From the NCBI RefSeq assembly GCF_000243075.1, contig NC_016745.1, forward strand, positions 3,055,001-3,119,000: DNA of 64,000 bases. The letters run 5' to 3'. Under the pieces are notes generated by a model. That model saw only the letters and a program-made list of their open reading frames with translations. It had not been told where the DNA came from and did no database searches. Positions 1-64,000 of the stretch are shown here, piece after piece. The first letter of the stretch is position 1; every line of letters starts with the position of its first letter. The stretch is from Oceanimonas sp. GK1 (GTDB taxonomy: Bacteria > Pseudomonadota > Gammaproteobacteria > Enterobacterales > Aeromonadaceae). The translations under genes and the position numbers were made by a program.

Positions 1-214
1 CCAGATCCTCGCTGGCGCCGGTTTCCACCGCCGTCATCAGGCCGGAGGCCTGTACCTGCTCGTGGTTGATGGCCCGCACCGTGGTTTTCATCAGCTCGCC
101 AAAGGAGCCCGGCTCCGCCGACGGAGTAATGGCGGTGCCGCCCTGGGCCTGTTGCTGCAACTGGCTGAGACGCACCAGCATGGCCTGCTGGGCACTTTCG
201 GGGGAAATGGTCAT
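1..214 (-). CDS. fliE: Flagellar hook-basal body protein FliE (C-terminus off the window)
   Basis: FliE joins the MS ring to the flagellar rod. Only the first 71 codons are inside the window. The protein starts MTISPESAQQAML and continues with the FliE-type stretch FGELMKTTVRAINHEQVQAS. The ATG at 214-212 is preceded by AGGAG seven bases upstream, inside the end of lafK, and lies only two bases after the lafK stop, so the genes are probably translationally linked. The order motY-lafK-fliE is that of Vibrio and Aeromonas lateral flagellar clusters. The remaining basal-body genes (fliF, fliG and so on) would be expected beyond the left edge. Confidence 0.85.
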   Translation of the reverse strand, partial: MTISPESAQQAMLVRLSQLQQQAQGGTAITPSAEPGSFGELMKTTVRAINHEQVQASGLMTAVETGASEDL

Positions 215-216
215 GG

Positions 217-1563
217 TCAGGCTCCTGTGGCGCGGTCGATGTCAATGCCCTGCTCACGCATGGCGGCCAGCTTGTAGCGCAGTGCCCGGGTGGTCAGCCC
301 CAGGGCTTCGGCGGTACGGGAACGGTGGCCGCTGTGCCGGCGCAGCACCTGCAATACGTAGTCGAATTCGGCGCGCTGACGGCTGGCCTGCAGCCCTTCG
401 GCAGCGGGCTCCGCCGCCGGCTGACTCAGGGTGATCAGGCTGTTGGCCGGGCGGGCGGCGCCGGGCAGCATCAGATCGGCCACGTCAATAATGGCGCTGC
501 GGGCCAGGATCAGCGCTCGCTGAATGACGTTTTCCAGCTCGCGAATGTTGCCCGGCCAGGGATGGCCCAGCAGGGCGCGCTCGGCGTCGGCACTGAAGCG
601 GAACGACTCGCCCTCGCCGTATTTGTGCAGAAAATGCCGGGCCAGGGGCATGATGTCTTCGACCCGCTCGCGCAGCGGCGGCCAGCCCAGGGGCAGCACG
701 TCCAGGCGGTAGAACAGATCTTCGCGGAATTCCCCGGCACTCACCGCCTCGCGCAGATCCTTGTTGCTCGCCGCCACGATGCGCACATTCAGCCGCACCT
801 TCTGGTGGCTGCCCAGGCGCTCCACTTCCCTTTCCTGCAGCACCCGCAGCAGCTTGGCCTGCAGCCCCAGGGGCATTTCGGCAATTTCATCCAGCAGAAG
901 GGTGCCGCCGTTGGCCAGCTCAAACTTGCCCGCCTGGGCCTGGGCCGCGCCGGTGTAGGCGCCCTTGCTGTAACCGAACAGCACCGCCTCCAGCATGCTT
1001 TCGGGAATGGCGGCACAGTTGACCGCCACAAAGGGGCCGTCACGGCGGTCGGACACCTGGTGAATGTAGCGGGCCAGGCACTCCTTGCCGGTACCGGACT
1101 CGCCGCCGATCAGCACCGCTGCCGGGGTTTGCGCCGCCCGGTAGGCCAGCTGCAGCACCTGCAGGCCGGCCCGAGAGCGTACCACCATGTCGCCGGTGCT
1201 GTGGCGCAGCGCCAGGCTCTGGCCCAGCACCCGCAGCAGCTGGCTGGGCTGAAACGGCTTGAGCACATAGTCGCTGGCGCCGGCGCGCAGGGCCTCGCCG
1301 GCCAGGGCGCTTTCTCCGTGTTCCACCATGGCCAGGATCACCGCCTGGGGAAAGCGGCTCACCAGGGTCTGAATGTGCCCGGCAAAACCGGGGCCGGTGT
1401 CGCTGTCCACCAGGATCACGCCCGGTTTGTGCTCACTGCGGGACAGCACCGTCATGGGCTCGATACGGTAACCTTCGGCCAGCAGGGCCCCGTGACAGAC
1501 ATCGGACAGGCCGCCCGTTGAAATCAGCCACAGCAAAGAAGAAGACTGAGTCCCCATGTTCAT
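217..1563 (-). CDS. lafK: Sigma-54-dependent lateral flagellar regulator LafK
   Basis: An NtrC-family activator of 448 residues. Residues about 1-115 form a receiver-like domain with an acidic patch at D53/D55 and a lysine in LKPF near 102. The AAA+ domain follows, with Walker A GESGTGKE at 154-161, the sigma-54 contact loop as GAYTGA at 201-206 (Tyr in place of the usual Phe, as in many family members), and Walker B TLLLDE at 221-226. A Fis-type helix-turn-helix (TAEALGLTTRALRYKL) closes the protein. The start ATG overlaps the motY stop as ATGA. In Vibrio parahaemolyticus LafK activates lateral flagellar sigma-54 promoters. The assignment to lafK rather than flrC rests on the neighbours motY, fliE and fliMNPQR-flhBA. 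Confidence 0.88.
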   Translation of the reverse strand: MNMGTQSSSLLWLISTGGLSDVCHGALLAEGYRIEPMTVLSRSEHKPGVILVDSDTGPGFAGHIQTLVSRFPQAVILAMVEHGESALAGEALRAGASDYVLKPFQPSQLLRVLGQSLALRHSTGDMVVRSRAGLQVLQLAYRAAQTPAAVLIGGESGTGKECLARYIHQVSDRRDGPFVAVNCAAIPESMLEAVLFGYSKGAYTGAAQAQAGKFELANGGTLLLDEIAEMPLGLQAKLLRVLQEREVERLGSHQKVRLNVRIVAASNKDLREAVSAGEFREDLFYRLDVLPLGWPPLRERVEDIMPLARHFLHKYGEGESFRFSADAERALLGHPWPGNIRELENVIQRALILARSAIIDVADLMLPGAARPANSLITLSQPAAEPAAEGLQASRQRAEFDYVLQVLRRHSGHRSRTAEALGLTTRALRYKLAAMREQGIDIDRATGA

Positions 1564-2420
1564 GATGCTTGCTCCGCCTTGATAAGAGAAATAACGACGC
1601 GCCGGTTCTGGTAACGGCCGGCGGGGGTGGAGTTGTCGGTTGCAGGATAGGCTTCACCAAAGGCGCGAATGGCCATCGGCAGCGCAGGATGGAAGCGGCG
1701 CAGCTCATCGGCCACGCGCTCGGCCCGTTGCCGGGAGATCTCAAGGTTCAGGGCCTCGTCGCCGCGGTTGTCGGTATGGGATTCCAGCAGCAGGGACGCC
1801 GGTTTGCGCTCACCGATATGGGCGGCCAGGGCCGCCAGTTGCCGGCGCTGCTCCGGGCTCAGCGCCCGGGTGCCACTCTGAAAGTGCAGGGTCAGACGCT
1901 CGCCGTTAAAGGCGCGATCCACACCGCCCTCGCCCCGGCACAGCCGAAAGTCGTTGTGGGCCTGCTGAAAATGAATGCCGGAGATCACCAGCCGGTGGGG
2001 GTTGCCCGGTGCGGAAATGGCCAGCCAGCGGCCGTCGGCCAGGGCATGGAGCGCCTCGGGAATGTGCTGGTCAAAACGCAGTTGCTGGCGCTGCCAGTGG
2101 CTTTGAGCCAGGGGCTGCTCGGTCGCCGGCTGCCAGGGGGCCGACACCACCGACAGGGTGGTCTGACCGCCCTGTATGCCCCGGGCGTGCCAGTTCACTT
2201 CCAGCACCGGGGGTGCTTTACCGTTGGCGCTGAAACGGGCGGTGGCCACCTGCTCGATAGCATGTTCCAGCACACAACGGGAGGCCGTGCGTTCGGCGCG
2301 CCAGGCAGCCTGATCCAGATCGGTCGCGTAATCGGCGACGACCCCGGGGCTGCCCAGCAACACACCAAGGCAGGCCATGCCTTTCAGTGTTGCAAGGTTG
2401 TTCATGTTGCTTCTTGTCAT
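1560..2420 (-). CDS. motY: Sodium-type flagellar motor ring protein MotY
   Basis: A 286-residue secreted protein with an N-terminal hydrophobic signal sequence ending near GVVA, a MotY-type N-terminal domain, and a C-terminal OmpA-like peptidoglycan-binding domain containing LESHTDNRGDEALNLEISRQ. MotY forms the T ring that helps anchor stator units around the motor. A second possible start lies five codons inside (ATG at 2405); neither start has a strong ribosome-binding site. It is the first gene of the motY-lafK-fliE unit and sits directly downstream of a c-di-GMP riboswitch. Lateral flagella are usually proton-driven but their clusters carry a motY in Vibrio, so the name does not settle the coupling ion. 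Confidence 0.85.
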   Translation of the reverse strand: MTRSNMNNLATLKGMACLGVLLGSPGVVADYATDLDQAAWRAERTASRCVLEHAIEQVATARFSANGKAPPVLEVNWHARGIQGGQTTLSVVSAPWQPATEQPLAQSHWQRQQLRFDQHIPEALHALADGRWLAISAPGNPHRLVISGIHFQQAHNDFRLCRGEGGVDRAFNGERLTLHFQSGTRALSPEQRRQLAALAAHIGERKPASLLLESHTDNRGDEALNLEISRQRAERVADELRRFHPALPMAIRAFGEAYPATDNSTPAGRYQNRRVVISLIKAEQAS

Positions 2421-2425
2421 TTACT

Positions 2426-2444
2426 GCCGGCACAAAGTACCGGC
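2426..2444 (-). promoter_or_regulatory. Small hairpin just ahead of motY
   Basis: On the minus strand GCCGG and CCGGC (2440-2444 and 2426-2430) can pair around a nine-base loop, ending five bases before the motY ATG at 2420. This would occlude the initiation region, so it is a candidate translational expression platform for the upstream riboswitch. The pairing is seen directly; the role is inference. Confidence 0.3.
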
Positions 2445-2514
2445 CCGGCACCAGGCCAGGATGTGAAGTAACGCTGAGAAAGGTTTTACAGGTGGCGAAA
2501 CGCCGGAAGGTAAC

Positions 2515-2608
2515 CTGCCTTGGCGGCCCCGCTATCCTAGGAACATGGTTCCCTTAGACCGGAAGCTTTGCGTCCTGCGCTTTCACGCAGTTTGCCCTTG
2601 TCATCAGC
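2515..2608 (-). ncRNA. Cyclic-di-GMP-I riboswitch (GEMM-I) in the motY-lafK-fliE leader
   Basis: Read on the minus strand, the segment carries the GEMM-I landmarks in order. They are AAGGGCAAAC; a six-pair stem CTGCGT/GCGCAG capped by a GAAA tetraloop; GGACGCAAAGC; CCGGTCTAAG opening the second helix; a GGAAC/GTTCC hairpin with loop CAT; then CCTAGGATAGCGGGGC. These match the conserved tetraloop, its CCTAA/TAGG-type receptor, and the ligand pocket residues of the Vibrio Vc2 aptamer. The outer P1 pairing is not obvious. The aptamer begins about 190 bases before motY and follows the flhA terminator, so it lies in the leader of motY-lafK-fliE. Whether the platform acts on transcription or translation is not clear from the sequence. 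Confidence 0.9.
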
Positions 2609-2624
2609 AATCGTATTTCTGTGC

Positions 2625-2637
2625 GTCAATATTTGAC
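2625..2637. promoter_or_regulatory. Palindrome GTCAATATTTGAC upstream of the riboswitch
   Basis: GTCAA-TAT-TTGAC is a perfect five-base inverted repeat between the flhA terminator and the riboswitch, where the motY promoter should lie. On the minus strand a TTGACG hexamer overlaps it but no convincing -10 follows, and no sigma-54 spacing (GG-N10-GC) was found here. It may be an operator; the bound protein is unknown. Confidence 0.3.
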
Positions 2638-2638
2638 T

Positions 2639-2670
2639 AAAAAAACAAGGACTTTGCAACCCTGTCCTTG
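2639..2670 (-). terminator. Rho-independent terminator after flhA
   Basis: On the minus strand the seven-pair stem CAAGGAC/GTCCTTG (2664-2670 with 2646-2652) is followed at once by seven T residues. It lies 55 bases after the flhA stop and separates the fliM-flhA unit from motY-lafK-fliE. Confidence 0.85.
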
Positions 2671-2724
2671 ATTTTATTGGGGGTATTGGCCTCAGGAAAC
2701 CGGGCTTCCCCGGGGCCGGCCTCC

Positions 2725-4797
2725 TCAGCCCAGGGTGCCGACCACGTCAATCTGAATGTGCTCGGGCACCTCGTTGTAGGACAGCACCTTGAGGCCTTTG
2801 GCGAACACGGCGCCGTAACGGGCCAGCAGCGGACGCAACTGGGGCATCACCAGCAGCACCGCCGGCACGCCCTGCTCCTGCAGGGTTTCGGCCACCGCCG
2901 GCATTTTCTGCTGCAGCTGGGACAGCAAATTGGGCTCGACCGGAAAGCTGTCGATGCTGGTTTTGGCATTCTGCTGCTGGGCCTGGCCCAGGGCACCGAG
3001 CAGGGTCTGCTCCAGGGTGTCGGCCAGGGTAAAGGCACTCAACACGCCGCGTTCTCCCATGATCTGGCGGACAATGACCCGCTTCAGAGCACAACGTACA
3101 TCCGCCGCCAACAGCACGGGATCCTTGGTGATCTCGGCCCCTTCCACCAGGGCGGTGGCGATGGTGACCACGTCCGCCAGACTAACCTGCTCCTTCAACA
3201 GGTAGCGGAACACCCTGAGCAGCAGCACCGGCGGCACCGCCTCGGCCAGCAGCTCGGCGAGCTTGGGCGCCTGCTGCTGCAGCCGCTCCTGCCAGCGGCT
3301 CACGTCATCCAGCACCAGCAGCTCCGGCAGGTGCTCGCGCATCAGCTTGCTGACGTGGGTGGCCACCACGCTGGCGGAGTCCACCACCGCATAGCCGTAG
3401 TTCAGCGCCTTGGCCTTGTTGCCCGGCTCGATCCACACCGCCGGCATGCCGTAGGCGGGATCCTGGGTCAGCTCGCCGTCCACCTCGCCGTAGGTCTCCC
3501 CCTTGTTGATGGCCAGCATACGCTCGCCGTCGGCGCTGCCACTGGCCATCACCACCCCGGCCAGCTTGATGCGGTACTCCTGGGGCGACAGTTGCAGGTT
3601 GTCGCGCACCCGCACCTCGGGCAGCAGAAAGCCGGCCTGCTCCGACAGGCTCTTGCGCACCCCGCGAATACGGCCCAGCAGGGGCGCGCCCTGCTCCTCA
3701 TTCACCAGGTTGACCAGCCGGTAGCCCAGCTCCAGGGTCAGCAGATCCACCGCAGGCAGATCCTGCCAGCCGAGCGCGGTATCCTGCTCCCGGGCCAGCA
3801 GGGTCTCGGCCTGCTCCAGGGGATCGGCCTGAGTGGCCCGGGACTGCTGCAGACGCCAGGCCACGTAGCCCAGTACGGCGGCAAACAGCAGAAACACCAG
3901 GGTCGGCATGCCGGGCACCAGCCCCAGGATCAGCATGACGGCGGCGCCGGTCCATACCACCTTGGGCGACGCCAGCAGTTGCTGGCCCACCTGGGACGAC
4001 ATGTCACTGTCGTCGTTGACCCGGGTCACGATAATGGCGGCGGCGGTGGCCAGCAGCAGCGAGGGGATCTGGGCCACCAGGCCGTCCCCTATGGTCAGCA
4101 GGGCAAAGCGCTGGAAGGCCTCGGCGGCGCTCAGTTGATACTGGAACATGCCGATCATGAAGCCGCCCAGCAGGTTGATGAACAGGATCAGCAGGCCGGC
4201 GATGGCATCCCCGCGCACGAACTTGGAAGCCCCGTCCATGGAGCCGTAGAAGTCGGCTTCCCGGGCCACTTCCTGCCGGCGGTGGCGGGCCTGCTCCTGA
4301 TCGATGGCGCCGGCGTTAAGGTCGGCGTCAATGGCCATCTGCTTGCCCGGCAGGGCGTCCAGGGTAAAGCGCGCCGCCACTTCCGATATCCGCTCGCCGC
4401 CCTTGGTGATCACCACAAAGTTGATGATCATCAGGATCACGAACACCACCATGCCCACCACGTAGTTGCCGCCGATCACCACCTCGCCAAAGGCTTCAAT
4501 CACCTTGCCCGCCGCTCCCGCCCCCTCGTGGCCGCTGAGCAGCACCACCCGGGTCGAGGCCACGTTGAGGGTCAGCCGCATCAGGGTGGCCACCAGCAGC
4601 ACGGTGGGAAACACCGAAAAGTCCAGGGGCCGGCGGGCCGACACCGCCACCAGCAGCACCAGGATCGCCAGCACGATATTGAAGGTAAAAAGCGCGTCCA
4701 GCAGCCAGGGCGGCAGCGGCAATATCACCATGGCGAGCACGGCGATCAGCAGCAGGGGCACGGCCATATAGGGGCGATCAAGGCCTTTCCAGTTCAC
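2725..4797 (-). CDS. flhA: Flagellar type III export gate protein FlhA
   Basis: FlhA is the largest part of the flagellar export gate in the inner membrane and receives substrate-chaperone complexes through its cytoplasmic domain. The 690-residue length is normal. The N-terminal half is a set of hydrophobic helices beginning MAVPLLLIAVLAMVILPLPP and containing the family stretch RGDAIAGLLILFINLLGGF. The C-terminal half is soluble. It lies ten bases after flhB and is the last gene before a terminator. Gene order points to the lateral rather than the polar system. Confidence 0.93.
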   Translation of the reverse strand: MNWKGLDRPYMAVPLLLIAVLAMVILPLPPWLLDALFTFNIVLAILVLLVAVSARRPLDFSVFPTVLLVATLMRLTLNVASTRVVLLSGHEGAGAAGKVIEAFGEVVIGGNYVVGMVVFVILMIINFVVITKGGERISEVAARFTLDALPGKQMAIDADLNAGAIDQEQARHRRQEVAREADFYGSMDGASKFVRGDAIAGLLILFINLLGGFMIGMFQYQLSAAEAFQRFALLTIGDGLVAQIPSLLLATAAAIIVTRVNDDSDMSSQVGQQLLASPKVVWTGAAVMLILGLVPGMPTLVFLLFAAVLGYVAWRLQQSRATQADPLEQAETLLAREQDTALGWQDLPAVDLLTLELGYRLVNLVNEEQGAPLLGRIRGVRKSLSEQAGFLLPEVRVRDNLQLSPQEYRIKLAGVVMASGSADGERMLAINKGETYGEVDGELTQDPAYGMPAVWIEPGNKAKALNYGYAVVDSASVVATHVSKLMREHLPELLVLDDVSRWQERLQQQAPKLAELLAEAVPPVLLLRVFRYLLKEQVSLADVVTIATALVEGAEITKDPVLLAADVRCALKRVIVRQIMGERGVLSAFTLADTLEQTLLGALGQAQQQNAKTSIDSFPVEPNLLSQLQQKMPAVAETLQEQGVPAVLLVMPQLRPLLARYGAVFAKGLKVLSYNEVPEHIQIDVVGTLG

Positions 4798-4807
4798 ACT
4801 TCACCTC

Positions 4808-5938
4808 TCAATGTTGGTATTTCTCGGGAATACGGAACTCGGGCAGGGTACCGGGACGGCGCCCTCTGCCCTCGCGCCAGGCTTTCAGCTGCAGCACATG
4901 GGTCAGCACATAGGCCACGGCGCTGTACAGGCCCGCCGGCACCTGCTGATCCACCCGGGTGGAGTAATACAGGGCCCGGGTCAGGGGCGGCAGGCTGATG
5001 ATGTCGAGGTCGTACAGCCGGGCCAGCTCGCGAATGCGCGTGGCCAGGGCGTCGCTGCCCTTGGCGATGACAAAGGGCGCCTCGGCGCGCTTAGGATCGT
5101 ACTTGAGCGCCACCGCGTAGTGAGTGGGGTTGACGATCACCACATCGGCCTCCGGCACCCGCTGCTCGATGCGGCCACTGGCCATCTGAAACTGAATCTG
5201 GCGAATGCGCTGCTTGATCTCCGGCCGGCCCTCGGTGTTTTTCTGCTCTTCCTTCACTTCCTGCTTGGTCATTTTCAGTTTCTGGGTCATGGACCACTGC
5301 TGAAAAGGCACGTCGATAATGGCAATCAGCGCCAGTGCCACACACAGCGCCAGCACCGCCAGCACCAGCAGCCCCAGCCCCTGGCCAAAGCCGGTTTCCA
5401 GCGGCATGCGGCCGAGAAACACCAGCCGCTGCCACTGGCTGACCAAGAGCACCGCCAGCGTGCCCCCCAGCAGGCTGACCTTGAGCATGGACTTGAACAG
5501 CTCCACCAGCGTCTGCTTGGAGAACATGCGCTTGAGCCCGGACAGCGGATTGAGCCGGCTCAGCTTGGGCTGCAGGCTATCCCAGGAAAACAGCAGGCCG
5601 CCGGGCACCAGCCCCGACAGCACCAGCAGCACCGAGATGGTGAGAAACACCGGCAGCAAGGCCCACAGAGTCGCCATCAGCGCCTGCTCCAGCAGCTCCA
5701 GCATGCGTGCCGGCTCTTGCGTGGCCGCCGCCGGCAGCTCCATCGCCAGGGTAAACAGCCGGCGGAAAAACGCCCCCAGCGCCGCGGTCTGCCACCACAG
5801 CACCAGGCCGCCGAGCAGCAACAGCACCAGGGTGTTGAGATCCTTGGAACGGGCCACCTGGCCTTCGCGCCGAGCCTTGCGCTTGCGCTGCTCCGTGGGC
5901 TGTTCGCTTTTGTCCTGAGAGGAGTCCGGCCCGGCCAT
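4808..5938 (-). CDS. flhB: Flagellar export switch protein FlhB
   Basis: FlhB controls the change of export specificity from hook to filament. The 376-residue protein has the usual charged N-terminus (EQPTEQRKRKARREGQVARS), four membrane segments, and a cytoplasmic domain with the self-cleavage motif NPTH at 270-273, so the switch should work. Its ATG directly abuts the fliR stop, and flhA follows after ten bases. Confidence 0.94.
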   Translation of the reverse strand: MAGPDSSQDKSEQPTEQRKRKARREGQVARSKDLNTLVLLLLGGLVLWWQTAALGAFFRRLFTLAMELPAAATQEPARMLELLEQALMATLWALLPVFLTISVLLVLSGLVPGGLLFSWDSLQPKLSRLNPLSGLKRMFSKQTLVELFKSMLKVSLLGGTLAVLLVSQWQRLVFLGRMPLETGFGQGLGLLVLAVLALCVALALIAIIDVPFQQWSMTQKLKMTKQEVKEEQKNTEGRPEIKQRIRQIQFQMASGRIEQRVPEADVVIVNPTHYAVALKYDPKRAEAPFVIAKGSDALATRIRELARLYDLDIISLPPLTRALYYSTRVDQQVPAGLYSAVAYVLTHVLQLKAWREGRGRRPGTLPEFRIPEKYQH

Positions 5939-6718
5939 TTACGAACTCCACTGACGCATGAGATCAAACACGTCCTGACTGAATTCCAGGTAGCGCTGGG
6001 GAAGGTTGGCCAGCATCAGCAACAAGGACACCAGCCCCAGCATCATGGTCATGGGAAAGCCCAGGGCGAAAATATTGAGCGAGGGGGCGCTGCGGTTCAT
6101 GACGCCAAAGGTGATATTGACCAGCAGCATGGCGATCACCGCCGGCAAGGCCAGCAGCAGGGCGGCGCCGAACATCCAGCCGGCAAGGTGAATCAATACA
6201 GAAAGATCCAGCTCATACAGGCTGTGCCCCACCGGCCAGCGGCGAAAGCTCTCCACAATCACGTCCAATGCCAGCAGATGGCCGTTCCAGGCCAGGAACA
6301 GCAGCGCCACAAAAATCCACAGCAACTGGCCCAGCAGCGGCGCCGAGCCGCCATTGACCGGATCGTTCATCACCGCCATGGCCAGGCCCATCTGCATCGA
6401 TAATATCTGGCCAGCCATGGTCACCACGGTAAACAGCAGCTGCAGCATCAGCGCCAGCAGGGCGCCGAACAGCAACTGCTCCAGGGTGATCACCAGGGTG
6501 GCAAAGGAAAAGGGGTCAATTTCCGGCCCCTTTGGCAGCAGCGGCATCAGCACCATGGCCAGGGCAAAGGCCAGCAGCAAGCGGATTTGCGGGCTCAGAT
6601 GACCATCGCCGAACAGCGGTAACACCCAGAAAAACGCCGCCAGCCGGCAAAAGGGCCACCAGCCTTTGCCAATCCAGGCCATCAGCTCCGGGGTGGTCAG
6701 GCTGAGCAGGGGTGTCAT
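5939..6718 (-). CDS. fliR: Flagellar export gate protein FliR
   Basis: FliR is part of the FliPQR core channel of the flagellar exporter. The start MTPLLSLTTPELMAWI was chosen because its ATG (6718-6716) shares one base with the fliQ stop (TGATG), which gives 259 residues, normal for FliR. The reading frame is open further upstream, but that part overlaps fliQ and has no family similarity. The protein is strongly hydrophobic with the usual PLLGQ and NGGSAP stretches. Confidence 0.92.
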   Translation of the reverse strand: MTPLLSLTTPELMAWIGKGWWPFCRLAAFFWVLPLFGDGHLSPQIRLLLAFALAMVLMPLLPKGPEIDPFSFATLVITLEQLLFGALLALMLQLLFTVVTMAGQILSMQMGLAMAVMNDPVNGGSAPLLGQLLWIFVALLFLAWNGHLLALDVIVESFRRWPVGHSLYELDLSVLIHLAGWMFGAALLLALPAVIAMLLVNITFGVMNRSAPSLNIFALGFPMTMMLGLVSLLLMLANLPQRYLEFSQDVFDLMRQWSS

Positions 6719-6984
6719 CAGAGGCTTCCGGGGATCAGGGTGTAAAGCATGTCGAACAGCTCCATCAGCTCCCGCAGCAGCCAGTGGCCGGCGAAGATCA
6801 GCATCAACAGGGTCACCAGCAGCCGCGGAAAAAAGCTCAGGGTCTGCTCCTGAATTTGCGTGGCCGACTGAATAATGCTCACCACCAGCCCTACTACCAT
6901 GCCGGGAATGATCAGCACGCTGACCATGGCGATGATGGTCAGCACCGCCTGGCTGATGATGTCCACCGTCTGCTCGGGCGTCAT
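6718..6984 (-). CDS. fliQ: Flagellar export gate protein FliQ
   Basis: An 88-residue protein with two hydrophobic hairpin helices (VLTIIAMVSVLIIPGMVVGLV and a second near residues 55-70), the standard FliQ architecture. It contains the family motif SIIQSATQIQEQTLSF. It starts directly after the fliP stop and overlaps the fliR start by one base, so fliPQR are probably made together as parts of the FliPQR pore complex. Confidence 0.93.
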   Translation of the reverse strand: MTPEQTVDIISQAVLTIIAMVSVLIIPGMVVGLVVSIIQSATQIQEQTLSFFPRLLVTLLMLIFAGHWLLRELMELFDMLYTLIPGSL

Positions 6985-7719
6985 TCAGCCTCCAAAACTG
7001 CGGGCCAGGGTGCCCACCGTCATGGACCAACCGTCCACCAGCACGAACAGCATCAGCTTGAAGGGCAGCGAAATCACCAGGGGCGACAGCATCATCATGC
7101 CCATGGCCATCAGCACGCTGGCCACCACCAGGTCGATCACCAGAAAGGGAATAAACAGCATAAAGCCGATTTGAAAGGCGGTTTTCAGCTCGCTCAGCAC
7201 AAAGGCGGGGATCAGCACCTCAAAGGGCACTTCCTCCGGCGACAGATCGGTGGGCTCCTGGGCAATATTCAGGATCTGCTCCAGATCCGTTTCCCGGGTC
7301 TGGGCCAGCATAAAGGTCTGCAGCGGCGCTTTTGCCGTCATCAGTGCCTGCTCAAAACCAATGGTGCCATTGTCATAAGGCACAAAGGCGTGGTGATAGA
7401 TGTCCTGCAATACCGGCCGCATGATCAGCAACGTCAGCGACAGGGCAATGCCGATCAGCACCCGGTTGGGGGGGCTCTGCTGCAACCCAAGAGCCTGACG
7501 CAGCACCGCCAGCACCACGATAATGCGGGTAAAGCTGGTGAGCATCAGCAAAAACGCCGGCAACAAGCCCAGCGCAGTCATCAGCAGCAAAATCTGGATT
7601 TTCAGGCTGTATTCGGTGTCGCCGTCGGGCCCGGTCACCGTCAGCAGCGGCATGTCGGCCGAAGCCAGCCCCGGCAACAGGGCCAGCGCCAGCAATGCCA
7701 GCCGGTAGTTACGCTTCAT
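6985..7719 (-). CDS. fliP: Flagellar export gate protein FliP
   Basis: FliP forms most of the export pore with FliQ and FliR. The 244-residue sequence has a cleavable signal sequence (MKRNYRLALLALALLPGLASA) as is usual for FliP, then conserved stretches including LTSFTRIIVVLAVLRQALGLQ and SELKTAFQIGFMLFIPFLVID. The start lies inside the last codons of fliN, an 11-base overlap. Confidence 0.94.
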   Translation of the reverse strand: MKRNYRLALLALALLPGLASADMPLLTVTGPDGDTEYSLKIQILLLMTALGLLPAFLLMLTSFTRIIVVLAVLRQALGLQQSPPNRVLIGIALSLTLLIMRPVLQDIYHHAFVPYDNGTIGFEQALMTAKAPLQTFMLAQTRETDLEQILNIAQEPTDLSPEEVPFEVLIPAFVLSELKTAFQIGFMLFIPFLVIDLVVASVLMAMGMMMLSPLVISLPFKLMLFVLVDGWSMTVGTLARSFGG

Positions 7720-8083
7720 GCTTGCCGTCTTGGCTCGCCTGCCGGTTGAAAATGCGGGTCAGACGCACGCCGTAGCGGCCGTTGGCCACCACCACTTCGC
7801 CCTGGGCCAGCAGGGTGCCGTTCACCCGCACGTCCAGCGGTTCGCCGGCCATCTTGTTGAGTTCAATCACAGCGCCCTCGCCCGCCTGCATCAGCTCGCC
7901 CAGGCTGACCTCGGCGCTGGCCACTTCCAGTGTGACCTTGACCGGCAACTGCTGAAAATAGCCCAGATCCCGGCGGTCAGCGGCCTCCATGGCCGCGCTT
8001 TCAGGCTCCATGGCCGCGTCGTTGAACAGGCTGTCGAGGTCATCTCCCAGCAACAGGCCATTGTCTTGTTGTGTGTCGGTCAT
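7709..8083 (-). CDS. fliN: Flagellar motor switch protein FliN
   Basis: FliN is the C-ring component that sits below FliM and takes part in switching and export. The 124-residue protein has an acidic variable N-terminus and a C-terminal SpoA domain from about residue 50 (LPVKVTLEVASAEVSLGEL, then GEPLDVRVNGTLLAQGEVV, then YGVRLTRIF). It follows fliM closely and overlaps fliP. Confidence 0.92.
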   Translation of the reverse strand: MTDTQQDNGLLLGDDLDSLFNDAAMEPESAAMEAADRRDLGYFQQLPVKVTLEVASAEVSLGELMQAGEGAVIELNKMAGEPLDVRVNGTLLAQGEVVVANGRYGVRLTRIFNRQASQDGKHEA

Positions 8084-8101
8084 TAGCCGCTCCGTAACTG
8101 C

Positions 8102-8983
8102 TCAGTCTATGAATCCGTGGCTGGCAAACACCAGCATGCCGTCGCGCTCGGCCACCCGTCCCTTCAGCACCGGCTGCTCGCCGGCCCGGGCCACCACTTC
8201 GGGCAACAGGTTGATGGGCAGCACCTCCCCTTCCTGCAGTTCCCTGAGCCGCCAGAGGGGCAGATCAAAGGTGGCCAGCGGTACACTCAGCCGGGTGCAC
8301 AGCCGGGGCAGGCTGGCGTTCAGGGTCTGGCCCAGCGCCGCCTGCATGGCGGGCATGGCCTCTTCGGACGAGGGCGGCTGCAACCGAGGCAAGGCCAGCA
8401 CCCAGTCCAGGCTTTGCTCCGCCAGCCGGACCTGGAATGCAATCCGGGTCTCGGTGGTGAAATCGGGGTTGGCCGGCAACAGTCGTCCGGCGCCCGGCAC
8501 GGCTTCTGGCAATATCCGTGCCACCACATCGCCGGCCAGCATGGTCAGCAGGCCGGCACCCAGCCGGCGTTCGGTCTCGGACAAGGGCCGCCGCGGGCCG
8601 CGACCTTGTTGCGGCTGGCCGCCAAAGGTCATTTCCGCCAGCCGGTAGAGGGTGTCATGGTCGATATGCAGGGCGGCAGAAGGCTGCCAGCGGCCGTCCC
8701 ACTGGTGATCCATGGCGAAATACAGGCTGTCCCCGGTCTCTGGAGCAGAGTCCTGCAGCCGGCAGGACAGGCCGACTTCGCTGCGATACAGCATGGCCTC
8801 CAGCCGACGGCGCCAACCGTCCCGGCACGCTTCCAGGGCCGGCACCAGCCGTTCACGCTGTTGCTCCCGGGGCGTTTCCCGGTGAAAAAAGTCATAAGGA
8901 GGAAACGCCGCTTCCTCCGCCGGGTGGACTTTTCCGCTGGTACTGCCCGCCAGCCCGGGTCCGGTGTGCCGCTTGTTGTTCAC
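8102..8983 (-). CDS. fliM: Flagellar motor switch protein FliM, lateral type (GTG start)
   Basis: First gene of the export/switch operon. The frame is open far upstream, but the only good start is GTG at 8983-8981, preceded by GGAGG nine bases upstream; this gives 293 residues (VNNKRHTGPGL...). The sequence is a divergent FliM with a middle CheC-like region and a C-terminal SpoA domain (LPRLCTRLSVPLATFDLPLW ... LKGRVAERDGMLVFASHGF). The usual N-terminal CheY-binding segment is not evident, which is common in lateral-type FliM, so chemotactic switching by phospho-CheY may be weak or different. A sigma-54 promoter lies about 95 bases upstream. Confidence 0.83.
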   Translation of the reverse strand: MNNKRHTGPGLAGSTSGKVHPAEEAAFPPYDFFHRETPREQQRERLVPALEACRDGWRRRLEAMLYRSEVGLSCRLQDSAPETGDSLYFAMDHQWDGRWQPSAALHIDHDTLYRLAEMTFGGQPQQGRGPRRPLSETERRLGAGLLTMLAGDVVARILPEAVPGAGRLLPANPDFTTETRIAFQVRLAEQSLDWVLALPRLQPPSSEEAMPAMQAALGQTLNASLPRLCTRLSVPLATFDLPLWRLRELQEGEVLPINLLPEVVARAGEQPVLKGRVAERDGMLVFASHGFID

Positions 8984-9076
8984 TGCCTGCTTCCTCCACG
9001 GCGGCTGAGGCCGCCTGCCTTGCTGCCCGGGCGCCGGAAGGCCATTGCCCGGAATTGCGGTAATGGCGGCACGTTC

Positions 9077-9092
9077 TGCAATTACCGTTCCA
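9077..9092 (-). promoter_or_regulatory. Sigma-54 promoter of the fliM-flhA operon
   Basis: On the minus strand TGGAACGGTAATTGCA matches the -24/-12 consensus TGGCACG-N4-TTGCA with one mismatch and exact GG-N10-GC spacing. The predicted start is near 9065, leaving a leader of about 80 bases before the fliM GTG. This fits activation by LafK, encoded downstream. Confidence 0.75.
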
Positions 9093-9172
9093 GCCCGCCC
9101 GGCCACCGCCATATGAAGTGTCATCATGGCTGCGGTATCATGGCGCTCCCATTCATGGAACAGGCTTATTTT

Positions 9173-10303
9173 ATGCTTTCGGTATTCTGGCAGTTCTTCA
9201 TGCTGGGCTGGGTCAGCTTTGGCGGGCCGGCCGCCCATATCGGGTATTTTCAGCGCCATTTCGTGCAGAAACTGGGCTGGCTGCCGCAAGACCGCTTTGC
9301 CGCCACCCTGGCCCTGTGCCAGTTTCTGCCGGGCCCCGCCTCCAGCCAGCTCGGCTTTGCCATCGGGTATCAGCGCGCCGGCCTGGGCGGGGCCATCGCC
9401 GCCTTTCTCGGCTTTACCCTGCCCTCCTTCGCGCTGATGCTGGCCCTGGCACTGCTGGGCCAGCACTATGCCGACTCGCCGGTCACCTCGGCGGTAGTCA
9501 GCGGCCTGAAACTGTTTGCCCTGGTGGTGGTGGCCGATGCGGTGCTGACCATGGCCGGTCAGTTCTGCCGCCAGCGGCTGCCGCTCACCCTGGCGGTGGG
9601 TACCGCCGCCGGGCTGTGGCTGTGGCCGGGGCTGGCGGCCCAGTTTGTGGCGCTGCTGGCGGCGGCCGTCGTCGGCGCTCTCTGGCTGCGCCGTGACAGC
9701 GGTGAGCCAGGACGCTCTCCTGCCGTCAACTGGCCGTTTTTGCTGTTGTTTGCCGGCCTGTTTCTGCTGCTGCCGGTACTGGCCCGGGATGGCTCGGCGC
9801 GCCTGTTTGCCGACTTTTACCAGGCCGGCAGCCTGGTGTTTGGTGGCGGCCACGTGGTACTGCCGCTGCTGCAGAATCTGCTGGCGGATTCGCTTTCCAG
9901 TGAAGCCTTTCTTACCGGCTATGCCGCCGCCCAGGCCATGCCCGGCCCCATGTTCACCCTGGCCACCTTTCTCGGCGCCGAGCTGCTGCCGCAAAGCCCG
10001 CTGCTGGGGGCTCTCATCGCCACCTTCGGGGTGTTTTTACCGGGCTTTTTGCTGTTGCTGGCGTTGCTGAACGGCTGGCAGTCGCTGGCGGCCAACCCGC
10101 GCATGGCGGGGGCCATTGCCGGGGTGAATGCGTCCGTGGTGGGATTGTTGCTGGCGGCCCTGTATCAGCCGGTGTTTGTGGCCAGTGTCACCGGCGCGCC
10201 GGCCCTGGCCGCGGCGGCGCTGGGGCTGCTGGCGCTGCGGGTATTCCGCTGCCCGCTGCTGGTGCTGATCCCGGCCTTTATGCTGCTGGGGGTGTGGTTG
10301 TAA
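9173..10303 (+). CDS. chrA: Chromate transporter ChrA
   Basis: An inner-membrane exporter of the CHR family, long two-domain type. The N-terminal half begins FWQFFMLGWVSFGGPAAHIGYF and has CQFLPGPASSQLG. The second half repeats the pattern with LVFGGGHVVLPLLQ and AQAMPGPMFTLATFLG, the expected internal duplication. The chosen ATG (9173) has GGAACAGG upstream; in-frame ATGs at 9155 and 9140 would add 6 or 11 residues. It is divergent from fliM. Natural chromate efflux is known for the family; the true substrate here could be another oxyanion. Confidence 0.88.
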   Translation: MLSVFWQFFMLGWVSFGGPAAHIGYFQRHFVQKLGWLPQDRFAATLALCQFLPGPASSQLGFAIGYQRAGLGGAIAAFLGFTLPSFALMLALALLGQHYADSPVTSAVVSGLKLFALVVVADAVLTMAGQFCRQRLPLTLAVGTAAGLWLWPGLAAQFVALLAAAVVGALWLRRDSGEPGRSPAVNWPFLLLFAGLFLLLPVLARDGSARLFADFYQAGSLVFGGGHVVLPLLQNLLADSLSSEAFLTGYAAAQAMPGPMFTLATFLGAELLPQSPLLGALIATFGVFLPGFLLLLALLNGWQSLAANPRMAGAIAGVNASVVGLLLAALYQPVFVASVTGAPALAAAALGLLALRVFRCPLLVLIPAFMLLGVWL

Positions 10304-10310
10304 GTGCAAG

Positions 10311-10334
10311 GGGATTAGGGATTAGGGATTAGGG
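10311..10334 (+). repeat. Heptanucleotide G-run repeat (GGGATTA x3 + GGG)
   Basis: Three perfect copies of GGGATTA followed by GGG give four evenly spaced G-triplets, a potential G-quadruplex, just after the chrA stop. A second seven-base repeat of similar design occurs at 22696-22723. Confidence 0.8.
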
Positions 10335-10372
10335 CGAGTCTACAAACAGATGGTGCCGGCCTCTATAAAGGA

Positions 10373-10525
10373 GGCCGAAGGTGGCCGCTTCGCGACCGAT
10401 CAAATGCCATGGCCGAAAAGTTGCTCCTGCATTTTCGGCATTCCCGCCATCCATGGCGGTCAGATGCATTTGTCGAGCGCCCCAGGGAGGGGCTTGAAGC
10501 GTGTCGCGAAGTGGTTCCTTTGGCC
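10373..10525. other. Multibranched structured intergenic element
   Basis: The segment folds on itself with nested complementarity. GGCCGAAGG near 10373 pairs with CCTTTGGCC ending at 10525. CCGCTTCGCGAC (10385-10396) pairs with GTCGCGAAGTGG (10503-10514). CAAATGC (10401-10407) pairs with GCATTTG (10466-10472). Inside are hairpins GCCGAAAA/TTTTCGGC (10412-10419 with 10432-10439), CCGCCAT/ATGGCGG (10444-10450 with 10453-10459) and GCCCC/GGGGC (10479-10483 with 10489-10493). No coding frame with a recognisable product is present. It could be a miniature repeat element or a structured RNA. Confidence 0.55.
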
Positions 10526-10558
10526 GACGTTTTCTCGTACCTACAGACGATTAAGAAC

Positions 10559-11740
10559 TTAAAACGCTACCTTAACCGCGGCGGCGGCGCGGCGGGCCTT
10601 GTCCCGGGCGTCGTCGATGCTGTCACCTAACGCCAATGCCACACCCATGCGGCGGCGGCCGTGAATTTCCGGCTTGCCGAACAGGCGCAGATCCGTGTCG
10701 GGCTCGGCCAGGGCTTCGGTGAGGTTGCCAAAGGTGGTTTGGGTGGAGCTGCCTTCCGGCAGGATCACCGCCGAGGCCGCCGGGCCGTACTGGCGAAGGG
10801 CGGGGATGGGCAGGCCGAGAATGGCCCGGGCGTGCAGGGCGAACTCCGACAGGTTCTGGGAGATAAGCGTCACCATGCCGGTGTCGTGAGGCCGGGGCGA
10901 CACTTCACTGAACAGTACTTCGTCACCGCGAACAAAGAGCTCCACGCCAAACAGGCCGCGGCCGCCGAGGGCGGTCGTGACTTTTTCCGCCACCGCCTGG
11001 GCCGCCGCCAGCGCCGCCGGACTCATGGCCTGGGGCTGCCAGGACTCCCGGTAGTCGCCGTCCACCTGAATATGACCGATAGGGGCGCAGAAGCCGGTGC
11101 CACCCGCATGGCGCACGGTAAGCAGGGTAATTTCGTAGTCAAACTCGACAAAGCCTTCCACTATCACCCGGCCACCGCCGGCGCGGCCGCCTTCCTGGGC
11201 GTAGTGCCAGGCGGCGTCGATGTCGGCCTCGGTTTTCACCGTGCTCTGGCCCTTGCCCGAGGAGCTCATCACCGGCTTGACCACACAGGGCAGACCAATC
11301 TCGGACACGGCGGCGCGGAATTCGTCCTGAGTGCCGGCAAAGCGGTAAGGGGACGTGGCGAGATTCAGCGCTTCCGCCGCCAGCCGGCGAATGCCTTCCC
11401 GGTTCATGGTGAGCTGGGTGGCCCGGGCGGTGGGCACCACGGTAAAGCCTTCCCGCTCCAGCTCGCCAAGAGTATCGGTGGCGATGGCCTCGATTTCGGG
11501 CACGATCAGGTGCGGCCGCTCTTTTTCGATGACCTCGCGCAGGGCGGCGCCATCGAGCATGGAAATCACGTGGGAGCGGTGCGCCACCTGCATGGCCGGC
11601 GAGTGGGCATAGCGGTCTACCACTATCACTTCCACGCCCAGGCGCTGCAGCTCAATCACCACTTCCTTGCCCAGCTCACCGCCGCCGCACAGCAAAACCC
11701 GGGTGGCAGTGGCCGAGAGGGGGGTACCCAGAGTTGTCAT
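10559..11740 (-). CDS. purT: Formate-dependent GAR transformylase PurT
   Basis: An ATP-grasp enzyme that makes formylglycinamide ribonucleotide from glycinamide ribonucleotide, formate and ATP in purine synthesis. The start MTTLGTPLS gives 393 residues, the usual size, with AGGA upstream. Visible family features are the N-terminal [13 protein letters not shown] nucleotide fold, the ATP-grasp stretch [18 protein letters not shown], and the late block [16 protein letters not shown]. It appears to be transcribed alone. Confidence 0.96.
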
Positions 11741-11828
11741 AACGGAATCCTGTTTTGTGAGAAAGCGCACATTGTAGCAACTCGGGTCCATTAAGTGACC
11801 CCGCATGAGCGGGGCCAAACTTAACAAG

Positions 11829-11888
11829 ATGCCGGCTCGAAGGCCGGCATGACGGCATTTTTACGTCATACCGGGCTTGACCCGGTAT
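11829..11888. repeat. Pair of REP-like palindromes
   Basis: Two palindromic units stand side by side: ATGCCGGC/GCCGGCAT (11829-11836 with 11843-11850) and ATACCGGG/CCCGGTAT (11868-11875 with 11881-11888, loop CTTGA). Each has TGAC or GTCA next to it. The same two-unit design in opposite order occurs at 22777-22850. They lie between copA and purT. Confidence 0.65.
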
Positions 11889-11893
11889 CTGGC

Positions 11894-14350
11894 TTAACCC
11901 GCCGGTGAAAAGCGCTTCAGCCGCAGGGCATTGCTCACCACAAACACGCTGGACAGCGCCATGGCACCGGCGGCCAGCATGGGCGACAGCAGCACCCCAA
12001 ACGCCGGGTACAGCACGCCGGCGGCCACCGGAATCAGGCCCACGTTGTAGGCAAAGGCCCAGAACAGGTTCTGGCGAATGTTACGCAGGGTGGCATGGCT
12101 GATGGCCAGCGCCTGGGGCACGGCGCGCAGATCCCCGCGCATCAGCACCACCTGTGCCGCCTCAATGGCGATGTCGGTGCCGGTGCCGATGGCCAAGCCC
12201 ACGTCCGCGGCGGCCAGTGCCGGGGCGTCGTTGATACCGTCCCCCACAAAGGCCACGGTGCCGTGCTGCTTGCGCAAATGTTCCAGCGCCTCGACCTTAC
12301 CGTCGGGCATCACCTCGGCTTCCACCGCATCAATGCCCAGTTGCCGGGCAATGGCGTCGGCGGTGCCCTGGTTGTCACCGGTGATCATGGCCACTTTCAG
12401 CCCCTGCTCATGCAGGGCGGCAATGGCGTCGGGCGTGCCTTCTTTCACCCGGTCGGCTACGGCCAGAATGGCAACGGCCCGGCCGTCGATGGCGGCATAA
12501 AGCGGGGTTTTACCCTCGCTGGCCAACCGGGCGGCGGTGTCGGCAAAGTCTGACAGATCCATCTTCAGGGACTTGAGGTAACGGTCCGCCCCCACCTCAA
12601 CCCGCACACCGTCTACCTTTGCCTGCACGCCCATGCCGGTGACGGTATCAAACTCGCTCACCTCGGGCAGCTTGAGGTTGCGCTCTTTCGCCGCCGCCAG
12701 CAGGGCCTCGGCAATGGGATGCTCGGAGCGCTGCTCCACCGCGGCAATGCGCGCCAGTACGCTGTCCTTGTCCACGCCGTCAAGGGTCTCCAGGTCGGTC
12801 AGCTCGGGTTTGCCCTCGGTCAGGGTGCCAGTCTTGTCAAAGGCGACAACCCTGACGCCGCGCAGGCTTTGCAGCGCCTCGCCCCGGCGAAACAGCACCC
12901 CCAGCTCGGCGGCCCGGCCGGTGCCCACCATGATGGACGTAGGCGTGGCCAGCCCCATGGCGCAGGGGCAGGCGATGATCAGCACTGCCACGCCGTTGAC
13001 CAGGGCAAAACTGAGCGCCGGCTCTGGCCCCAGCCACCACCAGAGTGCAAAGGTCAGCAGCGCCAGGCTGATCACCACCGGCACAAAGACGGCGGTAACC
13101 TTATCCACCAGCGCCTGTATCGGCAGCTTGGCCCCCTGGGCCTGCTCCACCATGCGAATGATCTGCGAAAGCCTTGTCTGTTTGCCCACTCGGGTGACTT
13201 CAATGAGCAGCGAGCCCTTGTTGTTGACAGTGCCGCCGGTCACCTCGCTGCCCTGGCTTTTTTCTACCGGATCCGGCTCGCCGGTAAGCATGGACTCGTC
13301 CACCCAGGAACTGCCTTCCATCACGGTGCCGTCCACCGGAATACGCTCCCCCGGGCGCACCCGCACAGGGTCCCTGACCCTGACCCGCTCGAGGGGTACC
13401 TCTTCGGTATTGCCGTCCCGCTCTACCCGGGCGGTGGGCGCCTGCAGGCTGAGCAGTTTCTGAATGGCCTCGCCGGTGCGGCCCTTGGCCCGGGCCTCGA
13501 GAAAACGCCCCAGCAGGATCAGGGTGACGATCACCGCCGCCGCCTCGAAATACACCTGCCGGCTGCCTTCCGGCAGCCAGTGACCGGCAAAGGTGGCCAC
13601 GGTGGAATAGCCCCAGGCGGCCAGGCCGCCCAGGGCCACCAGGGAGTTCATCTCGGGCTCGCCCCGCAGCAGGGCCGGCAGCCCTTTTTTCAGAAACAAC
13701 AGCCCCGGGCCGAACAGCACCAGGGTGGCCAGCACAAACTGAAGCTGCCAGTTCAGGGACTGCCCCAGGGTGCGTTCAATCCAGTGGTGCATGCCAGGCA
13801 CAAAGTGGGATCCCATTTCCAGTACAAACACCGGCAGGGTCAGTACCGCCGCCATCATTAAGGCGTGCTTCAGGGACTGCTGCTCCCGCTCGCGGCCGTC
13901 CTGCTCATCGGCGTTGGACGCGTCCTCGGCAGCCTCGGCACTGAAGCCGGCTTTTTCCACCGCCGCCACCAGTGCACTCATGTCCTGACTGCCGGACAGC
14001 AATTCCACATAGGCCCGGCCGGCGGCCAGGTTGACAGTGGCCGACAGCACCCCCGGCAGCCGGCCCAGCACCTTCTCCACCCGGCCGGTGCAGGACGCGC
14101 AGCTCATGCCGCCAATCACCAGCTCCACCCGCTCCACCGGGCACTGGTAGCCGGCCTGTTCCACCGCCGCCACCAGCTCGCCCGCGGCCGTATCCTGGTC
14201 GAGCGTCAGCTCGGCGCTGTTGGACGCCAGGTTCACGCTGGCCGAACGCACCCCCGGCACCGCATTCAGGCTTTTTTCTACCCGGGACACGCAGGACGCG
14301 CAGCTCATGCCCGCAATGGACAGACGAAGTTTCGCTGTTTGGGTCGTCAT
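11894..14350 (-). CDS. copA: Copper-exporting P1B-type ATPase CopA
   Basis: Exports Cu(I) from the cytoplasm at the cost of ATP. The 818-residue protein has two N-terminal metal-binding domains (GMSCASC at 14-20 and 81-87), the actuator TGE at 357-359, the membrane metal site CPC at 461-463, the phosphorylated aspartate in DKTGT at 505-509, and a hinge GDGIND near the C-terminus. All catalytic motifs are intact. copZ lies directly upstream, and the pair sits behind a MerR-family promoter. Confidence 0.96.
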
Positions 14351-14363
14351 GGCCGCCTCCCTG

Positions 14364-14555
14364 TTACTCGCAGTCGTAGCCGGCGTCGCTCAGGGCCTCG
14401 ATTATGGCGTCACGAGGCAGGCTGGAACTGATGCTCACCTTGTGAGTGGCCAGTTCAAAGTTCAGCTCGCAGTCCGGATCCAGCTCGGTCAGAATGCCGG
14501 AAATCACGCCCACACAGTGGCCACAGGTCATCTCGGGAACGGTCAGGGTAATCAT
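14364..14555 (-). CDS. copZ: Copper chaperone CopZ-like protein
   Basis: A 63-residue single heavy-metal-associated domain, beginning [20 protein letters not shown], with the metal site MTCGHC at 9-14. Such proteins hand Cu(I) to the N-terminal domains of CopA. It lies 13 bases upstream of copA in the same direction, with a ribosome-binding site GAGG before the ATG. The middle His in CGHC and the short length are normal for the family. Confidence 0.9.
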
Positions 14556-14590
14556 GGTGGTTTCCTCAATCAGTGTGATGGTCAGTGCCC

Positions 14591-14621
14591 AGTATTGGGG
14601 TTACCGCCACGGTAAGGTCAA
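14591..14621 (-). promoter_or_regulatory. MerR-family (CueR-type) promoter of copZ-copA
   Basis: On the minus strand the -35 hexamer TTGACC (14616-14621) and the -10 AATACT (14591-14596) are separated by exactly 19 bases, the long spacer used by MerR-type activators. The spacer contains the perfect dyad TTACCG-TGG-CGGTAA. CueR is the likely regulator, but no cueR gene is adjacent. Confidence 0.75.
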
Positions 14622-14661
14622 CCACTTTATTGCGCGGTGCAGATATCGGGGAAAACCGCCT

Positions 14662-15054
14662 TCAGGCGTCTCCGGCCAGCCGGCGCTGAAGCAGATCGAC
14701 GCCATCGGTCCCGTTGGTGTTCTTGGAGAAGTAGACCTCGGCCTCGAAGCCCGGATCGGCTGCACCGCCGGACGCTTGCTTTGTCATCCGCTCCCGTAAA
14801 CGGTCCACACCATCGGTTCCGTTGCTGCCGCCATTGAGAAACACTCGGGCAGGAACACATTGTGGTGCGCCACTGCCGATGTCGCCGGCGCGGCGCGCGG
14901 CCAGTTTCGCCTGGTGCAGGTCGACGCCGTCGGTGCCCATATTGGCGGTGCTCAGGCAGACGCGGGCCGGGGTTTTGGCATCCAGTGCCAAGGCGGCCTG
15001 GGGCAGCATCAGGGTGGTGGTCAGGGCAATCATCAGGGTGCTGAACTTACGCAT
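14662..15054 (-). CDS. Unrecognised secreted protein with three GTDGVD repeats
   Basis: I do not recognise this 130-residue protein. It has a signal peptide (about residues 1-23, LMIALTTTLMLPQAALA). The mature part is three imperfect units of 36-39 residues at about 30-52, 69-91 and 105-127. Each unit has a short strand-like piece (ARVCL, ARVFL, AEVYF), the motif GTDGVD (40-45, 79-84, 115-120; preceded by Met or Asn), and a charged helix. NGTDGVD resembles a calcium-type D/N-x-D-G-x-D loop, but that is only suggestive. Cysteines are at 33 and 66. A cop-box-like palindrome lies 80 bases upstream and copZA lies downstream, which suggests a copper-responsive periplasmic role. Confidence 0.8.
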   Translation of the reverse strand: MRKFSTLMIALTTTLMLPQAALALDAKTPARVCLSTANMGTDGVDLHQAKLAARRAGDIGSGAPQCVPARVFLNGGSNGTDGVDRLRERMTKQASGGAADPGFEAEVYFSKNTNGTDGVDLLQRRLAGDA

Positions 15055-15134
15055 TGTGTTTCCTCTCAGGATGAGTGGGCTTGGTCAATGGCGAAAGCAT
15101 AACAAGGGGGCACTGACGAAAGGCTGACATCCCC

Positions 15135-15150
15135 ATGACATTACTGTCAT
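15135..15150. promoter_or_regulatory. CopR/CusR-type box upstream of the repeat protein
   Basis: ATGACATTACTGTCAT is a perfect six-base inverted repeat with a four-base centre. It fits both the Pseudomonas cop box TGACA-N4-TGTNAT and the core of the E. coli CusR box. It lies about 80 bases before the start of the gene at 14662-15054, a normal activator position. Confidence 0.6.
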
Positions 15151-15164
15151 CTGGAGCCGGCAAT

Positions 15165-15189
15165 AAAAAAGGCGGGCACCAGGCCCGCC
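15165..15189 (-). terminator. Terminator after gabT
   Basis: On the minus strand GGCGGGC and GCCCGCC pair around a five-base loop and are followed by six T residues. It lies 31 bases beyond the gabT stop. Confidence 0.9.
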
Positions 15190-15219
15190 AAATGATTTGA
15201 CATCGACGTATCTACCGGC

Positions 15220-16500
15220 TCAAACGAGCTCGGCCAGCACCTGCTCAAGCAGATCCAGACCTTCACTGACCACTTCCAGCGGTGAGGTCAGGGCGGGCAG
15301 GAAGCGAATGACGTTGCCGCGTACACCGCAAGACAACAAAATCACGCCCTTCTCGATACCCTTGGCCACCACGGCCTTGGTCAGTTCAGGGTTGGGCTGA
15401 TCCACATCCCCATTGTGCACCAGCTCCATCGCCACCATGGCGCCCAGGTTGCGCACCTGGCCGATATGGTGAGGATACTTGGCCTGCAGCTCGGACAGGC
15501 GTTTGTTCATCAGCTCGCCCAGGGCCAAGGCCTTGTCGCACAGCTGCTCTTCTTCAATGATGTTCAGCACTTCCAGGCCGGCGGCGCAGGCCAGCGGGAA
15601 GGCAGCGTAGGTGCCACCCAGGCCGCCCGGGTTGGCGGCGTCCATGATGTCCGCCTTGCCCACCACGGCAGACAGCGGGAAACCGCCGGCAATGCCCTTG
15701 GCCATGGTCATCAGATCCGGCTCGATGCCGGCGTACTCGGTGGCAAACAGTCGGCCGGTACGGGCAAAACCGGTCTGGATTTCGTCGCAAATCAGCACGA
15801 TGCCGTGCTGATCGCAGAGGGCACGCAGCTTTTGCAGGAAAGACGGCGGCGCCGGGTAGAAACCACCCTCGCCCTGTACCGGCTCGATGATCAGCGCCGC
15901 CACCCGGCCCGGCTCGATATCGCAGTGGAACAGCTCGTCCAGGGCCTTGAGGGACTGGGCCTCGGTCACACCGTGGTAGGCGTTCGGGTACGGCAGGTGA
16001 TAGATCTCGCCCGGGAAGGGACCAAAGCCGGCCTTGTAGGGGGCAACCTTGCCGGTCAGGCCCATGGCCAGGTTGGTGCGGCCGTGAAAACCGCCGTTAA
16101 AGGCGATCACGCCGCTGCGCTTGGTGTGGGCGCGGGCAATTTTCACCGCGTTTTCCACCGCCTCGGCACCGGTGGTAACGAAAATGGCCTTTTTCGGGCT
16201 GTTTCCCGGTGCCAGCTTGACCAGTCGCTCGGCCAGTGCCACCGCACTTTCGTAAGGGGTGACCATGGCGCAGGTGTGGCTGAAGCGCTGCAGCTGCTCG
16301 CTCACCGCGGCCACAATGCGCGGGTGGCTGTGACCGGTGTTGACCACGGCGATGCCGGCGGCGAAGTCGATAAAGCGGTTGCCTTCCACGTCCCAGATTT
16401 CATTGTTCTTGGCGTGATCCACGTATACCGGCGCCATGTTGCCCATGCCGCGGGCAAAGACGGCGTCCTTGCGCTGCTGAAGTTGCTGGTTCTTGCTCAT
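15220..16500 (-). CDS. gabT: 4-Aminobutyrate aminotransferase GabT
   Basis: A PLP enzyme that moves the amino group of GABA to 2-oxoglutarate, giving succinate semialdehyde. With the start MSKNQQLQQRKDAVFARG it has 426 residues, as in E. coli GabT. The PLP lysine is K268 in MAKGIAGGFP, the same position as in E. coli, and the DEIQTGFARTG block precedes it. An AGGAG-type site lies before the ATG. It is 23 bases downstream of gabD and ends at a strong terminator, so gabD-gabT is a two-gene operon. Confidence 0.95.
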   Translation of the reverse strand: MSKNQQLQQRKDAVFARGMGNMAPVYVDHAKNNEIWDVEGNRFIDFAAGIAVVNTGHSHPRIVAAVSEQLQRFSHTCAMVTPYESAVALAERLVKLAPGNSPKKAIFVTTGAEAVENAVKIARAHTKRSGVIAFNGGFHGRTNLAMGLTGKVAPYKAGFGPFPGEIYHLPYPNAYHGVTEAQSLKALDELFHCDIEPGRVAALIIEPVQGEGGFYPAPPSFLQKLRALCDQHGIVLICDEIQTGFARTGRLFATEYAGIEPDLMTMAKGIAGGFPLSAVVGKADIMDAANPGGLGGTYAAFPLACAAGLEVLNIIEEEQLCDKALALGELMNKRLSELQAKYPHHIGQVRNLGAMVAMELVHNGDVDQPNPELTKAVVAKGIEKGVILLSCGVRGNVIRFLPALTSPLEVVSEGLDLLEQVLAELV

Positions 16501-16523
16501 GATAAGTCTCCTTTGGTCGCGGC

Positions 16524-17987
16524 TCAGCGAATGCCGCCCATGCACAGGTATTTGGTTTCCATGAAATCGGCCAGGCCTTCGGCGGAGCCTTCCCGGCCGA
16601 GGCCGGATTCCTTCACGCCGCCAAAGGGGGCGATTTCGTTGGACAGAATGCCTTCATTAATGCCGATCATGCCGTATTCCAGCTGCTCGGCAATGCGCCA
16701 GATACGGCTGTGGCTCTCGGTATAAAAATAGGCGGCCAGGCCGTAGGGGGTGTCGTTGGCAATGGCCACGGCCTCGGCCTCATCGGCAAAGCGGATCACC
16801 GGCGCCACCGGACCGAAGATCTCCTGGCTGGCAATGGCCATTTGCTGCGTCACGTTACCCAGAATGGTGGGAGCGTAGAACAGCTCGCCGGCCTCGTGCC
16901 GGCGACCACCGGTCACCAGGGTGGCGCCCTCGGTCAGGGCCGCATCCACCATGCCGGCAATCTTGTCGATGGCAGCCTTGTTGATCACCGGCCCCAGGGT
17001 AGTGGCGGCGTCGAGGCCGTTGCCTACCATGAACTTCTCCACCTCGGCCTTGAAGCGGGCCATGAATTCATCGTAAATGCCATCCTGCACCAGAATGCGG
17101 TTGGCGCACACGCAGGTCTGGCCGGCGTTGCGGAACTTGGAGATCACCGCGCCGGTGACGGCAGCATCGAGGTCGGCATCGTCAAAAACAATAAAGGGCG
17201 CGTTGCCACCCAGCTCCAGGCTGAGCTTTTTCACGGTGCCGGCGCTCTGGCCGTAAAGCAGCTTGCCCACCCGGGTGGAGCCGGTGAACGACAGCTTGCG
17301 AACGCGGGCGTCATTGGTCAGCACATTGCCCACCACGGCGGCCTGGCTGGAGGTGACCATGTTGATAACGCCATTGGGAATGCCCGCCTGCTCGGCCAGG
17401 GCCATCAGCGCCAGGGCGGAAAACGGGGTTTCTTCCGACGGTTTGACCACGGTAGTGCAGCCCGCCGCCAGGGCCGGCGCCAGCTTGCGGGTGATCATGG
17501 CGTTGGGGAAGTTCCAGGGGGTGATAGCCGCCACCACGCCGATGGGCTGCTGAATGCTCAGCGCCCGCTTGTCGGCGGTGGGCGCGGAGAACACTCGGCC
17601 GTAGGCGCGCTTGGCTTCTTCGGCGTACCACTCGATGTAGGACGCGCCGTACAGCACCTCGCCCCGGGTTTCGAACAGCGGCTTGCCCTGCTCCTGGGTC
17701 ATCAGCCGGGCCAGGTCTTCCTTGTGCTCGATAATGAGGTCGAACCAGTCCCGCAGCAGGCGGGCGCGCTCTTTCGGGTTGAGCGCACTCCAGGCCGGCA
17801 GGGCACGGCTGGCGGCGTCGATGGCGGCACGGGTCTCGGTTTCGCCCATGTCGGGCACCTGGCCCAGGGGTTCGCCGTTGGCGGGGTTGTAAACGCAGAT
17901 GGTGGCGCCGCTCTCGGCCTGACACCAGCGACCGTCGATATGGCCGCTTTCCCTTACCAGGATGCTGTTGACTGCAGAAATGCTCAT
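16524..17987 (-). CDS. gabD: Succinate-semialdehyde dehydrogenase GabD
   Basis: An aldehyde dehydrogenase of 487 residues that oxidises succinate semialdehyde to succinate with NADP. Family motifs are present: ITPWNFPNAMITRK, FTGSTRVGK, the general base Glu in LELGGNAP, and the catalytic Cys in NAGQTCVCANR. The two cysteines around the active site (CVC) are typical of GabD. GAGG precedes the ATG by eight bases. It leads the gabDT operon and is divergent from a LysR-type regulator gene. Confidence 0.94.
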   Translation of the reverse strand: MSISAVNSILVRESGHIDGRWCQAESGATICVYNPANGEPLGQVPDMGETETRAAIDAASRALPAWSALNPKERARLLRDWFDLIIEHKEDLARLMTQEQGKPLFETRGEVLYGASYIEWYAEEAKRAYGRVFSAPTADKRALSIQQPIGVVAAITPWNFPNAMITRKLAPALAAGCTTVVKPSEETPFSALALMALAEQAGIPNGVINMVTSSQAAVVGNVLTNDARVRKLSFTGSTRVGKLLYGQSAGTVKKLSLELGGNAPFIVFDDADLDAAVTGAVISKFRNAGQTCVCANRILVQDGIYDEFMARFKAEVEKFMVGNGLDAATTLGPVINKAAIDKIAGMVDAALTEGATLVTGGRRHEAGELFYAPTILGNVTQQMAIASQEIFGPVAPVIRFADEAEAVAIANDTPYGLAAYFYTESHSRIWRIAEQLEYGMIGINEGILSNEIAPFGGVKESGLGREGSAEGLADFMETKYLCMGGIR

Positions 17988-18153
17988 ATTGGCTGCCTCA
18001 TGTTGATTCCGTCCTGCCCGTAAGTCCCCTCTTCAGGTTTTGCCGTGAGCGGCGCCACAACGGCACGGGCCATGGTTTGACAACATGCTAGCCGTGAGCG
18101 CAAAGTCGGGTAAATCATCTCCTATCAACATATACATTGAAGCAGTTCAAACT

Positions 18154-19083
18154 ATGAGCCAGACCAACCGGCCCGTGCTGGGCCAGATCGGTGACTATGA
18201 AATCCGCCTGCTGAAGCTGTTCAAGACGGTGGTGGAATGCGGCGGCTTTTCGGCGGCGGAGACCGAGCTGAACATCAGCCGCTCTACCATCAGCGTACAC
18301 ATGGCCAACCTAGAAAGCCGGCTCAAGCTCAAACTGTGCCGCCGGGGCCGCTCGGGCTTTTCCCTCACTGACGACGGCGAGGTGATTTACGAATCGACCA
18401 AGCGGCTGTTCAGCCGGCTGGAAGAGTTCCGCTACACGGTGAACGAGCTGCACGAGCAGCTCAGCGGCGAGCTTAAAATCGTGTCCAGTGACAGCATCTG
18501 GCTGGAAGACGAGTTTTCCATGGTGGAGGTGTTCGCCGCCCTGGGCGAACAGGCGCCGGATGTGAACGTGAGCGTGGACGTGGCCTACATGGGCGAGATC
18601 GAGCGCCGCGTGCTAAGCGACGACGCCGACATCGGCTTTATTCACTACCACCGGGATCTGGAAGGGCTGGATTACCATCATCTCTATCAGGTGCGCTGTT
18701 TTCTGTATTGCAGCGATCGCCACCCGCTGTTTGCCGAGCAGGACGACGCCGTGATTGCCGAACGGCTGCCCGAGTTCAAGCTCATTCACCCGGGCATTCA
18801 CACCAACCCGGAAACCAGCGCCCAGCATGCGGGCCTGCAGCTGGCCGGGCGCGCCTACCACTACGAGCCCCGGGCCGCGCTGATCCTCTCGGGCCAGTAC
18901 ATCGGCTTTTTGCCCGAAAGCTACGCCCGGCGCTGGGTGGACGGCGGCCGCCTGCGGCCCCTGCTGCCCCGCCAGAAAACCCACCTGCTGGGCATTTCCG
19001 CCATCACCCGCAGCCACGGTCGCCAGAGCCGGTTGCGCCAGCTGTTCCTGCAGCTGCTGAAAGAACAGCTGACCCGTTCCTGA
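18154..19083 (+). CDS. LysR-type regulator divergent from gabDT
   Basis: A 309-residue LysR-family regulator. The winged helix-turn-helix is at about residues 15-75 (VVECGGFSAAETELNISRSTISVHMANLESRLKL), followed by a substrate-binding domain. The start MSQTNRP was preferred over an upstream in-frame ATG at 18085, because the latter lies too close to a TTGACA element (18076-18081) that could be a -35 site. Its position between gabDT and the TRAP genes suggests it controls one or both; the inducer is unknown. A hairpin follows the gene. Confidence 0.85.
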   Translation: MSQTNRPVLGQIGDYEIRLLKLFKTVVECGGFSAAETELNISRSTISVHMANLESRLKLKLCRRGRSGFSLTDDGEVIYESTKRLFSRLEEFRYTVNELHEQLSGELKIVSSDSIWLEDEFSMVEVFAALGEQAPDVNVSVDVAYMGEIERRVLSDDADIGFIHYHRDLEGLDYHHLYQVRCFLYCSDRHPLFAEQDDAVIAERLPEFKLIHPGIHTNPETSAQHAGLQLAGRAYHYEPRAALILSGQYIGFLPESYARRWVDGGRLRPLLPRQKTHLLGISAITRSHGRQSRLRQLFLQLLKEQLTRS

Positions 19084-19088
19084 GCCTT

Positions 19089-19109
19089 TGGCCGGCAGCC
19101 TGCCGGCCA
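19089..19109 (+). terminator. Hairpin after the LysR gene
   Basis: TGGCCGGCAG and CTGCCGGCCA form a nearly perfect palindrome starting six bases after the stop codon. No T-run follows, so it is only a possible terminator. Confidence 0.4.
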
Positions 19110-19349
19110 TAACAATATGATCACACTCACAGTTCCCGCCACAAATTCTGCTGCATCAATACTCAAATACGGTGCTAACCACTGTATACATAAGGGTTTT
19201 CCGCTTTTTGTTTGAGTGTCATCAAACCTAAGTTGAATTCCCGTGAATTTAACCGGACGTTAACCTGACGCAGACTGCTCACCGCTAACACACCCGCTTC
19301 GGGCCTGGCCCGACGCCAATGGAACGTGATAACACAAGGGACTAACCAC

Positions 19350-20357
19350 ATGAACACACTCTGGAGCTCTGCCCGCACCAAGATTGCCGCTTCCCTGATT
19401 GCCGTGGCCGGCATGGGGGCCACCATGGAAGCCATGGCCGCCGACGTGACCTGGCGCTTTACCAACCTCTACTCCCGCGGCACCGCCTTTGGCGACGTTT
19501 ATCAGTCTTTTGCCGACAAGATTGAAGCCGACTCCAACGGCCGCATGAAGATCAACATGCTCTACGCCGGCGAAGGCGTCGACACCAAAGGCATCATCAG
19601 CGCCACCAAGTCCGGCTTGCTGGACATGGCCGCGCCCTTCCAGCCCATGCACGCCGGTGAAATTCCCTTCGGCGTGGTGGAAGTGGGCCTGCCCGGCTCC
19701 GACGGCAGCCTGGAAGAGCTGAACCAGCTGTTTCACGAAAAGGGCTGGAGTGAGGTGCTGACCGAAGCCTATGACCGTCACAATCTGGTGTGGCTGGATC
19801 CCTACTTTCAGCCCGGCGTCTACGTCATCACCAAGAAAAAAATCGAGTCCATTGACGACTTCAAGGGCCTGAAAATCCGTGCCCCCGGCGCCTATGGCCG
19901 CTTCTTCCGTGAACTGGGCGCCTCACCGGTCAACCTGGCCTGGGGGGAAACCTACACCAGTCTGGCCACCGGCGTGATTGACGGCACCATCGGCTCCAAC
20001 CTGATCGACCACCGCGACGGCAACTTCGCCGAAGTGGCCAAGTTCATGTACCCGTTGCCGGTGTCCAGCGCCCAGGCCCTGCCGGTACTGGTCAACAAGA
20101 ACGCCTGGAGCAAGCTGCCGGACGATCTGAAGGACGTGGTGCGCAACGCCGCCAAATGGCATGCCCAACAGCAGGCCGAGAAATCCGCCCTGTGGGAGAA
20201 GGAAGCCGTGGCCGACATGGAACAGCTGGGCATGACCTGGAGCCCCGCCGCTTCCGAGGCCGATCAAGCCAAATGGCGTGACGCCGCCGAAGCGGTATGG
20301 GCCCACTACGGCCAGACCGACAAGTACAGCGCCCGCCTGGTAGAACTGCTGAAGTAA
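19350..20357 (+). CDS. TRAP transporter substrate-binding protein (DctP family)
   Basis: The periplasmic receptor of a TRAP transporter, which delivers a carboxylate-type solute to the membrane subunits. The ATG at 19350 has AAGGGA upstream and gives 335 residues with a 30-residue signal peptide (SLIAVAGMGATMEAMA). The DctP-fold signature is present, including GLKIRAPGAYGRFFRELGASP; in this family an arginine in the IRAP block salt-bridges the substrate carboxylate. First gene of a TRAP operon with small and large membrane subunits and a UspA protein. The substrate is not evident; the nearness of gabDT suggests something that feeds into GABA or semialdehyde metabolism. Confidence 0.9.
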   Translation: MNTLWSSARTKIAASLIAVAGMGATMEAMAADVTWRFTNLYSRGTAFGDVYQSFADKIEADSNGRMKINMLYAGEGVDTKGIISATKSGLLDMAAPFQPMHAGEIPFGVVEVGLPGSDGSLEELNQLFHEKGWSEVLTEAYDRHNLVWLDPYFQPGVYVITKKKIESIDDFKGLKIRAPGAYGRFFRELGASPVNLAWGETYTSLATGVIDGTIGSNLIDHRDGNFAEVAKFMYPLPVSSAQALPVLVNKNAWSKLPDDLKDVVRNAAKWHAQQQAEKSALWEKEAVADMEQLGMTWSPAASEADQAKWRDAAEAVWAHYGQTDKYSARLVELLK

Positions 20358-20365
20358 GCCTTATC

Positions 20366-20388
20366 ACTGCCCCGCACCGCGGGGCAGT
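20366..20388 (+). other. Intercistronic stem-loop between TRAP genes
   Basis: ACTGCCCCGC and GCGGGGCAGT form a perfect ten-pair stem with a three-base loop directly after the receptor gene. Such structures after transporter receptor genes usually protect the upstream mRNA or reduce read-through, giving excess receptor over membrane subunits. No T-run follows. Confidence 0.7.
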
Positions 20389-20409
20389 CTGCCTGACTCA
20401 CCCGGATTG

Positions 20410-20946
20410 ATGATGAAAACACTGCTTAGTATCTGGTGCAAGGCCACCGGCTGGCTGGTGTCGGCCACCAGTCATACCATTTCCCTGGCGCTGCCGCTGC
20501 TGGCGGGCACCGTCGCCTTTGAGGTGTTCTCCCGCTACGTGCTCGACCGCCCTACCCTCTGGGCCTATGACGTTTCCCTGTTTCTGTTCGGCTACATCGG
20601 TGCCCTGTGCGGCGCCCACGCCCAGCTGAAAAAATCCCACATCAACGTCGACATCGTTTATCTGGCGGTGTCTCAGCGCTGGAAAAACGCCTTTGACCTG
20701 CTGGCCAACACCCTGGGTGGCTTTTTCCTGCTGGTGATCGCCACCAAAAGCTGGGAAAAGGCGGTGGAAGCCCTGGAATTCGGCTATACCCGCCAGTCGG
20801 AATGGGCGCCTTCCATTTCCCATTTCTGGATCATGGTGACCGCCGCGGCCGTGCTGTTTCTGCTGCAGCTCTCCGCCGACATGATCAAGGACGCCTGGCA
20901 ACTGGTGACCGGCGAACCGCTGCTGAGCGAGGAAGAACAACAATGA
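20410..20946 (+). CDS. TRAP transporter small membrane subunit (DctQ family)
   Basis: A 178-residue membrane protein with four hydrophobic segments and the DctQ pattern AFEVFSRYVLDRPTLWAYDVSLFLF and AQLKKSHINVDIVY. DctQ partners with DctM to form the transporter. Start ATGATGAAA was chosen; the preceding TTG in frame is less likely, and no strong ribosome-binding site is visible. Its stop overlaps the start of the large subunit (ATGA), so the two subunits are coupled. Confidence 0.88.
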   Translation: MMKTLLSIWCKATGWLVSATSHTISLALPLLAGTVAFEVFSRYVLDRPTLWAYDVSLFLFGYIGALCGAHAQLKKSHINVDIVYLAVSQRWKNAFDLLANTLGGFFLLVIATKSWEKAVEALEFGYTRQSEWAPSISHFWIMVTAAAVLFLLQLSADMIKDAWQLVTGEPLLSEEEQQ

Positions 20947-22262
20947 GTATTGAACTGATCACCGGCCTGCTGCTGCTGGGCGTGCTGGTGTCCTTTATCA
21001 TGGGTGCCCAGGTGGGCCTGGCGCTGGGCGGCGTGGCCATGCTGCTGGGCTACGCCACCTGGGGCGACGGCATTTTCAATATCGTGCCCACCACCATTGA
21101 AAGCACCCTGTTCAGCTTTGTGCTGCTGGCCATTCCCCTCTACATCTATATGGGTCAGTTGCTGACCCGCTCCGGTATTGGCGATGCCATGTTCAAGGCG
21201 AGCCAGCTGGTGATTGGCCGCATTCGGGGATCCCTGGCCATCAGCGTGATCGGCGTCTGCTCGATGATCGGCGCCATGGTCGGCATTATCGGGGCCGGCA
21301 TCATGACCTCGGGCAGCATTGCCCTGCGCCCCATGCTGGAGCGCGGCTACGACAAAAAGCTGGCCCTGGGCGTGATCATGGCCGGCGGTGGCCTCGGCAT
21401 TCTCATTCCGCCCAGCATTCCCATGATACTGTTCAGCTCCACCACCCAGAATTCGGTGGGCAAGATGTTTATCGGGGCCCTGGTGCCGGCGCTGATCTCC
21501 ATCACCGTGCTGGTGCTGTATGTGGTGATCTCCTGCCGGCTGAACCCGGAACGGGCCCCCCTGGGCCACGCCCTGGACACCGTCCCCCAGAACCGGCGGG
21601 AGAAGCTGATTACCCTGCGCGACGGCTTTATGGCCCTGGGGCTTATCGTGCTGGTGCTGGGCAGCATCATCAGCGGCATTGCCACCCCCACCGAGTCCGG
21701 CGCCATCGGCGTGGTCGGCGCCCTGCTGTTGGCCATCATTTACAAACGCTTCAAGCTCAACATGATGAAACGCTCCGGCGCCGAAACCGCGCTGCTGGTG
21801 AGCGTGGCCATCTGGATCGTGCTGGGCGCCTCGGTATTCAGCAACTTTCACCTGCTGATGGGGGTACAGGGCATGGTGGCCGACTTTGCCGCCGGCCTGG
21901 ATCTGCCGCCCATCGTCATCATCATCATGATGCAGGTGGTGATGCTGCTGCTCGGCTTTATCATCGACGAGATGATCATCGTGCTGATCTGCGCGCCCCT
22001 GTTCACCCCCATCGCGGTGAGCCTGGGCTATGACCCCATCTGGTTCGGCATTCTGATGATTCTGAATATCGAGATCGCGGTGCAGACCCCGCCCTACGGC
22101 TTTGCGCTGTTCTACCTCAAGGGCATCGCCCCTCCCGGGGTCACCATGATGGATATTTACAAGTCCATTCTGCCCTTTGTCATGCTCAAGCTGGGCGTGC
22201 TTGTCCTGTGCATGCTGGTGCCGGAAATCGTGACCTGGCTGCCCAATAAACTGATGGGGTAA
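20943..22262 (+). CDS. TRAP transporter large membrane subunit (DctM family)
   Basis: The 439-residue channel-forming subunit, sodium-driven in characterised members. It has about 12 hydrophobic segments and the DctM signatures GAMVGIIGAGIMTSGSIALR, GGGLGILIPPSIPMILFSS, and the late QTPPYGFALFYLKGIAP. Its start ATG overlaps the DctQ stop by four bases. A UspA gene starts six bases after the stop. Confidence 0.93.
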   Translation: MSIELITGLLLLGVLVSFIMGAQVGLALGGVAMLLGYATWGDGIFNIVPTTIESTLFSFVLLAIPLYIYMGQLLTRSGIGDAMFKASQLVIGRIRGSLAISVIGVCSMIGAMVGIIGAGIMTSGSIALRPMLERGYDKKLALGVIMAGGGLGILIPPSIPMILFSSTTQNSVGKMFIGALVPALISITVLVLYVVISCRLNPERAPLGHALDTVPQNRREKLITLRDGFMALGLIVLVLGSIISGIATPTESGAIGVVGALLLAIIYKRFKLNMMKRSGAETALLVSVAIWIVLGASVFSNFHLLMGVQGMVADFAAGLDLPPIVIIIMMQVVMLLLGFIIDEMIIVLICAPLFTPIAVSLGYDPIWFGILMILNIEIAVQTPPYGFALFYLKGIAPPGVTMMDIYKSILPFVMLKLGVLVLCMLVPEIVTWLPNKLMG

Positions 22263-22268
22263 CGACTC

Positions 22269-22691
22269 ATGTTCAAGGAAATACTGCTGCCGCTCGACTT
22301 TGAGCACCAGGATCTGTACGCCCAGGTGGTGGAGTCGGCCCTGCGGCTGTGCCACCCCGAAGGCCGCATTCACCTGCTGTACGTGAACCCGTCCCGGGTA
22401 CATCACGCCGCCGCGCCCTTCTACTCGGAAGAGTTGCTGAAAAAGCAGGATCAGGCCATTCGCGACCGGCTGGAGGAGTTTATGCAGCATCATATTCCCG
22501 CCGAGCACCGCGGCCGGCTGGAAACCCGCCACGGCGTGGTGTACGACACCATACTGGCCCGGGCCAAAAAGCTGGCAGTGAATCTGATCATCATGCCCGC
22601 TTCCCGCCCGGGAGCCGAGACCTACCTGCTGGGCTCCAACTCGTCCAAGGTGGTGCGCCACGCCGACTGCGCCGTGCTGGTGGTGCGGTAA
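22269..22691 (+). CDS. Universal stress protein (UspA family), TRAP-associated
   Basis: A 140-residue single Usp domain. It starts MFKEILLPLDFEHQDLYAQ and ends with GSNSSKVVRHADCAVLVV; the GS-N-S-S-K-V-V part is the phosphate-binding loop of ATP-binding Usp proteins. It follows the DctM gene by six bases, as TeaD follows the ectoine transporter TeaABC in Halomonas, where it regulates transport. A similar regulatory role is likely here but is inferred from context. Confidence 0.87.
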   Translation: MFKEILLPLDFEHQDLYAQVVESALRLCHPEGRIHLLYVNPSRVHHAAAPFYSEELLKKQDQAIRDRLEEFMQHHIPAEHRGRLETRHGVVYDTILARAKKLAVNLIIMPASRPGAETYLLGSNSSKVVRHADCAVLVVR

Positions 22692-22695
22692 AAGG

Positions 22696-22723
22696 CTGGG
22701 GACTGGGGACTGGGGACTGGGGA
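22696..22723 (+). repeat. Heptanucleotide G-run repeat (CTGGGGA x4)
   Basis: Four perfect copies of CTGGGGA, with a partial fifth, start five bases after the uspA stop. Four GGGG runs make a possible G-quadruplex on the plus strand. Compare GGGATTA x3 at 10311. Confidence 0.85.
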
Positions 22724-22776
22724 CTGGAATTCTGTAGGCCCCGGTTTATCCGGGGCAACACATCCCTGTCTTTGTC

Positions 22777-22850
22777 ATTCCGGGCTAGACCCGGAATCCA
22801 TTCTGCAGCCGGCAGAGTTGCTGGCCCTGGACTCCGGCCTTCGCCGGAGT
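22777..22850. repeat. Pair of REP-like palindromes
   Basis: ATTCCGGG/CCCGGAAT (22777-22784 with 22790-22797, loop CTAGA) and ACTCCGGC/GCCGGAGT (22831-22838 with 22843-22850) stand in the gap between uspA and the permease gene, which converge here. They match the pair at 11829-11888 in design and flanking GTCA/TGAC, in opposite order. They may also help end transcription. Confidence 0.65.
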
Positions 22851-22872
22851 GACAGCTTTTTGTCGCCCTTGA

Positions 22873-24159
22873 TTAATGCCCTTTCACTTTCGGCCAGAGC
22901 TGCTCCATGGCCAATGCCAGCAGGGTGCCGGTCAGCAGGCCGTTGCCCAGCAGGTATTGCGCCATGCTGGGGAAATGCCGGTACAGGCCGGCAGGCAGGA
23001 ACATGCAGCCCACCCCCAGTAACAACGCCACGCCCACTATGGTGCTGGCGCGGTTGTCCATGCCGTGTTTGGTAATCAGCTGAAACGCCAGGCTGACCAG
23101 CTTGATAAAGGTGGCCAGCAGCGCCGCGTTGGCCACCGGCGCCGGCAACAGCGACAACACCCCCACCGCACTCGGAAACAACGACACCAGGGCCAGCAGG
23201 GTACAGGCCAGAATAAAGGGCGCGCGTCGGTCTTCCCCGCTCAGCTGAATAAAGCCGGCCGTTACCGGCAACGGCACCACGGCAATGGTGGCAAAACTGC
23301 CGGCCAGACCGTGGCTGATGCCCGACGCCCAGCTGCTGCGGTTGATCACGGCGTGATCGTCACGCTGGCGTTCACGCACCACTGCCGAGACCGCGGTCAC
23401 CGCCGCTATCTGGTTGGAAAACAGCAGCAGGGAAAACAGCACCGCCACCACCAGCATGCCCGCATCCAGCCGGGGCAGGCCCCAGGCGAACAGCTCGGGC
23501 AACGCCAGCCCGGCGCCTTCGGTTGGGGTTGCCGGCGACAGCTCAAACAGCCAGAACGCCGCCCAGCCCAGCACGATGCCCACCAGCACCGCATAGGTGC
23601 GCAGCAGGTTGTGGCGGCTGAAGGAGCACAGCAGCACCCCAAGGAACACCAGCAGGCCAATCAGCAGCACCGGCAGGCTCATGGTGCCGGTACGCGGATC
23701 CGTCACCATGCCGCGCACGAACACCCCGGCCAGCTGAATGACCAGCAGCAGAATAAAGCAGCCGGTGACCAGCGGCGTGAACAGAAACAGCAGCCGGTGC
23801 ACCTGGCGTGCCAGCCCCAGCACCAGCATGATAAGCCCCGCCACCAGCACGCCGCCGGAGAGCAGCCGCAGGGTGTCGAAGCTATCAAACCCCTGCTCAC
23901 GGCCGATGTAGGCCATCACCACAAACACGATGGCCCAGGAGCCGGCGGGACCGTCGGCGATAGGATAACGGTGCCCCAGCCAGGCCTGCAGCCCGGAGCT
24001 CAGGCCCACCACCAGCAGGGTGCGCTGCACCAGGCCCGCCACCTCGGCACTGTCCAGACCAAAGGCCTGCCCCAGCACGATGGGCAGCGCCAGGGCGTTG
24101 GCCAGCAAAAACACAAACCACTGAGTCACGCTCAGTCCCCACCCCAGGTGGTGTCGCAT
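22873..24159 (-). CDS. NCS2-family nucleobase permease
   Basis: A 428-residue inner-membrane protein with about 14 hydrophobic segments, similar in outline to xanthine/uracil permeases (NCS2/NAT). It begins MRHHLGWGLSVTQWFVFLLANALALPIVLGQ and has the long central helices and the late SGISHGLAGSFATIAVVPLPVTAGFIQLSGEDRRAPF stretch of the group. A GGGAG site lies seven bases before the ATG. The substrate cannot be read from sequence; purH and purD nearby suggest purines but are divergent and not in the same operon. Confidence 0.8.
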   Translation of the reverse strand: MRHHLGWGLSVTQWFVFLLANALALPIVLGQAFGLDSAEVAGLVQRTLLVVGLSSGLQAWLGHRYPIADGPAGSWAIVFVVMAYIGREQGFDSFDTLRLLSGGVLVAGLIMLVLGLARQVHRLLFLFTPLVTGCFILLLVIQLAGVFVRGMVTDPRTGTMSLPVLLIGLLVFLGVLLCSFSRHNLLRTYAVLVGIVLGWAAFWLFELSPATPTEGAGLALPELFAWGLPRLDAGMLVVAVLFSLLLFSNQIAAVTAVSAVVRERQRDDHAVINRSSWASGISHGLAGSFATIAVVPLPVTAGFIQLSGEDRRAPFILACTLLALVSLFPSAVGVLSLLPAPVANAALLATFIKLVSLAFQLITKHGMDNRASTIVGVALLLGVGCMFLPAGLYRHFPSMAQYLLGNGLLTGTLLALAMEQLWPKVKGH

Positions 24160-24195
24160 TAAAAATCTCCCGTGTTGAAAAATGAAGAAAACGCC

Positions 24196-24282
24196 GTAGC
24201 TGCCGCTTCAGCCGGCAGGGCGTGCAACGCACGCCTTTAACTCAGATGTCTGCATCATTGCGCCGGCTAAAGCGGCGCCTAC
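24196..24282. repeat. Inverted pair of 23-base GTAG...GCCGGC elements
   Basis: 24196-24218 and 24260-24282 are inverted copies of a 23-base unit (about five mismatches) of the form GTAG-NNGCCGCTT-N-AGCCGGC, 41 bases apart. This resembles the GTAG-type REP elements of gammaproteobacteria, usually mobilised by a RAYT transposase, which is not in the window. Confidence 0.65.
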
Positions 24283-24307
24283 CATTTCTGCAGGCAAAGC
24301 AAAGACA

Positions 24308-24324
24308 GGCCGCAAGCTGCGGCC
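24308..24324 (-). terminator. Possible terminator after the ZntR-type gene
   Basis: GGCCGC and GCGGCC pair around a five-base loop 15 bases beyond the stop of the MerR-family gene. On the minus strand a broken T-rich stretch follows. Confidence 0.5.
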
Positions 24325-24339
24325 CTTTTCAGGGGGACA

Positions 24340-24768
24340 TTAACGGGCGTTATTGTCGGTATTCTCCAGCCGGCCGTCCAGGGCTTCCAGAATGGAGCAG
24401 TGCTCGGCGCTTTCCTGACCGCCGCAGCAGGCGTCGGACAGCTGGCGCAGCGAGCGGCGAAACTGCTCCAGCTCGCGAATGCGCTCTTCCACGTCGGCCA
24501 GCTTGGTGTCGGCCACCGCCTTCACCTCCCGGCAGGTCACCTGGCAACTGCTGATGCGCAGGGCCAGCAGCTCTTCAATGTCTTTCAGGGAAAAGCCCAC
24601 CTTCTTGCTGCGCAGAATAAAATGCAGGCGTTTCTTGTCGTCTTCGCTGTATTGCCGGTAACCGGTGGGCGTGCGCAGACTGGGCACCAGCAGCCCTTCC
24701 TTTTCATAAAAACGCAGGGTATCGGTCTTGATGCCAAAGGCCTTGGCCAGCTCGCCGATGCGATACAT
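24340..24768 (-). CDS. zntR: MerR-family zinc-type regulator (ZntR-like)
   Basis: A 142-residue MerR-family activator. The N-terminal helix-turn-helix reads MYRIGELAKAFGIKTDTLRFYEKEGLL, followed by the dimerisation helix. The C-terminal metal loop has DACCGG and HCSILEAL, with the Cys-Cys, His and Cys spacing of E. coli ZntR, so Zn(II), Cd(II) or Pb(II) is the expected effector. The first effector cysteine is in the SSCQVTC region. No zntA-type exporter gene is adjacent. It is unlikely to be the regulator of copZA, because CueR lacks the CCGG motif. Confidence 0.82.
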   Translation of the reverse strand: MYRIGELAKAFGIKTDTLRFYEKEGLLVPSLRTPTGYRQYSEDDKKRLHFILRSKKVGFSLKDIEELLALRISSCQVTCREVKAVADTKLADVEERIRELEQFRRSLRQLSDACCGGQESAEHCSILEALDGRLENTDNNAR

Positions 24769-24854
24769 TTACTTCTCCTTGCGGACGGTATTAATTAGAC
24801 GTAAAACCTCTCGACACCAAACCAAATAGTCCGGCAGAAGGCGGCAAAAACGGG

Positions 24855-24860
24855 TAGAAT
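24855..24860 (+). promoter_or_regulatory. Probable -10 element of purHD
   Basis: TAGAAT lies 105 bases before the purH ATG in an otherwise empty region. No good -35 hexamer stands 17 bases upstream, so the call is tentative. Transcription from here would include the long hairpin at 24889-24933 in the leader. Confidence 0.4.
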
Positions 24861-24888
24861 ATGCCGCCTCCGTTCTGGCGTACCAGGC

Positions 24889-24933
24889 GGTTTGGTAAAG
24901 CCGGTGGTGTCCTTTCGCCGATTTTACCAAACC
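24889..24933 (+). promoter_or_regulatory. Long stem in the purH leader
   Basis: GGTTTGGTAAA and TTTACCAAACC form a perfect eleven-pair stem around a 23-base loop, ending 32 bases before the purH ATG. No T-run follows, so it is not a simple terminator. It could be a regulatory leader structure or a large operator; no PurR-type box was found here. Confidence 0.5.
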
Positions 24934-24965
24934 CCCCGATGAATCGTTAAAGGAACGAGAACATA

Positions 24966-26549
24966 ATGGAAACTGCCCGACCCATTCGCCGTGCTCTGCT
25001 GAGTGTGTCCGACAAACAAGGCATTGTGGAATTCGCCCAGGGGCTGCACGCCCGTGGCGTGGAGCTGCTGTCCACCGGCGGCACCGCCCGTCTGCTGGCG
25101 GAGCAAGGCCTGCCCGTGACCGAAGTATCCGACTATACCGGTTTTCCGGAAATGATGGACGGCCGCGTCAAGACACTGCACCCCAAGGTACACGGCGGCA
25201 TTCTCGGTCGTCGCGGCCAGGACGACGCCATCATGGCCGAGCACGGCATTGCGCCCATCGACATGGTCGTGGTCAATCTCTATCCTTTTGCCAACACCGT
25301 GGCCAAGCCTGACTGCACGCTGGAAGACGCCATCGAGAACATCGACATCGGTGGCCCCACCATGGTGCGCGCCGCGGCCAAAAACCACAACGACGTGGCC
25401 ATTGTGGTCAATGCCAGCGACTACGATCGCCTGCTGGCCGAGCTGGATGCCAACGGCAACAGCCTGACCCAGGCCACCCGCTTCGATCTAGCCATTGCCG
25501 CCTTTGAGCACACCGCCCAGTACGACGGCATGATCGCCAACTACTTCGGCACCATGGTACCGGCCTATCATGAGGCCGCCGAGGGCTCCAAGTTCCCGCG
25601 CACCGTCAACTACCAGTTCACCAAGAAGCAGGATCTGCGCTACGGCGAAAACAGCCACCAGAGCGCCGCCTTCTACGTGGAAAACAACGTGGATGAGGCG
25701 TCCGTGGCCACCGCCACCCAGTTGCAGGGCAAGGAGCTGTCCTACAACAACATCGCCGACACCGACGCGGCCCTTGAGTGCGTGAAAGAATTCGACGAGC
25801 CGGCCTGTGTCATCGTCAAGCACGCCAACCCCTGCGGCGTGGCCCTGGGCGAGAACCTGCTGGAAGCCTACGATCGCGCCTACCAGACCGATCCCACTTC
25901 CGCCTTTGGCGGCATCATCGCCTTTAACCGCGAGCTGGACGAAGCCACCGCCCGCGCCATTATCGAGCGCCAGTTTGTGGAAGTGATCATCGCCCCGTCC
26001 ATCAGCGCCGAGGCAAAAGCCGCCGTGGCCGACAAGAAGAACGTGCGACTGCTGGAATGCGGTCAGTGGAGCAACCAGACCAAGGGGCTCGATATCAAGC
26101 GCGTGAACGGCGGCATTCTGGTGCAGGACCGGGATCAGGGCATGGTGGACATGGCCGACCTCAAGGTAGTTTCCAAGCGCCAGCCCACCGAGGAAGAGCT
26201 GAAAGACCTGCTGTTCTGCTGGAAGGTCGCCAAGTTCGTCAAGTCCAACGCCATCGTCTATGCCAAGGGCAGCCAGACCATCGGTGTGGGCGCCGGCCAG
26301 ATGAGCCGCGTGTACTCTGCCAAAATTGCCGGCATCAAGGCCGCCGACGAAGGCCTGCAAGTGGAAGGTTCGGTGATGGCGTCCGACGCCTTCTTCCCCT
26401 TCCGTGACGGCATCGACGCCGCCGCCGCCGCCGGCATCAGCTGTGTGATCCAGCCCGGTGGCTCCATGCGCGACGAAGAAGTGATCCAGGCCGCCGACGA
26501 GCACGGCATGGCCATGGTGTTTACCGGCATGCGCCACTTCCGGCACTGA
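24966..26549 (+). CDS. purH: Bifunctional AICAR transformylase/IMP cyclohydrolase PurH
   Basis: Catalyses the last two steps of IMP synthesis. The 527-residue length matches the family. The N-terminal IMP cyclohydrolase domain ([36 protein letters not shown]) is followed by the transformylase domain with the catalytic Lys-His pair at 285-286 in [20 protein letters not shown] precedes the ATG. purD follows after 22 bases, as in many gammaproteobacteria, and a terminator follows purD. Confidence 0.97.
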
Positions 26550-26571
26550 TCGGCTAAACGAGGAAGCAACC

Positions 26572-27855
26572 ATGAACGTATTGGTTATTGGCGGTGGCGG
26601 TCGTGAACACGCCCTGGCCTGGAAAGCCGCCCAGTCTCCCAAGGTGAGCCGGGTGTTTGTGGCGCCGGGCAACGCCGGCACCGAGCTGGAACCGGCCCTC
26701 ACCAACGTGGCCATTGCCGCCACCGACATTCCGGCCCTGTTGGCCTTTGCCAAACAGGAGCAGGTTGAGCTGACCATCGTCGGCCCCGAGGCGCCCCTGG
26801 TGGCCGGTGTGGTGGATGCCTTTGAAGCGGAAGGCCTGGCCATTTTCGGCCCCACCGCCGGCGCCGCCCAGCTGGAAGGCTCCAAGGCCTTTACCAAGGA
26901 CTTTCTGGCCCGCCACCGCATTCCTACCGCCGCCTACCAGAACTTCACCGAAGTGGAGCCGGCATTGGAATACCTCCGTCAGCAGGGTGCCCCCATCGTG
27001 ATCAAGGCCGACGGCCTGGCAGCGGGCAAGGGCGTGATCGTGGCCATGACCCTGACCGAAGCCGAAGACGCGGTACGCGACATGCTGGCGGGTAACGCCT
27101 TTGGTGATGCTGGCAGCCGGGTGGTGATCGAGGAGTTTCTGGAAGGCGAAGAAGCCTCTTTCATCGTGATGGTAGACGGCGAGCACGTACTGCCCATGGC
27201 CACCAGCCAGGATCACAAGCGCGTAGGCGACCAGGATACCGGCCCCAACACCGGCGGTATGGGCGCCTACAGCCCGGCCCCCGTGGTGACGCCCGAAATC
27301 CATGAGCGCATCATGGAGCAGGTCATTATGCCCACGGTGCGCGGCATGGCGGAAGAAGGTCATGTGTATAAGGGCTTCCTCTACGCCGGCCTGATGATCG
27401 ACCAGGCCGGTCAGCCCAAGGTGATCGAGTTCAACTGCCGCTTTGGCGATCCTGAAACCCAGCCCATTATGCTGCGGCTCAAGTCCGATCTGGTGGAACT
27501 TTGTCTGGCCGGCTGTAAAGGCGGGCTGGACAAGGTCACCGCCGAGTTCGACGAGCGCGCCGCCGTGGGCGTGGTGATGGCCGCCGGCGGCTACCCCGGC
27601 GCCTACCGCCAGGGGGACGCCATCACCGGCATTCCCGCCGAGACCGAGGGCGCCAAGGTGTTTCACGCCGGTACCCAGTTCAAAGGTGACGACGTGGTCA
27701 CCGCCGGCGGCCGAGTGCTGTGCGCCACCGCCTTAGGGAGCACCGTCAGCCAGGCCCAGGCCAATGCCTATGAGCTGACTCGCCAGATTCAGTGGGACGG
27801 CGTCTTCTTCCGCAACGACATCGCCTGGCGGGCGATCGCGCGGGAGCAGCAATAA
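26572..27855 (+). CDS. purD: Phosphoribosylamine-glycine ligase PurD
   Basis: An ATP-grasp ligase that joins glycine to phosphoribosylamine in purine synthesis. The 427-residue sequence begins [19 protein letters not shown] and has the PurD blocks [37 protein letters not shown] and [14 protein letters not shown]. Second gene of the purHD operon, with AGGAAG upstream of the ATG. A strong terminator lies about 20 bases after its stop. Confidence 0.97.
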
Positions 27856-27877
27856 GCCGAGGCGACACGCCGAAAGC

Positions 27878-27906
27878 AAAACGGGGCCAAATTGGCCCCG
27901 TTTTTT
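27878..27906 (+). terminator. Terminator after purHD
   Basis: AAACGGGGCCAA and TTGGCCCCGTTT form a twelve-pair stem followed by a T-run. On the opposite strand a TTTTGCTTT stretch follows, so it may also end the leftward genes that converge here. Confidence 0.93.
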
Positions 27907-27944
27907 ACACCCTCCCCTTTTTAAGGGGAGGGTTGGGGTGGGGT

Positions 27945-28316
27945 TTAATCTTCATTCCCCTGCAATTGCGCTGCCAGCCAGTGCTCAAAACCGGGAATGG
28001 CGCCGAGATGGGGCAGTTGCGTGAGCTTCACCCCCGGATACTGGGCCTTTTTCTCCGCCAGCACCGAGGGCAGATCGTTCACCACGTGCTTGCCTTCCGC
28101 CAGAAAGTAGGGGAACAGGGTAATGTCCCGGGCACCGGCGGCCACCTGGGCGTCGATCACCTGGGCCAGGGACGGCTCGGCCAGCTCCCAGAAGCCATAG
28201 CCTACCAAATCAAAGCCGCCATTCATGGCGGCTGTCATGCGCTGGGCGAACCCGGCGATTTCCTCGTTGGCGGCCGCCCGTCGGCTGCCGTGGGCGACCA
28301 GAATAAAGCCTTTCAT
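27945..28316 (-). CDS. Small CbiX/SirB-type chelatase domain protein
   Basis: A 123-residue single-domain protein beginning MKGFILVAHGSRRAAANEEI. HGSR and a later histidine in FLAEGKHVVND match the metal- and tetrapyrrole-handling residues of the short CbiX/SirB chelatases. Characterised members insert cobalt or iron into sirohydrochlorin. The length equals the one-domain archaeal-type CbiX, which works as a dimer. It starts one base after an unknown gene and is probably co-transcribed with it. No cobalamin or siroheme genes are nearby, so the substrate is open. Confidence 0.78.
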   Translation of the reverse strand: MKGFILVAHGSRRAAANEEIAGFAQRMTAAMNGGFDLVGYGFWELAEPSLAQVIDAQVAAGARDITLFPYFLAEGKHVVNDLPSVLAEKKAQYPGVKLTQLPHLGAIPGFEHWLAAQLQGNED

Positions 28317-28317
28317 G

Positions 28318-28740
28318 CTACTCCTTGTTGATACACACGTCCGGCGGCTGGGCCGCCAGCACATCGACGCAAAAGTCCCAGCAGGCAATGCGGTAATGCT
28401 GAATGTCCTCGTCCAAGTGGGCCCCCTGGGTTTCCTGATGAAACCAGGTAAGAAAACGGGACGGGGTGATCAGCTGGATCTGGCTGTCGATGTCGCCATC
28501 GTCTTCCTCGAACAGCTCGGGCACGTCGGCCCCTTCCAGCACGCGATAACCATAGAGATGGCCAAAACTGAGCCAGTAAACAATGTGCGGCGGGGTGTCC
28601 ATGTCGGACGGCACCCCCATGGCCAGCTCCAGGCAGCCACTCCAGACATCCTGATGCAGCTCGGTGAGCATCAGCCCCGGGGTCAGTCCGCGGGCGCCGG
28701 CCCACGGTACGGCGACCTGACGAATTGCGTTCACTTCCAT
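28318..28740 (-). CDS. Uncharacterised soluble protein upstream of the CbiX-type gene
   Basis: I do not recognise this 140-residue protein. It has no signal peptide or membrane segment. It is rich in acidic and aromatic residues, with an acidic stretch (VPELFEEDDGDID) in the middle and a C-terminal part containing WDFCVDVLAAQPPDVC. GGAGG lies before the ATG. The stop is separated from the CbiX-type start by a single base, so the two proteins are likely made together and may act together. Confidence 0.7.
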   Translation of the reverse strand: MEVNAIRQVAVPWAGARGLTPGLMLTELHQDVWSGCLELAMGVPSDMDTPPHIVYWLSFGHLYGYRVLEGADVPELFEEDDGDIDSQIQLITPSRFLTWFHQETQGAHLDEDIQHYRIACWDFCVDVLAAQPPDVCINKE

Positions 28741-28815
28741 AACAGCCTCCCTGGTTCGGGACAGGACCTGCTTCAGTTATAACAACCGAATGATCGCCGG
28801 GGCAAGCACAGTGTT

Positions 28816-28840
28816 AAAAAAACCCGGCCTGGGCCGGGTT
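28816..28840 (-). terminator. Terminator after hupA
   Basis: On the minus strand AACCCGGC and GCCGGGTT pair around a four-base loop and are followed by seven T residues. It lies 22 bases after the hupA stop. Confidence 0.92.
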
Positions 28841-28862
28841 TGCTGTGTCCTGATGTCGCGTC

Positions 28863-29135
28863 TTAGTTGACCGCGTCTTTCAGCGCCTTGCCGGCCACGA
28901 AGGCGGGCACGTTTGCCGCTGCAATCTGGATTTCCTTGCCGGTTTGCGGGTTACGACCGGTACGGGCGGCGCGGTGGTTTACCTTGAAGGTGCCAAAACC
29001 CACCAGCTGAACAGGATCACCTTCTTTGAGGCTCTGAGTGATACCGTTGAGTACTTCTTCCAGGGCTGCCTTGGCCTGAGCCTTGCTCAAATCGGCCTTG
29101 GCGGCGATTGCATCGACAAGCTGAGTCTTGTTCAT
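28863..29135 (-). CDS. hupA: Nucleoid protein HU, alpha type
   Basis: A DNA-bending histone-like protein of 90 residues ([29 protein letters not shown]...). The DNA-binding arm is present with [21 protein letters not shown] and the intercalating proline in GRNPQTG. The start was set at MNKTQ because it fits the family and has AGGAT upstream. It is monocistronic, with a terminator after it and a plausible promoter before it. HU-alpha rather than HU-beta is the better fit from the first residues. Confidence 0.95.
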
Positions 29136-29172
29136 AGGGTATCCTTTCTCACTTGGCATTAAGCGGTTGCCC

Positions 29173-29200
29173 ACTCTAGTCAAATTCGAGGCTCAAGCAA
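29173..29200 (-). promoter_or_regulatory. Candidate promoter of hupA
   Basis: On the minus strand TTGCTT (29195-29200) and TAGAGT (29173-29178) are 16 bases apart, about 40 bases before the hupA ATG. Both hexamers keep the most important consensus bases. Confidence 0.4.
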
Positions 29201-29353
29201 AGCCTTTGGCTTGAGGCCTGTTATCAAGTGCCGTTGTTTTGTGCGGAAACTGCGGAAAACATCACATAACCGCGGATAAACGCCTCGGGGGAGCCCGAAG
29301 CAGTGCTCAGCATAGCCGAGCGGCCCGGGCTCTGCCAAGGCCTGCGGGCCGGC

Positions 29354-30217
29354 TCAGGACTTAAGATCCCGAATCACCACGGTGGAGTCGCAGCGACCCA
29401 TGCCCTGGGCCAGCAGGCGCTCGTAGACCTGGTGCACATGCTCGGTCAGGGGCAGTGTGAGCCCCTGCTGTGCCGCCTCGTCCAGGCAGATGCCCAGATC
29501 CTTGTGCATCCACTGGGCGGCAAAACCAAAGTCGAACCGGTCGTCGGCCATGGTCTGGGCCCGGTTCTGCAATTGCCAGCTCTGGGCGGCACCGCCGGCC
29601 AGCACCTCAATCAGGGTCGGAATATCGAGGCCGGCCTTCTGGGCGATCATCAGGCCTTCGGCAATGCCCTGTACCGCACCGATCACGCAGATCTGGTTCA
29701 CCATCTTGCAACGCTGGCCGGCGCCCACCGGGCCCAGCCGGGTGACTTTCTTGCCGTAGGCCGCCAGCACCGGCGCCGCCTCGGCCACGTCCGCCTCACT
29801 GCCACCGATCATCACGGTGAGGGCGCCGTTTTCCGCGCCCAGCTGACCGCCGGACACCGGGGCGTCGATAAAGCGCACGCCCTGCTTGCCCGCCGCCTGC
29901 GCCAGCTCTTCGGCCAATTTGGCCGACGTGGTGGTGTGATCCACCAGCAGCGCCCCCGCCTGCATGCCCGCCAATACGCCGTCGTCACCGTACACCACGG
30001 AACGCACGTCGTCGTCGTTACCCACGCACAACATCACCATGTCGGCGCCTTGGGCCGACTCGGCCGGGGTGGCGCCGCTGGTGCCCCCAAAACGGGCCAC
30101 CCAGTCCGCCGCCTTTTGCGGGTTGCGGTTATACACACAGACCTCATGACCTGCCTGCTGCAGGTGGCCGGCCATGGGAAAGCCCATCACGCCCAGTCCG
30201 ATAAATGCCAGTTTCAT
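29354..30217 (-). CDS. 3-Hydroxyisobutyrate dehydrogenase-family reductase
   Basis: A 287-residue NAD(P)-dependent beta-hydroxyacid dehydrogenase. The start MKLAFIGLGVMGFPMAGHL has a perfect AAGGAG site and places the nucleotide-binding GLGVMG at residues 7-12. The substrate motif DAPVSGGQLGAENGALTVMIGG and the catalytic lysine in GAGQRCKMVNQ are present. Tartronate semialdehyde reductase (GarR/GlxR) and 3-hydroxyisobutyrate dehydrogenase cannot be told apart here, and no pathway neighbours help. It appears to be a single-gene unit. Confidence 0.85.
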   Translation of the reverse strand: MKLAFIGLGVMGFPMAGHLQQAGHEVCVYNRNPQKAADWVARFGGTSGATPAESAQGADMVMLCVGNDDDVRSVVYGDDGVLAGMQAGALLVDHTTTSAKLAEELAQAAGKQGVRFIDAPVSGGQLGAENGALTVMIGGSEADVAEAAPVLAAYGKKVTRLGPVGAGQRCKMVNQICVIGAVQGIAEGLMIAQKAGLDIPTLIEVLAGGAAQSWQLQNRAQTMADDRFDFGFAAQWMHKDLGICLDEAAQQGLTLPLTEHVHQVYERLLAQGMGRCDSTVVIRDLKS

Positions 30218-30375
30218 GTTCAGGCTCCTTGGTGATTTGTAAACGGCGGCCATGATCCCATGCTCGTCTTTGAGTAACAAGATGGCCAGCCGCTGCGACA
30301 ATATGCCGCATTGTTCTCAGCCGGTACCCACCTTACCCTGCGCGACACGTTTTTTCACAAACTCAGTACCATTCC

Positions 30376-32346
30376 GTGAAACATCATTCCGTCGTTACCC
30401 TGAGCCTGCCCCTGCTGGGCCTGGCCACCGCCCACGCCGCCGAGCAAGCGCCCCTGTACCCTGCCACCCCCATCACCATTACCGCCTCGGCGCTCAGTGC
30501 CCCCGGCGAGGTGCGCCTGGATCCGAGTGCGCCGGTGCAGCCCATTCCCGCCGCCGACGGGGCCGGCCTGCTGAAAACCGTGCCCGGCATCAGCATTACC
30601 CGCAAGGGCGGCATGGCCGGCGACCCGCTGCTGCGGGGGCTGGGGGGCTCGCGCCTGGCCATCACCAGCGACAACCAGTACGTGCTGGGCGGTTGCGCCC
30701 ATCGCATGGATCCGCCCACCGCCTATCTGTTCCCCCGCTCTTTTGATGAAGTGGTGATCACCAAGGGGCCGCAAACCGTGACCCAGGGGCCCGGCCTGGT
30801 GGCCGGCTCGGTGCAGTTCAAGCGCCACCCGCGCTATTACCTTGACCCGGATTTCAGCCTGGACGGCGGCCTGACCACCGGCAGCGCCGACCGCGTCGAC
30901 GCCTTTGCCAGTCTCGACGCCGGCAATTCACTGGGCTACACACGCCTGAATGCCAACCACAATGAGGCCGGCAACTACCGGGACGGCAGCGGCAACCGGG
31001 TCAACTCCGCCTACAACAAGGACAGCCAGAGCGTGCAACTGGGGCTGACCCCGAATGAACTCAGCCTGCTGGAGCTGTCCTATGATCGCAGCCGGGGCGA
31101 AGCCGCCTACGCCGACCGGGCCATGGACGGCAGCCAGTTTGATCGGGACGCCTGGGGCGTGAAGCTGGAACGCCAGGCCATTACCCCCTGGCTGGGCAAG
31201 GTACAGCTGCAATACGGCCACAGCCTGGTGGATCACGTGATGGACAACTACAGCCTGCGCCCATTGGAAGGCATGATGTACAAGGCCATGAACCCGGAGC
31301 GCACCACCAACACCGCCCGCCTGTTGGCGGAGCTGAACCTGGGGGCGCACCAGACTCAGGTGGGTGTGGACTGGCTGGAGGATGCCCACCGCTCGCGCAT
31401 GGCCATGGGCATGAACCAGGCCGCCGCCGATGGGTATATCAACAAGCCCTGGAAAGACACGCAAACCTTTGAAAATATCGGCGTGTTTGTGGAAGACAAC
31501 TGGCTGCTCAATGACCGGCAAACCCTGGTGAGCGGCCTGCGACTGGATCACACCGAGGCCCGTTACCACAACAACGCCGTGGCCGCCGCGCTGCAACAGC
31601 AGGAGTATGACCTGTATGCCGGCTTTGTGCGCCTGGAACACCGCCTGCAGAACTGGATCTGGTATGCGGGCTACGGCCAGGCCGAGCGGGCGCCAGATTT
31701 CTGGGAGCGGGACAAAAGCCAGACCGCCGCCCTGAACACCGAGACCAACCACCAGCTGGATACCGGCCTGCTCTATCGCAACGGCAACCTGAGCGGCTCG
31801 GTGTCGCTGTTTGCCGGCTACGTGGACGACTTTATTCTGGTGGACAACACCACCAGCCCCCAGGCCCGCAATGTGGATGCTCGCCGTGTTGGCGGCGAGG
31901 CCGAGGCAAGCTGGCGCTTTACCGATAACTGGACCCTGGCGTCCAATCTGTCCTACACCCACGGCCAGAACCTGAGCGACGATTTGCCCCTGGGCCAGAC
32001 CCCGCCGCTGGAGCTGAACACCAGCCTTGGCTATGACAATGGCAGTCAGGAGCTGGCGCTTCTGATGCGCAACGTGGCCAGCCAGCACCGCTTTGCCGAA
32101 GGGCAGGGCAACATTATTGGCCAGGACACCGGGCCGTCCGCGGGCTTTACCGTGTTTTCCCTTAATGCCGGCTGGCAGGTCACGCCCACCGTCAAGCTGG
32201 CCGCCGGCGTCGACAACCTGCTCGACAAGGATTACAGCGAGTTTATTAACAAGCAGGAAAGCTACCCGCTTGGCGACAACCCGGTAACCGGCCGCATCGG
32301 CGAGCCCGGCCGCCAGTGGTGGGCCGAGCTGCAGTTCAGCCTCTGA
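30376..32346 (+). CDS. TonB-dependent copper receptor, OprC/NosA type (GTG start)
   Basis: A 656-residue outer-membrane receptor. A short signal peptide ends at about residue 21 (GLATAHA). The plug domain contains the family stretch GGMAGDPLLRGLGGSRLAIT, then CAHRM at 107-111. In OprC of Pseudomonas a Cys-x3-Met motif at this place binds copper, so the metal site appears conserved. The barrel ends with a C-terminal phenylalanine-containing strand (WAELQFSL). The GTG at 30376 is the best start, though its ribosome-binding site is weak. NosA-type receptors supply copper to nitrous oxide reductase; no nos genes are in the window. Confidence 0.87.
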   Translation: MKHHSVVTLSLPLLGLATAHAAEQAPLYPATPITITASALSAPGEVRLDPSAPVQPIPAADGAGLLKTVPGISITRKGGMAGDPLLRGLGGSRLAITSDNQYVLGGCAHRMDPPTAYLFPRSFDEVVITKGPQTVTQGPGLVAGSVQFKRHPRYYLDPDFSLDGGLTTGSADRVDAFASLDAGNSLGYTRLNANHNEAGNYRDGSGNRVNSAYNKDSQSVQLGLTPNELSLLELSYDRSRGEAAYADRAMDGSQFDRDAWGVKLERQAITPWLGKVQLQYGHSLVDHVMDNYSLRPLEGMMYKAMNPERTTNTARLLAELNLGAHQTQVGVDWLEDAHRSRMAMGMNQAAADGYINKPWKDTQTFENIGVFVEDNWLLNDRQTLVSGLRLDHTEARYHNNAVAAALQQQEYDLYAGFVRLEHRLQNWIWYAGYGQAERAPDFWERDKSQTAALNTETNHQLDTGLLYRNGNLSGSVSLFAGYVDDFILVDNTTSPQARNVDARRVGGEAEASWRFTDNWTLASNLSYTHGQNLSDDLPLGQTPPLELNTSLGYDNGSQELALLMRNVASQHRFAEGQGNIIGQDTGPSAGFTVFSLNAGWQVTPTVKLAAGVDNLLDKDYSEFINKQESYPLGDNPVTGRIGEPGRQWWAELQFSL

Positions 32347-32353
32347 TCCGCCA

Positions 32354-32371
32354 AGCGGCCCCGGGGCCGCT
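32354..32371. other. Palindrome between converging genes
   Basis: AGCGGCCCC-GGGGCCGCT is a perfect 18-base palindrome directly between the converging receptor and LysR genes. There is no T-run, so it may be a weak bidirectional stop. Confidence 0.35.
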
Positions 32372-33261
32372 CAGCCAAACTGGTGCAGCAGCCGGGCCAT
32401 GTCCTGCCCGCCGCGGGCAAACTGCGGGCTTTCCCGAATGATCTTCGCCAGACGAGTGCTGGCCTCGTTGACCTGCTCGGCCAGAAAGAGGGTGGTGTCG
32501 GTTCTGGGCAAGGGCGGCAGGCCCTCTTCCACCACCATCAGCCCTTCTTCCAGGGTACTGCGGGGAATGACCCCCACACCGATCCCCGCCCTGACCGCCG
32601 CCAGTATTCCGGCCCGGCTCTGACTGGTAAAGGCAAGCCGGCAGGGTTTCTCCCACAGCTCCAGGGCCTGCAGGGCGGCGTCCCTGTGGTAGCAGCCTTC
32701 CACAAACACCGCCAATGGCAGGGGATCCCGCAAGTGAACCTGGTGCACCGGGGAGCGCACCCAGACCAGCTCATCACCACCGAGCCGCGTTCCGCCCTGG
32801 GCCCGCAGCGGCATTTCCACCAGGGCCAGATCCAGCTTTCCCTGCTGCACCAGCGACACCAGATGGTGGGGCCGGTGATCGCACTGCACCTCCAGCCGCA
32901 CCTCGGGGTAATTGAGCACAAAGGTTTCCAGCAGGGGGGGCAGACTGCGGGTGGCGTACTGATCATGAGTGCCAAACCGGACCTTTCCGCCCACTTCGGC
33001 ATTCAGGAACGAGCCCAGTATGCGATCATGCTGATTCAGCAGCAGCTGGGCATGGGAGCGGAGCAATTCTCCCGCCGGCGTTAGCCGCACGCCGTGTTGC
33101 CCGCGCTCCAGCAGATCGGTCGACACCAGGCCCTCCAGCCGGTTCAGCTGCATGCTGATGGTCGACGGCGCCCGGTGCAGGCGACCGGCAGCCACCGTCA
33201 GGTTGAGGGTTTCGGCCACCACCACAAAGGTGCGCAGCAGGGTAATGGGCAAGTCACGCAT
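32371..33261 (-). CDS. LysR-type regulator divergent from an MFS gene
   Basis: A 296-residue LysR-family regulator. The helix-turn-helix is at about residues 5-65 (VVVAETLNLTVAAGRLHRAPSTISMQLNRLEGLV), followed by an effector domain with the usual VRFGTHDQYATRSLPPLLETF and AGILAAVRAGIGVGVIPRS. It is divergent from the MFS gene at 33378, with two palindromes between them, so it probably controls that transporter and itself. The inducer is unknown. Confidence 0.87.
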   Translation of the reverse strand: MRDLPITLLRTFVVVAETLNLTVAAGRLHRAPSTISMQLNRLEGLVSTDLLERGQHGVRLTPAGELLRSHAQLLLNQHDRILGSFLNAEVGGKVRFGTHDQYATRSLPPLLETFVLNYPEVRLEVQCDHRPHHLVSLVQQGKLDLALVEMPLRAQGGTRLGGDELVWVRSPVHQVHLRDPLPLAVFVEGCYHRDAALQALELWEKPCRLAFTSQSRAGILAAVRAGIGVGVIPRSTLEEGLMVVEEGLPPLPRTDTTLFLAEQVNEASTRLAKIIRESPQFARGGQDMARLLHQFG

Positions 33262-33269
33262 GATGAGTT

Positions 33270-33303
33270 TTCAACCTTGTTGAAGGCAGATATGAATATT
33301 CAT
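33270..33303. promoter_or_regulatory. Two palindromes between LysR and MFS genes
   Basis: TTCAAC-CTT-GTTGAA (33270-33284) and the perfect ATGAATATTCAT (33292-33303) lie in the divergent promoter gap. They are good candidates for the recognition and activation sites of the adjacent LysR regulator. Confidence 0.5.
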
Positions 33304-33377
33304 CGATTTACCGAACGACGGCAAGCATTCAGGATATCCGGACGAGAGCGTCATCACGGGATCAGGGAGTGTTCAGG

Positions 33378-34571
33378 ATGAGATTGGCCGTTATATTCGG
33401 AATGAATCAGGTAGTCAGCCATGGATTTGGCATGTTTCTGTTTGCGGCCCTGGTGCCGCTGATGCGTGAAGCCATCCAGCTCAGCCACTGGCACCTGGCC
33501 GCCATCGGGGCGCTCACCCAGCTGGCCTATCTCGCCGGCGCCATGCTGCTTGGGGTGCTGGGCCACCGCCTGAACACGGCACGGCTGGCGCTGACCACCG
33601 GCAGCCTCTCCACCGCCCTGCTGTTTACCATGGCGCACCTTGAGAACCCGTTGTTCATTATGCTGGCACTGACCTGCCTGGCCGCCAGCGCCGCCATCAG
33701 CTGGGGCACTCTGGTGGAGATCATCAGTCGTCATGTTCAGCCGGGCCAGCGCTCGACCTATCTCTCCACCGTCTCCAGCGGCACCGCCTGGGGTTATGGC
33801 CTGAATGGCCTGCTGATCCTGCTGGTAGTGCCCTCCCTGGGCTGGCAACAGGCCTGGCAACTGGCCGGGGCGACCGGTCTGCTGGTGGTGGCCCTGACCT
33901 GGCGCCTGCTGCGCAGCCTGCGGTCGCCTGCCGCCAGCACCACAGTGGCCGCCGAGCCGGCCATGCCCGCCACCAGGCTGCTGCTGACCATCGCTACCGA
34001 GCGAACCGCCTTTCTGGCATGCCTGATCTGCCTGCTGGCCGGCTTTACCACCATGCCCTTTTCCACCTGGCTCAATACTTACCTGGATCAGCTGGGGCTG
34101 CCCGCCAGCCTCGGCGGCTATACCTGGACCACGGTGGGGCTGACCGGCATGGTGGCCGGCCTGCTCACCGGCGGCCTGGCCGACCGTAAAGGCCACGGCG
34201 TGGCCCTGCTGATCATCTTCGGCGGTTTTGCGCTCGGCCAGCTGGCGTTTGCCTATGATCCGGCCCGGTTTGCCCTGGTGGCCGGCTTTGGCTACGGCCT
34301 GATGTATTTTCCCATGTGGGGCATAGTGGCCGGCTGGGTGGGCAGGCATTACTCTTCCACCGTCACCATGCAGATCAGCGGGCTTTGCATGGTGACCTTC
34401 GGCCTGGGCGGCACCCTGGGTAACCTGCTGGCGGGCTATCTGCGCACCGTCACCGGCTCACTGGACGCCGTGTTCATGACCCTGGCGGGGGCGGCGCTGT
34501 TGCTGGTGGGGCTGGGACTGTGGATATGGAGCAGCACGCCCGCCGTCAGCCCGCAGCCCGATCTGCCCTGA
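33378..34571 (+). CDS. Major facilitator superfamily transporter
   Basis: A 397-residue membrane protein with 12 hydrophobic segments. The ATG at 33378 has AGGGAG eight bases upstream and is better placed than an in-frame GTG at 33369. The inter-helix motif GLADRKGHG (motif A, second copy) is visible in the C-terminal half. The family as a whole exports drugs or moves small metabolites. The substrate here is unknown, and the divergent LysR gene is its likely regulator. Confidence 0.82.
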   Translation: MRLAVIFGMNQVVSHGFGMFLFAALVPLMREAIQLSHWHLAAIGALTQLAYLAGAMLLGVLGHRLNTARLALTTGSLSTALLFTMAHLENPLFIMLALTCLAASAAISWGTLVEIISRHVQPGQRSTYLSTVSSGTAWGYGLNGLLILLVVPSLGWQQAWQLAGATGLLVVALTWRLLRSLRSPAASTTVAAEPAMPATRLLLTIATERTAFLACLICLLAGFTTMPFSTWLNTYLDQLGLPASLGGYTWTTVGLTGMVAGLLTGGLADRKGHGVALLIIFGGFALGQLAFAYDPARFALVAGFGYGLMYFPMWGIVAGWVGRHYSSTVTMQISGLCMVTFGLGGTLGNLLAGYLRTVTGSLDAVFMTLAGAALLLVGLGLWIWSSTPAVSPQPDLP

Positions 34572-34580
34572 GCGGCCCCG

Positions 34581-35384
34581 TTACTGGTGCCCGATATCGG
34601 TACTTTCAAAGATTTTATCCGCCGAGGCCGCCACAAACCCGGTGTAAAGCTCACCGTCGGGCTTGGGATAACGCAGGGCAAACTCGTAAAAGCAGCTGGG
34701 CAGGGCCGCCTCGCCATCGGTAAAGTGCACCAGGGTGGTGTCGGCCAGGGTGGAGGACTGTTCCAGCAGCACCTCGGGTGAGCCCTTGATCTCGCCGCCG
34801 GCGTCGTTGAGCCGGAACCCCGCCTGCTTGAGGGCACTGTTCACCGCCTCCAGGCTGTCGTAATCCTTAAGGTGGTTCACACTCACGGTGAAGTGATTGG
34901 CGCGGTAGCCGTACACCGCCAGCCAGGCGGCGTACTCACTTTCCGCCAGCAGGGTCTTGTAATCCGCATGAGAGATTCGCCAGGGCGCGCCGGAGTAGAG
35001 AAAGTCCTTCCGCTCCGCCAGCGTGTCGTCCACCTGATCGATAAGCCCGGCCACGATGCGCTGCAATTCGGGCGAGCACTGCTCCAGCAGCAGCTCGCTG
35101 ATAAAGACCTTGGGCGCGGTGGCATCCGGGTGCTCGTAGTGGCGGGCATAGAGCTTCTTGGCCTCAAAGTGGTACTCGCCCTTTTGCTCGTAGCCCAGCG
35201 CCAGAAAAGGGGCTGCCAGCTTCTCCAGCCCGAGTTTGGGGTGGTTAAAGGTACGAAAGGCCACATGATCGTTGACGATGGCCTCACCGCCCTTCAGCAG
35301 ATCGTGAATTTTCAGCGCGCTGGGGGTCACGGTCAGGTAATGCTGCCAGAGGGCGTCGAACAGTTCCTGTACTGAAGTGTGCAT
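34581..35384 (-). CDS. DUF1338 protein (2-oxoadipate dioxygenase/decarboxylase family)
   Basis: A 267-residue protein of the DUF1338 family, whose longer member HglS converts 2-oxoadipate to 2-hydroxyglutarate in lysine catabolism using Fe(II). The expected metal ligands are H40 (NDHVAFRTF), H164 (RANHFTVSVN) and E234 (FYEFALRYP), and R44 matches the substrate arginine four residues after the first histidine. It starts 20 bases after astD and is the last gene of the ast unit, which suggests it acts on a 2-oxo acid linked to arginine or lysine breakdown. It is much shorter than HglS. Confidence 0.75.
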   Translation of the reverse strand: MHTSVQELFDALWQHYLTVTPSALKIHDLLKGGEAIVNDHVAFRTFNHPKLGLEKLAAPFLALGYEQKGEYHFEAKKLYARHYEHPDATAPKVFISELLLEQCSPELQRIVAGLIDQVDDTLAERKDFLYSGAPWRISHADYKTLLAESEYAAWLAVYGYRANHFTVSVNHLKDYDSLEAVNSALKQAGFRLNDAGGEIKGSPEVLLEQSSTLADTTLVHFTDGEAALPSCFYEFALRYPKPDGELYTGFVAASADKIFESTDIGHQ

Positions 35385-35403
35385 GGCGGTCTCCTTGTGT
35401 TGC

Positions 35404-37894
<2,491 letters not shown>

Positions 37895-37959
37895 GCAGCA
37901 CTCCTTATGATGATAGTGGCGGGGCACCCCCTGCCCCGCCGGTAATGGCGGTGGTCGCC

Positions 37960-39539
<1,580 letters not shown>

Positions 39540-40121
39540 TCACAGGAGATCCAGGTAGTTTTGCAGCAGCCGGTGGCCGCCTTCGGTCAGAATGCTTTCC
39601 GGATGAAACTGCACGCTGTGCACCGGCAGGGTACGGTGCTGCATGGCCATGATTTCGTCGCGTTCCCCCTGCGCCTGTTCGCTCCAGGCGGTCACCTCAA
39701 AGCAGGCGGGCAAGCTGTCGTCTTCCACCACCAGGGAGTGATAGCGGGTGACGGTGAGCGGATCGGGCAGGCTCGCAAACAGGCCGGTGCCGGTATGGCG
39801 AATGGCCGAGGTCTTGCCGTGCATCACTCGCCGGGCCCGGATCACCCGGCCGCCAAAAGCCTGGGCAATGGCCTGGTGCCCCAGGCACACACCGAGCAGC
39901 GGCACTTCACCGGCAAAGCGCTCGATGGCCGCCAGTGACACGCCGGCCTCGTTCGGGGTACAGGGGCCGGGGGAAATCACCAGCCCCGATGGGCGCAGGG
40001 CGGCAATCTCGTCCAGACCAATTTCGTCGTTGCGGCGCACCACCACCTCCTGCCCCAGCTCACCGAAATACTGCACCAGGTTCCAGGTAAAGGAGTCGTA
40101 GTTATCGATCATCAGCAGCAT
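39540..40121 (-). CDS. pabA: Aminodeoxychorismate synthase glutaminase PabA
   Basis: A class I glutamine amidotransferase of 193 residues that supplies ammonia to PabB for p-aminobenzoate in folate synthesis. The catalytic Cys is in [17 protein letters not shown] and the His-Glu pair in [14 protein letters not shown]. Its start [23 protein letters not shown] is typical. It could also serve anthranilate synthase as TrpG, but the location upstream of astC/argD points to pabA. Confidence 0.92.
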
Positions 40122-40453
40122 ATTAAACTTATCTCTTTGATATTGAAGGCGCTAACCAGCAAAACACTGCCTTGATACCCGCTTGTCCGAGACCTCAACA
40201 GCACCCATGAGGAGGCGGTATTTTCGCATCTATCCGGTTGGCGTCAAACCTCGCTGAAGGTAGGCTGTTTGGCTTAACGGCCAAATGGCATGATGAGCGC
40301 GGCCAGACATGAGGTGCGCGCGGGCACGGCAAGCGGCCTGCATTTTTTCAGAGAGTCAAACCCTATGGACCTTTACCCTCCTGCATGCAAAGGGCTGGCG
40401 GCGGCACGTCCGGCGCGGCCTGCCATGATGTTCATGCCGTCGCAGGTACCCGC
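40122..40453. other. Gene-free gap between pabA and the hybrid kinase
   Basis: These 332 bases lie between divergent genes and hold no recognisable coding frame. A weak inverted repeat TTTGGC-N6-GCCAAA is seen near 40270-40287. No promoter pair close to consensus was found on either strand. Confidence 0.5.
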
Positions 40454-43400
40454 ATGAAGCACACTCCCGCCAGCCCCCGCCTTGCTCCGCCCCATGCCGA
40501 CGGGGGGCTGCTGCGCCGCAACCTGATTGCCGCCCTGCTTTACCTGCTGGCGGGAGGACTGGGAATGCTGCTGACCGTTTCCTCGGGCTATGCCTCACCG
40601 GTCTGGCCTGCCGCCGGGGTTGCGGTCACCCTGCTGCTGAAATGGGGATGGCGTTGCTGGCCCGGCATCTGGCTGGGGGGCCTGCTGATCGACAACGGCC
40701 TCAACACCGCGCTGGATGGCCTGCTGTGGCCGGCCATGAGCGCCGCCCTTGCCACGCTTCAGGCCCTGCTCGCCGCCTGGCTGATCCGCGGCTATTTACA
40801 GGGCAGGCTGTCGTCACTCACCGCTGACTGGCGGCTGGCCCTGTTTCTGGTGGGAGTCGGTCCCCTGACCTGCCTGCTCTCTTCCGGCCTGGGTACCCTG
40901 ATCATGCATTGGGACGGGCGGATTGAGGAAAGTGCCCTGGGGGGCGAATGGTTGCGCTGGTGGACCGGCGACACCCTGGGGATCCTCCTGTTTACGCCCA
41001 TCAGCCTGTTACTGTGGCCGCGGCACCACGGCGTGCTCGCGCCCGCGAGCGGCAGCGCCCGCTTTAGCCTGCCGCTGATGATCACCACGGCGCTGCTGAT
41101 ACTCGGCCACCTTGGCCTGGCGCAGCTGCTGGAGTTGCGGGCCCGCAACCAGGATCACGCCATGATGGACATGATCAGCAACAACGGCACCAGGCTACTG
41201 GCCGAAACCCTGCTGCCGCTCACCGGCCTGGCTCATTTTTTCAGCGCCAGTCAGGAAGTCACCCGCGAGGAGTTCCGTCAGTACACCAGCAGCTTTCTGA
41301 GTCATCCGGCCATTGTCTCCGTGGACTGGGCCCCCCGGGTCGAGGCGGCACAGCGCGCGGCCTTTGAAGCCGGGGTGCGGGCAGAAGGAATGGACGCCTT
41401 TGAGATTACCGAGCTGGATCAGGCTCGCCACCTCACCACCGCGGCCCCGCGCGCCGAGTATTTTCCCACCCTGTTCAGCGAGCCATTCAGCAGCAACCGG
41501 AAAATACTGGGCCTCGACCACCACTTTGAGCCCCAACGGATATCGGCCATGACCCTGGCCCGGGACAGCCAGAGCCCCATCGCTTCGGGCCTGCTGCCAC
41601 TGGCGCGTACCGACCGTCAGGTAACCCTGGTGTTCATGCCGGTCTGGCAAGACCGGCAGCTGGCGGGCTATGTGGTGGGAACCCTCGATCTGCAGCAATT
41701 GTTTGCTCCCCTGCTGCTTCATGCGCGCCGACAGGGGCTGCAGTCCCGGGTTACCGATATCACCCCCGGCGCCCGAGCCGTCACCTTGATCGACGAACTG
41801 CCGGCCCAAATCGAGCCCGAATGGAACCATACTTTTCGCTTCTGGGGCCGTGTCTGGCAACTGGACATGCAACCCACCGTTCCCTACTGGCAACCCGGTG
41901 CCAGCAGTGAGGAGCGCGTCTTCCTTGGCTTTTCCATGCTGACCGCCCTGCTGGCGGTATTTGCCACCCTGAGCAGCGCCAGCCGTCATCACGAGGTTCG
42001 CCGCCAGGTAGGAGAACGCACCGCCCAGCTGCGCAGCGAGCTGGACGCCCGCACCACCGCGGAGCACGCCTTGCACATCAGTGAGCAGCGCTACCGCCGG
42101 CTGATTGAATGGTCGCCCTTTGGCGTGCTGGTGCAATGCCATGGCCGCTGCCGGTTCGTCAATGCCAGCACCATGAGGATGTTCGGGGCCAGCACCGCCG
42201 ACCAGCTGCTCGGCCAGGAGCTGCTCGATTTTATTCACCCGGACAGCCAGGCCATGGTGGCCGAACGTCTGGCCCGGCGCACCGAGGGCCAGGGGGTGCC
42301 GGAGTCTGCCGTGGTGCACTATCGCCGGCTGGATGGCTCTTATTCCTGGGCAGAGCTGACCTCCGTCGCCTATGAATACGAAGGGCAGCCGGGCTCACTG
42401 GTCCTGCTCAACGATGTCAGCGACCGCATTCGGGCCGAGGAGCAGCGGGATCGGTTTTTTACCCTGTCGCTCGATCTGTTCTGCATTGCCAGCACCGAGG
42501 GGTATTTCAAGAGCGTCAACCCGGCGTTCACCCAGGTGCTCGGCTGGAGCGAGCAGGAATGGCTCAGCCGGCCCATTCTCGATTTTGTTCACCCCGACGA
42601 TGTGGAAGCCACCCGCCGGGAGCTGGCGTTGCTGGCGCAGAACGACATCAGCACCCTGGCCTTTGAAAATCGTTACCTTTGCAAGCAGGGGGGATGGCGC
42701 CGCCTGTCCTGGAAGGCGCTGCCCCAGCCGGGCGGGCTGCTGTTTGCCACCGCCCGGGACATCACCGAGCAACACCAGACGGCCCAACGGCTGACCGAAC
42801 TGAATGCCGAGCTCAAGCTGCGCATCAAGGAGCGCGGCCAGGCCCTGGCCGCGCTCCATGCCCAGAAGGAGGAAGTCAGGGCGGTGCTCGATCACCTGAT
42901 GGAGTGCGTCATTACCATCGACAGCCGGGGGATCATTCGCCGGGTCAACCCGGCGGTGCAGCCATTGCTGGGGTATGACCCGAACGCGTTGCTCGGCCAC
43001 AATATCTCCTGCCTGATGGACAGCCCCTTGCGGGAGCAGCATGACCACTATCTGGCCCGCTACCTGGAAACCGGCCAGCGCCACGTCATCGGCAGCAGCC
43101 GTGAAGTTACCGGCCGGCACAAGGAAGGCCATGCCGTCAGCATGGAGCTGAGTGTCTCCGAGTACAGGATTAACGACGAGCCGTTTTTTATCGGCACCCT
43201 GCGCGATATTCGCGAGCGCAAGGCCATGATTGCCAACCTGACTCAGGCGCGGGAGCAGGCCGAGCAGGCCAGCCGGGCCAAATCCGCGTTTCTGGCCACC
43301 ATGAGCCATGAAATTCGGACCCCCATGAACGGGGTCATCGGCATGGTCGACGTGCTGGCCCGGGATCAACTGACCCCTTACCAGCAGGATCTGGTCAAAA

Positions 43401-44833
43401 CCGTGCGGGACTCGGCGACCAACCTGCTGACCATCATCGACGACATTCTCGATTTCTCCAAAATCGAAGCCGGCAAGCTGGCCATCGACATGATCCCCAC
43501 CGAGATCACCGCCTTGCTGGAAGAGCAGTGCCGGGCGCTCGGCCCCATGGCCGCCGCCAGAGAGGTGGATCTGCACCTGGCCACCGGTCCGTCGGCCTGG
43601 ATCTACAGCGATCCCGTTCGCCTGCGCCAGATCATTGCCAACCTGGTCGGCAACGCCATCAAGTTTTCGGCCCGTGAGCATCAGGCCATCCCCCGGCGGG
43701 GCGCGGTAGACATTCACCTCAGCCTCACCGAGAGCAGCCCGCCCCAACTGGTGCTGGAGGTCGCGGATAACGGTATCGGGATAGCCCCAGCACAGCGGCA
43801 CAACCTGTTTATGCCCTTTACGCAAATGGAAAGCTCAACCACACGGCGCTTTGGCGGCACCGGACTCGGGCTGGCGATTTGCAAGCGCCTGACCGAGCTG
43901 ATGGCCGGGCAAATTGAGGTGGAAAGCCAGCCTGGCCAGGGCTCCCTGTTCCGCGTCACCCTGCCGGCCCGGCCGGCAGCGGCGCCCGATCCACAAACGC
44001 CATCCGTCCTCCCCTCCTCCGCCGCAGACCGAAGGGCCATGCCGGAGCACCTGATCCTGGTGGCCGAAGACGACGCCATCAACCGCAAGGTGATCCAGTA
44101 TCAGCTTGGCTTGCTGGGCTATCGCTGCGAGGCGGCACACAACGGGCGAGAGGCGCTGGCCATGTGGCGTGACAAGCCGTTTGACCTGCTGCTCACCGAC
44201 TTGCACATGCCGGAGATGGACGGCTATGAGCTGGCCGAACACATTCGCCGCGAAGAGCAGGGGCCGCATCGCCTGCCCATTCTGACCCTGACCGCCCATG
44301 CCCAGCGGGGCGAGGCCGCCCGCGCCCTGGCCAGCGGCATGGATGAGTATCTGACCAAACCGATAACGCTGGACGCCCTGGAAGCGGTGCTGGCCCGCTG
44401 GCTCCGCGGCACCACCCGGCCAGACACCACGGACGCGCACGGAACCAAGCTACAGGAAGCTCTGCTCGATCCCCAGGTGCTGGTGCAGATGCTCGGCCAT
44501 GACTGCCAGCTGATGACCGACACCCTGCAGGATTATACCGATGCCCTGGGCAGCCTGGCCGTTAGACTTGAAGAGACTTGCCTTGCCGGCGACTTTCCCG
44601 CTATTGTCGCCCTTGCCCACCGGCTCAAGTCTTCCTCAAGAGCGGTCGGCGCCCAGCGTCTGGCAACCCTCTACAGCAGGGTGGAGGACGCCGCCAAGCA
44701 CGGCGACAGCGCCACCGTGCACAGGGCCGCCGCCGACCTGACGGCGCTGAGGCTAGCCACCCTGCAGGCCGCAGAGCAACAACTTGTCCACCTTCAACGA
44801 TCCGAGCATAAGCATGAAGATCCTGGTCATTGA
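40454..44833 (+). CDS. Hybrid sensor histidine kinase (MASE1-CHASE-3xPAS-HisKA-REC-HPt)
   Basis: A 1459-residue membrane sensor kinase. The order is: a hydrophobic MASE1-type sensor (about residues 20-230), a CHASE-like periplasmic domain (about 250-480), three PAS domains (about 540-660, 675-780 and 820-930), the phosphoacceptor H952 in [11 protein letters not shown], an HATPase domain ([21 protein letters not shown]), a receiver with D1249 in [11 protein letters not shown], and an HPt domain with H1389 in AHRLKSSSR. All relay residues are present. The start has GCAGGT upstream. The last 20 bases overlap the next gene, a REC-EAL protein that is its likely partner. Confidence 0.88.
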
Positions 44834-46013
44834 CGACGACACCTTTATTTGCCGGCTCATCGGCCGGCAGCTGAACGGGCTGGGCTTTGCCCATGTCGAG
44901 CCCTATGAACGAGGCGCGGACGCCATTACCCGGCTGGAGCAGCAGCCTGATGAGGTTGAGCTGATTTTTTGTGATCTGCAGATGCCGGAAATGGACGGCA
45001 TTGAATGTATCCGTCAGCTGGCCCGTCTCGGCTACCGGGGCATTCTGGTGCTGGTCAGCGGCGAGGACGAACGCATTCTGCAAAGCGCGGAGCGACTGGC
45101 ACTGAGCCACGGGCTGAGGGTGGCCGGCACCCTGTTCAAACCGGTGGCGAGCGAGCAACTGCACCGCCTGCTGCAGGGCCTGCCGGGAGCCACCTGCAAT
45201 CGCGTGGCCGCCCGCTCCAGCTACAGCGCCGTCACCCTGGCCGAGGCCATCAGCCACGGTCAGCTGTGCAATTACTACCAGCCCAAGGTCGACCTGAACA
45301 GCGGCGCCCTGACCGGGGTGGAAGCCCTGGTGCGCTGGCGGCACCCGCAGGACGGCCTGATCACTCCCGATCAATTTATTCCGGTGGCGGAAGAGCACGG
45401 GCTGATTGATGATCTACTTCAGGTCGTGCTCAAGCAGGGGCTGGATGATGTCCGCCGCTGGCATCATGCGGGGCACAGCCTGCGGCTGGCCGTGAACGTG
45501 TCCATGAAAAACCTGGTCCGCCTCGATTTTCCGGAGTATGTTGAACGGACGGCGCAGGCCGCCGGCGTCGCTCCCGGCCTGCTGACCCTGGAGATCACCG
45601 AAAGCCACCTGATGAACAACCCGCAGGATGCGCTCGACATTCTGACCCGCTTGCGGCTGAAGCGCATTGGCCTGTCTATCGATGACTTTGGCACCGGCCA
45701 CTCATCCCTGGCCCAGCTGCGGGACATTCCTTTTACCGAGCTGAAAATAGACCGCAGCTTCGTGCACAGCGCCTGGCGCAACAGTGCCCTGCGGACGATT
45801 CTGAACGCCAGTCTCGACATGGCCCATCGCCTTGGCCTGCACACGGTGGCGGAAGGCGTGGAGGATCAGCACGACTGGGATTACCTGCGCAACGCCGGCT
45901 GTGATGTGGCTCAGGGCTGGTTTATCGCCCAGGCCATGCCGGCAGAACAACTGCTGCCCTGGTGGCGCAACTGGGAAACACGCCGCCCCACCCTGGGCCC
46001 AGAACAAGGCTGA
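44814..46013 (+). CDS. Response regulator with EAL c-di-GMP phosphodiesterase domain
   Basis: A 399-residue REC-EAL protein. The start [11 protein letters not shown] overlaps the kinase end by 20 bases. D54 in FCDLQMPEMDG is the phosphorylation site. The EAL motif is intact at 170-172 (GVEALVRW), as are EITESHLM, IDDFGTGHSS, LKIDRSFV and EGVED, so phosphodiesterase activity is expected. The layout is that of RocR of Pseudomonas. Phosphorelay from the upstream kinase would tune c-di-GMP breakdown. Confidence 0.9.
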   Translation: MKILVIDDDTFICRLIGRQLNGLGFAHVEPYERGADAITRLEQQPDEVELIFCDLQMPEMDGIECIRQLARLGYRGILVLVSGEDERILQSAERLALSHGLRVAGTLFKPVASEQLHRLLQGLPGATCNRVAARSSYSAVTLAEAISHGQLCNYYQPKVDLNSGALTGVEALVRWRHPQDGLITPDQFIPVAEEHGLIDDLLQVVLKQGLDDVRRWHHAGHSLRLAVNVSMKNLVRLDFPEYVERTAQAAGVAPGLLTLEITESHLMNNPQDALDILTRLRLKRIGLSIDDFGTGHSSLAQLRDIPFTELKIDRSFVHSAWRNSALRTILNASLDMAHRLGLHTVAEGVEDQHDWDYLRNAGCDVAQGWFIAQAMPAEQLLPWWRNWETRRPTLGPEQG

Positions 46014-46082
46014 ACCTATGGCACCCGCTTGCTATTGCCGGCGGCCCGACAAGCCCTTATTCACCCTTAACCGGTACATACC

Positions 46083-47189
46083 ATGACCCGTCCTACTGAC
46101 CAGCCCGGCCACACCCCCGCCCAGGATGAAGAAGCCCGCCTTGCCGCCCTGAACGCCTACGGGATCCTGGATACGCCCCCGGAGCCGGCGTTTGATGACA
46201 TCACCGAGCTGGCGGCGTTGATCTGCGATACGCCCATCGCCGTGATCAACTTCGTCGACCGGCACCGCCAGTGGTTTAAGTCCGAACAGGGGCTGGGAGT
46301 GAGGGAAACCCCGCTGGACATCTCCATTTGTGCCCATGTCATTTTGCAGTCGGAGTTATTTGTCGTGCCCGACACTCGACAGGACGCCCGCTTTGCCTGC
46401 AATCCGCTGGTGACCGGAGAGCCCTATTTGCGCTTTTATGCCGGCGCCCTGCTCAAAAGTCCGGAGGGCTTTCCCCTGGGCACCCTGTGCGTACTCGACC
46501 ATCGGCCCCGGGAGCTGACGGAGAAACAGCGCATCGCCCTGACCGCCCTGGCCAGTCAGGTGATGAACAACCTGGAGCTGATACGCGTTCAACAGGCCCA
46601 GGCCGCCTTGATCGAGCAACTGCAGTCGGCCCAGAAAGAGCTGATCCATCTGGCGTCCACCGATCCCCTCACCGGCCTGTATAACCGGCGGGCCATCGAG
46701 GAGCGCCTGAGTCAGGAGCTGGCGCTCATTGAGCGGGGCCGGGCGCCGGCGGCCCTGATGCTGATGGACCTGGATCATTTTAAAACCATCAATGACGACT
46801 TTGGCCACGAAACCGGCGACAGGGTCATTGAGCACTTTGCCCGGGTTTGCAAAAACGTGTTTCGTCAGTCCGATATTATCGGTCGCTGGGGCGGTGAAGA
46901 GTTTGTGGTGCTGCTGCCCGGCGCCACCGAAGCCGAGGCCTGGCAGGCGGCGCAGCGCCTGCACCAGTCGTTGCGGCAGACACCCCTGGTCGGTGATGAG
47001 CACCCGCCGCTGCTTATCACCGTCAGTATCGGCCTGTGCAGCCTGAGCAAAGACTGCGAGCTGGAAGACACCCTGCGCCAGGCCGACGAGCTGCTCTATC
47101 AGGCCAAAGACAGTGGCAGAAACCGTACCGTCTGCGCCTCTGCAACCACCGATGGTGAAACACCTGACGACCTGACTACTCCGGACTGA
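46083..47189 (+). CDS. GAF-GGDEF diguanylate cyclase
   Basis: A 368-residue soluble protein with an N-terminal GAF domain (about 20-165; LNAYGILDTPPEPAFDDITEL is a common opening in this group) and a C-terminal GGDEF domain. The active site is GGEEF at 270-274, and the inhibitory I-site RQSD at 261-264 is present, so it should make c-di-GMP under product control. It follows the REC-EAL gene by 69 bases and completes a kinase-phosphodiesterase-cyclase set. Confidence 0.9.
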   Translation: MTRPTDQPGHTPAQDEEARLAALNAYGILDTPPEPAFDDITELAALICDTPIAVINFVDRHRQWFKSEQGLGVRETPLDISICAHVILQSELFVVPDTRQDARFACNPLVTGEPYLRFYAGALLKSPEGFPLGTLCVLDHRPRELTEKQRIALTALASQVMNNLELIRVQQAQAALIEQLQSAQKELIHLASTDPLTGLYNRRAIEERLSQELALIERGRAPAALMLMDLDHFKTINDDFGHETGDRVIEHFARVCKNVFRQSDIIGRWGGEEFVVLLPGATEAEAWQAAQRLHQSLRQTPLVGDEHPPLLITVSIGLCSLSKDCELEDTLRQADELLYQAKDSGRNRTVCASATTDGETPDDLTTPD

Positions 47190-47217
47190 ACCGGCCAGCC
47201 CTGTTGCCATTCCCCCT

Positions 47218-50200
47218 TCATGATCCGACGGGCCTGATGCGAAAGATAGCCACATAAAGCAGCGGCACCACAATCAAGGTCAGCACGGTGGCAAAGGCCA
47301 GACCAAACATGATGGTGACCGCCATGCTCTTGAAGAAGGGATCCATCAGCAGCGGCGCTACCCCCAGTATGGTGGTAAAGGCCCCCAGAAATACCGGCCG
47401 GGCCCGGCTGACGGCGGCATCCACCACGGCGGCAAAACCCGGCTTGCCGTCGGCTCTCTCGACATCGGCCTGATCCACCAGCACAATGGCGTTTTTTACC
47501 AGCATGCCAATCAGACTGAGCAGGCCGAGAATCGCCATAAACTCAAATGGCACCTGGAATAACACCAGCCCCAGGGTCACGCCAATAATGGCCAGGGGCG
47601 CAGTCAGCCAGATCACCAGCGGCTGGCGCAGGGCGTTAAACATCACCACCACCGCCAGTATCATGGCGCTGAAACCATAGGGGGCCGACAGGGCAAGCCC
47701 TTCATTGGCTTCTTTGGAGGCTTTATCTTCTCCGTGCCATTCCAGCCGATAACCGGGCGGCAGCGTCATGGCTTCAATCTCGGGGCGCAGCCGTTCCAGC
47801 AGCGGCCCGGAAAGCTCACCGGGCAGCGGATCCGCCTGGGCCTTAATGGTGGGGAACCTGTCCACTCGGCGAATAATGGCATCCACCCATTCCAGCTGCA
47901 CCGATGTGACCAGCTGACTCACCGGCACATATTGCCTGGCGGTGGGACTGTAGACCTGCACGTTCTCCACCATGTCGGCGCTGGTGCGCTCGGCTGCCGG
48001 TGCCCGGGAAATGATAGGGATAAGCTGATCCTCTTCCCGGTACACGCCAATCTGCTCACCACTAAAGGCACGGTTAATGGCCTGGCTGATGTCGGCCAGG
48101 GTCAGTCCGGCCCGGCGGGCGGCCACTTCATCCACCACCGGGCGCAGCACCGGCACTTTTTCACGCCAGTCGTCCTGAATGGCAATGGCACCGTCGTCCT
48201 TCGCTATGATGGCCTTGGCCTCTTCCGCCAGCCGGCGCAGCACCGCCGGCTCCGGCCCCATAAAGGCGGCTTCTATTTTCTTGCCGCCGCCCCGGCCCAG
48301 CATGAATTTCCATACCTTGATGTCGGCCAGCGGATGCCGCTCGGACAGCTGCCGCTGCAGCTCTTCCACCATGTCGGCAATGTGGCCGGGATCCTCCACA
48401 TCCACCAGCAGCTGGCCATAACTGGTGTTGGGATCTTCAGGGCCGTAGGTGAGCATAAAGCGCAAGCCCCCCTGACCGATAAAGCTGGTCACATGGGTGA
48501 CCCCTTCCTGCTGTTGCACAAAGTCGCCCATGCGCGACAGCTCCGCTTCGGTTTCCCGAATGTCCGTACCCTGAGGCAGATACATGTCCACCACAAACTG
48601 GGGCCGGGCCGACTCGGGCATAAAGCCAGGCTGCACCCAGTTAAAGCCAAAAATGGCCCCGGCCAGCAGCGCCAGCAGCAGGCCGCCGGTGATGGCCCTG
48701 TGCTGCAGCGCGCTGCGCAATATTCCGCGATAACGGGCCAGCACACGCGATTCGGGAGCATTGGCCGCTGCCGGTGACACTTTCAGCAAGGTCACACACA
48801 ACAGCGGCGTGAGGGTCACCGCAAACAGCCAGCTCAGCAGCATGGAGTAAAGAATGACCCAGAACAGCGAGCCGGCGTATTCCCCCATGTCGGTCGGCGA
48901 CAGACCAATGGCGCTGAACGCCAGAATGCCCACGGCGGTACCGCCCAAAAGCGGCCACTGGGTCGCCTGCACCACGGCGGCAGCGGCGTTGTCGGCCCGC
49001 TCGCCCCTTTGCATGCGCACCAGAATGCCGTCGGTCACCACAATGGCGTTATCCACCAGCATTCCCAGGGCAATGATCAGCGCCCCGAGTGACACCCGCT
49101 GCATGGCAATACCGTCGAGCTTCATGGCGATTAGCGTGCCGGCCACGGTGAGCAGCAGCACGGCCCCCACAATGATGCCGCTGCGCAGGCCCATAAACAG
49201 CACCAGTACCAGCACCACTATGGCCACCGCCGCCGCCAGGTTGGCCACAAAGCCGTCCACCGCCTCGCGCACCGAGTCGGACTGATAGGACACTTCGTTC
49301 AGCACCATGCCAATGGGGCGTTCGCCGTCCAGCTCTGCCAGCCGGGCCCGCACCGCATCGCCCATGTTCACCACGTTGCCGCCAGCCACCTGGGAAATGC
49401 CCAGGCCAATGGCCGGCTGGCCGTCATACTTCATCAGCGCCCGGGGCGGTTCGCTCTCGGCCCGGGTAATGGTGGCCAAATCTTTAAGGAACACCACTCG
49501 ATCGCCATCCTGAGAAGTAATGGCCAGATTGCCCAGGGCCGCCACCGAGTCGGCCTGGCCTTCGGGGCTGAAATAGACCCGCTGAGGGCCGATCCGCAGG
49601 TTGCCCGCATCGCTTATCACGTTTTGCTGACGCAGGGTCTGGTAGATGTTGCCCAGAGGCACGTCCAGGCGGGCCGCCTGGGCGGCAGAAATTTCCAGAT
49701 AAATGGCTTCCTGAGGGGCCCCCAGGGTCGTGACCCGGGCCACGCCCGGCACCTGCAGCAGTTCCCGCTCCAGCCCGTGCAGATAGTCCTTGATTTGCTG
49801 CAGGGTAAAGCCTTCGCCGATGACCGCAAAAAACAGCGCATACACATCGCCAAAGTCGTCGTTCACTACCGACGGCCCCGCCCCCGGCGGCAGCTGACGC
49901 TGGGCGTCGTTCACCTTGCGCCGGAGCTTGTCCCACACCTGCTCCAGCTCCCGGGCGCTGTGGGCAAAGCGCATGTCGATTTCCACCTTCACCAGCGAGT
50001 CACCCATGCGCGATACCGAGGTCACTTCTTTCAGCTCCTGCAATTGCTGCACGGCCTCTTCAATGACTTCGGTGACCTCTTCCGCCACCTGCGCCGGCAG
50101 CGCGCCGGGGTAAGGAGTGGAGATCACCGCCTGACGGATCACAAACTCCGGATCTTCAAACCGGCCCAGGCTCTGATAACTGATGTAACCGCCCACCAGC

Positions 50201-50262
50201 AACAGCAGGCAGGTCATCCAGGCAATGGTGCGCCTGGCCAGGGTATGTTCGGCAATATTCAT
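47218..50262 (-). CDS. RND-family efflux pump inner-membrane transporter
   Basis: A 1014-residue RND transporter of the HAE-1 type, with two six-helix blocks and two large periplasmic loops. Recognisable stretches include SRMGDSLVKVEIDMRF, LGALIIALGMLVDNAIVVTDG with the proton-relay aspartate in TM4, and near the end AILGLLSLIGMLVKNAIVLVDQ. It follows its membrane fusion partner by 14 bases. No outer-membrane channel gene is adjacent, so a shared TolC is likely. The substrate is unknown. Confidence 0.9.
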   Translation of the reverse strand: MNIAEHTLARRTIAWMTCLLLLVGGYISYQSLGRFEDPEFVIRQAVISTPYPGALPAQVAEEVTEVIEEAVQQLQELKEVTSVSRMGDSLVKVEIDMRFAHSARELEQVWDKLRRKVNDAQRQLPPGAGPSVVNDDFGDVYALFFAVIGEGFTLQQIKDYLHGLERELLQVPGVARVTTLGAPQEAIYLEISAAQAARLDVPLGNIYQTLRQQNVISDAGNLRIGPQRVYFSPEGQADSVAALGNLAITSQDGDRVVFLKDLATITRAESEPPRALMKYDGQPAIGLGISQVAGGNVVNMGDAVRARLAELDGERPIGMVLNEVSYQSDSVREAVDGFVANLAAAVAIVVLVLVLFMGLRSGIIVGAVLLLTVAGTLIAMKLDGIAMQRVSLGALIIALGMLVDNAIVVTDGILVRMQRGERADNAAAAVVQATQWPLLGGTAVGILAFSAIGLSPTDMGEYAGSLFWVILYSMLLSWLFAVTLTPLLCVTLLKVSPAAANAPESRVLARYRGILRSALQHRAITGGLLLALLAGAIFGFNWVQPGFMPESARPQFVVDMYLPQGTDIRETEAELSRMGDFVQQQEGVTHVTSFIGQGGLRFMLTYGPEDPNTSYGQLLVDVEDPGHIADMVEELQRQLSERHPLADIKVWKFMLGRGGGKKIEAAFMGPEPAVLRRLAEEAKAIIAKDDGAIAIQDDWREKVPVLRPVVDEVAARRAGLTLADISQAINRAFSGEQIGVYREEDQLIPIISRAPAAERTSADMVENVQVYSPTARQYVPVSQLVTSVQLEWVDAIIRRVDRFPTIKAQADPLPGELSGPLLERLRPEIEAMTLPPGYRLEWHGEDKASKEANEGLALSAPYGFSAMILAVVVMFNALRQPLVIWLTAPLAIIGVTLGLVLFQVPFEFMAILGLLSLIGMLVKNAIVLVDQADVERADGKPGFAAVVDAAVSRARPVFLGAFTTILGVAPLLMDPFFKSMAVTIMFGLAFATVLTLIVVPLLYVAIFRIRPVGS

Positions 50263-50276
50263 GCACAGATCCTTGT

Positions 50277-51338
50277 TCAGGGAGTGGACAGCATGGGGCG
50301 CACTTTCATGCCTTCCCGCAACTGACTGACGCCGGCGGTGACAATACGCTCACCGGTATTCAAGCCCTGGTTCACCACCACGTGGTCGCCCTGAATGGGC
50401 CCAAGGATCACCGGCTGGCGCTCCACCCGGCTGCTCTCCGCGTTCACCTTCCACACGCTGGTGTCGCCATCGGGACCGGCCACCACCGCCCGTAGCGGTA
50501 TGGTGACCGGACCGGGCGGCCCCTGCTTCACCGCGTTAGGCATGATTTCTACCGACATGCCCGGCAACAGGGTAAAGCCGGGCTCGGCATCCAGCGCCAG
50601 CACGGCTTCATAGCTCTGGGTTTGGGGATCCGCCTCGGCAGAAAATGACTTCAGCCGCACCGGCAGCGGTTGCTCGGGCCTGTCGGCAAACACCGCCTGA
50701 CCTTCCACCTGTCTGGGGGCGGTGCGCACCACCCGCTCGGGCACGCTGATCACAATTTCCAGATTCTGGGTGTCCTGCAGGCTGACCACCGGCTGCTTGG
50801 CCTGAATATTGCTGAAATTTTCCACCTGACGGCGGGTGATGACGCCACTGAACGGGGCCAGCAAGCGGGTGTCGTCCATGTCCTTTTTGGCGGCCAGGTA
50901 ACCGGCCCTGGCCACTTCCATGGCGGTACGCTTCTGATCCACTTCGGCCCGGGCCACCGCCTGACTTTGCTGCCAGATGCGGTTAACCCGGTTGTAATCG
51001 GTGCGGGCCTTGTTGTATTCGGCTTCGGTGGAATTCAGCCGGATTTGATAGTTTTCGCCATCGAGCCGGGCCACCAGAGTGCCCTGCTCCACCCGCTGGC
51101 CTTCCTGCACCGGCAGCTCGACAATGCGACCGGGCACGTTAAAGGCCAGCTCCGCCCGCTGCACCGCCCGTACCCGGCCGGGAAAACGCAGGCTGCTGTC
51201 GCCGCTGCCGGCACCGACCTGCATGATTTGCGCCGGGCGCACGGTTTCTTCATCAGTGGCCGGCGGCGCTTTTTGTTCACAGCCGGCCAGCAGTGCCGCT
51301 GCTCCCAGCAGGACGACCAAGGCGTGTTTCATTCCCAT
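50277..51338 (-). CDS. RND efflux periplasmic adaptor lipoprotein
   Basis: A 353-residue membrane fusion protein. The signal sequence ends in the lipobox LLAGC, so it is probably anchored in the inner membrane. The biotinyl-lipoyl halves are visible as GRIVELPVQEGQRVEQGTLVARLDGE and TRLLAPFSGVITRRQVENF, flanking a helical hairpin. It is upstream of the RND pump in the same operon and divergent from a small winged-helix regulator gene. Confidence 0.92.
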   Translation of the reverse strand: MGMKHALVVLLGAAALLAGCEQKAPPATDEETVRPAQIMQVGAGSGDSSLRFPGRVRAVQRAELAFNVPGRIVELPVQEGQRVEQGTLVARLDGENYQIRLNSTEAEYNKARTDYNRVNRIWQQSQAVARAEVDQKRTAMEVARAGYLAAKKDMDDTRLLAPFSGVITRRQVENFSNIQAKQPVVSLQDTQNLEIVISVPERVVRTAPRQVEGQAVFADRPEQPLPVRLKSFSAEADPQTQSYEAVLALDAEPGFTLLPGMSVEIMPNAVKQGPPGPVTIPLRAVVAGPDGDTSVWKVNAESSRVERQPVILGPIQGDHVVVNQGLNTGERIVTAGVSQLREGMKVRPMLSTP

Positions 51339-51500
51339 GGCATGATCACTCTTGTGTTATTTGAGTCTGGTTTGGCATTAATCGGGGTCGAAAAGATTGA
51401 GCTGTCAGTTAGTGTCGGCCAAAGCCGGCTTGCCAACAAGGTTGCTGTCGCCCAGAATGGGTCATCGTTTTTTCTTTTTTTTCAGAAAGATATAAAAACC

Positions 51501-51938
51501 ATGGCGATAGATGACGATCATCTGACCACCCATTTCGGACGCATCTGGCCGGCCCATGTGGAGGCATTGACCGGCCTGCTGATCCAGCTGCGGCAGCAGT
51601 TTGACGGCGATCTCGACTTAATGCTGATCCTGGGCATTATCGGCACCCGTGCTCAGCCCGCGCGTCAGGCCAGTGCCATGACCTATGCCCAGTTTATGGC
51701 CGGCGAACGGCCCACCCCGGCGGGACGGCCCATCAATATTCAGTCGGTGGCGGAGTGCAGCGGCATGGCCCGGGAGACGGTGCGCAGAAAGGTGAGCAAA
51801 CTGGAACAAATGAGGCTGATCACTCGGGAAGCCAACGGCAATCTGCTGGTTACGCCAGAGGCCACCCGTGCACTGACGCCGGCGACCGAAGCCAGCCTGC
51901 GTTATATGGCGGAAATGCGACAGCATTTTGTGGCATGA
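51501..51938 (+). CDS. Small winged-helix regulator divergent from the RND pump
   Basis: A 145-residue protein whose C-terminal half is a winged helix-turn-helix (GRPINIQSVAECSGMARETVRRKVSKLEQMRLI), of the kind seen in Crp- or Iron-dependent-type regulators. The N-terminal half is a short helical region (EALTGLLIQLRQQFDGDLDLMLILGIIG). Its position, divergent from the adaptor gene with a 162-base gap, suggests it controls the pump. I do not recognise a named family member. Confidence 0.7.
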   Translation: MAIDDDHLTTHFGRIWPAHVEALTGLLIQLRQQFDGDLDLMLILGIIGTRAQPARQASAMTYAQFMAGERPTPAGRPINIQSVAECSGMARETVRRKVSKLEQMRLITREANGNLLVTPEATRALTPATEASLRYMAEMRQHFVA

Positions 51939-51939
51939 G

Positions 51940-52083
51940 CAGAAAGCTCACCAGCGCGAAGCCGGTCGTGAGCACTGCCGCGGCCTCGTGGCCGAGCCCG
52001 GCGGCGACGCCGATGGTGGCGGTCAGCCAGATGCCCGCCGCCTGGCTTCGCGATGGAGTGTGTCTGATTTCGAGCCGTGACCG
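51940..52083 (-). pseudogene. Remnant of an MgtC/SapB-type membrane protein gene
   Basis: On the minus strand this stretch reads in one frame as SQAAGIWLTATIGVAAGLGH followed by EAAAVLTTGFALVSFLL. That resembles the conserved AAxIWxTAAIGxAAG segment of MgtC/SapB family proteins. There is no start, the upstream part of the protein is missing, and the frame runs into the end of the regulator gene at 51938. It is a truncated piece left at a junction. The similarity is by eye. Confidence 0.5.
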
Positions 52084-52093
52084 GCATGGCGGT

Positions 52094-53116
52094 TCACTGC
52101 GTGACGTCGAAGCGCAGCATGCCGATCATCTGCCCGGCCTCGGTCACGACCCGTACGCGCCAGCGGCCTTCGGGGTTGCCGGGGAAGTTGCGCTTGTGGG
52201 TCCAGGCGCGGTAGCCCGCTTCGCGCCCTCCGCTTATGTCCAGCGGAATGCGGTCGACGCGCCGGCCGTTGTGCTCCCAGACATGGTAGATGCGCTCCTT
52301 CAAACCGCGCGGTGCGTTAATCGCGGTAAAGGCATAAAGCCCGTTGTCGTGCAGTTCCCGGCTGGACAGCTGGCGCAGGCGGTTACCGGGTTTGCGCGAG
52401 GCATCGTCGATGCTCATGGTCACGGCGACATCGGTCAGCCACAACGTCGCCGGAGGAACCCAGATGCGACCTAGCCAGCCCACCAGCCCGACACTAAGCG
52501 CGAGCAACGGGATAGCGATCAGGCTTTTCCAGTTCCATTCGGGAAAGAAGCTGAGCAGGCTGGGCAAGGCCAGCAGCACGGCAATGATCAGCGAACAGAG
52601 GTAACTCTGCGGCGTGGACAGGTGAAAGATGATCGGCAGCGCCGTCAGCAGGACCGCGAACAGCGTCAGCGCATGGAAAGCCAGATAGATCCAGCGGCGC
52701 GGCGCCAGCCATTGGTAATACAGCGGATCGATCAGCGAGATCAGCGCGGCGATGCCCAGCAGCACCGTGAACGCCGACTGGCCGCTGTTCCAGGTGGTGG
52801 TGATGAAGAAGAACGGGATGATGAAGAACAGGCTTTCCTGATGCACCATTTGCGTGACGTAACGCAGTAGTGGAGGCGGGACCTTCCAGCCGAACCGGCG
52901 CTCCACGCCGCGGCGCAGGCTGTTTTCCAGCATCAGCCAGAGCCAGCTGGCCAGCATCACCGCCGCGATCACCTTCGCCAGCCCAGCATGGCGCTCCACC
53001 AGAACGAAGCTGGCAACGCCCGAGCAGAACCCGAACAGCGCGACGACGCCCGGATAGCGCAGGATCAGGCGCGAGGCCAGATTGAAAAGGCCGGCAAGGC
53101 GGGATTTCAGCAGCAT
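52094..53116 (-). CDS. DUF5924/DUF2914-type membrane protein
   Basis: A 340-residue protein. The first 215 residues hold seven or so hydrophobic segments. The C-terminal 120 residues form a soluble DUF2914-like domain (VTMSIDDASRKPGNRLRQL, HVWEHNGRRVDRIPLDISGG, GRWRVRVVTEAGQMIGMLRF). The function of these families is not known. It lies beside the MgtC-like remnant and reads apart from both neighbours, so it may be an acquired segment. Confidence 0.7.
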   Translation of the reverse strand: MLLKSRLAGLFNLASRLILRYPGVVALFGFCSGVASFVLVERHAGLAKVIAAVMLASWLWLMLENSLRRGVERRFGWKVPPPLLRYVTQMVHQESLFFIIPFFFITTTWNSGQSAFTVLLGIAALISLIDPLYYQWLAPRRWIYLAFHALTLFAVLLTALPIIFHLSTPQSYLCSLIIAVLLALPSLLSFFPEWNWKSLIAIPLLALSVGLVGWLGRIWVPPATLWLTDVAVTMSIDDASRKPGNRLRQLSSRELHDNGLYAFTAINAPRGLKERIYHVWEHNGRRVDRIPLDISGGREAGYRAWTHKRNFPGNPEGRWRVRVVTEAGQMIGMLRFDVTQ

Positions 53117-53239
53117 CTCGGTTTCACGTTAAGCGGTGCCTTCTATGAGTATCGGTGCCGGCTGCGAGCGCGGGCTGGTCGCCTGACGATCGTGACTCAT
53201 GCGGCCTGTGCAACAGGCCTATCAACCGGCTATTGGCCG

Positions 53240-54355
53240 TTATTTTTCAGCCCCAAACCGCGCCAACTGCATTTCCTTTAGCCGGCTCAGGGTACGGCGA
53301 AACGGAAACGCCAGGGCGCCGTCCTGATAGAGTTCCTCCATCGGCACCGCCGCCTCAAGGTACAGCGGTATACCTCTGTCATAGCATTCATCCACCAGGG
53401 CGATAAAGCGGCGCACGCCGTCGTCCTGGCGGGACAGCACCGGCAGCCTACGATCGCCGGCGGCCACCTGCACGGCGCCGTCTTCGGTGCCCCGGGCAAT
53501 GCCAGCCTGCCGGCGGTCACAACTGAGCCGGGGCACCGCACCCAACAGCACCTGGTCAAACCGGTCACACAACGCGATAAAATCCTGGGCTGCCAATGGC
53601 TGCTCACACAGGTCCGCATAACGGCACCAGAGCACCCGCTTATGGCGCCCCAGCACGGGTATGGAGCGGTTGCCCAGAATAACAGGCTCGCAATTTTGCT
53701 CCGTGCCCGCCAGTTGCTCAAACACCCCAGCCAGCGCCTTCGCATCCTGCACCCAGTAACGCTGCTGCGGCCGGCCCGGATGCAGGCGGTGATCCTGCTC
53801 GCCATGTACCGCCACCACTTGCATATGCTCCGTCATGGCCGCCACCGCCGGCAAAAACTGCGCTCGGTTGAAGCCGTCCGCATACAGTCCCTCGGGCGGC
53901 TGGTTGGAGGTGGTCACCAGCACCAGCCCCTGCTCGAACAGGTGGCGCAGCAGCCGGCCGAGCAGCATGGCATCGCCAATGTCACTCACAAACAACTCGT
54001 CCAGACACAGCACCCGCACCTCGGCGCTCATTTCCCGGGCCAGTACCTTCAGTGGCTCTTCGGTGCCGGTGAGCTGAAACAGCCGTTTGTGCAGTTGCTG
54101 CATAAAATGATGAAAATGCAGCCGCCGGGCGGGCACACCGGCGCTGTGCAGGCTGGCAAAAAAGCGGTCCATCAGCCAGGTCTTGCCCCGCCCTACCGGT
54201 CCCCACAGATACACGCCGCCGGTCGCGGCCTCCCCCGCCAGCAGGCGGCGGTAACAGCCTTCCAGCCACTCGACGGCGTGGCGCTGGGCGGCATCGTCGG
54301 CAAACCCGGACTCCAGGGCGGCAAGCCAGGCGGCATGGGGGGATAACAGGGTCAT
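53240..54355 (-). CDS. zapE: Cell division protein ZapE (AFG1-like ATPase)
   Basis: A 371-residue AAA-type P-loop ATPase of the AFG1/LACE1 family. Walker A is GPVGRGKT at 52-59 and Walker B ends in DE at 119-120 (VLCLDELFVSD). The family stretch LHFHHFMQQLHKRL lies between them. ZapE in E. coli destabilises FtsZ polymers and is needed under heat or low oxygen. Usual ATP-dependent residues and length are kept. Confidence 0.9.
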   Translation of the reverse strand: MTLLSPHAAWLAALESGFADDAAQRHAVEWLEGCYRRLLAGEAATGGVYLWGPVGRGKTWLMDRFFASLHSAGVPARRLHFHHFMQQLHKRLFQLTGTEEPLKVLAREMSAEVRVLCLDELFVSDIGDAMLLGRLLRHLFEQGLVLVTTSNQPPEGLYADGFNRAQFLPAVAAMTEHMQVVAVHGEQDHRLHPGRPQQRYWVQDAKALAGVFEQLAGTEQNCEPVILGNRSIPVLGRHKRVLWCRYADLCEQPLAAQDFIALCDRFDQVLLGAVPRLSCDRRQAGIARGTEDGAVQVAAGDRRLPVLSRQDDGVRRFIALVDECYDRGIPLYLEAAVPMEELYQDGALAFPFRRTLSRLKEMQLARFGAEK

Positions 54356-54539
54356 GGCTCCTCTCTACAAAATGCAGCGTCTTCAACTCGAAGTCCGTCA
54401 CTGTACTCGATTTGGTAACATGATACCTTCTGCCGTTCATCGTCCGAAGGCGGCCCCTCACGGGTACGGCCGTCTCTTTCCGGGTAAATCTTGCGATGCT
54501 CCGGTTACGACGGCCGCCTACCCACCACCCGAGGCCCAG

Positions 54540-55469
54540 ATGATAGAGAACCGAATCAAGTTCCGTCACTTGCAATGCTTTATTGAAGTCGCCCGCCAGA
54601 ACAGTGTGAGCCGGGCAGCGGATATTCTGTCGCTGACCCAGCCGGCGGTATCCAAGAAGCTGAAAGAGCTGGAAGACATGCTGAACGTGCAGTTGCTAAA
54701 GCGCAGCAAGAAAGGAGTTGAACTGACCCAGTTTGGCGAGCTGTTCCTCAGGTATGCGGGGGCCAGCATGACCGCCCTGCGTGAAGGCACCGAATCCATA
54801 GTACAGGCCCAGCAGCAGGGCAAAACGCGCCTCAGCGTGGGCGTGTTGCCCACCGTGGCCGCCAGCATGTTGCCAAAAGCCGTCATGCATTTCCGTAGCG
54901 CGGGCATGGAGGTGACCCTTAATCTGGTATCCGGCCCCAACACCCTGCTGCTGGGGCAGTTGCGGGTGGGCGAGCTGGATCTGGTGGTTGGCCGGCTGGC
55001 CGAGCCGGAGTTGATGACCGGGCTCTCGTTCCAGCACCTTTATTCGGAACGCATTACCTTTGTGGTCCGCCCCGGCCATCCCCTGCTGGACAGAGATCCC
55101 TTCAATATTCAGGCGCTGCGTGACTTCAACGTGCTCTTCCCCACCAGGGAGTCCATTATCGCCGCCTCGGCAGAGCGCTTCCTGATCTCCCGGGGCGTGG
55201 GGCTGCCACAGGACCGCATTGAAACCATTTCAGACTCGTTCAGCAAGGAATATATTCGCCAGACCGATGCCATCTGGATCATCTCCCGGGGGGTTGTCGC
55301 CAGGGAAATAGAAGAAGGCGAGCTGATGGAGCTGCCGCTGGATACACGGGACACTCTGGGCCCGGTCGGGCTGACCGTCAGGGCCGACAGCCTTCCCACG
55401 CCGGCGCTTCAGCTGTTCATGAACAGCGTGCGCCATGCGGCGGCGGCCATCGGCGAAAAAGAACCCTGA
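54540..55469 (+). CDS. pcaQ: LysR-type protocatechuate regulator, PcaQ-like
   Basis: A 309-residue LysR-family activator. The start MIENRIKFRHLQCFIEVARQNSV resembles the opening of PcaQ/GbpR regulators, and the helix-turn-helix RAADILSLTQPAVSKKLKELEDML follows. GAGG stands six bases before the ATG. PcaQ activates pca genes in response to beta-carboxymuconate-type intermediates. Here pch genes lie next to it and pca genes follow; a PcaQ-like palindrome lies before pcaL. Confidence 0.72.
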   Translation: MIENRIKFRHLQCFIEVARQNSVSRAADILSLTQPAVSKKLKELEDMLNVQLLKRSKKGVELTQFGELFLRYAGASMTALREGTESIVQAQQQGKTRLSVGVLPTVAASMLPKAVMHFRSAGMEVTLNLVSGPNTLLLGQLRVGELDLVVGRLAEPELMTGLSFQHLYSERITFVVRPGHPLLDRDPFNIQALRDFNVLFPTRESIIAASAERFLISRGVGLPQDRIETISDSFSKEYIRQTDAIWIISRGVVAREIEEGELMELPLDTRDTLGPVGLTVRADSLPTPALQLFMNSVRHAAAAIGEKEP

Positions 55470-55534
55470 CGGCCCGGTCGTTCCGGCGCAGCCGGGCGGT
55501 GGCGCTGCACCAAAGGCCGCGCCCGCAACAGCCA

Positions 55535-55590
55535 TAAAAAAGGCCGGCGCAGCAGTCCTTGCCAAAGGCTGCCGTACCGGCCGTTTTTTT
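55535..55590. terminator. Bidirectional terminator between pcaQ and pchF
   Basis: GGCCGG and CCGGCC, with an inner GCAGC/GCTGC pairing, are flanked by seven A residues on the left and seven T residues on the right. It can end both converging transcripts. Confidence 0.88.
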
Positions 55591-55623
55591 ATGGCAGGGT
55601 ACCGTGGCACCCTGCGTGTCGGC

Positions 55624-57195
55624 TTACCAGTCGTTGAACTTGTCGAGATCGATACCGGACTTGCCCGGGGCCAGGATGTTGTTGGGATCCAGGGCCTTTT
55701 TGAGGGTATGCTCCAGGCGACGTTTCACCGGACCATAGCTCTGGGCAACCCGCTCCATAAAGCGGGTGTTCACCCGGTATACAGCGTAACCGCGCTTTTC
55801 GAACTCATCGAGCAGCTCATTGAAGCATGCGTCGGCCCGCTTGGTTTCTTCCGGGTTGGTGCGGTCATAGAGCACGTCGATCACGTGGTGCATGTCGCGC
55901 CAGCCCACAATAAACTCGCCCACGTAATCCAGGCCGTGCTTGTTCAGGATCTGCTTGGCCAGGGCGTACTGCTTGTCGCACTCACTGCCCCGGGCCTGGC
56001 TGACCGGCGCAAACCACATGGAGCCGCCGCCCCCGCGCCAGTTGTACAGGCCAAATTCGCGCAGGTTGGGCACCCCCGACATCAGCTTGGCCCGGTAGGT
56101 GAAGGGCTCGGTGCCACCGGCTTCTTCCTCGGTAATGATCTTGCCCTTGCCCAGCTGTTTCAGCGCCCCGGTCACTATGTTCCAGTTCACCGCCACCTGC
56201 TCCGGGGTGCCGTACAGCGCGCAGTACACGTTCCAGGCGCCCAGGTGCTTGTCTTTCTGAATTTGCTTGAGAATGGCGTCCGAAGTGGCTCCCGGCTCGC
56301 TGGTGTAGTCGGCGCGACGTACTCCGGCGGTGGAGGCTTCCCAGAGCACGCCGGCGATCACCACCGAGTTGGGGATCACCTGGTTGATGCGCAGCGGGCG
56401 AATAAACTCGACGATCTCGGCGATGTCGGTCTCTTCCTCAAACTGGATCTCAAACGGCTTGATCACCGGCGGCTTGGGCATCAGCCAGAAGCCCAGCTTG
56501 GTACAGATGCCGTAGTTGGCCTGGGTAAACATGCCATCCAGGGTTGGACCATAGCCCCACTTGAAGACCTGCCAGGCGTTGTCACCTTCCACGCCGCCCA
56601 TGCCGGTGCGGTAAATATCGCCGTTGGCCAGCACCAGCTCCATGCCGCACTGCATCAGGAAGTGCTCACCGTAGGGGGTATAGCCCACGCCCCGATCCAT
56701 GGTGTTGCCCAGGGGGCCGGCAATGGCCGAAGGCGCCGAGAACGACAGCATCAGCGGAATGTTGTTTTCCTGCAGATAGTCATACAGTTGCTGGTAGGTG
56801 ACCCCCGGCTCAACCAGGGCGGTACCCAGCTCGGCGTCCACATGGATGATCTTGTTCATCTTTTTCAGATCGAGAATGATCTGGCCGCGATGGTGGGGCG
56901 CGGTACTGCCGTAACCGAAGTTGCGGCCGGTAGACACCGTCCACACCGGGATCTTGTGTTCATTACAGATCCTGACCACCCCCTGGATCTGCTCCACCGT
57001 GGTGGCGGTCACGGCGGCGGACGGCGCATGCTCGGCGTCCTCGCTGGGCATCATGATCTTGTTGTAGGGCTTGAGCTGGGCGTCTTCCACCAGCACGTTC
57101 TCGTTACCCAGCAGGGCCCGGAACTTCTCGATAGCCTGATGGAACTCCCCCTGCTCAACATCGCGGGGCAATACCTTGTAATTTTGTTCACTCAT
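55624..57195 (-). CDS. pchF: p-Cresol methylhydroxylase flavoprotein subunit PchF
   Basis: Oxidises p-cresol to 4-hydroxybenzyl alcohol and then 4-hydroxybenzaldehyde in the periplasm, passing electrons to cytochrome PchC. The 523-residue protein belongs to the vanillyl-alcohol oxidase flavoprotein family. The FAD domain shows STGRNFGYGSTAP and the C-terminal VNTRFMERVAQSYGPVKRRLEHTLKK. Tyr384, in FGLYNWRGGGG, is at the same number as the tyrosine that covalently holds FAD in Pseudomonas putida PchF. It is the last gene of the pchA-C-X-F unit. Confidence 0.88.
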   Translation of the reverse strand: MSEQNYKVLPRDVEQGEFHQAIEKFRALLGNENVLVEDAQLKPYNKIMMPSEDAEHAPSAAVTATTVEQIQGVVRICNEHKIPVWTVSTGRNFGYGSTAPHHRGQIILDLKKMNKIIHVDAELGTALVEPGVTYQQLYDYLQENNIPLMLSFSAPSAIAGPLGNTMDRGVGYTPYGEHFLMQCGMELVLANGDIYRTGMGGVEGDNAWQVFKWGYGPTLDGMFTQANYGICTKLGFWLMPKPPVIKPFEIQFEEETDIAEIVEFIRPLRINQVIPNSVVIAGVLWEASTAGVRRADYTSEPGATSDAILKQIQKDKHLGAWNVYCALYGTPEQVAVNWNIVTGALKQLGKGKIITEEEAGGTEPFTYRAKLMSGVPNLREFGLYNWRGGGGSMWFAPVSQARGSECDKQYALAKQILNKHGLDYVGEFIVGWRDMHHVIDVLYDRTNPEETKRADACFNELLDEFEKRGYAVYRVNTRFMERVAQSYGPVKRRLEHTLKKALDPNNILAPGKSGIDLDKFNDW

Positions 57196-57209
57196 GAGAT
57201 GGGCTTCCT

Positions 57210-57848
57210 TCAGGTCTCAATGGAAAATGAAACATAGTGGCCATTCAGGGCCATGGCACGGGCGGGGGGAGCCGCCCGCAGCGGGCGCTGTCCAGGCTGG
57301 GGCGAGGCCAGGGCAAAGGCCAGGGCCGGCGCCCATTGCGGGCCCGCCGCCAGCGTCTGCTCGGTCAGCACCGAGGGAAGGCTGCAGCCCTCGGCCAGGG
57401 CGGCAAACTGGCTGATGCAGGCGCCGGCCTCGGTGGTGGCCGACAGCCGGTGCCGGGATTGACCGCCCTCGGTCACATGCTGACCGGACCAGTGCAAACG
57501 GGCGCCGGCGCTGCGGGCCAGGCTCAGGATCAGGGCGCCGCTGGCATCGTCCACCAGGCCAATAATGCGCTCACCCGAGGCGGTGTTCAGCCGGTGTTGC
57601 AGGGCAGACACAAATTCCATTCCGCTGTCGGTGCGCATGACGGCGGCGCCCCGGCCGGCCGGGTGCGCCCGAACACCTGCGCCAAAAACCGCCTCGGCCT
57701 CGGCGCCGCTGACCAGTACCAGCAGCGGCTTGCGGGCCCCGCCCACGGCCGCCGGAGCGGCGCTGGCCAGGCCCACTCGACCCAGGGCCAGGCCGGTCAG
57801 CCCGCCCAGGGCCATGCCTTTCAACAGGGTACGACGTTCAATGCCCAT
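57210..57848 (-). CDS. pchX: PchX-like Tat-exported protein of the p-cresol operon
   Basis: A 212-residue protein with a twin-arginine signal (MGIERRTLLKGMALGGLTGLALG) and no recognisable catalytic motif. It is Ala- and Gly-rich, with a small-molecule-oxidase-like patterning I cannot assign. It sits between pchC and pchF, the place of the unassigned gene pchX in the P. putida pchACXF operon, and its ATG overlaps nothing but follows pchC by two bases with AGGAG inside the end of pchC. The name is given by position; its role, perhaps in enzyme assembly or FAD attachment, is not established. Confidence 0.65.
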   Translation of the reverse strand: MGIERRTLLKGMALGGLTGLALGRVGLASAAPAAVGGARKPLLVLVSGAEAEAVFGAGVRAHPAGRGAAVMRTDSGMEFVSALQHRLNTASGERIIGLVDDASGALILSLARSAGARLHWSGQHVTEGGQSRHRLSATTEAGACISQFAALAEGCSLPSVLTEQTLAAGPQWAPALAFALASPQPGQRPLRAAPPARAMALNGHYVSFSIET

Positions 57849-57850
57849 AG

Positions 57851-58180
57851 TTACTCCTGAGCCGGCGCCGGCAGTTGCTGAATGTATTCACCCACCTGTT
57901 GCAGTGACACATCATCGATAAAGGAAGCCGGGAAGGCCGGCATGGCCCTGAATCCCTGACGGACGATGATGCTGATATAGGCCGGAGGCAGCTCCCGGCC
58001 CGCCAGCACGGGGCCGATTTCGCCATTGGTTTCATGACAGTGGCCACACACTTTCTGATAAACATGCTCGCCCCCTTGCCACTGACCATCGCCGCTGGCA
58101 CTGGCAGAGAAGGCGGTCAGTGCCGCCGGCATCACCAGGGCGGCGACCACGGACTTGACCTTGCTGATAGATAAAAACAT
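57851..58180 (-). CDS. pchC: p-Cresol methylhydroxylase cytochrome c subunit PchC
   Basis: A periplasmic c-type cytochrome of 109 residues that takes electrons from PchF. A signal peptide covers about residues 1-29 (VVAALVMPAALTAFSASAS). The heme motif is CGHCH at 45-49, and M80 in GFRAMPAFP is the probable axial ligand. The start MFLSISKVKS has AAGGAG upstream. The gene lies between pchA and pchX in the same direction. Confidence 0.9.
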   Translation of the reverse strand: MFLSISKVKSVVAALVMPAALTAFSASASGDGQWQGGEHVYQKVCGHCHETNGEIGPVLAGRELPPAYISIIVRQGFRAMPAFPASFIDDVSLQQVGEYIQQLPAPAQE

Positions 58181-58214
58181 GGATGCTCCTTGCTTAAACA
58201 GGTAATGAGTGCGC

Positions 58215-59684
58215 TTAGAACGGATACCGACGCGGCTCGTACTGCACGGTGATCCAGTGGTCGGTGGTGAACTCCTCAATGGCCCACTCACCGTTAAAGC
58301 GACCCAGACCCGAGCTTTTCTCGCCGCCAAAGGCCGCATTCGGCGCATCATTCACCGGCATGTCATTGACATGGGTCATGCCCGCCTGAATACCCTGAGC
58401 GAAGCGCACCCCCCGCTCCAGGCTGCCGGTAAAGACGGCGCTGGACAGGCCGTATTCGCTCTGATTGGCCAGTTCCAGGGCGTGCTGTTCGTCGCGAGCC
58501 ACCTGAATACCCACCAGGGGGCCGAAGATCTCTTCCCGGGCAATCTCCATGTCGGCGGTCACGTCGCCAAACACATGGGGCGGCAGCACATTGCCCTGAG
58601 GCTCGCCCCCCACCAGCAGAGTGGCTCCCTCCGCGTTGGCGGTTTCAATTTTCTGCAACAGCCCCTGCAGCTGCTTCTGGTTGATCACCGGGCCCACCAC
58701 CGTCTCGGCCTTGCTCGGATCACCGTAAGGCAGTGCCTTGACCCGCTCCACATAACGACGGGTGAATGCCTCGGCCAGGGGCTGCTCCACGATGATGCGG
58801 TTCACCGCCATGCAGATCTGCCCCTGGTGCAGGAACTTGCCCACCACGGCGGCGTTGACCGCCTGCTCGAGATCGGCATCGGCCAACACCACAAAGGGGC
58901 TGTTGCCGCCGAGCTCCAGCGCCACATGCTTGAGGTGTTTGCCGCCACTGGCCAGGCGACCGATGTTCAGGCCAATCTCGGTGGAGCCGGTAAAGGAAAT
59001 AAAGGCCGGTACCGGATGCTCGACAAAAGCGTCGCCAATCTCGGCGCCGGAGCCCACCACCACATTGAGCACACCGGCAGGCAGGCCGGCTTCTTCAAAA
59101 ATGCGGGCAATCAGCAGGCCACCGGTTACCGGGGTATCACTGGCCGGTTTGATCACCACAGCGTTCCCCAGGGCCAGGGCCGGCGCCACGGAACGCTGGG
59201 TCAGGTGAAGCGGGAAATTCCAGGGGCTTATCACGCCCACCACCCCCAGCGGCTTGCGGTAGACCCGGCTTTCCTTGCCCGGAACGTCGTTGGGCAAAAT
59301 ACGGCCGTGCACACGGGAGGGAAAGCTGGCCGCTTCCAGGGTAATGGCGCGGGCGGCCCCCCACTCGATCTGGGCCTTGATGCGGGTACTGCCCGACTCC
59401 TTGATGATCCAGTCGACAATCTCGTCCTTGCGCTGATCAAAGATCTCCACCGCTTTCAGCATGATCGCGGCTCTCGCCGCCGGTGCCATGGCGGCCCAGC
59501 TTTTCTGGGCCTCGCGAGCGCAATGGAAGGATTCATCAAGATCCTCTCCGGTGGCCAGGTTCAGCTCCAGCAGGGTTTCCTGGGAATAGGGGTTCTGCAC
59601 CTGCAGCTTGCGCTCCGAATGCCCTGCCCGCCACTGACCGGCGAGGAGCTGTAACTCAAAATTCTGATAGGGGGCGGTAGTCAT
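58215..59684 (-). CDS. pchA: 4-Hydroxybenzaldehyde dehydrogenase PchA
   Basis: An aldehyde dehydrogenase of 489 residues that oxidises the product of p-cresol methylhydroxylase to 4-hydroxybenzoate. Motifs are [31 protein letters not shown], the Glu in LELGGNSP and the nucleophile Cys in [11 protein letters not shown]. The start [12 protein letters not shown] has AAGGAT upstream. First gene of the leftward pchA-C-X-F unit. As an aldehyde dehydrogenase alone its substrate could be another benzaldehyde; the operon fixes the assignment. Confidence 0.87.
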
Positions 59685-60145
59685 AGAGCAACATCCTTTA
59701 CGTTGAAAATGTCTCGGCATCGGAGCTGACACCCAGATTCGACTATTCGGGGGGAATATGAACGCCAGGGTCCGTGTCACCGTCCTGCTGAGCCCACCGC
59801 AATGATGGGCAAGACGAATGTTATACCAATGTTACCTCTATCAAATTAATGTTCCATTAGTGATATTTAAAATGAATTTATCGCTTAATTGTATGTCGTT
59901 TTTGACATACGAATATCCTTCGCACCTTCGCAGCGTTCAAAACAAGGGGGGATAAGCCCGCCTGGCTGGCTGAAGAAATGAGGCAACGGCAGAATGACGG
60001 GCTGGCACAAATGAGACAGCGGAAGGGGACCGGCACCCATGTATCTCATTTTCGATATGTGAAATTAACAAATCCTTATTTTACATAACCATTGGTTTAA
60101 GCAACATTGAATGCCAGTCTCTTACCAGCCTAACAGGCCATCACG
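59685..60145. promoter_or_regulatory. AT-rich control region between pchA and pcaL
   Basis: These 461 bases separate the divergent pch and pca units and hold no gene. The middle is clearly more AT-rich than the genes. It contains the inverted repeat GTATGTC/GACATAC around six bases (59891-59897 with 59904-59910) nearer pchA, and the PcaQ-like palindrome near pcaL. No sigma-54 spacing was found on the pchA side. Confidence 0.6.
60085..60100. promoter_or_regulatory. PcaQ-type operator before pcaL
   Basis: ATAACCATTGGTTTAA contains the perfect palindrome AACCA-T-TGGTT and resembles the Sinorhizobium PcaQ site ATAACC-N4-GGTTAA, with a spacer shorter by one base. It lies about 45 bases before the pcaL ATG. 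Confidence 0.55.
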
Positions 60146-61321
60146 ATGACACAGTCTCTGGCAACCAATGGAGTACAGCTCCACTACCAACTGGAAGGTC
60201 CCAGCCATTTGCCGCTGCTGGTCTTCTCCAACTCGTTGGGAACGGATCTGCGGGTCTGGGATCCCCTGCTTCCCCTGCTGGCAAGCCGGTTCCGCTTCCT
60301 GCGCTACGACATGCGGGGGCACGGTCTGTCGGACTGCCCTCCCGCGCCCTATCACATTGACGATCACATCAATGACCTGATCGGCCTGCTCGAACAGCTC
60401 AACCTCGGTCAGGTTACGCTCTGTGGCCTGTCGGTAGGCGGTATCGTCGCCCAAGGTGTGGCGGCCCGCCGGCCCGACCTGGTCGACGCGCTGATCCTGT
60501 GCGATACCGCCCATAAAATAGGGCCGGCTCAGGGCTGGGAAGATCGCATTCGGGCCATTCGCGAAGGAGGCATCGAATCCATCGCCGACGCCGTGATGGA
60601 GCGCTGGTTCGCCACCGAGTTCCGCACCCGCCGCCCCCTTGAGCTGGCTCGCTGGCGCAACATGCTGGTGCGCACCCCGACAGAAGGCTATGTGGGCACC
60701 TGTGCGGCCATCCGCGATGCGGATCTGACCGAAAGCGCGTCCCGCCTGACACAGCCCACCCTGTGCCTGGTGGGCGATCAGGACGGCGCCACGCCCCCCG
60801 AGCTGGTCAAGAGCACCGCCAGCCTGATCCCCGGCAGCCGCTTTGAGATGATTGAAGGGGCCGGCCACCTGCCCTGTGTGGAGCAACCCGCCGCCCTGGC
60901 CGAGAGGATCACCGACTTTCTGACGTCGCAGACGCCGCCTGACCGGTTCGAACAGGGCATGAAGGTACGTCGCTCTGTGCTGGGCAATGCCCATGTGGAC
61001 CGGGCAGAAGCCCGCAAGACGGCCTTTGACGAGCCCTTCCAGACGTTTATTACCGAAGGCGCCTGGGGATCGGTATGGAGCCGCCCAGGCCTGAGCAAGC
61101 GGGATCGCAGCCTGCTGACCATCGCCTTGATGGCGGCCCTCGGTCATGAAGAAGAGCTGGCCATGCATATTCGTGCCACGCGCAATACCGGTGCCAGCAA
61201 GGCGGAGGTGCAGGAGACCCTGCTACACATCGCCGTTTACGCGGGGGTGCCGTTCTCAAATATCGCCTTCCGCATCGCAAAGGAAGTCTATAGCGAACTC
61301 GAACACCACAAGGAGCCATGA
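60146..61321 (+). CDS. pcaL: Fused 3-oxoadipate enol-lactonase/4-carboxymuconolactone decarboxylase PcaL
   Basis: One 391-residue polypeptide for two steps of the protocatechuate branch. Residues about 1-260 are the PcaD alpha/beta-hydrolase, with the nucleophile S96 in CGLSVGG and the catalytic His in GAGHLP. Residues about 268-391 are the PcaC decarboxylase (GMKVRRSVLGNAHVD, HEEELAMHIRATRNTGASKAEVQ). Known PcaL fusions have this order. AACAGG lies before the ATG. The end overlaps the pcaH region; its AAGGAG serves pcaH. Confidence 0.93.
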   Translation: MTQSLATNGVQLHYQLEGPSHLPLLVFSNSLGTDLRVWDPLLPLLASRFRFLRYDMRGHGLSDCPPAPYHIDDHINDLIGLLEQLNLGQVTLCGLSVGGIVAQGVAARRPDLVDALILCDTAHKIGPAQGWEDRIRAIREGGIESIADAVMERWFATEFRTRRPLELARWRNMLVRTPTEGYVGTCAAIRDADLTESASRLTQPTLCLVGDQDGATPPELVKSTASLIPGSRFEMIEGAGHLPCVEQPAALAERITDFLTSQTPPDRFEQGMKVRRSVLGNAHVDRAEARKTAFDEPFQTFITEGAWGSVWSRPGLSKRDRSLLTIALMAALGHEEELAMHIRATRNTGASKAEVQETLLHIAVYAGVPFSNIAFRIAKEVYSELEHHKEP

Positions 61322-61323
61322 TC

Positions 61324-62022
61324 ATGAGCAGCGTTACCAACAGGGACTGGTCCAGCCATCCCGCCTTTATCTCTCCTGAATACAAGTCTTCCGTTCTGCG
61401 CGGCGTATCCCAAAGCCTGGTGCAGATCGATCCCGAGCTGGCCGAGCTCACCGGCCCGGCCTTCGGCCCCGAGGTACTGGGTCCGCTGGATCACGATCTG
61501 ACGAAAAATGGCCAAATCAACGGGGAGCCCATCGGGGAACGCATCGTGGTCACCGGCCAGGTTTTTGACGAGTCAGGCCAGCCGGTCCCCAACACCCTGA
61601 TCGAAGTCTGGCAGGCCAATGCCGCCGGCCGCTATGTGCACAAGCGCGACCAGCACGAGGCACCGCTCGATCCCAACTTTCTGGGCGCGGGTCGCTGCCT
61701 GACCGATGCCGAAGGCCGCTACAAGTTCTATACCATCAAGCCCGGTGCCTATCCCTGGGGCAACCACCCCAATGCCTGGCGGCCCAATCACATTCATTTT
61801 TCCCTGTTCGGACCGTCCATCGCGACCCGCCTCGTCACCCAGATGTACTTCCCCGGGGATCCCCTGCTGGCCTATGACCCCATTTTTGAAAGTACGCCGG
61901 CCGAGGCCCGTGACCGTCTGGTCAGCGAGTTCTCCCTGGATGTCACCGAAGACGGTTTCGCCCTGGGATATGTGTTCAATATTGTACTGCGTGGCGTGAA
62001 TGCCACTCCCGTGGAGGCCTGA
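61324..62022 (+). CDS. pcaH: Protocatechuate 3,4-dioxygenase beta subunit PcaH
   Basis: Catalytic subunit of the Fe(III) enzyme that opens the ring of protocatechuate to 3-carboxy-cis,cis-muconate. The start MSSVTNRDWSSHP (232 residues) was chosen because AAGGAG stands eight bases before it; an ATG two codons earlier overlaps the pcaL stop. The iron ligands are visible as the tyrosines in KFYTIKPGAYPW and the histidines in WRPNHIHFSLF. pcaG follows after three bases. Confidence 0.94.
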   Translation: MSSVTNRDWSSHPAFISPEYKSSVLRGVSQSLVQIDPELAELTGPAFGPEVLGPLDHDLTKNGQINGEPIGERIVVTGQVFDESGQPVPNTLIEVWQANAAGRYVHKRDQHEAPLDPNFLGAGRCLTDAEGRYKFYTIKPGAYPWGNHPNAWRPNHIHFSLFGPSIATRLVTQMYFPGDPLLAYDPIFESTPAEARDRLVSEFSLDVTEDGFALGYVFNIVLRGVNATPVEA

Positions 62023-62025
62023 GCC

Positions 62026-62625
62026 ATGACCATGAAACAAACTCCTTCCCAGACGGTTGGCCCCTACTTCGCCTATGGCCTGACCGCCCAGCAGTATCAC
62101 TATAACCACGGCCAGGTGGCCGGCAGCCAGCTGGTACGGGGCGAGGTGCAGGGTGAGCGCATTCGCCTCACCGGCAAGGTCTATGACGGTGAAGGGGTGG
62201 CCATTGACGACGCCATGATCGAAATCTGGCAGGCCAATGCCGCCGGTCGCTTCCATCATCCGCTGGACCAGCGCGCCGATCGCGCCCTGGACCCGGGCTT
62301 CCTCGGTTTTGGCCGTTGCGGCACCGGTACTCAGGACGATCTGAGCTTTGTGTTCGACACCGTCAAACCGGGCGCCGCCCAGGATGGCCATGCCCCCTTC
62401 ATCACCGTTGTGGTGCTGCTGCGCGGCCTGTTGAGCCATGCCTATACTCGCGTCTATTTTGAAGATGAAGGCCGCGCCAATGACGCCGACCCGGTGCTCA
62501 ACAAGGTGCCCGCCGAACGTCGCCCCACCTTGCTGGCCAAGCGGGTGGAGACCGGCACCGGCGTGGAATACCGCTTTGATATTCACATGCAGGGCGACCG
62601 GGAAACGGTCTTCTTCGAGGTGTAA
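62026..62625 (+). CDS. pcaG: Protocatechuate 3,4-dioxygenase alpha subunit PcaG
   Basis: Structural partner of PcaH, sharing its fold (IEIWQANAAGRFHHP also occurs in near-identical form in PcaH) but lacking the complete set of iron ligands. 199 residues, the normal size, beginning MTMKQTPSQTVGPYFAYGLT. It starts three bases after pcaH, so the subunits are made together. pcaB follows 229 bases later in the same direction. Confidence 0.94.
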   Translation: MTMKQTPSQTVGPYFAYGLTAQQYHYNHGQVAGSQLVRGEVQGERIRLTGKVYDGEGVAIDDAMIEIWQANAAGRFHHPLDQRADRALDPGFLGFGRCGTGTQDDLSFVFDTVKPGAAQDGHAPFITVVVLLRGLLSHAYTRVYFEDEGRANDADPVLNKVPAERRPTLLAKRVETGTGVEYRFDIHMQGDRETVFFEV

Positions 62626-62737
62626 GGCACCCGGGCGCCAGCCGGCGGTGTTTTCTTCGCAGAGAAATGGCGCCGGCCTGTGTATCGGGTGGGCCTGAGC
62701 ATCGATATGCTTCTGGACGCCCCGCGTAGTCAGGGAG

Positions 62738-62774
62738 CAAGGCGCCTTCCCATGGGCCCGGGGAAGGCGCCTTG
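62738..62774. repeat. Long perfect inverted repeat between pcaG and pcaB
   Basis: CAAGGCGCCTTCCC and GGGAAGGCGCCTTG form a fourteen-pair stem with a nine-base loop, and each arm is itself partly palindromic (AAGGCGCCTT). No T-run follows. It may lower transcription of pcaB relative to pcaLHG, protect the upstream mRNA, or be a small mobile element. Confidence 0.6.
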
Positions 62775-62854
62775 CGGCTCACGGTGTTCACCCTCAAGGT
62801 TTGCCGTGCCGGTATGCTTTATATTGAATGTCCCACCCGATCCTCAGCGAGACC

Positions 62855-64000
62855 ATGATGTTTTCCATTTCTCCTTTTGATTCTTCCCTGTTCCGTGAGC
62901 TGTTATCCGACTCAGAGGCCGCCCGCCTGCTGGGGGACGAGGCCAGGATTAGCGCCATGCTGACCACGGAGGGCGAGCTGGCCCTGGCCCAGGCCGATTG
63001 CGGCCTGATCCCCCGCGACGCCGCCGAGGCGATTGCCCGCACCGCCGCCACCCTGACCGTGCCCGCCATCAAGCTGGCTTCGGGAACCGGTGCTGCCGGC
63101 GTGCCGGTGCCGGCCCTGGTCAGGGCGCTGAAGCAGGCGCTGCCCGAGGAGCAGGCCCGCTGGGTCCACTTTGGCGCCACCAGCCAGGACATTGTCGATA
63201 CCGCCCTGGTGCTCAACTGCCGGGCGCTGCTCATGCTTTTTGAGCAACGCCTGGCGAACCTCATTTCCAGCCTGGCCGCGCTGGCCCGGACCCACCGCCA
63301 CACCCTGACCGCCGGCCGCACCCGTACCCAGCAGGCGGTGCCGATGAACTTTGGCTTCAAGGTCGCCAACTGGCTGGCGCCTCTGCTGCGCCAGCAGGAA
63401 CGGCTGCAGCAGTTGAAGCCACGCCTGCTCAAGGTCCAGCTGGCCGGTGCCGTCGGCACCCTGGCGGCCATGGGCGAGCAGGCTCCCCGCATCGCCGAGC
63501 GCCTGGCCGAGCGGCTGGCGCTGGCTCCCGGCCGTAACTGGCATACTCAGCGTGACAGCCTGGTGGAGCTGGCCGACTGGCTGTCCATGACCACGGGGGT
63601 GCTGGGCAAAATGGGGCAGGATTGGCTCTGGCTCAGCCAGACCGAGGTGGGCGAAGTCACCTTCAGCAACGGCGGCGGCTCTTCCACCATGCCCCAGAAA
63701 TGCAACCCGGTGAATGCGGAAATGCTGGTGGCCATGGCCCGCCACAATGCGGGCCTCACGGGGCAGATGCACCAGGCCATGTTACAGGAGCACGAGCGCA
63801 GTGGCAGTGCCTGGGCCCAGGAATGGCTGGTGTTGCCCACCATGCTGATGGCCACGGCGGTAGGGCTGCATCATGCGCAGGAGGCGCTCGATCACCTGGT
63901 GGTCAACACCGGCCGCATGCAGGCGAACCTGGAGCTGCATAACGGAGTGATCTTCGCCGAAGCCGCCACCTTTGCCCTGGCCCGGCACATGCCCCGAGAC
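62855..64000 (+). CDS. pcaB: 3-Carboxy-cis,cis-muconate cycloisomerase PcaB (C-terminus off the window)
   Basis: Closes the ring-cleavage product of PcaGH to 4-carboxymuconolactone, the substrate of the PcaC half of PcaL. The frame is open from 62855 to the window end (382 codons) without a stop. It belongs to the fumarase/aspartase superfamily, seen in HFGATSQDIVDTALVLNCR and the signature GGGSSTMPQKCNPVNAE. ATG at 62858 is an equal alternative start. Family members are about 450 residues, so some 70 residues are missing at the right edge. Confidence 0.92.
   Translation, partial: MMFSISPFDSSLFRELLSDSEAARLLGDEARISAMLTTEGELALAQADCGLIPRDAAEAIARTAATLTVPAIKLASGTGAAGVPVPALVRALKQALPEEQARWVHFGATSQDIVDTALVLNCRALLMLFEQRLANLISSLAALARTHRHTLTAGRTRTQQAVPMNFGFKVANWLAPLLRQQERLQQLKPRLLKVQLAGAVGTLAAMGEQAPRIAERLAERLALAPGRNWHTQRDSLVELADWLSMTTGVLGKMGQDWLWLSQTEVGEVTFSNGGGSSTMPQKCNPVNAEMLVAMARHNAGLTGQMHQAMLQEHERSGSAWAQEWLVLPTMLMATAVGLHHAQEALDHLVVNTGRMQANLELHNGVIFAEAATFALARHMPRD

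Follow-up and report, generated by a model that had tools for sequence, protein, structure and literature searches.

A conserved c-di-GMP-I riboswitch aptamer in the leader of the lateral flagellar genes motY-lafK of Oceanimonas sp. GK1

The window, by which we mean the whole 64 kb stretch of DNA analysed here, carries a c-di-GMP-I riboswitch aptamer in the 5′ leader of motY-lafK-fliE, and we consider it likely, with a probability of about 0.8 and judging from the sequence and its conservation, that this riboswitch controls motY-lafK. The riboswitch class is a known one, and in the literature covered we did not find it described at a regulator of the lateral flagella, which serve movement on surfaces. 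In favour of the riboswitch we counted a single strong match, the conservation of its position, the additional copies in one relative (G063), the changes in the closing stem P1, the folds and the 30 GGDEF matches in the genome; against it we counted the lack of a hairpin with a U tract in the window, the failure to recognise a promoter, the flat accessibility of the start site and the g5 loci that have no aptamer.

The match to RF01051 (c-di-GMP-I) runs from 2606 to 2519 on the minus strand, scores 78.3 bits against a gathering threshold of 35 (E 1.1e-13; cmscan, Rfam 15) and covers model positions 1-87 of 87, which is the full length of the model. It bears out the c-di-GMP-I call that the earlier note had made on the minus strand of 2515-2608, and all of the GEMM-I blocks named there (the GAAA loop, the receptor strands and the pocket segments) are found on that strand; the ends given there stand less exactly, as they differ slightly from those of Rfam, although the proposed P1 spans to 2610 and 2515. 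No other Rfam family reached its gathering level in the 64 kb window, and no second RF01051 match was found in the genome (3.53 Mb, 3 contigs). The aptamer and its segments, the latter given by the letters of the window, are the following.

2519..2606, minus strand: c-di-GMP-I (GEMM-I) aptamer, Rfam RF01051, full length
2590-2575, minus strand: CTGCGTGAAAGCGCAG, which holds the GAAA loop
2575-2565, minus strand: GGACGCAAAGC, aptamer segment
2560-2551, minus strand: GGTCTAAGGG, aptamer segment
2534-2522, minus strand: TAGCGGGGCCGCC, aptamer segment

The GAAA tetraloop hairpin and its receptor strands are present on the minus strand in CTGCGTGAAAGCGCAG and in GGTCTAAGGG with CCTAGG, and the letters at the ligand contacts, which we take to be G20, A47 and C92 in Vc2 numbering, are present in the core AGGGCAAAC, in CGCAAAGC and in ...GCCGCC. 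The aptamer lies 113 nt upstream of motY on the same strand, a 5′ leader position that is kept in relatives. A 16-codon frame inside it, read by eye, was set aside. At the level of sequence the element is confirmed as a real, conserved member of the c-di-GMP-I class, with c-di-GMP as its predicted ligand.

The aptamer sits between flhA and motY-lafK-fliE in one of two flagellar systems. Elsewhere in the genome there are a second flhA (53% identical, 0.16 Mb away), another MotY-like match (30%) and a further activator that resembles LafK (54%), and the cluster in the window is therefore one of two.

8083-7709, minus strand: fliN, from the gene order of the window
7719-6985, minus strand: fliP, from the gene order of the window
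5938-4808, minus strand: flhB, from the gene order of the window
2725..4797, minus strand: flhA, last gene of the upstream operon (FHIPEP; TIGR01398 above its cut-off)
2639..2670, minus strand: terminator-like stem-loop with seven T after flhA, read from the sequence
1560..2405, minus strand: motY (lateral), frame open from 2420 (MotY_N and OmpA domains)
217..1563, minus strand: lafK, sigma-54 activator of the lateral system (Sigma54_activat, HTH_8, context and tree)
1..214, minus strand: fliE, continuing past the window edge (Pfam; locus beyond the window)

The claim that motY-lafK-fliE lies downstream holds, as domains and context identify MotY, a LafK-type sigma-54 activator and FliE; beyond the window fliE is followed by fliF, fliG and fliI. 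NCBIfam contains no LafK model, and the name lafK is based on its domains, its context and the tree. The protein has an AAA+ sigma-54 domain and a Fis-type HTH, its gene stands before fliE of the second flagellar cluster, and the LafK tree places it with the LafK loci of named Aeromonas, Shewanella and Photobacterium; a Response_reg match lies below its curated cut-off. By analogy with relatives such as A. hydrophila, LafK would act as the activator of the lateral genes: in the part of PMC5013049 available to us, a lafK mutant of A. hydrophila shows swarming reduced from 6.9 to 1.1 cm and a loss of class II and class III promoter activity. The start of motY is more likely to be the ATG at 2405 than that at 2420, since in eight aligned genus leaders a start codon is better kept in the 2405 column (ATG in 7/8, TTG in 1/8) than in the 2420 column (ATG in 4/8). 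The stem-loop at 2639-2670 has too long a loop for our terminator scan to catch. A GGDEF domain also lies within the window, at about 46653-47126 on the plus strand (G000:C1:3101653-3102126).

Relatives keep the aptamer before motY-lafK, a point that the earlier note had raised: it is present in all eight genus genomes that have the operon and at loci beyond the genus. Among 75 family genomes searched for RF01051, MotY and LafK, a lateral-type LafK, defined by E below 1e-135, occurs in 31, and 28 of these have the aptamer immediately upstream. It accompanies 8/8 lateral LafK loci in the window's own genus (23 genomes), 19/20 in g2 (37 genomes, including the Aeromonas lacus-like G017 of the window's family f1, whose LafK is identical to that of Aeromonas lacus and thereby marks the family as Aeromonadaceae), 1/1 in g4 and 0/2 in g5. 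In G042 motY is split over two contigs, one of which carries the aptamer and the 5′ part of motY and the other lafK. A sub-threshold RF01051 match stands at the right place in G028, between flhA and lafK (L186 4831-4921, 28.3 bits against 35, E 0.054), and by its sequence we regard it as a decayed aptamer. The two g5 loci (G074 and G071) have the same gene order with flhA present, and no RF01051 match was found at them at E up to 1. In G063, of g4, three c-di-GMP-I aptamers lie in the lateral cluster (L201, 984-1071, 7664-7755 and 7893-7985), a tandem pair in the interval from flhA to lafK and a third directly before fliM; because of these extra aptamers in the same cluster, the lateral system is likely to be the true target. 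The lateral motY frame of G057 (G057:C158:7458-8312) contains one TGA, which is either an assembly error or the mark of a broken gene.

A LafK search of 394 genomes of the order gave matches at 1e-115 in 42, of which 25 lie outside the family; 23 of these 25 loci were covered for the aptamer (left out were G172, at a contig edge, and G409). The aptamer is present at 11 of the 23 and is spread over four family-level groups, with 4/4 loci in f16, 3/3 in f7, 3/3 in f2 and 1/8 in f6, and 0/5 in f22. Among the named loci in the matches listed, Aeromonas lacus has the aptamer, and none was found at Ferrimonas balearica, two Photobacterium, three Shewanella, Parashewanella, Parendozoicomonas, Pluralibacter and Buttiauxella. 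A rule by which the aptamer would accompany flhA beside lafK was rejected: the three f2 loci have the aptamer and no flhA match in the stretch examined, and G074 and G071 have flhA and no aptamer.

The LafK tree was built from the loci gathered, a non-random sample of 65 rows, 40 with the aptamer and 25 without. All 40 aptamer-bearing loci and the three aptamer-less family loci fall on one side with a support of 85/88, which is short of the program's threshold for a grouping to count as shown and is not strong. Three changes suffice for the presence of the aptamer on this tree, and a clade of the 40 aptamer-bearing loci alone is rejected (p 0.0009), which fits the three aptamer-less family loci as losses. 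The LafK of G309 (L177), the only f6 locus with the aptamer, groups with f7, apart from the other f6 rows, and hints that the lateral cluster of this genome was acquired by transfer; f6 otherwise lies among the Shewanella rows, and f22 near Photobacterium. Judged by these sequences, the aptamer at lafK has probably a single origin and has been kept in several families.

The leader holds the following further elements.

2607..2610, minus strand: proposed 5′ strand of P1 (UUGC), pairing with 2518-2515 in 8/8 genus leaders
2488..2518, minus strand: hairpin GCAGGU...ACCUGU, whose 5′ arm holds the 3′ strand of P1 (2518-2515), with no U tract after it (folds, consensus fold)
2596..2608, minus strand: 5′ strand GCUGAUGACAAGG of a proposed long-range anti-P1 helix (invariant in 8/8, consensus fold)
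2473..2483, minus strand: 3′ strand CCUUUCUCAGC of that helix, a pyrimidine block (invariant in 8/8, consensus fold)
2444..2460, minus strand: G+C-rich hairpin before motY, its paired letters varying between genomes (consensus fold)
2426..2444, minus strand: second G+C-rich hairpin before motY (consensus fold)
2621..2645, minus strand: conserved block TTTAGTCAA.T..TG.CGCA, a promoter or operator candidate (8 aligned genus members)

P1 is invariant in the genus (UUGC/GCAG in 8/8 leaders) and hence shows no covariation there. In the Aeromonas group it was tallied in 13 of 19 leaders, six being excluded because their letters differ, and seven pairs are kept in 11-13 of the 13 rows. Two of these pairs change on both sides, and the two-sided changes follow two row groups and may amount to one event. 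In f16 six pairs hold in 3/4 leaders, the changes being one-sided. The 3′ strand of P1 also builds an alternative local hairpin in several groups, with GCAGGU/ACCUGU in the genus, CAAGGC/GCCUUG and the like in Aeromonas, and CUGAGGU/GCCUCGG and GCUAAGGU/ACCUUGGU in two f16 leaders. The CAAGG-type hairpin occurs in 14/19 Aeromonas-group leaders, and only 7/19 have a hairpin followed by at least three U within the next six bases. All five Aeromonas-group leaders folded have the hairpin form as their minimum, with the P1 fold 2.5-4.8 kcal/mol above it. In the eight genus leaders the P1 fold costs 3.5-7.6 kcal/mol once the transcript reaches the end of the hairpin and 10.7-13.7 kcal/mol when it extends past the pyrimidine block; given this rise with transcript length, the ligand would have to bind early.

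In the long-range helix, GCUGAUGACAAGG at the 5′ edge of the aptamer is complementary to CCUUUCUCAGC, 35 nt past the aptamer, through 11 pairs with two bulges. Both strands are invariant in 8/8 genus leaders, so the helix has no covariation. It belongs to the minimum fold of 7/8 genus leaders in segments of about 172 nt; the minimum folds of the window's own 172-nt segment (0 pairs) and 238-nt leader lack it, and a window segment that ends at the CCUUUCUCAGC block folds with it. On energy alone the helix was rejected, as its duplex falls under 0.05 against shuffles in 0/8 genus leaders and 3/40 leaders overall, which is about chance; in 3/8 genus leaders, the window's included, there is a better downstream partner than CCUUUCUCAGC. 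Counting for the helix, a similar partner in f16 tracks a change in the 5′ strand (GAUAAGG/CCUUAUC in two leaders, GAAAAGG/CCUUUUC in one), and f7 has a partner in 2/3 leaders (p 0.015 and 0.035).

Other output signals were sought in the same leader. A simple hairpin directly after the aptamer, with bulges disallowed, was found in none of the eight genus leaders, the window's among them, and an intrinsic terminator between aptamer and motY was rejected, the scan giving one site (2459-2440) against a shuffle mean of 0.4. The promoter scan recognised no sigma-70 consensus site at the leader, and a sigma-54 promoter at TTGC 2610 was dropped, its spacing to the conserved CGCA varying between genus members. 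The block at 2645-2621 is kept in 8/8 genus members, and its copy in the window holds an inverted repeat, GTCAA-ATA-TTGAC. Accessibility of the motY start site hardly differs between the folds (0.53 and 0.61). In three f16 leaders (L173, L174 and L175) a short frame starting MY(V/A)A, between aptamer and motY, looks conserved by eye, and pairing is possible between this frame and the purine-rich letters that precede the motY start, as for CUUUCCUC/GAGGAAAG in L174. Aeromonas-group leaders (e.g. L080) have a strongly conserved block just before the lafK start, GTTCTGTTGATTG...CAATCAC.GGTTC.GG, a possible hairpin that lies far downstream of the aptamer.

We propose that c-di-GMP would bind during synthesis of the leader and lock the closing stem P1 (2610-2607 with 2518-2515), which would preclude the hairpin that draws on the 3′ strand of P1 (2518-2488) and, within the window's genus, also the proposed long-range helix (2608-2596 with 2483-2473); when the ligand is absent, the hairpin and long-range folds would win. 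In the part of Aeromonas where the matching hairpin looks like a terminator, the ligand would let lafK be transcribed, and the modelled exclusion of that hairpin by P1 favours an ON-switch layout. In the window leader the candidate output step would be Rho, RNA decay or translation, and by this means cellular c-di-GMP would control whether the lateral flagellar activator is expressed. Because the homologous hairpin of part of Aeromonas looks like a terminator, we lean by homology to an ON switch in the window, at slightly better than even odds, with OFF a little under even. That c-di-GMP turns the lateral regulator ON through an antiterminator P1 across a large gammaproteobacterial group with two flagellar systems is a tentative, model-based extension to which we give less than an even chance.

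The strongest alternative retains the riboswitch and reverses its sign, c-di-GMP turning motY-lafK off, for example by freeing the pyrimidine stretch at about 2483-2455 for Rho or nucleases. We regard it as a serious contender, somewhat short of even odds. The pyrimidine block is invariant in 8/8 genus leaders and, with the aptamer fold imposed, goes from a mean unpaired probability of 0.16 to one of 0.37, and, in the part of PMC6366702 available to us, c-di-GMP commonly favours the sessile state and Cd1 of C. difficile is a c-di-GMP-I OFF switch before flagellar genes; the P1 fold of the Aeromonas leaders, however, points the other way. It appears improbable that the aptamer is real and no longer works in this genome, or has a target other than motY-lafK. 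The length of the 113 nt spacer to the motY start, the fact that no output element was recognised in the window leader and the decay seen within the group, G028 having only its sub-threshold copy, would all suit such a reading, but the score is high, the pocket segments are intact, further leader blocks are kept in 8/8 and the same target recurs in distant groups.

Less probable still, the RNA could sense another cyclic dinucleotide, such as 3′,3′-cGAMP. Close variants of the GEMM class bind cGAMP, and two of the f2 laf aptamers (L181 3900-3982 and L182 194-277) match the variant family RF03167 best, with 61.1 and 59.4 against a cut-off of 59; the third (L178) has RF01051 as its best match. 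The window aptamer, by contrast, matches RF01051 best, not RF03167 (c-di-GMP-I-GGC), and its 5′ core AGGGCAAAC has G, not A, at the putative specificity position, where G versus A presumably decides between c-di-GMP and cGAMP; the A for G of the cGAMP-type GEMM is thus lacking in this copy. Chance resemblance to RF01051 is negligible, being ruled out by the score (E 1.1e-13) and the same position in many genomes, and no point was found in its favour.

MotL is reportedly the PilZ protein of Shewanella lateral flagella and, like ScrABC and LafV of Vibrio, ties c-di-GMP to lateral flagella too, but through proteins. The earlier note had mentioned protein-mediated c-di-GMP control of the Vibrio laf genes, and this agrees with PMC9303241, a review of c-di-GMP and Vibrio flagella that in the part available to us describes ScrABC and LafV, and whose main text, to the same extent, does not contain the word ‘riboswitch’. 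Protein receptors of c-di-GMP may act here as well, and the phrase ‘without a protein sensor’ is therefore restricted to the riboswitch step. The aptamer resembles Vc1 and Vc2 of Vibrio cholerae (RF01051) in sequence and structure over the whole model and in its 5′ leader position, whereas its target differs from those named in the part of PMC6366702 available to us. These include gbpA and tfoX, together with fimbrial and chitinase genes for A. hydrophila, and no regulator of lateral flagella is among them; in the same part of the review, Cd1 is described as preceding the flgB flagellar operon of Clostridioides difficile, which includes the regulator sigD. Cd1 is thus alike in standing before flagellar genes that include a regulator, but it is an OFF switch, has a terminator and serves a single flagellar system, whereas in the window the target is the sigma-54 activator for one system out of two, and no terminator is evident. 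In V. parahaemolyticus, by the available part of PMC4406679, a c-di-GMP riboswitch lies at VPBB_A1460-1461, and lafK is VPBB_A1405. Our literature search, whose coverage stopped short of the early GEMM survey tables, found no published riboswitch at lafK, and within that coverage agrees with the earlier note, which knew of none. The available part of PMC2556355 counts 11 riboswitches, their genes unnamed, in the genome of an A. salmonicida strain that has a lateral cluster, and the lafK aptamer may already have been annotated without comment there or by automatic annotation.

Aptamers of this class were also seen at other targets. In three g5 genomes (G065, G066 and G070; L233, L234 and L235) they precede a levansucrase (GH68) gene that has a GH32 gene after it, as called by Pfam on L233 and judged alike by eye on L234 and L235, and RNA control of levan is possible in these genomes. 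Others precede GGDEF-EAL proteins (L226 in G039, of the window's own genus, and L232 in G065) and, again in G039, a CHASE3-HAMP-GAF hybrid kinase (L227). The available part of PMC6366702 calls it rare for a riboswitch to precede a gene of c-di-GMP metabolism.

If the riboswitch reading is true, the lateral flagellar genes have a direct RNA sensor of c-di-GMP at their head, and the testable question is raised of whether c-di-GMP licenses or forbids lateral flagella in Aeromonas and its kin. The groups with the aptamer may be wired unlike f22, next to Photobacterium in the tree, in which 0/5 tested lafK loci have it. If the switch is ON, c-di-GMP rising upon surface contact would permit lateral flagella to be made, contrary to the usual rule in which c-di-GMP shuts flagella down.
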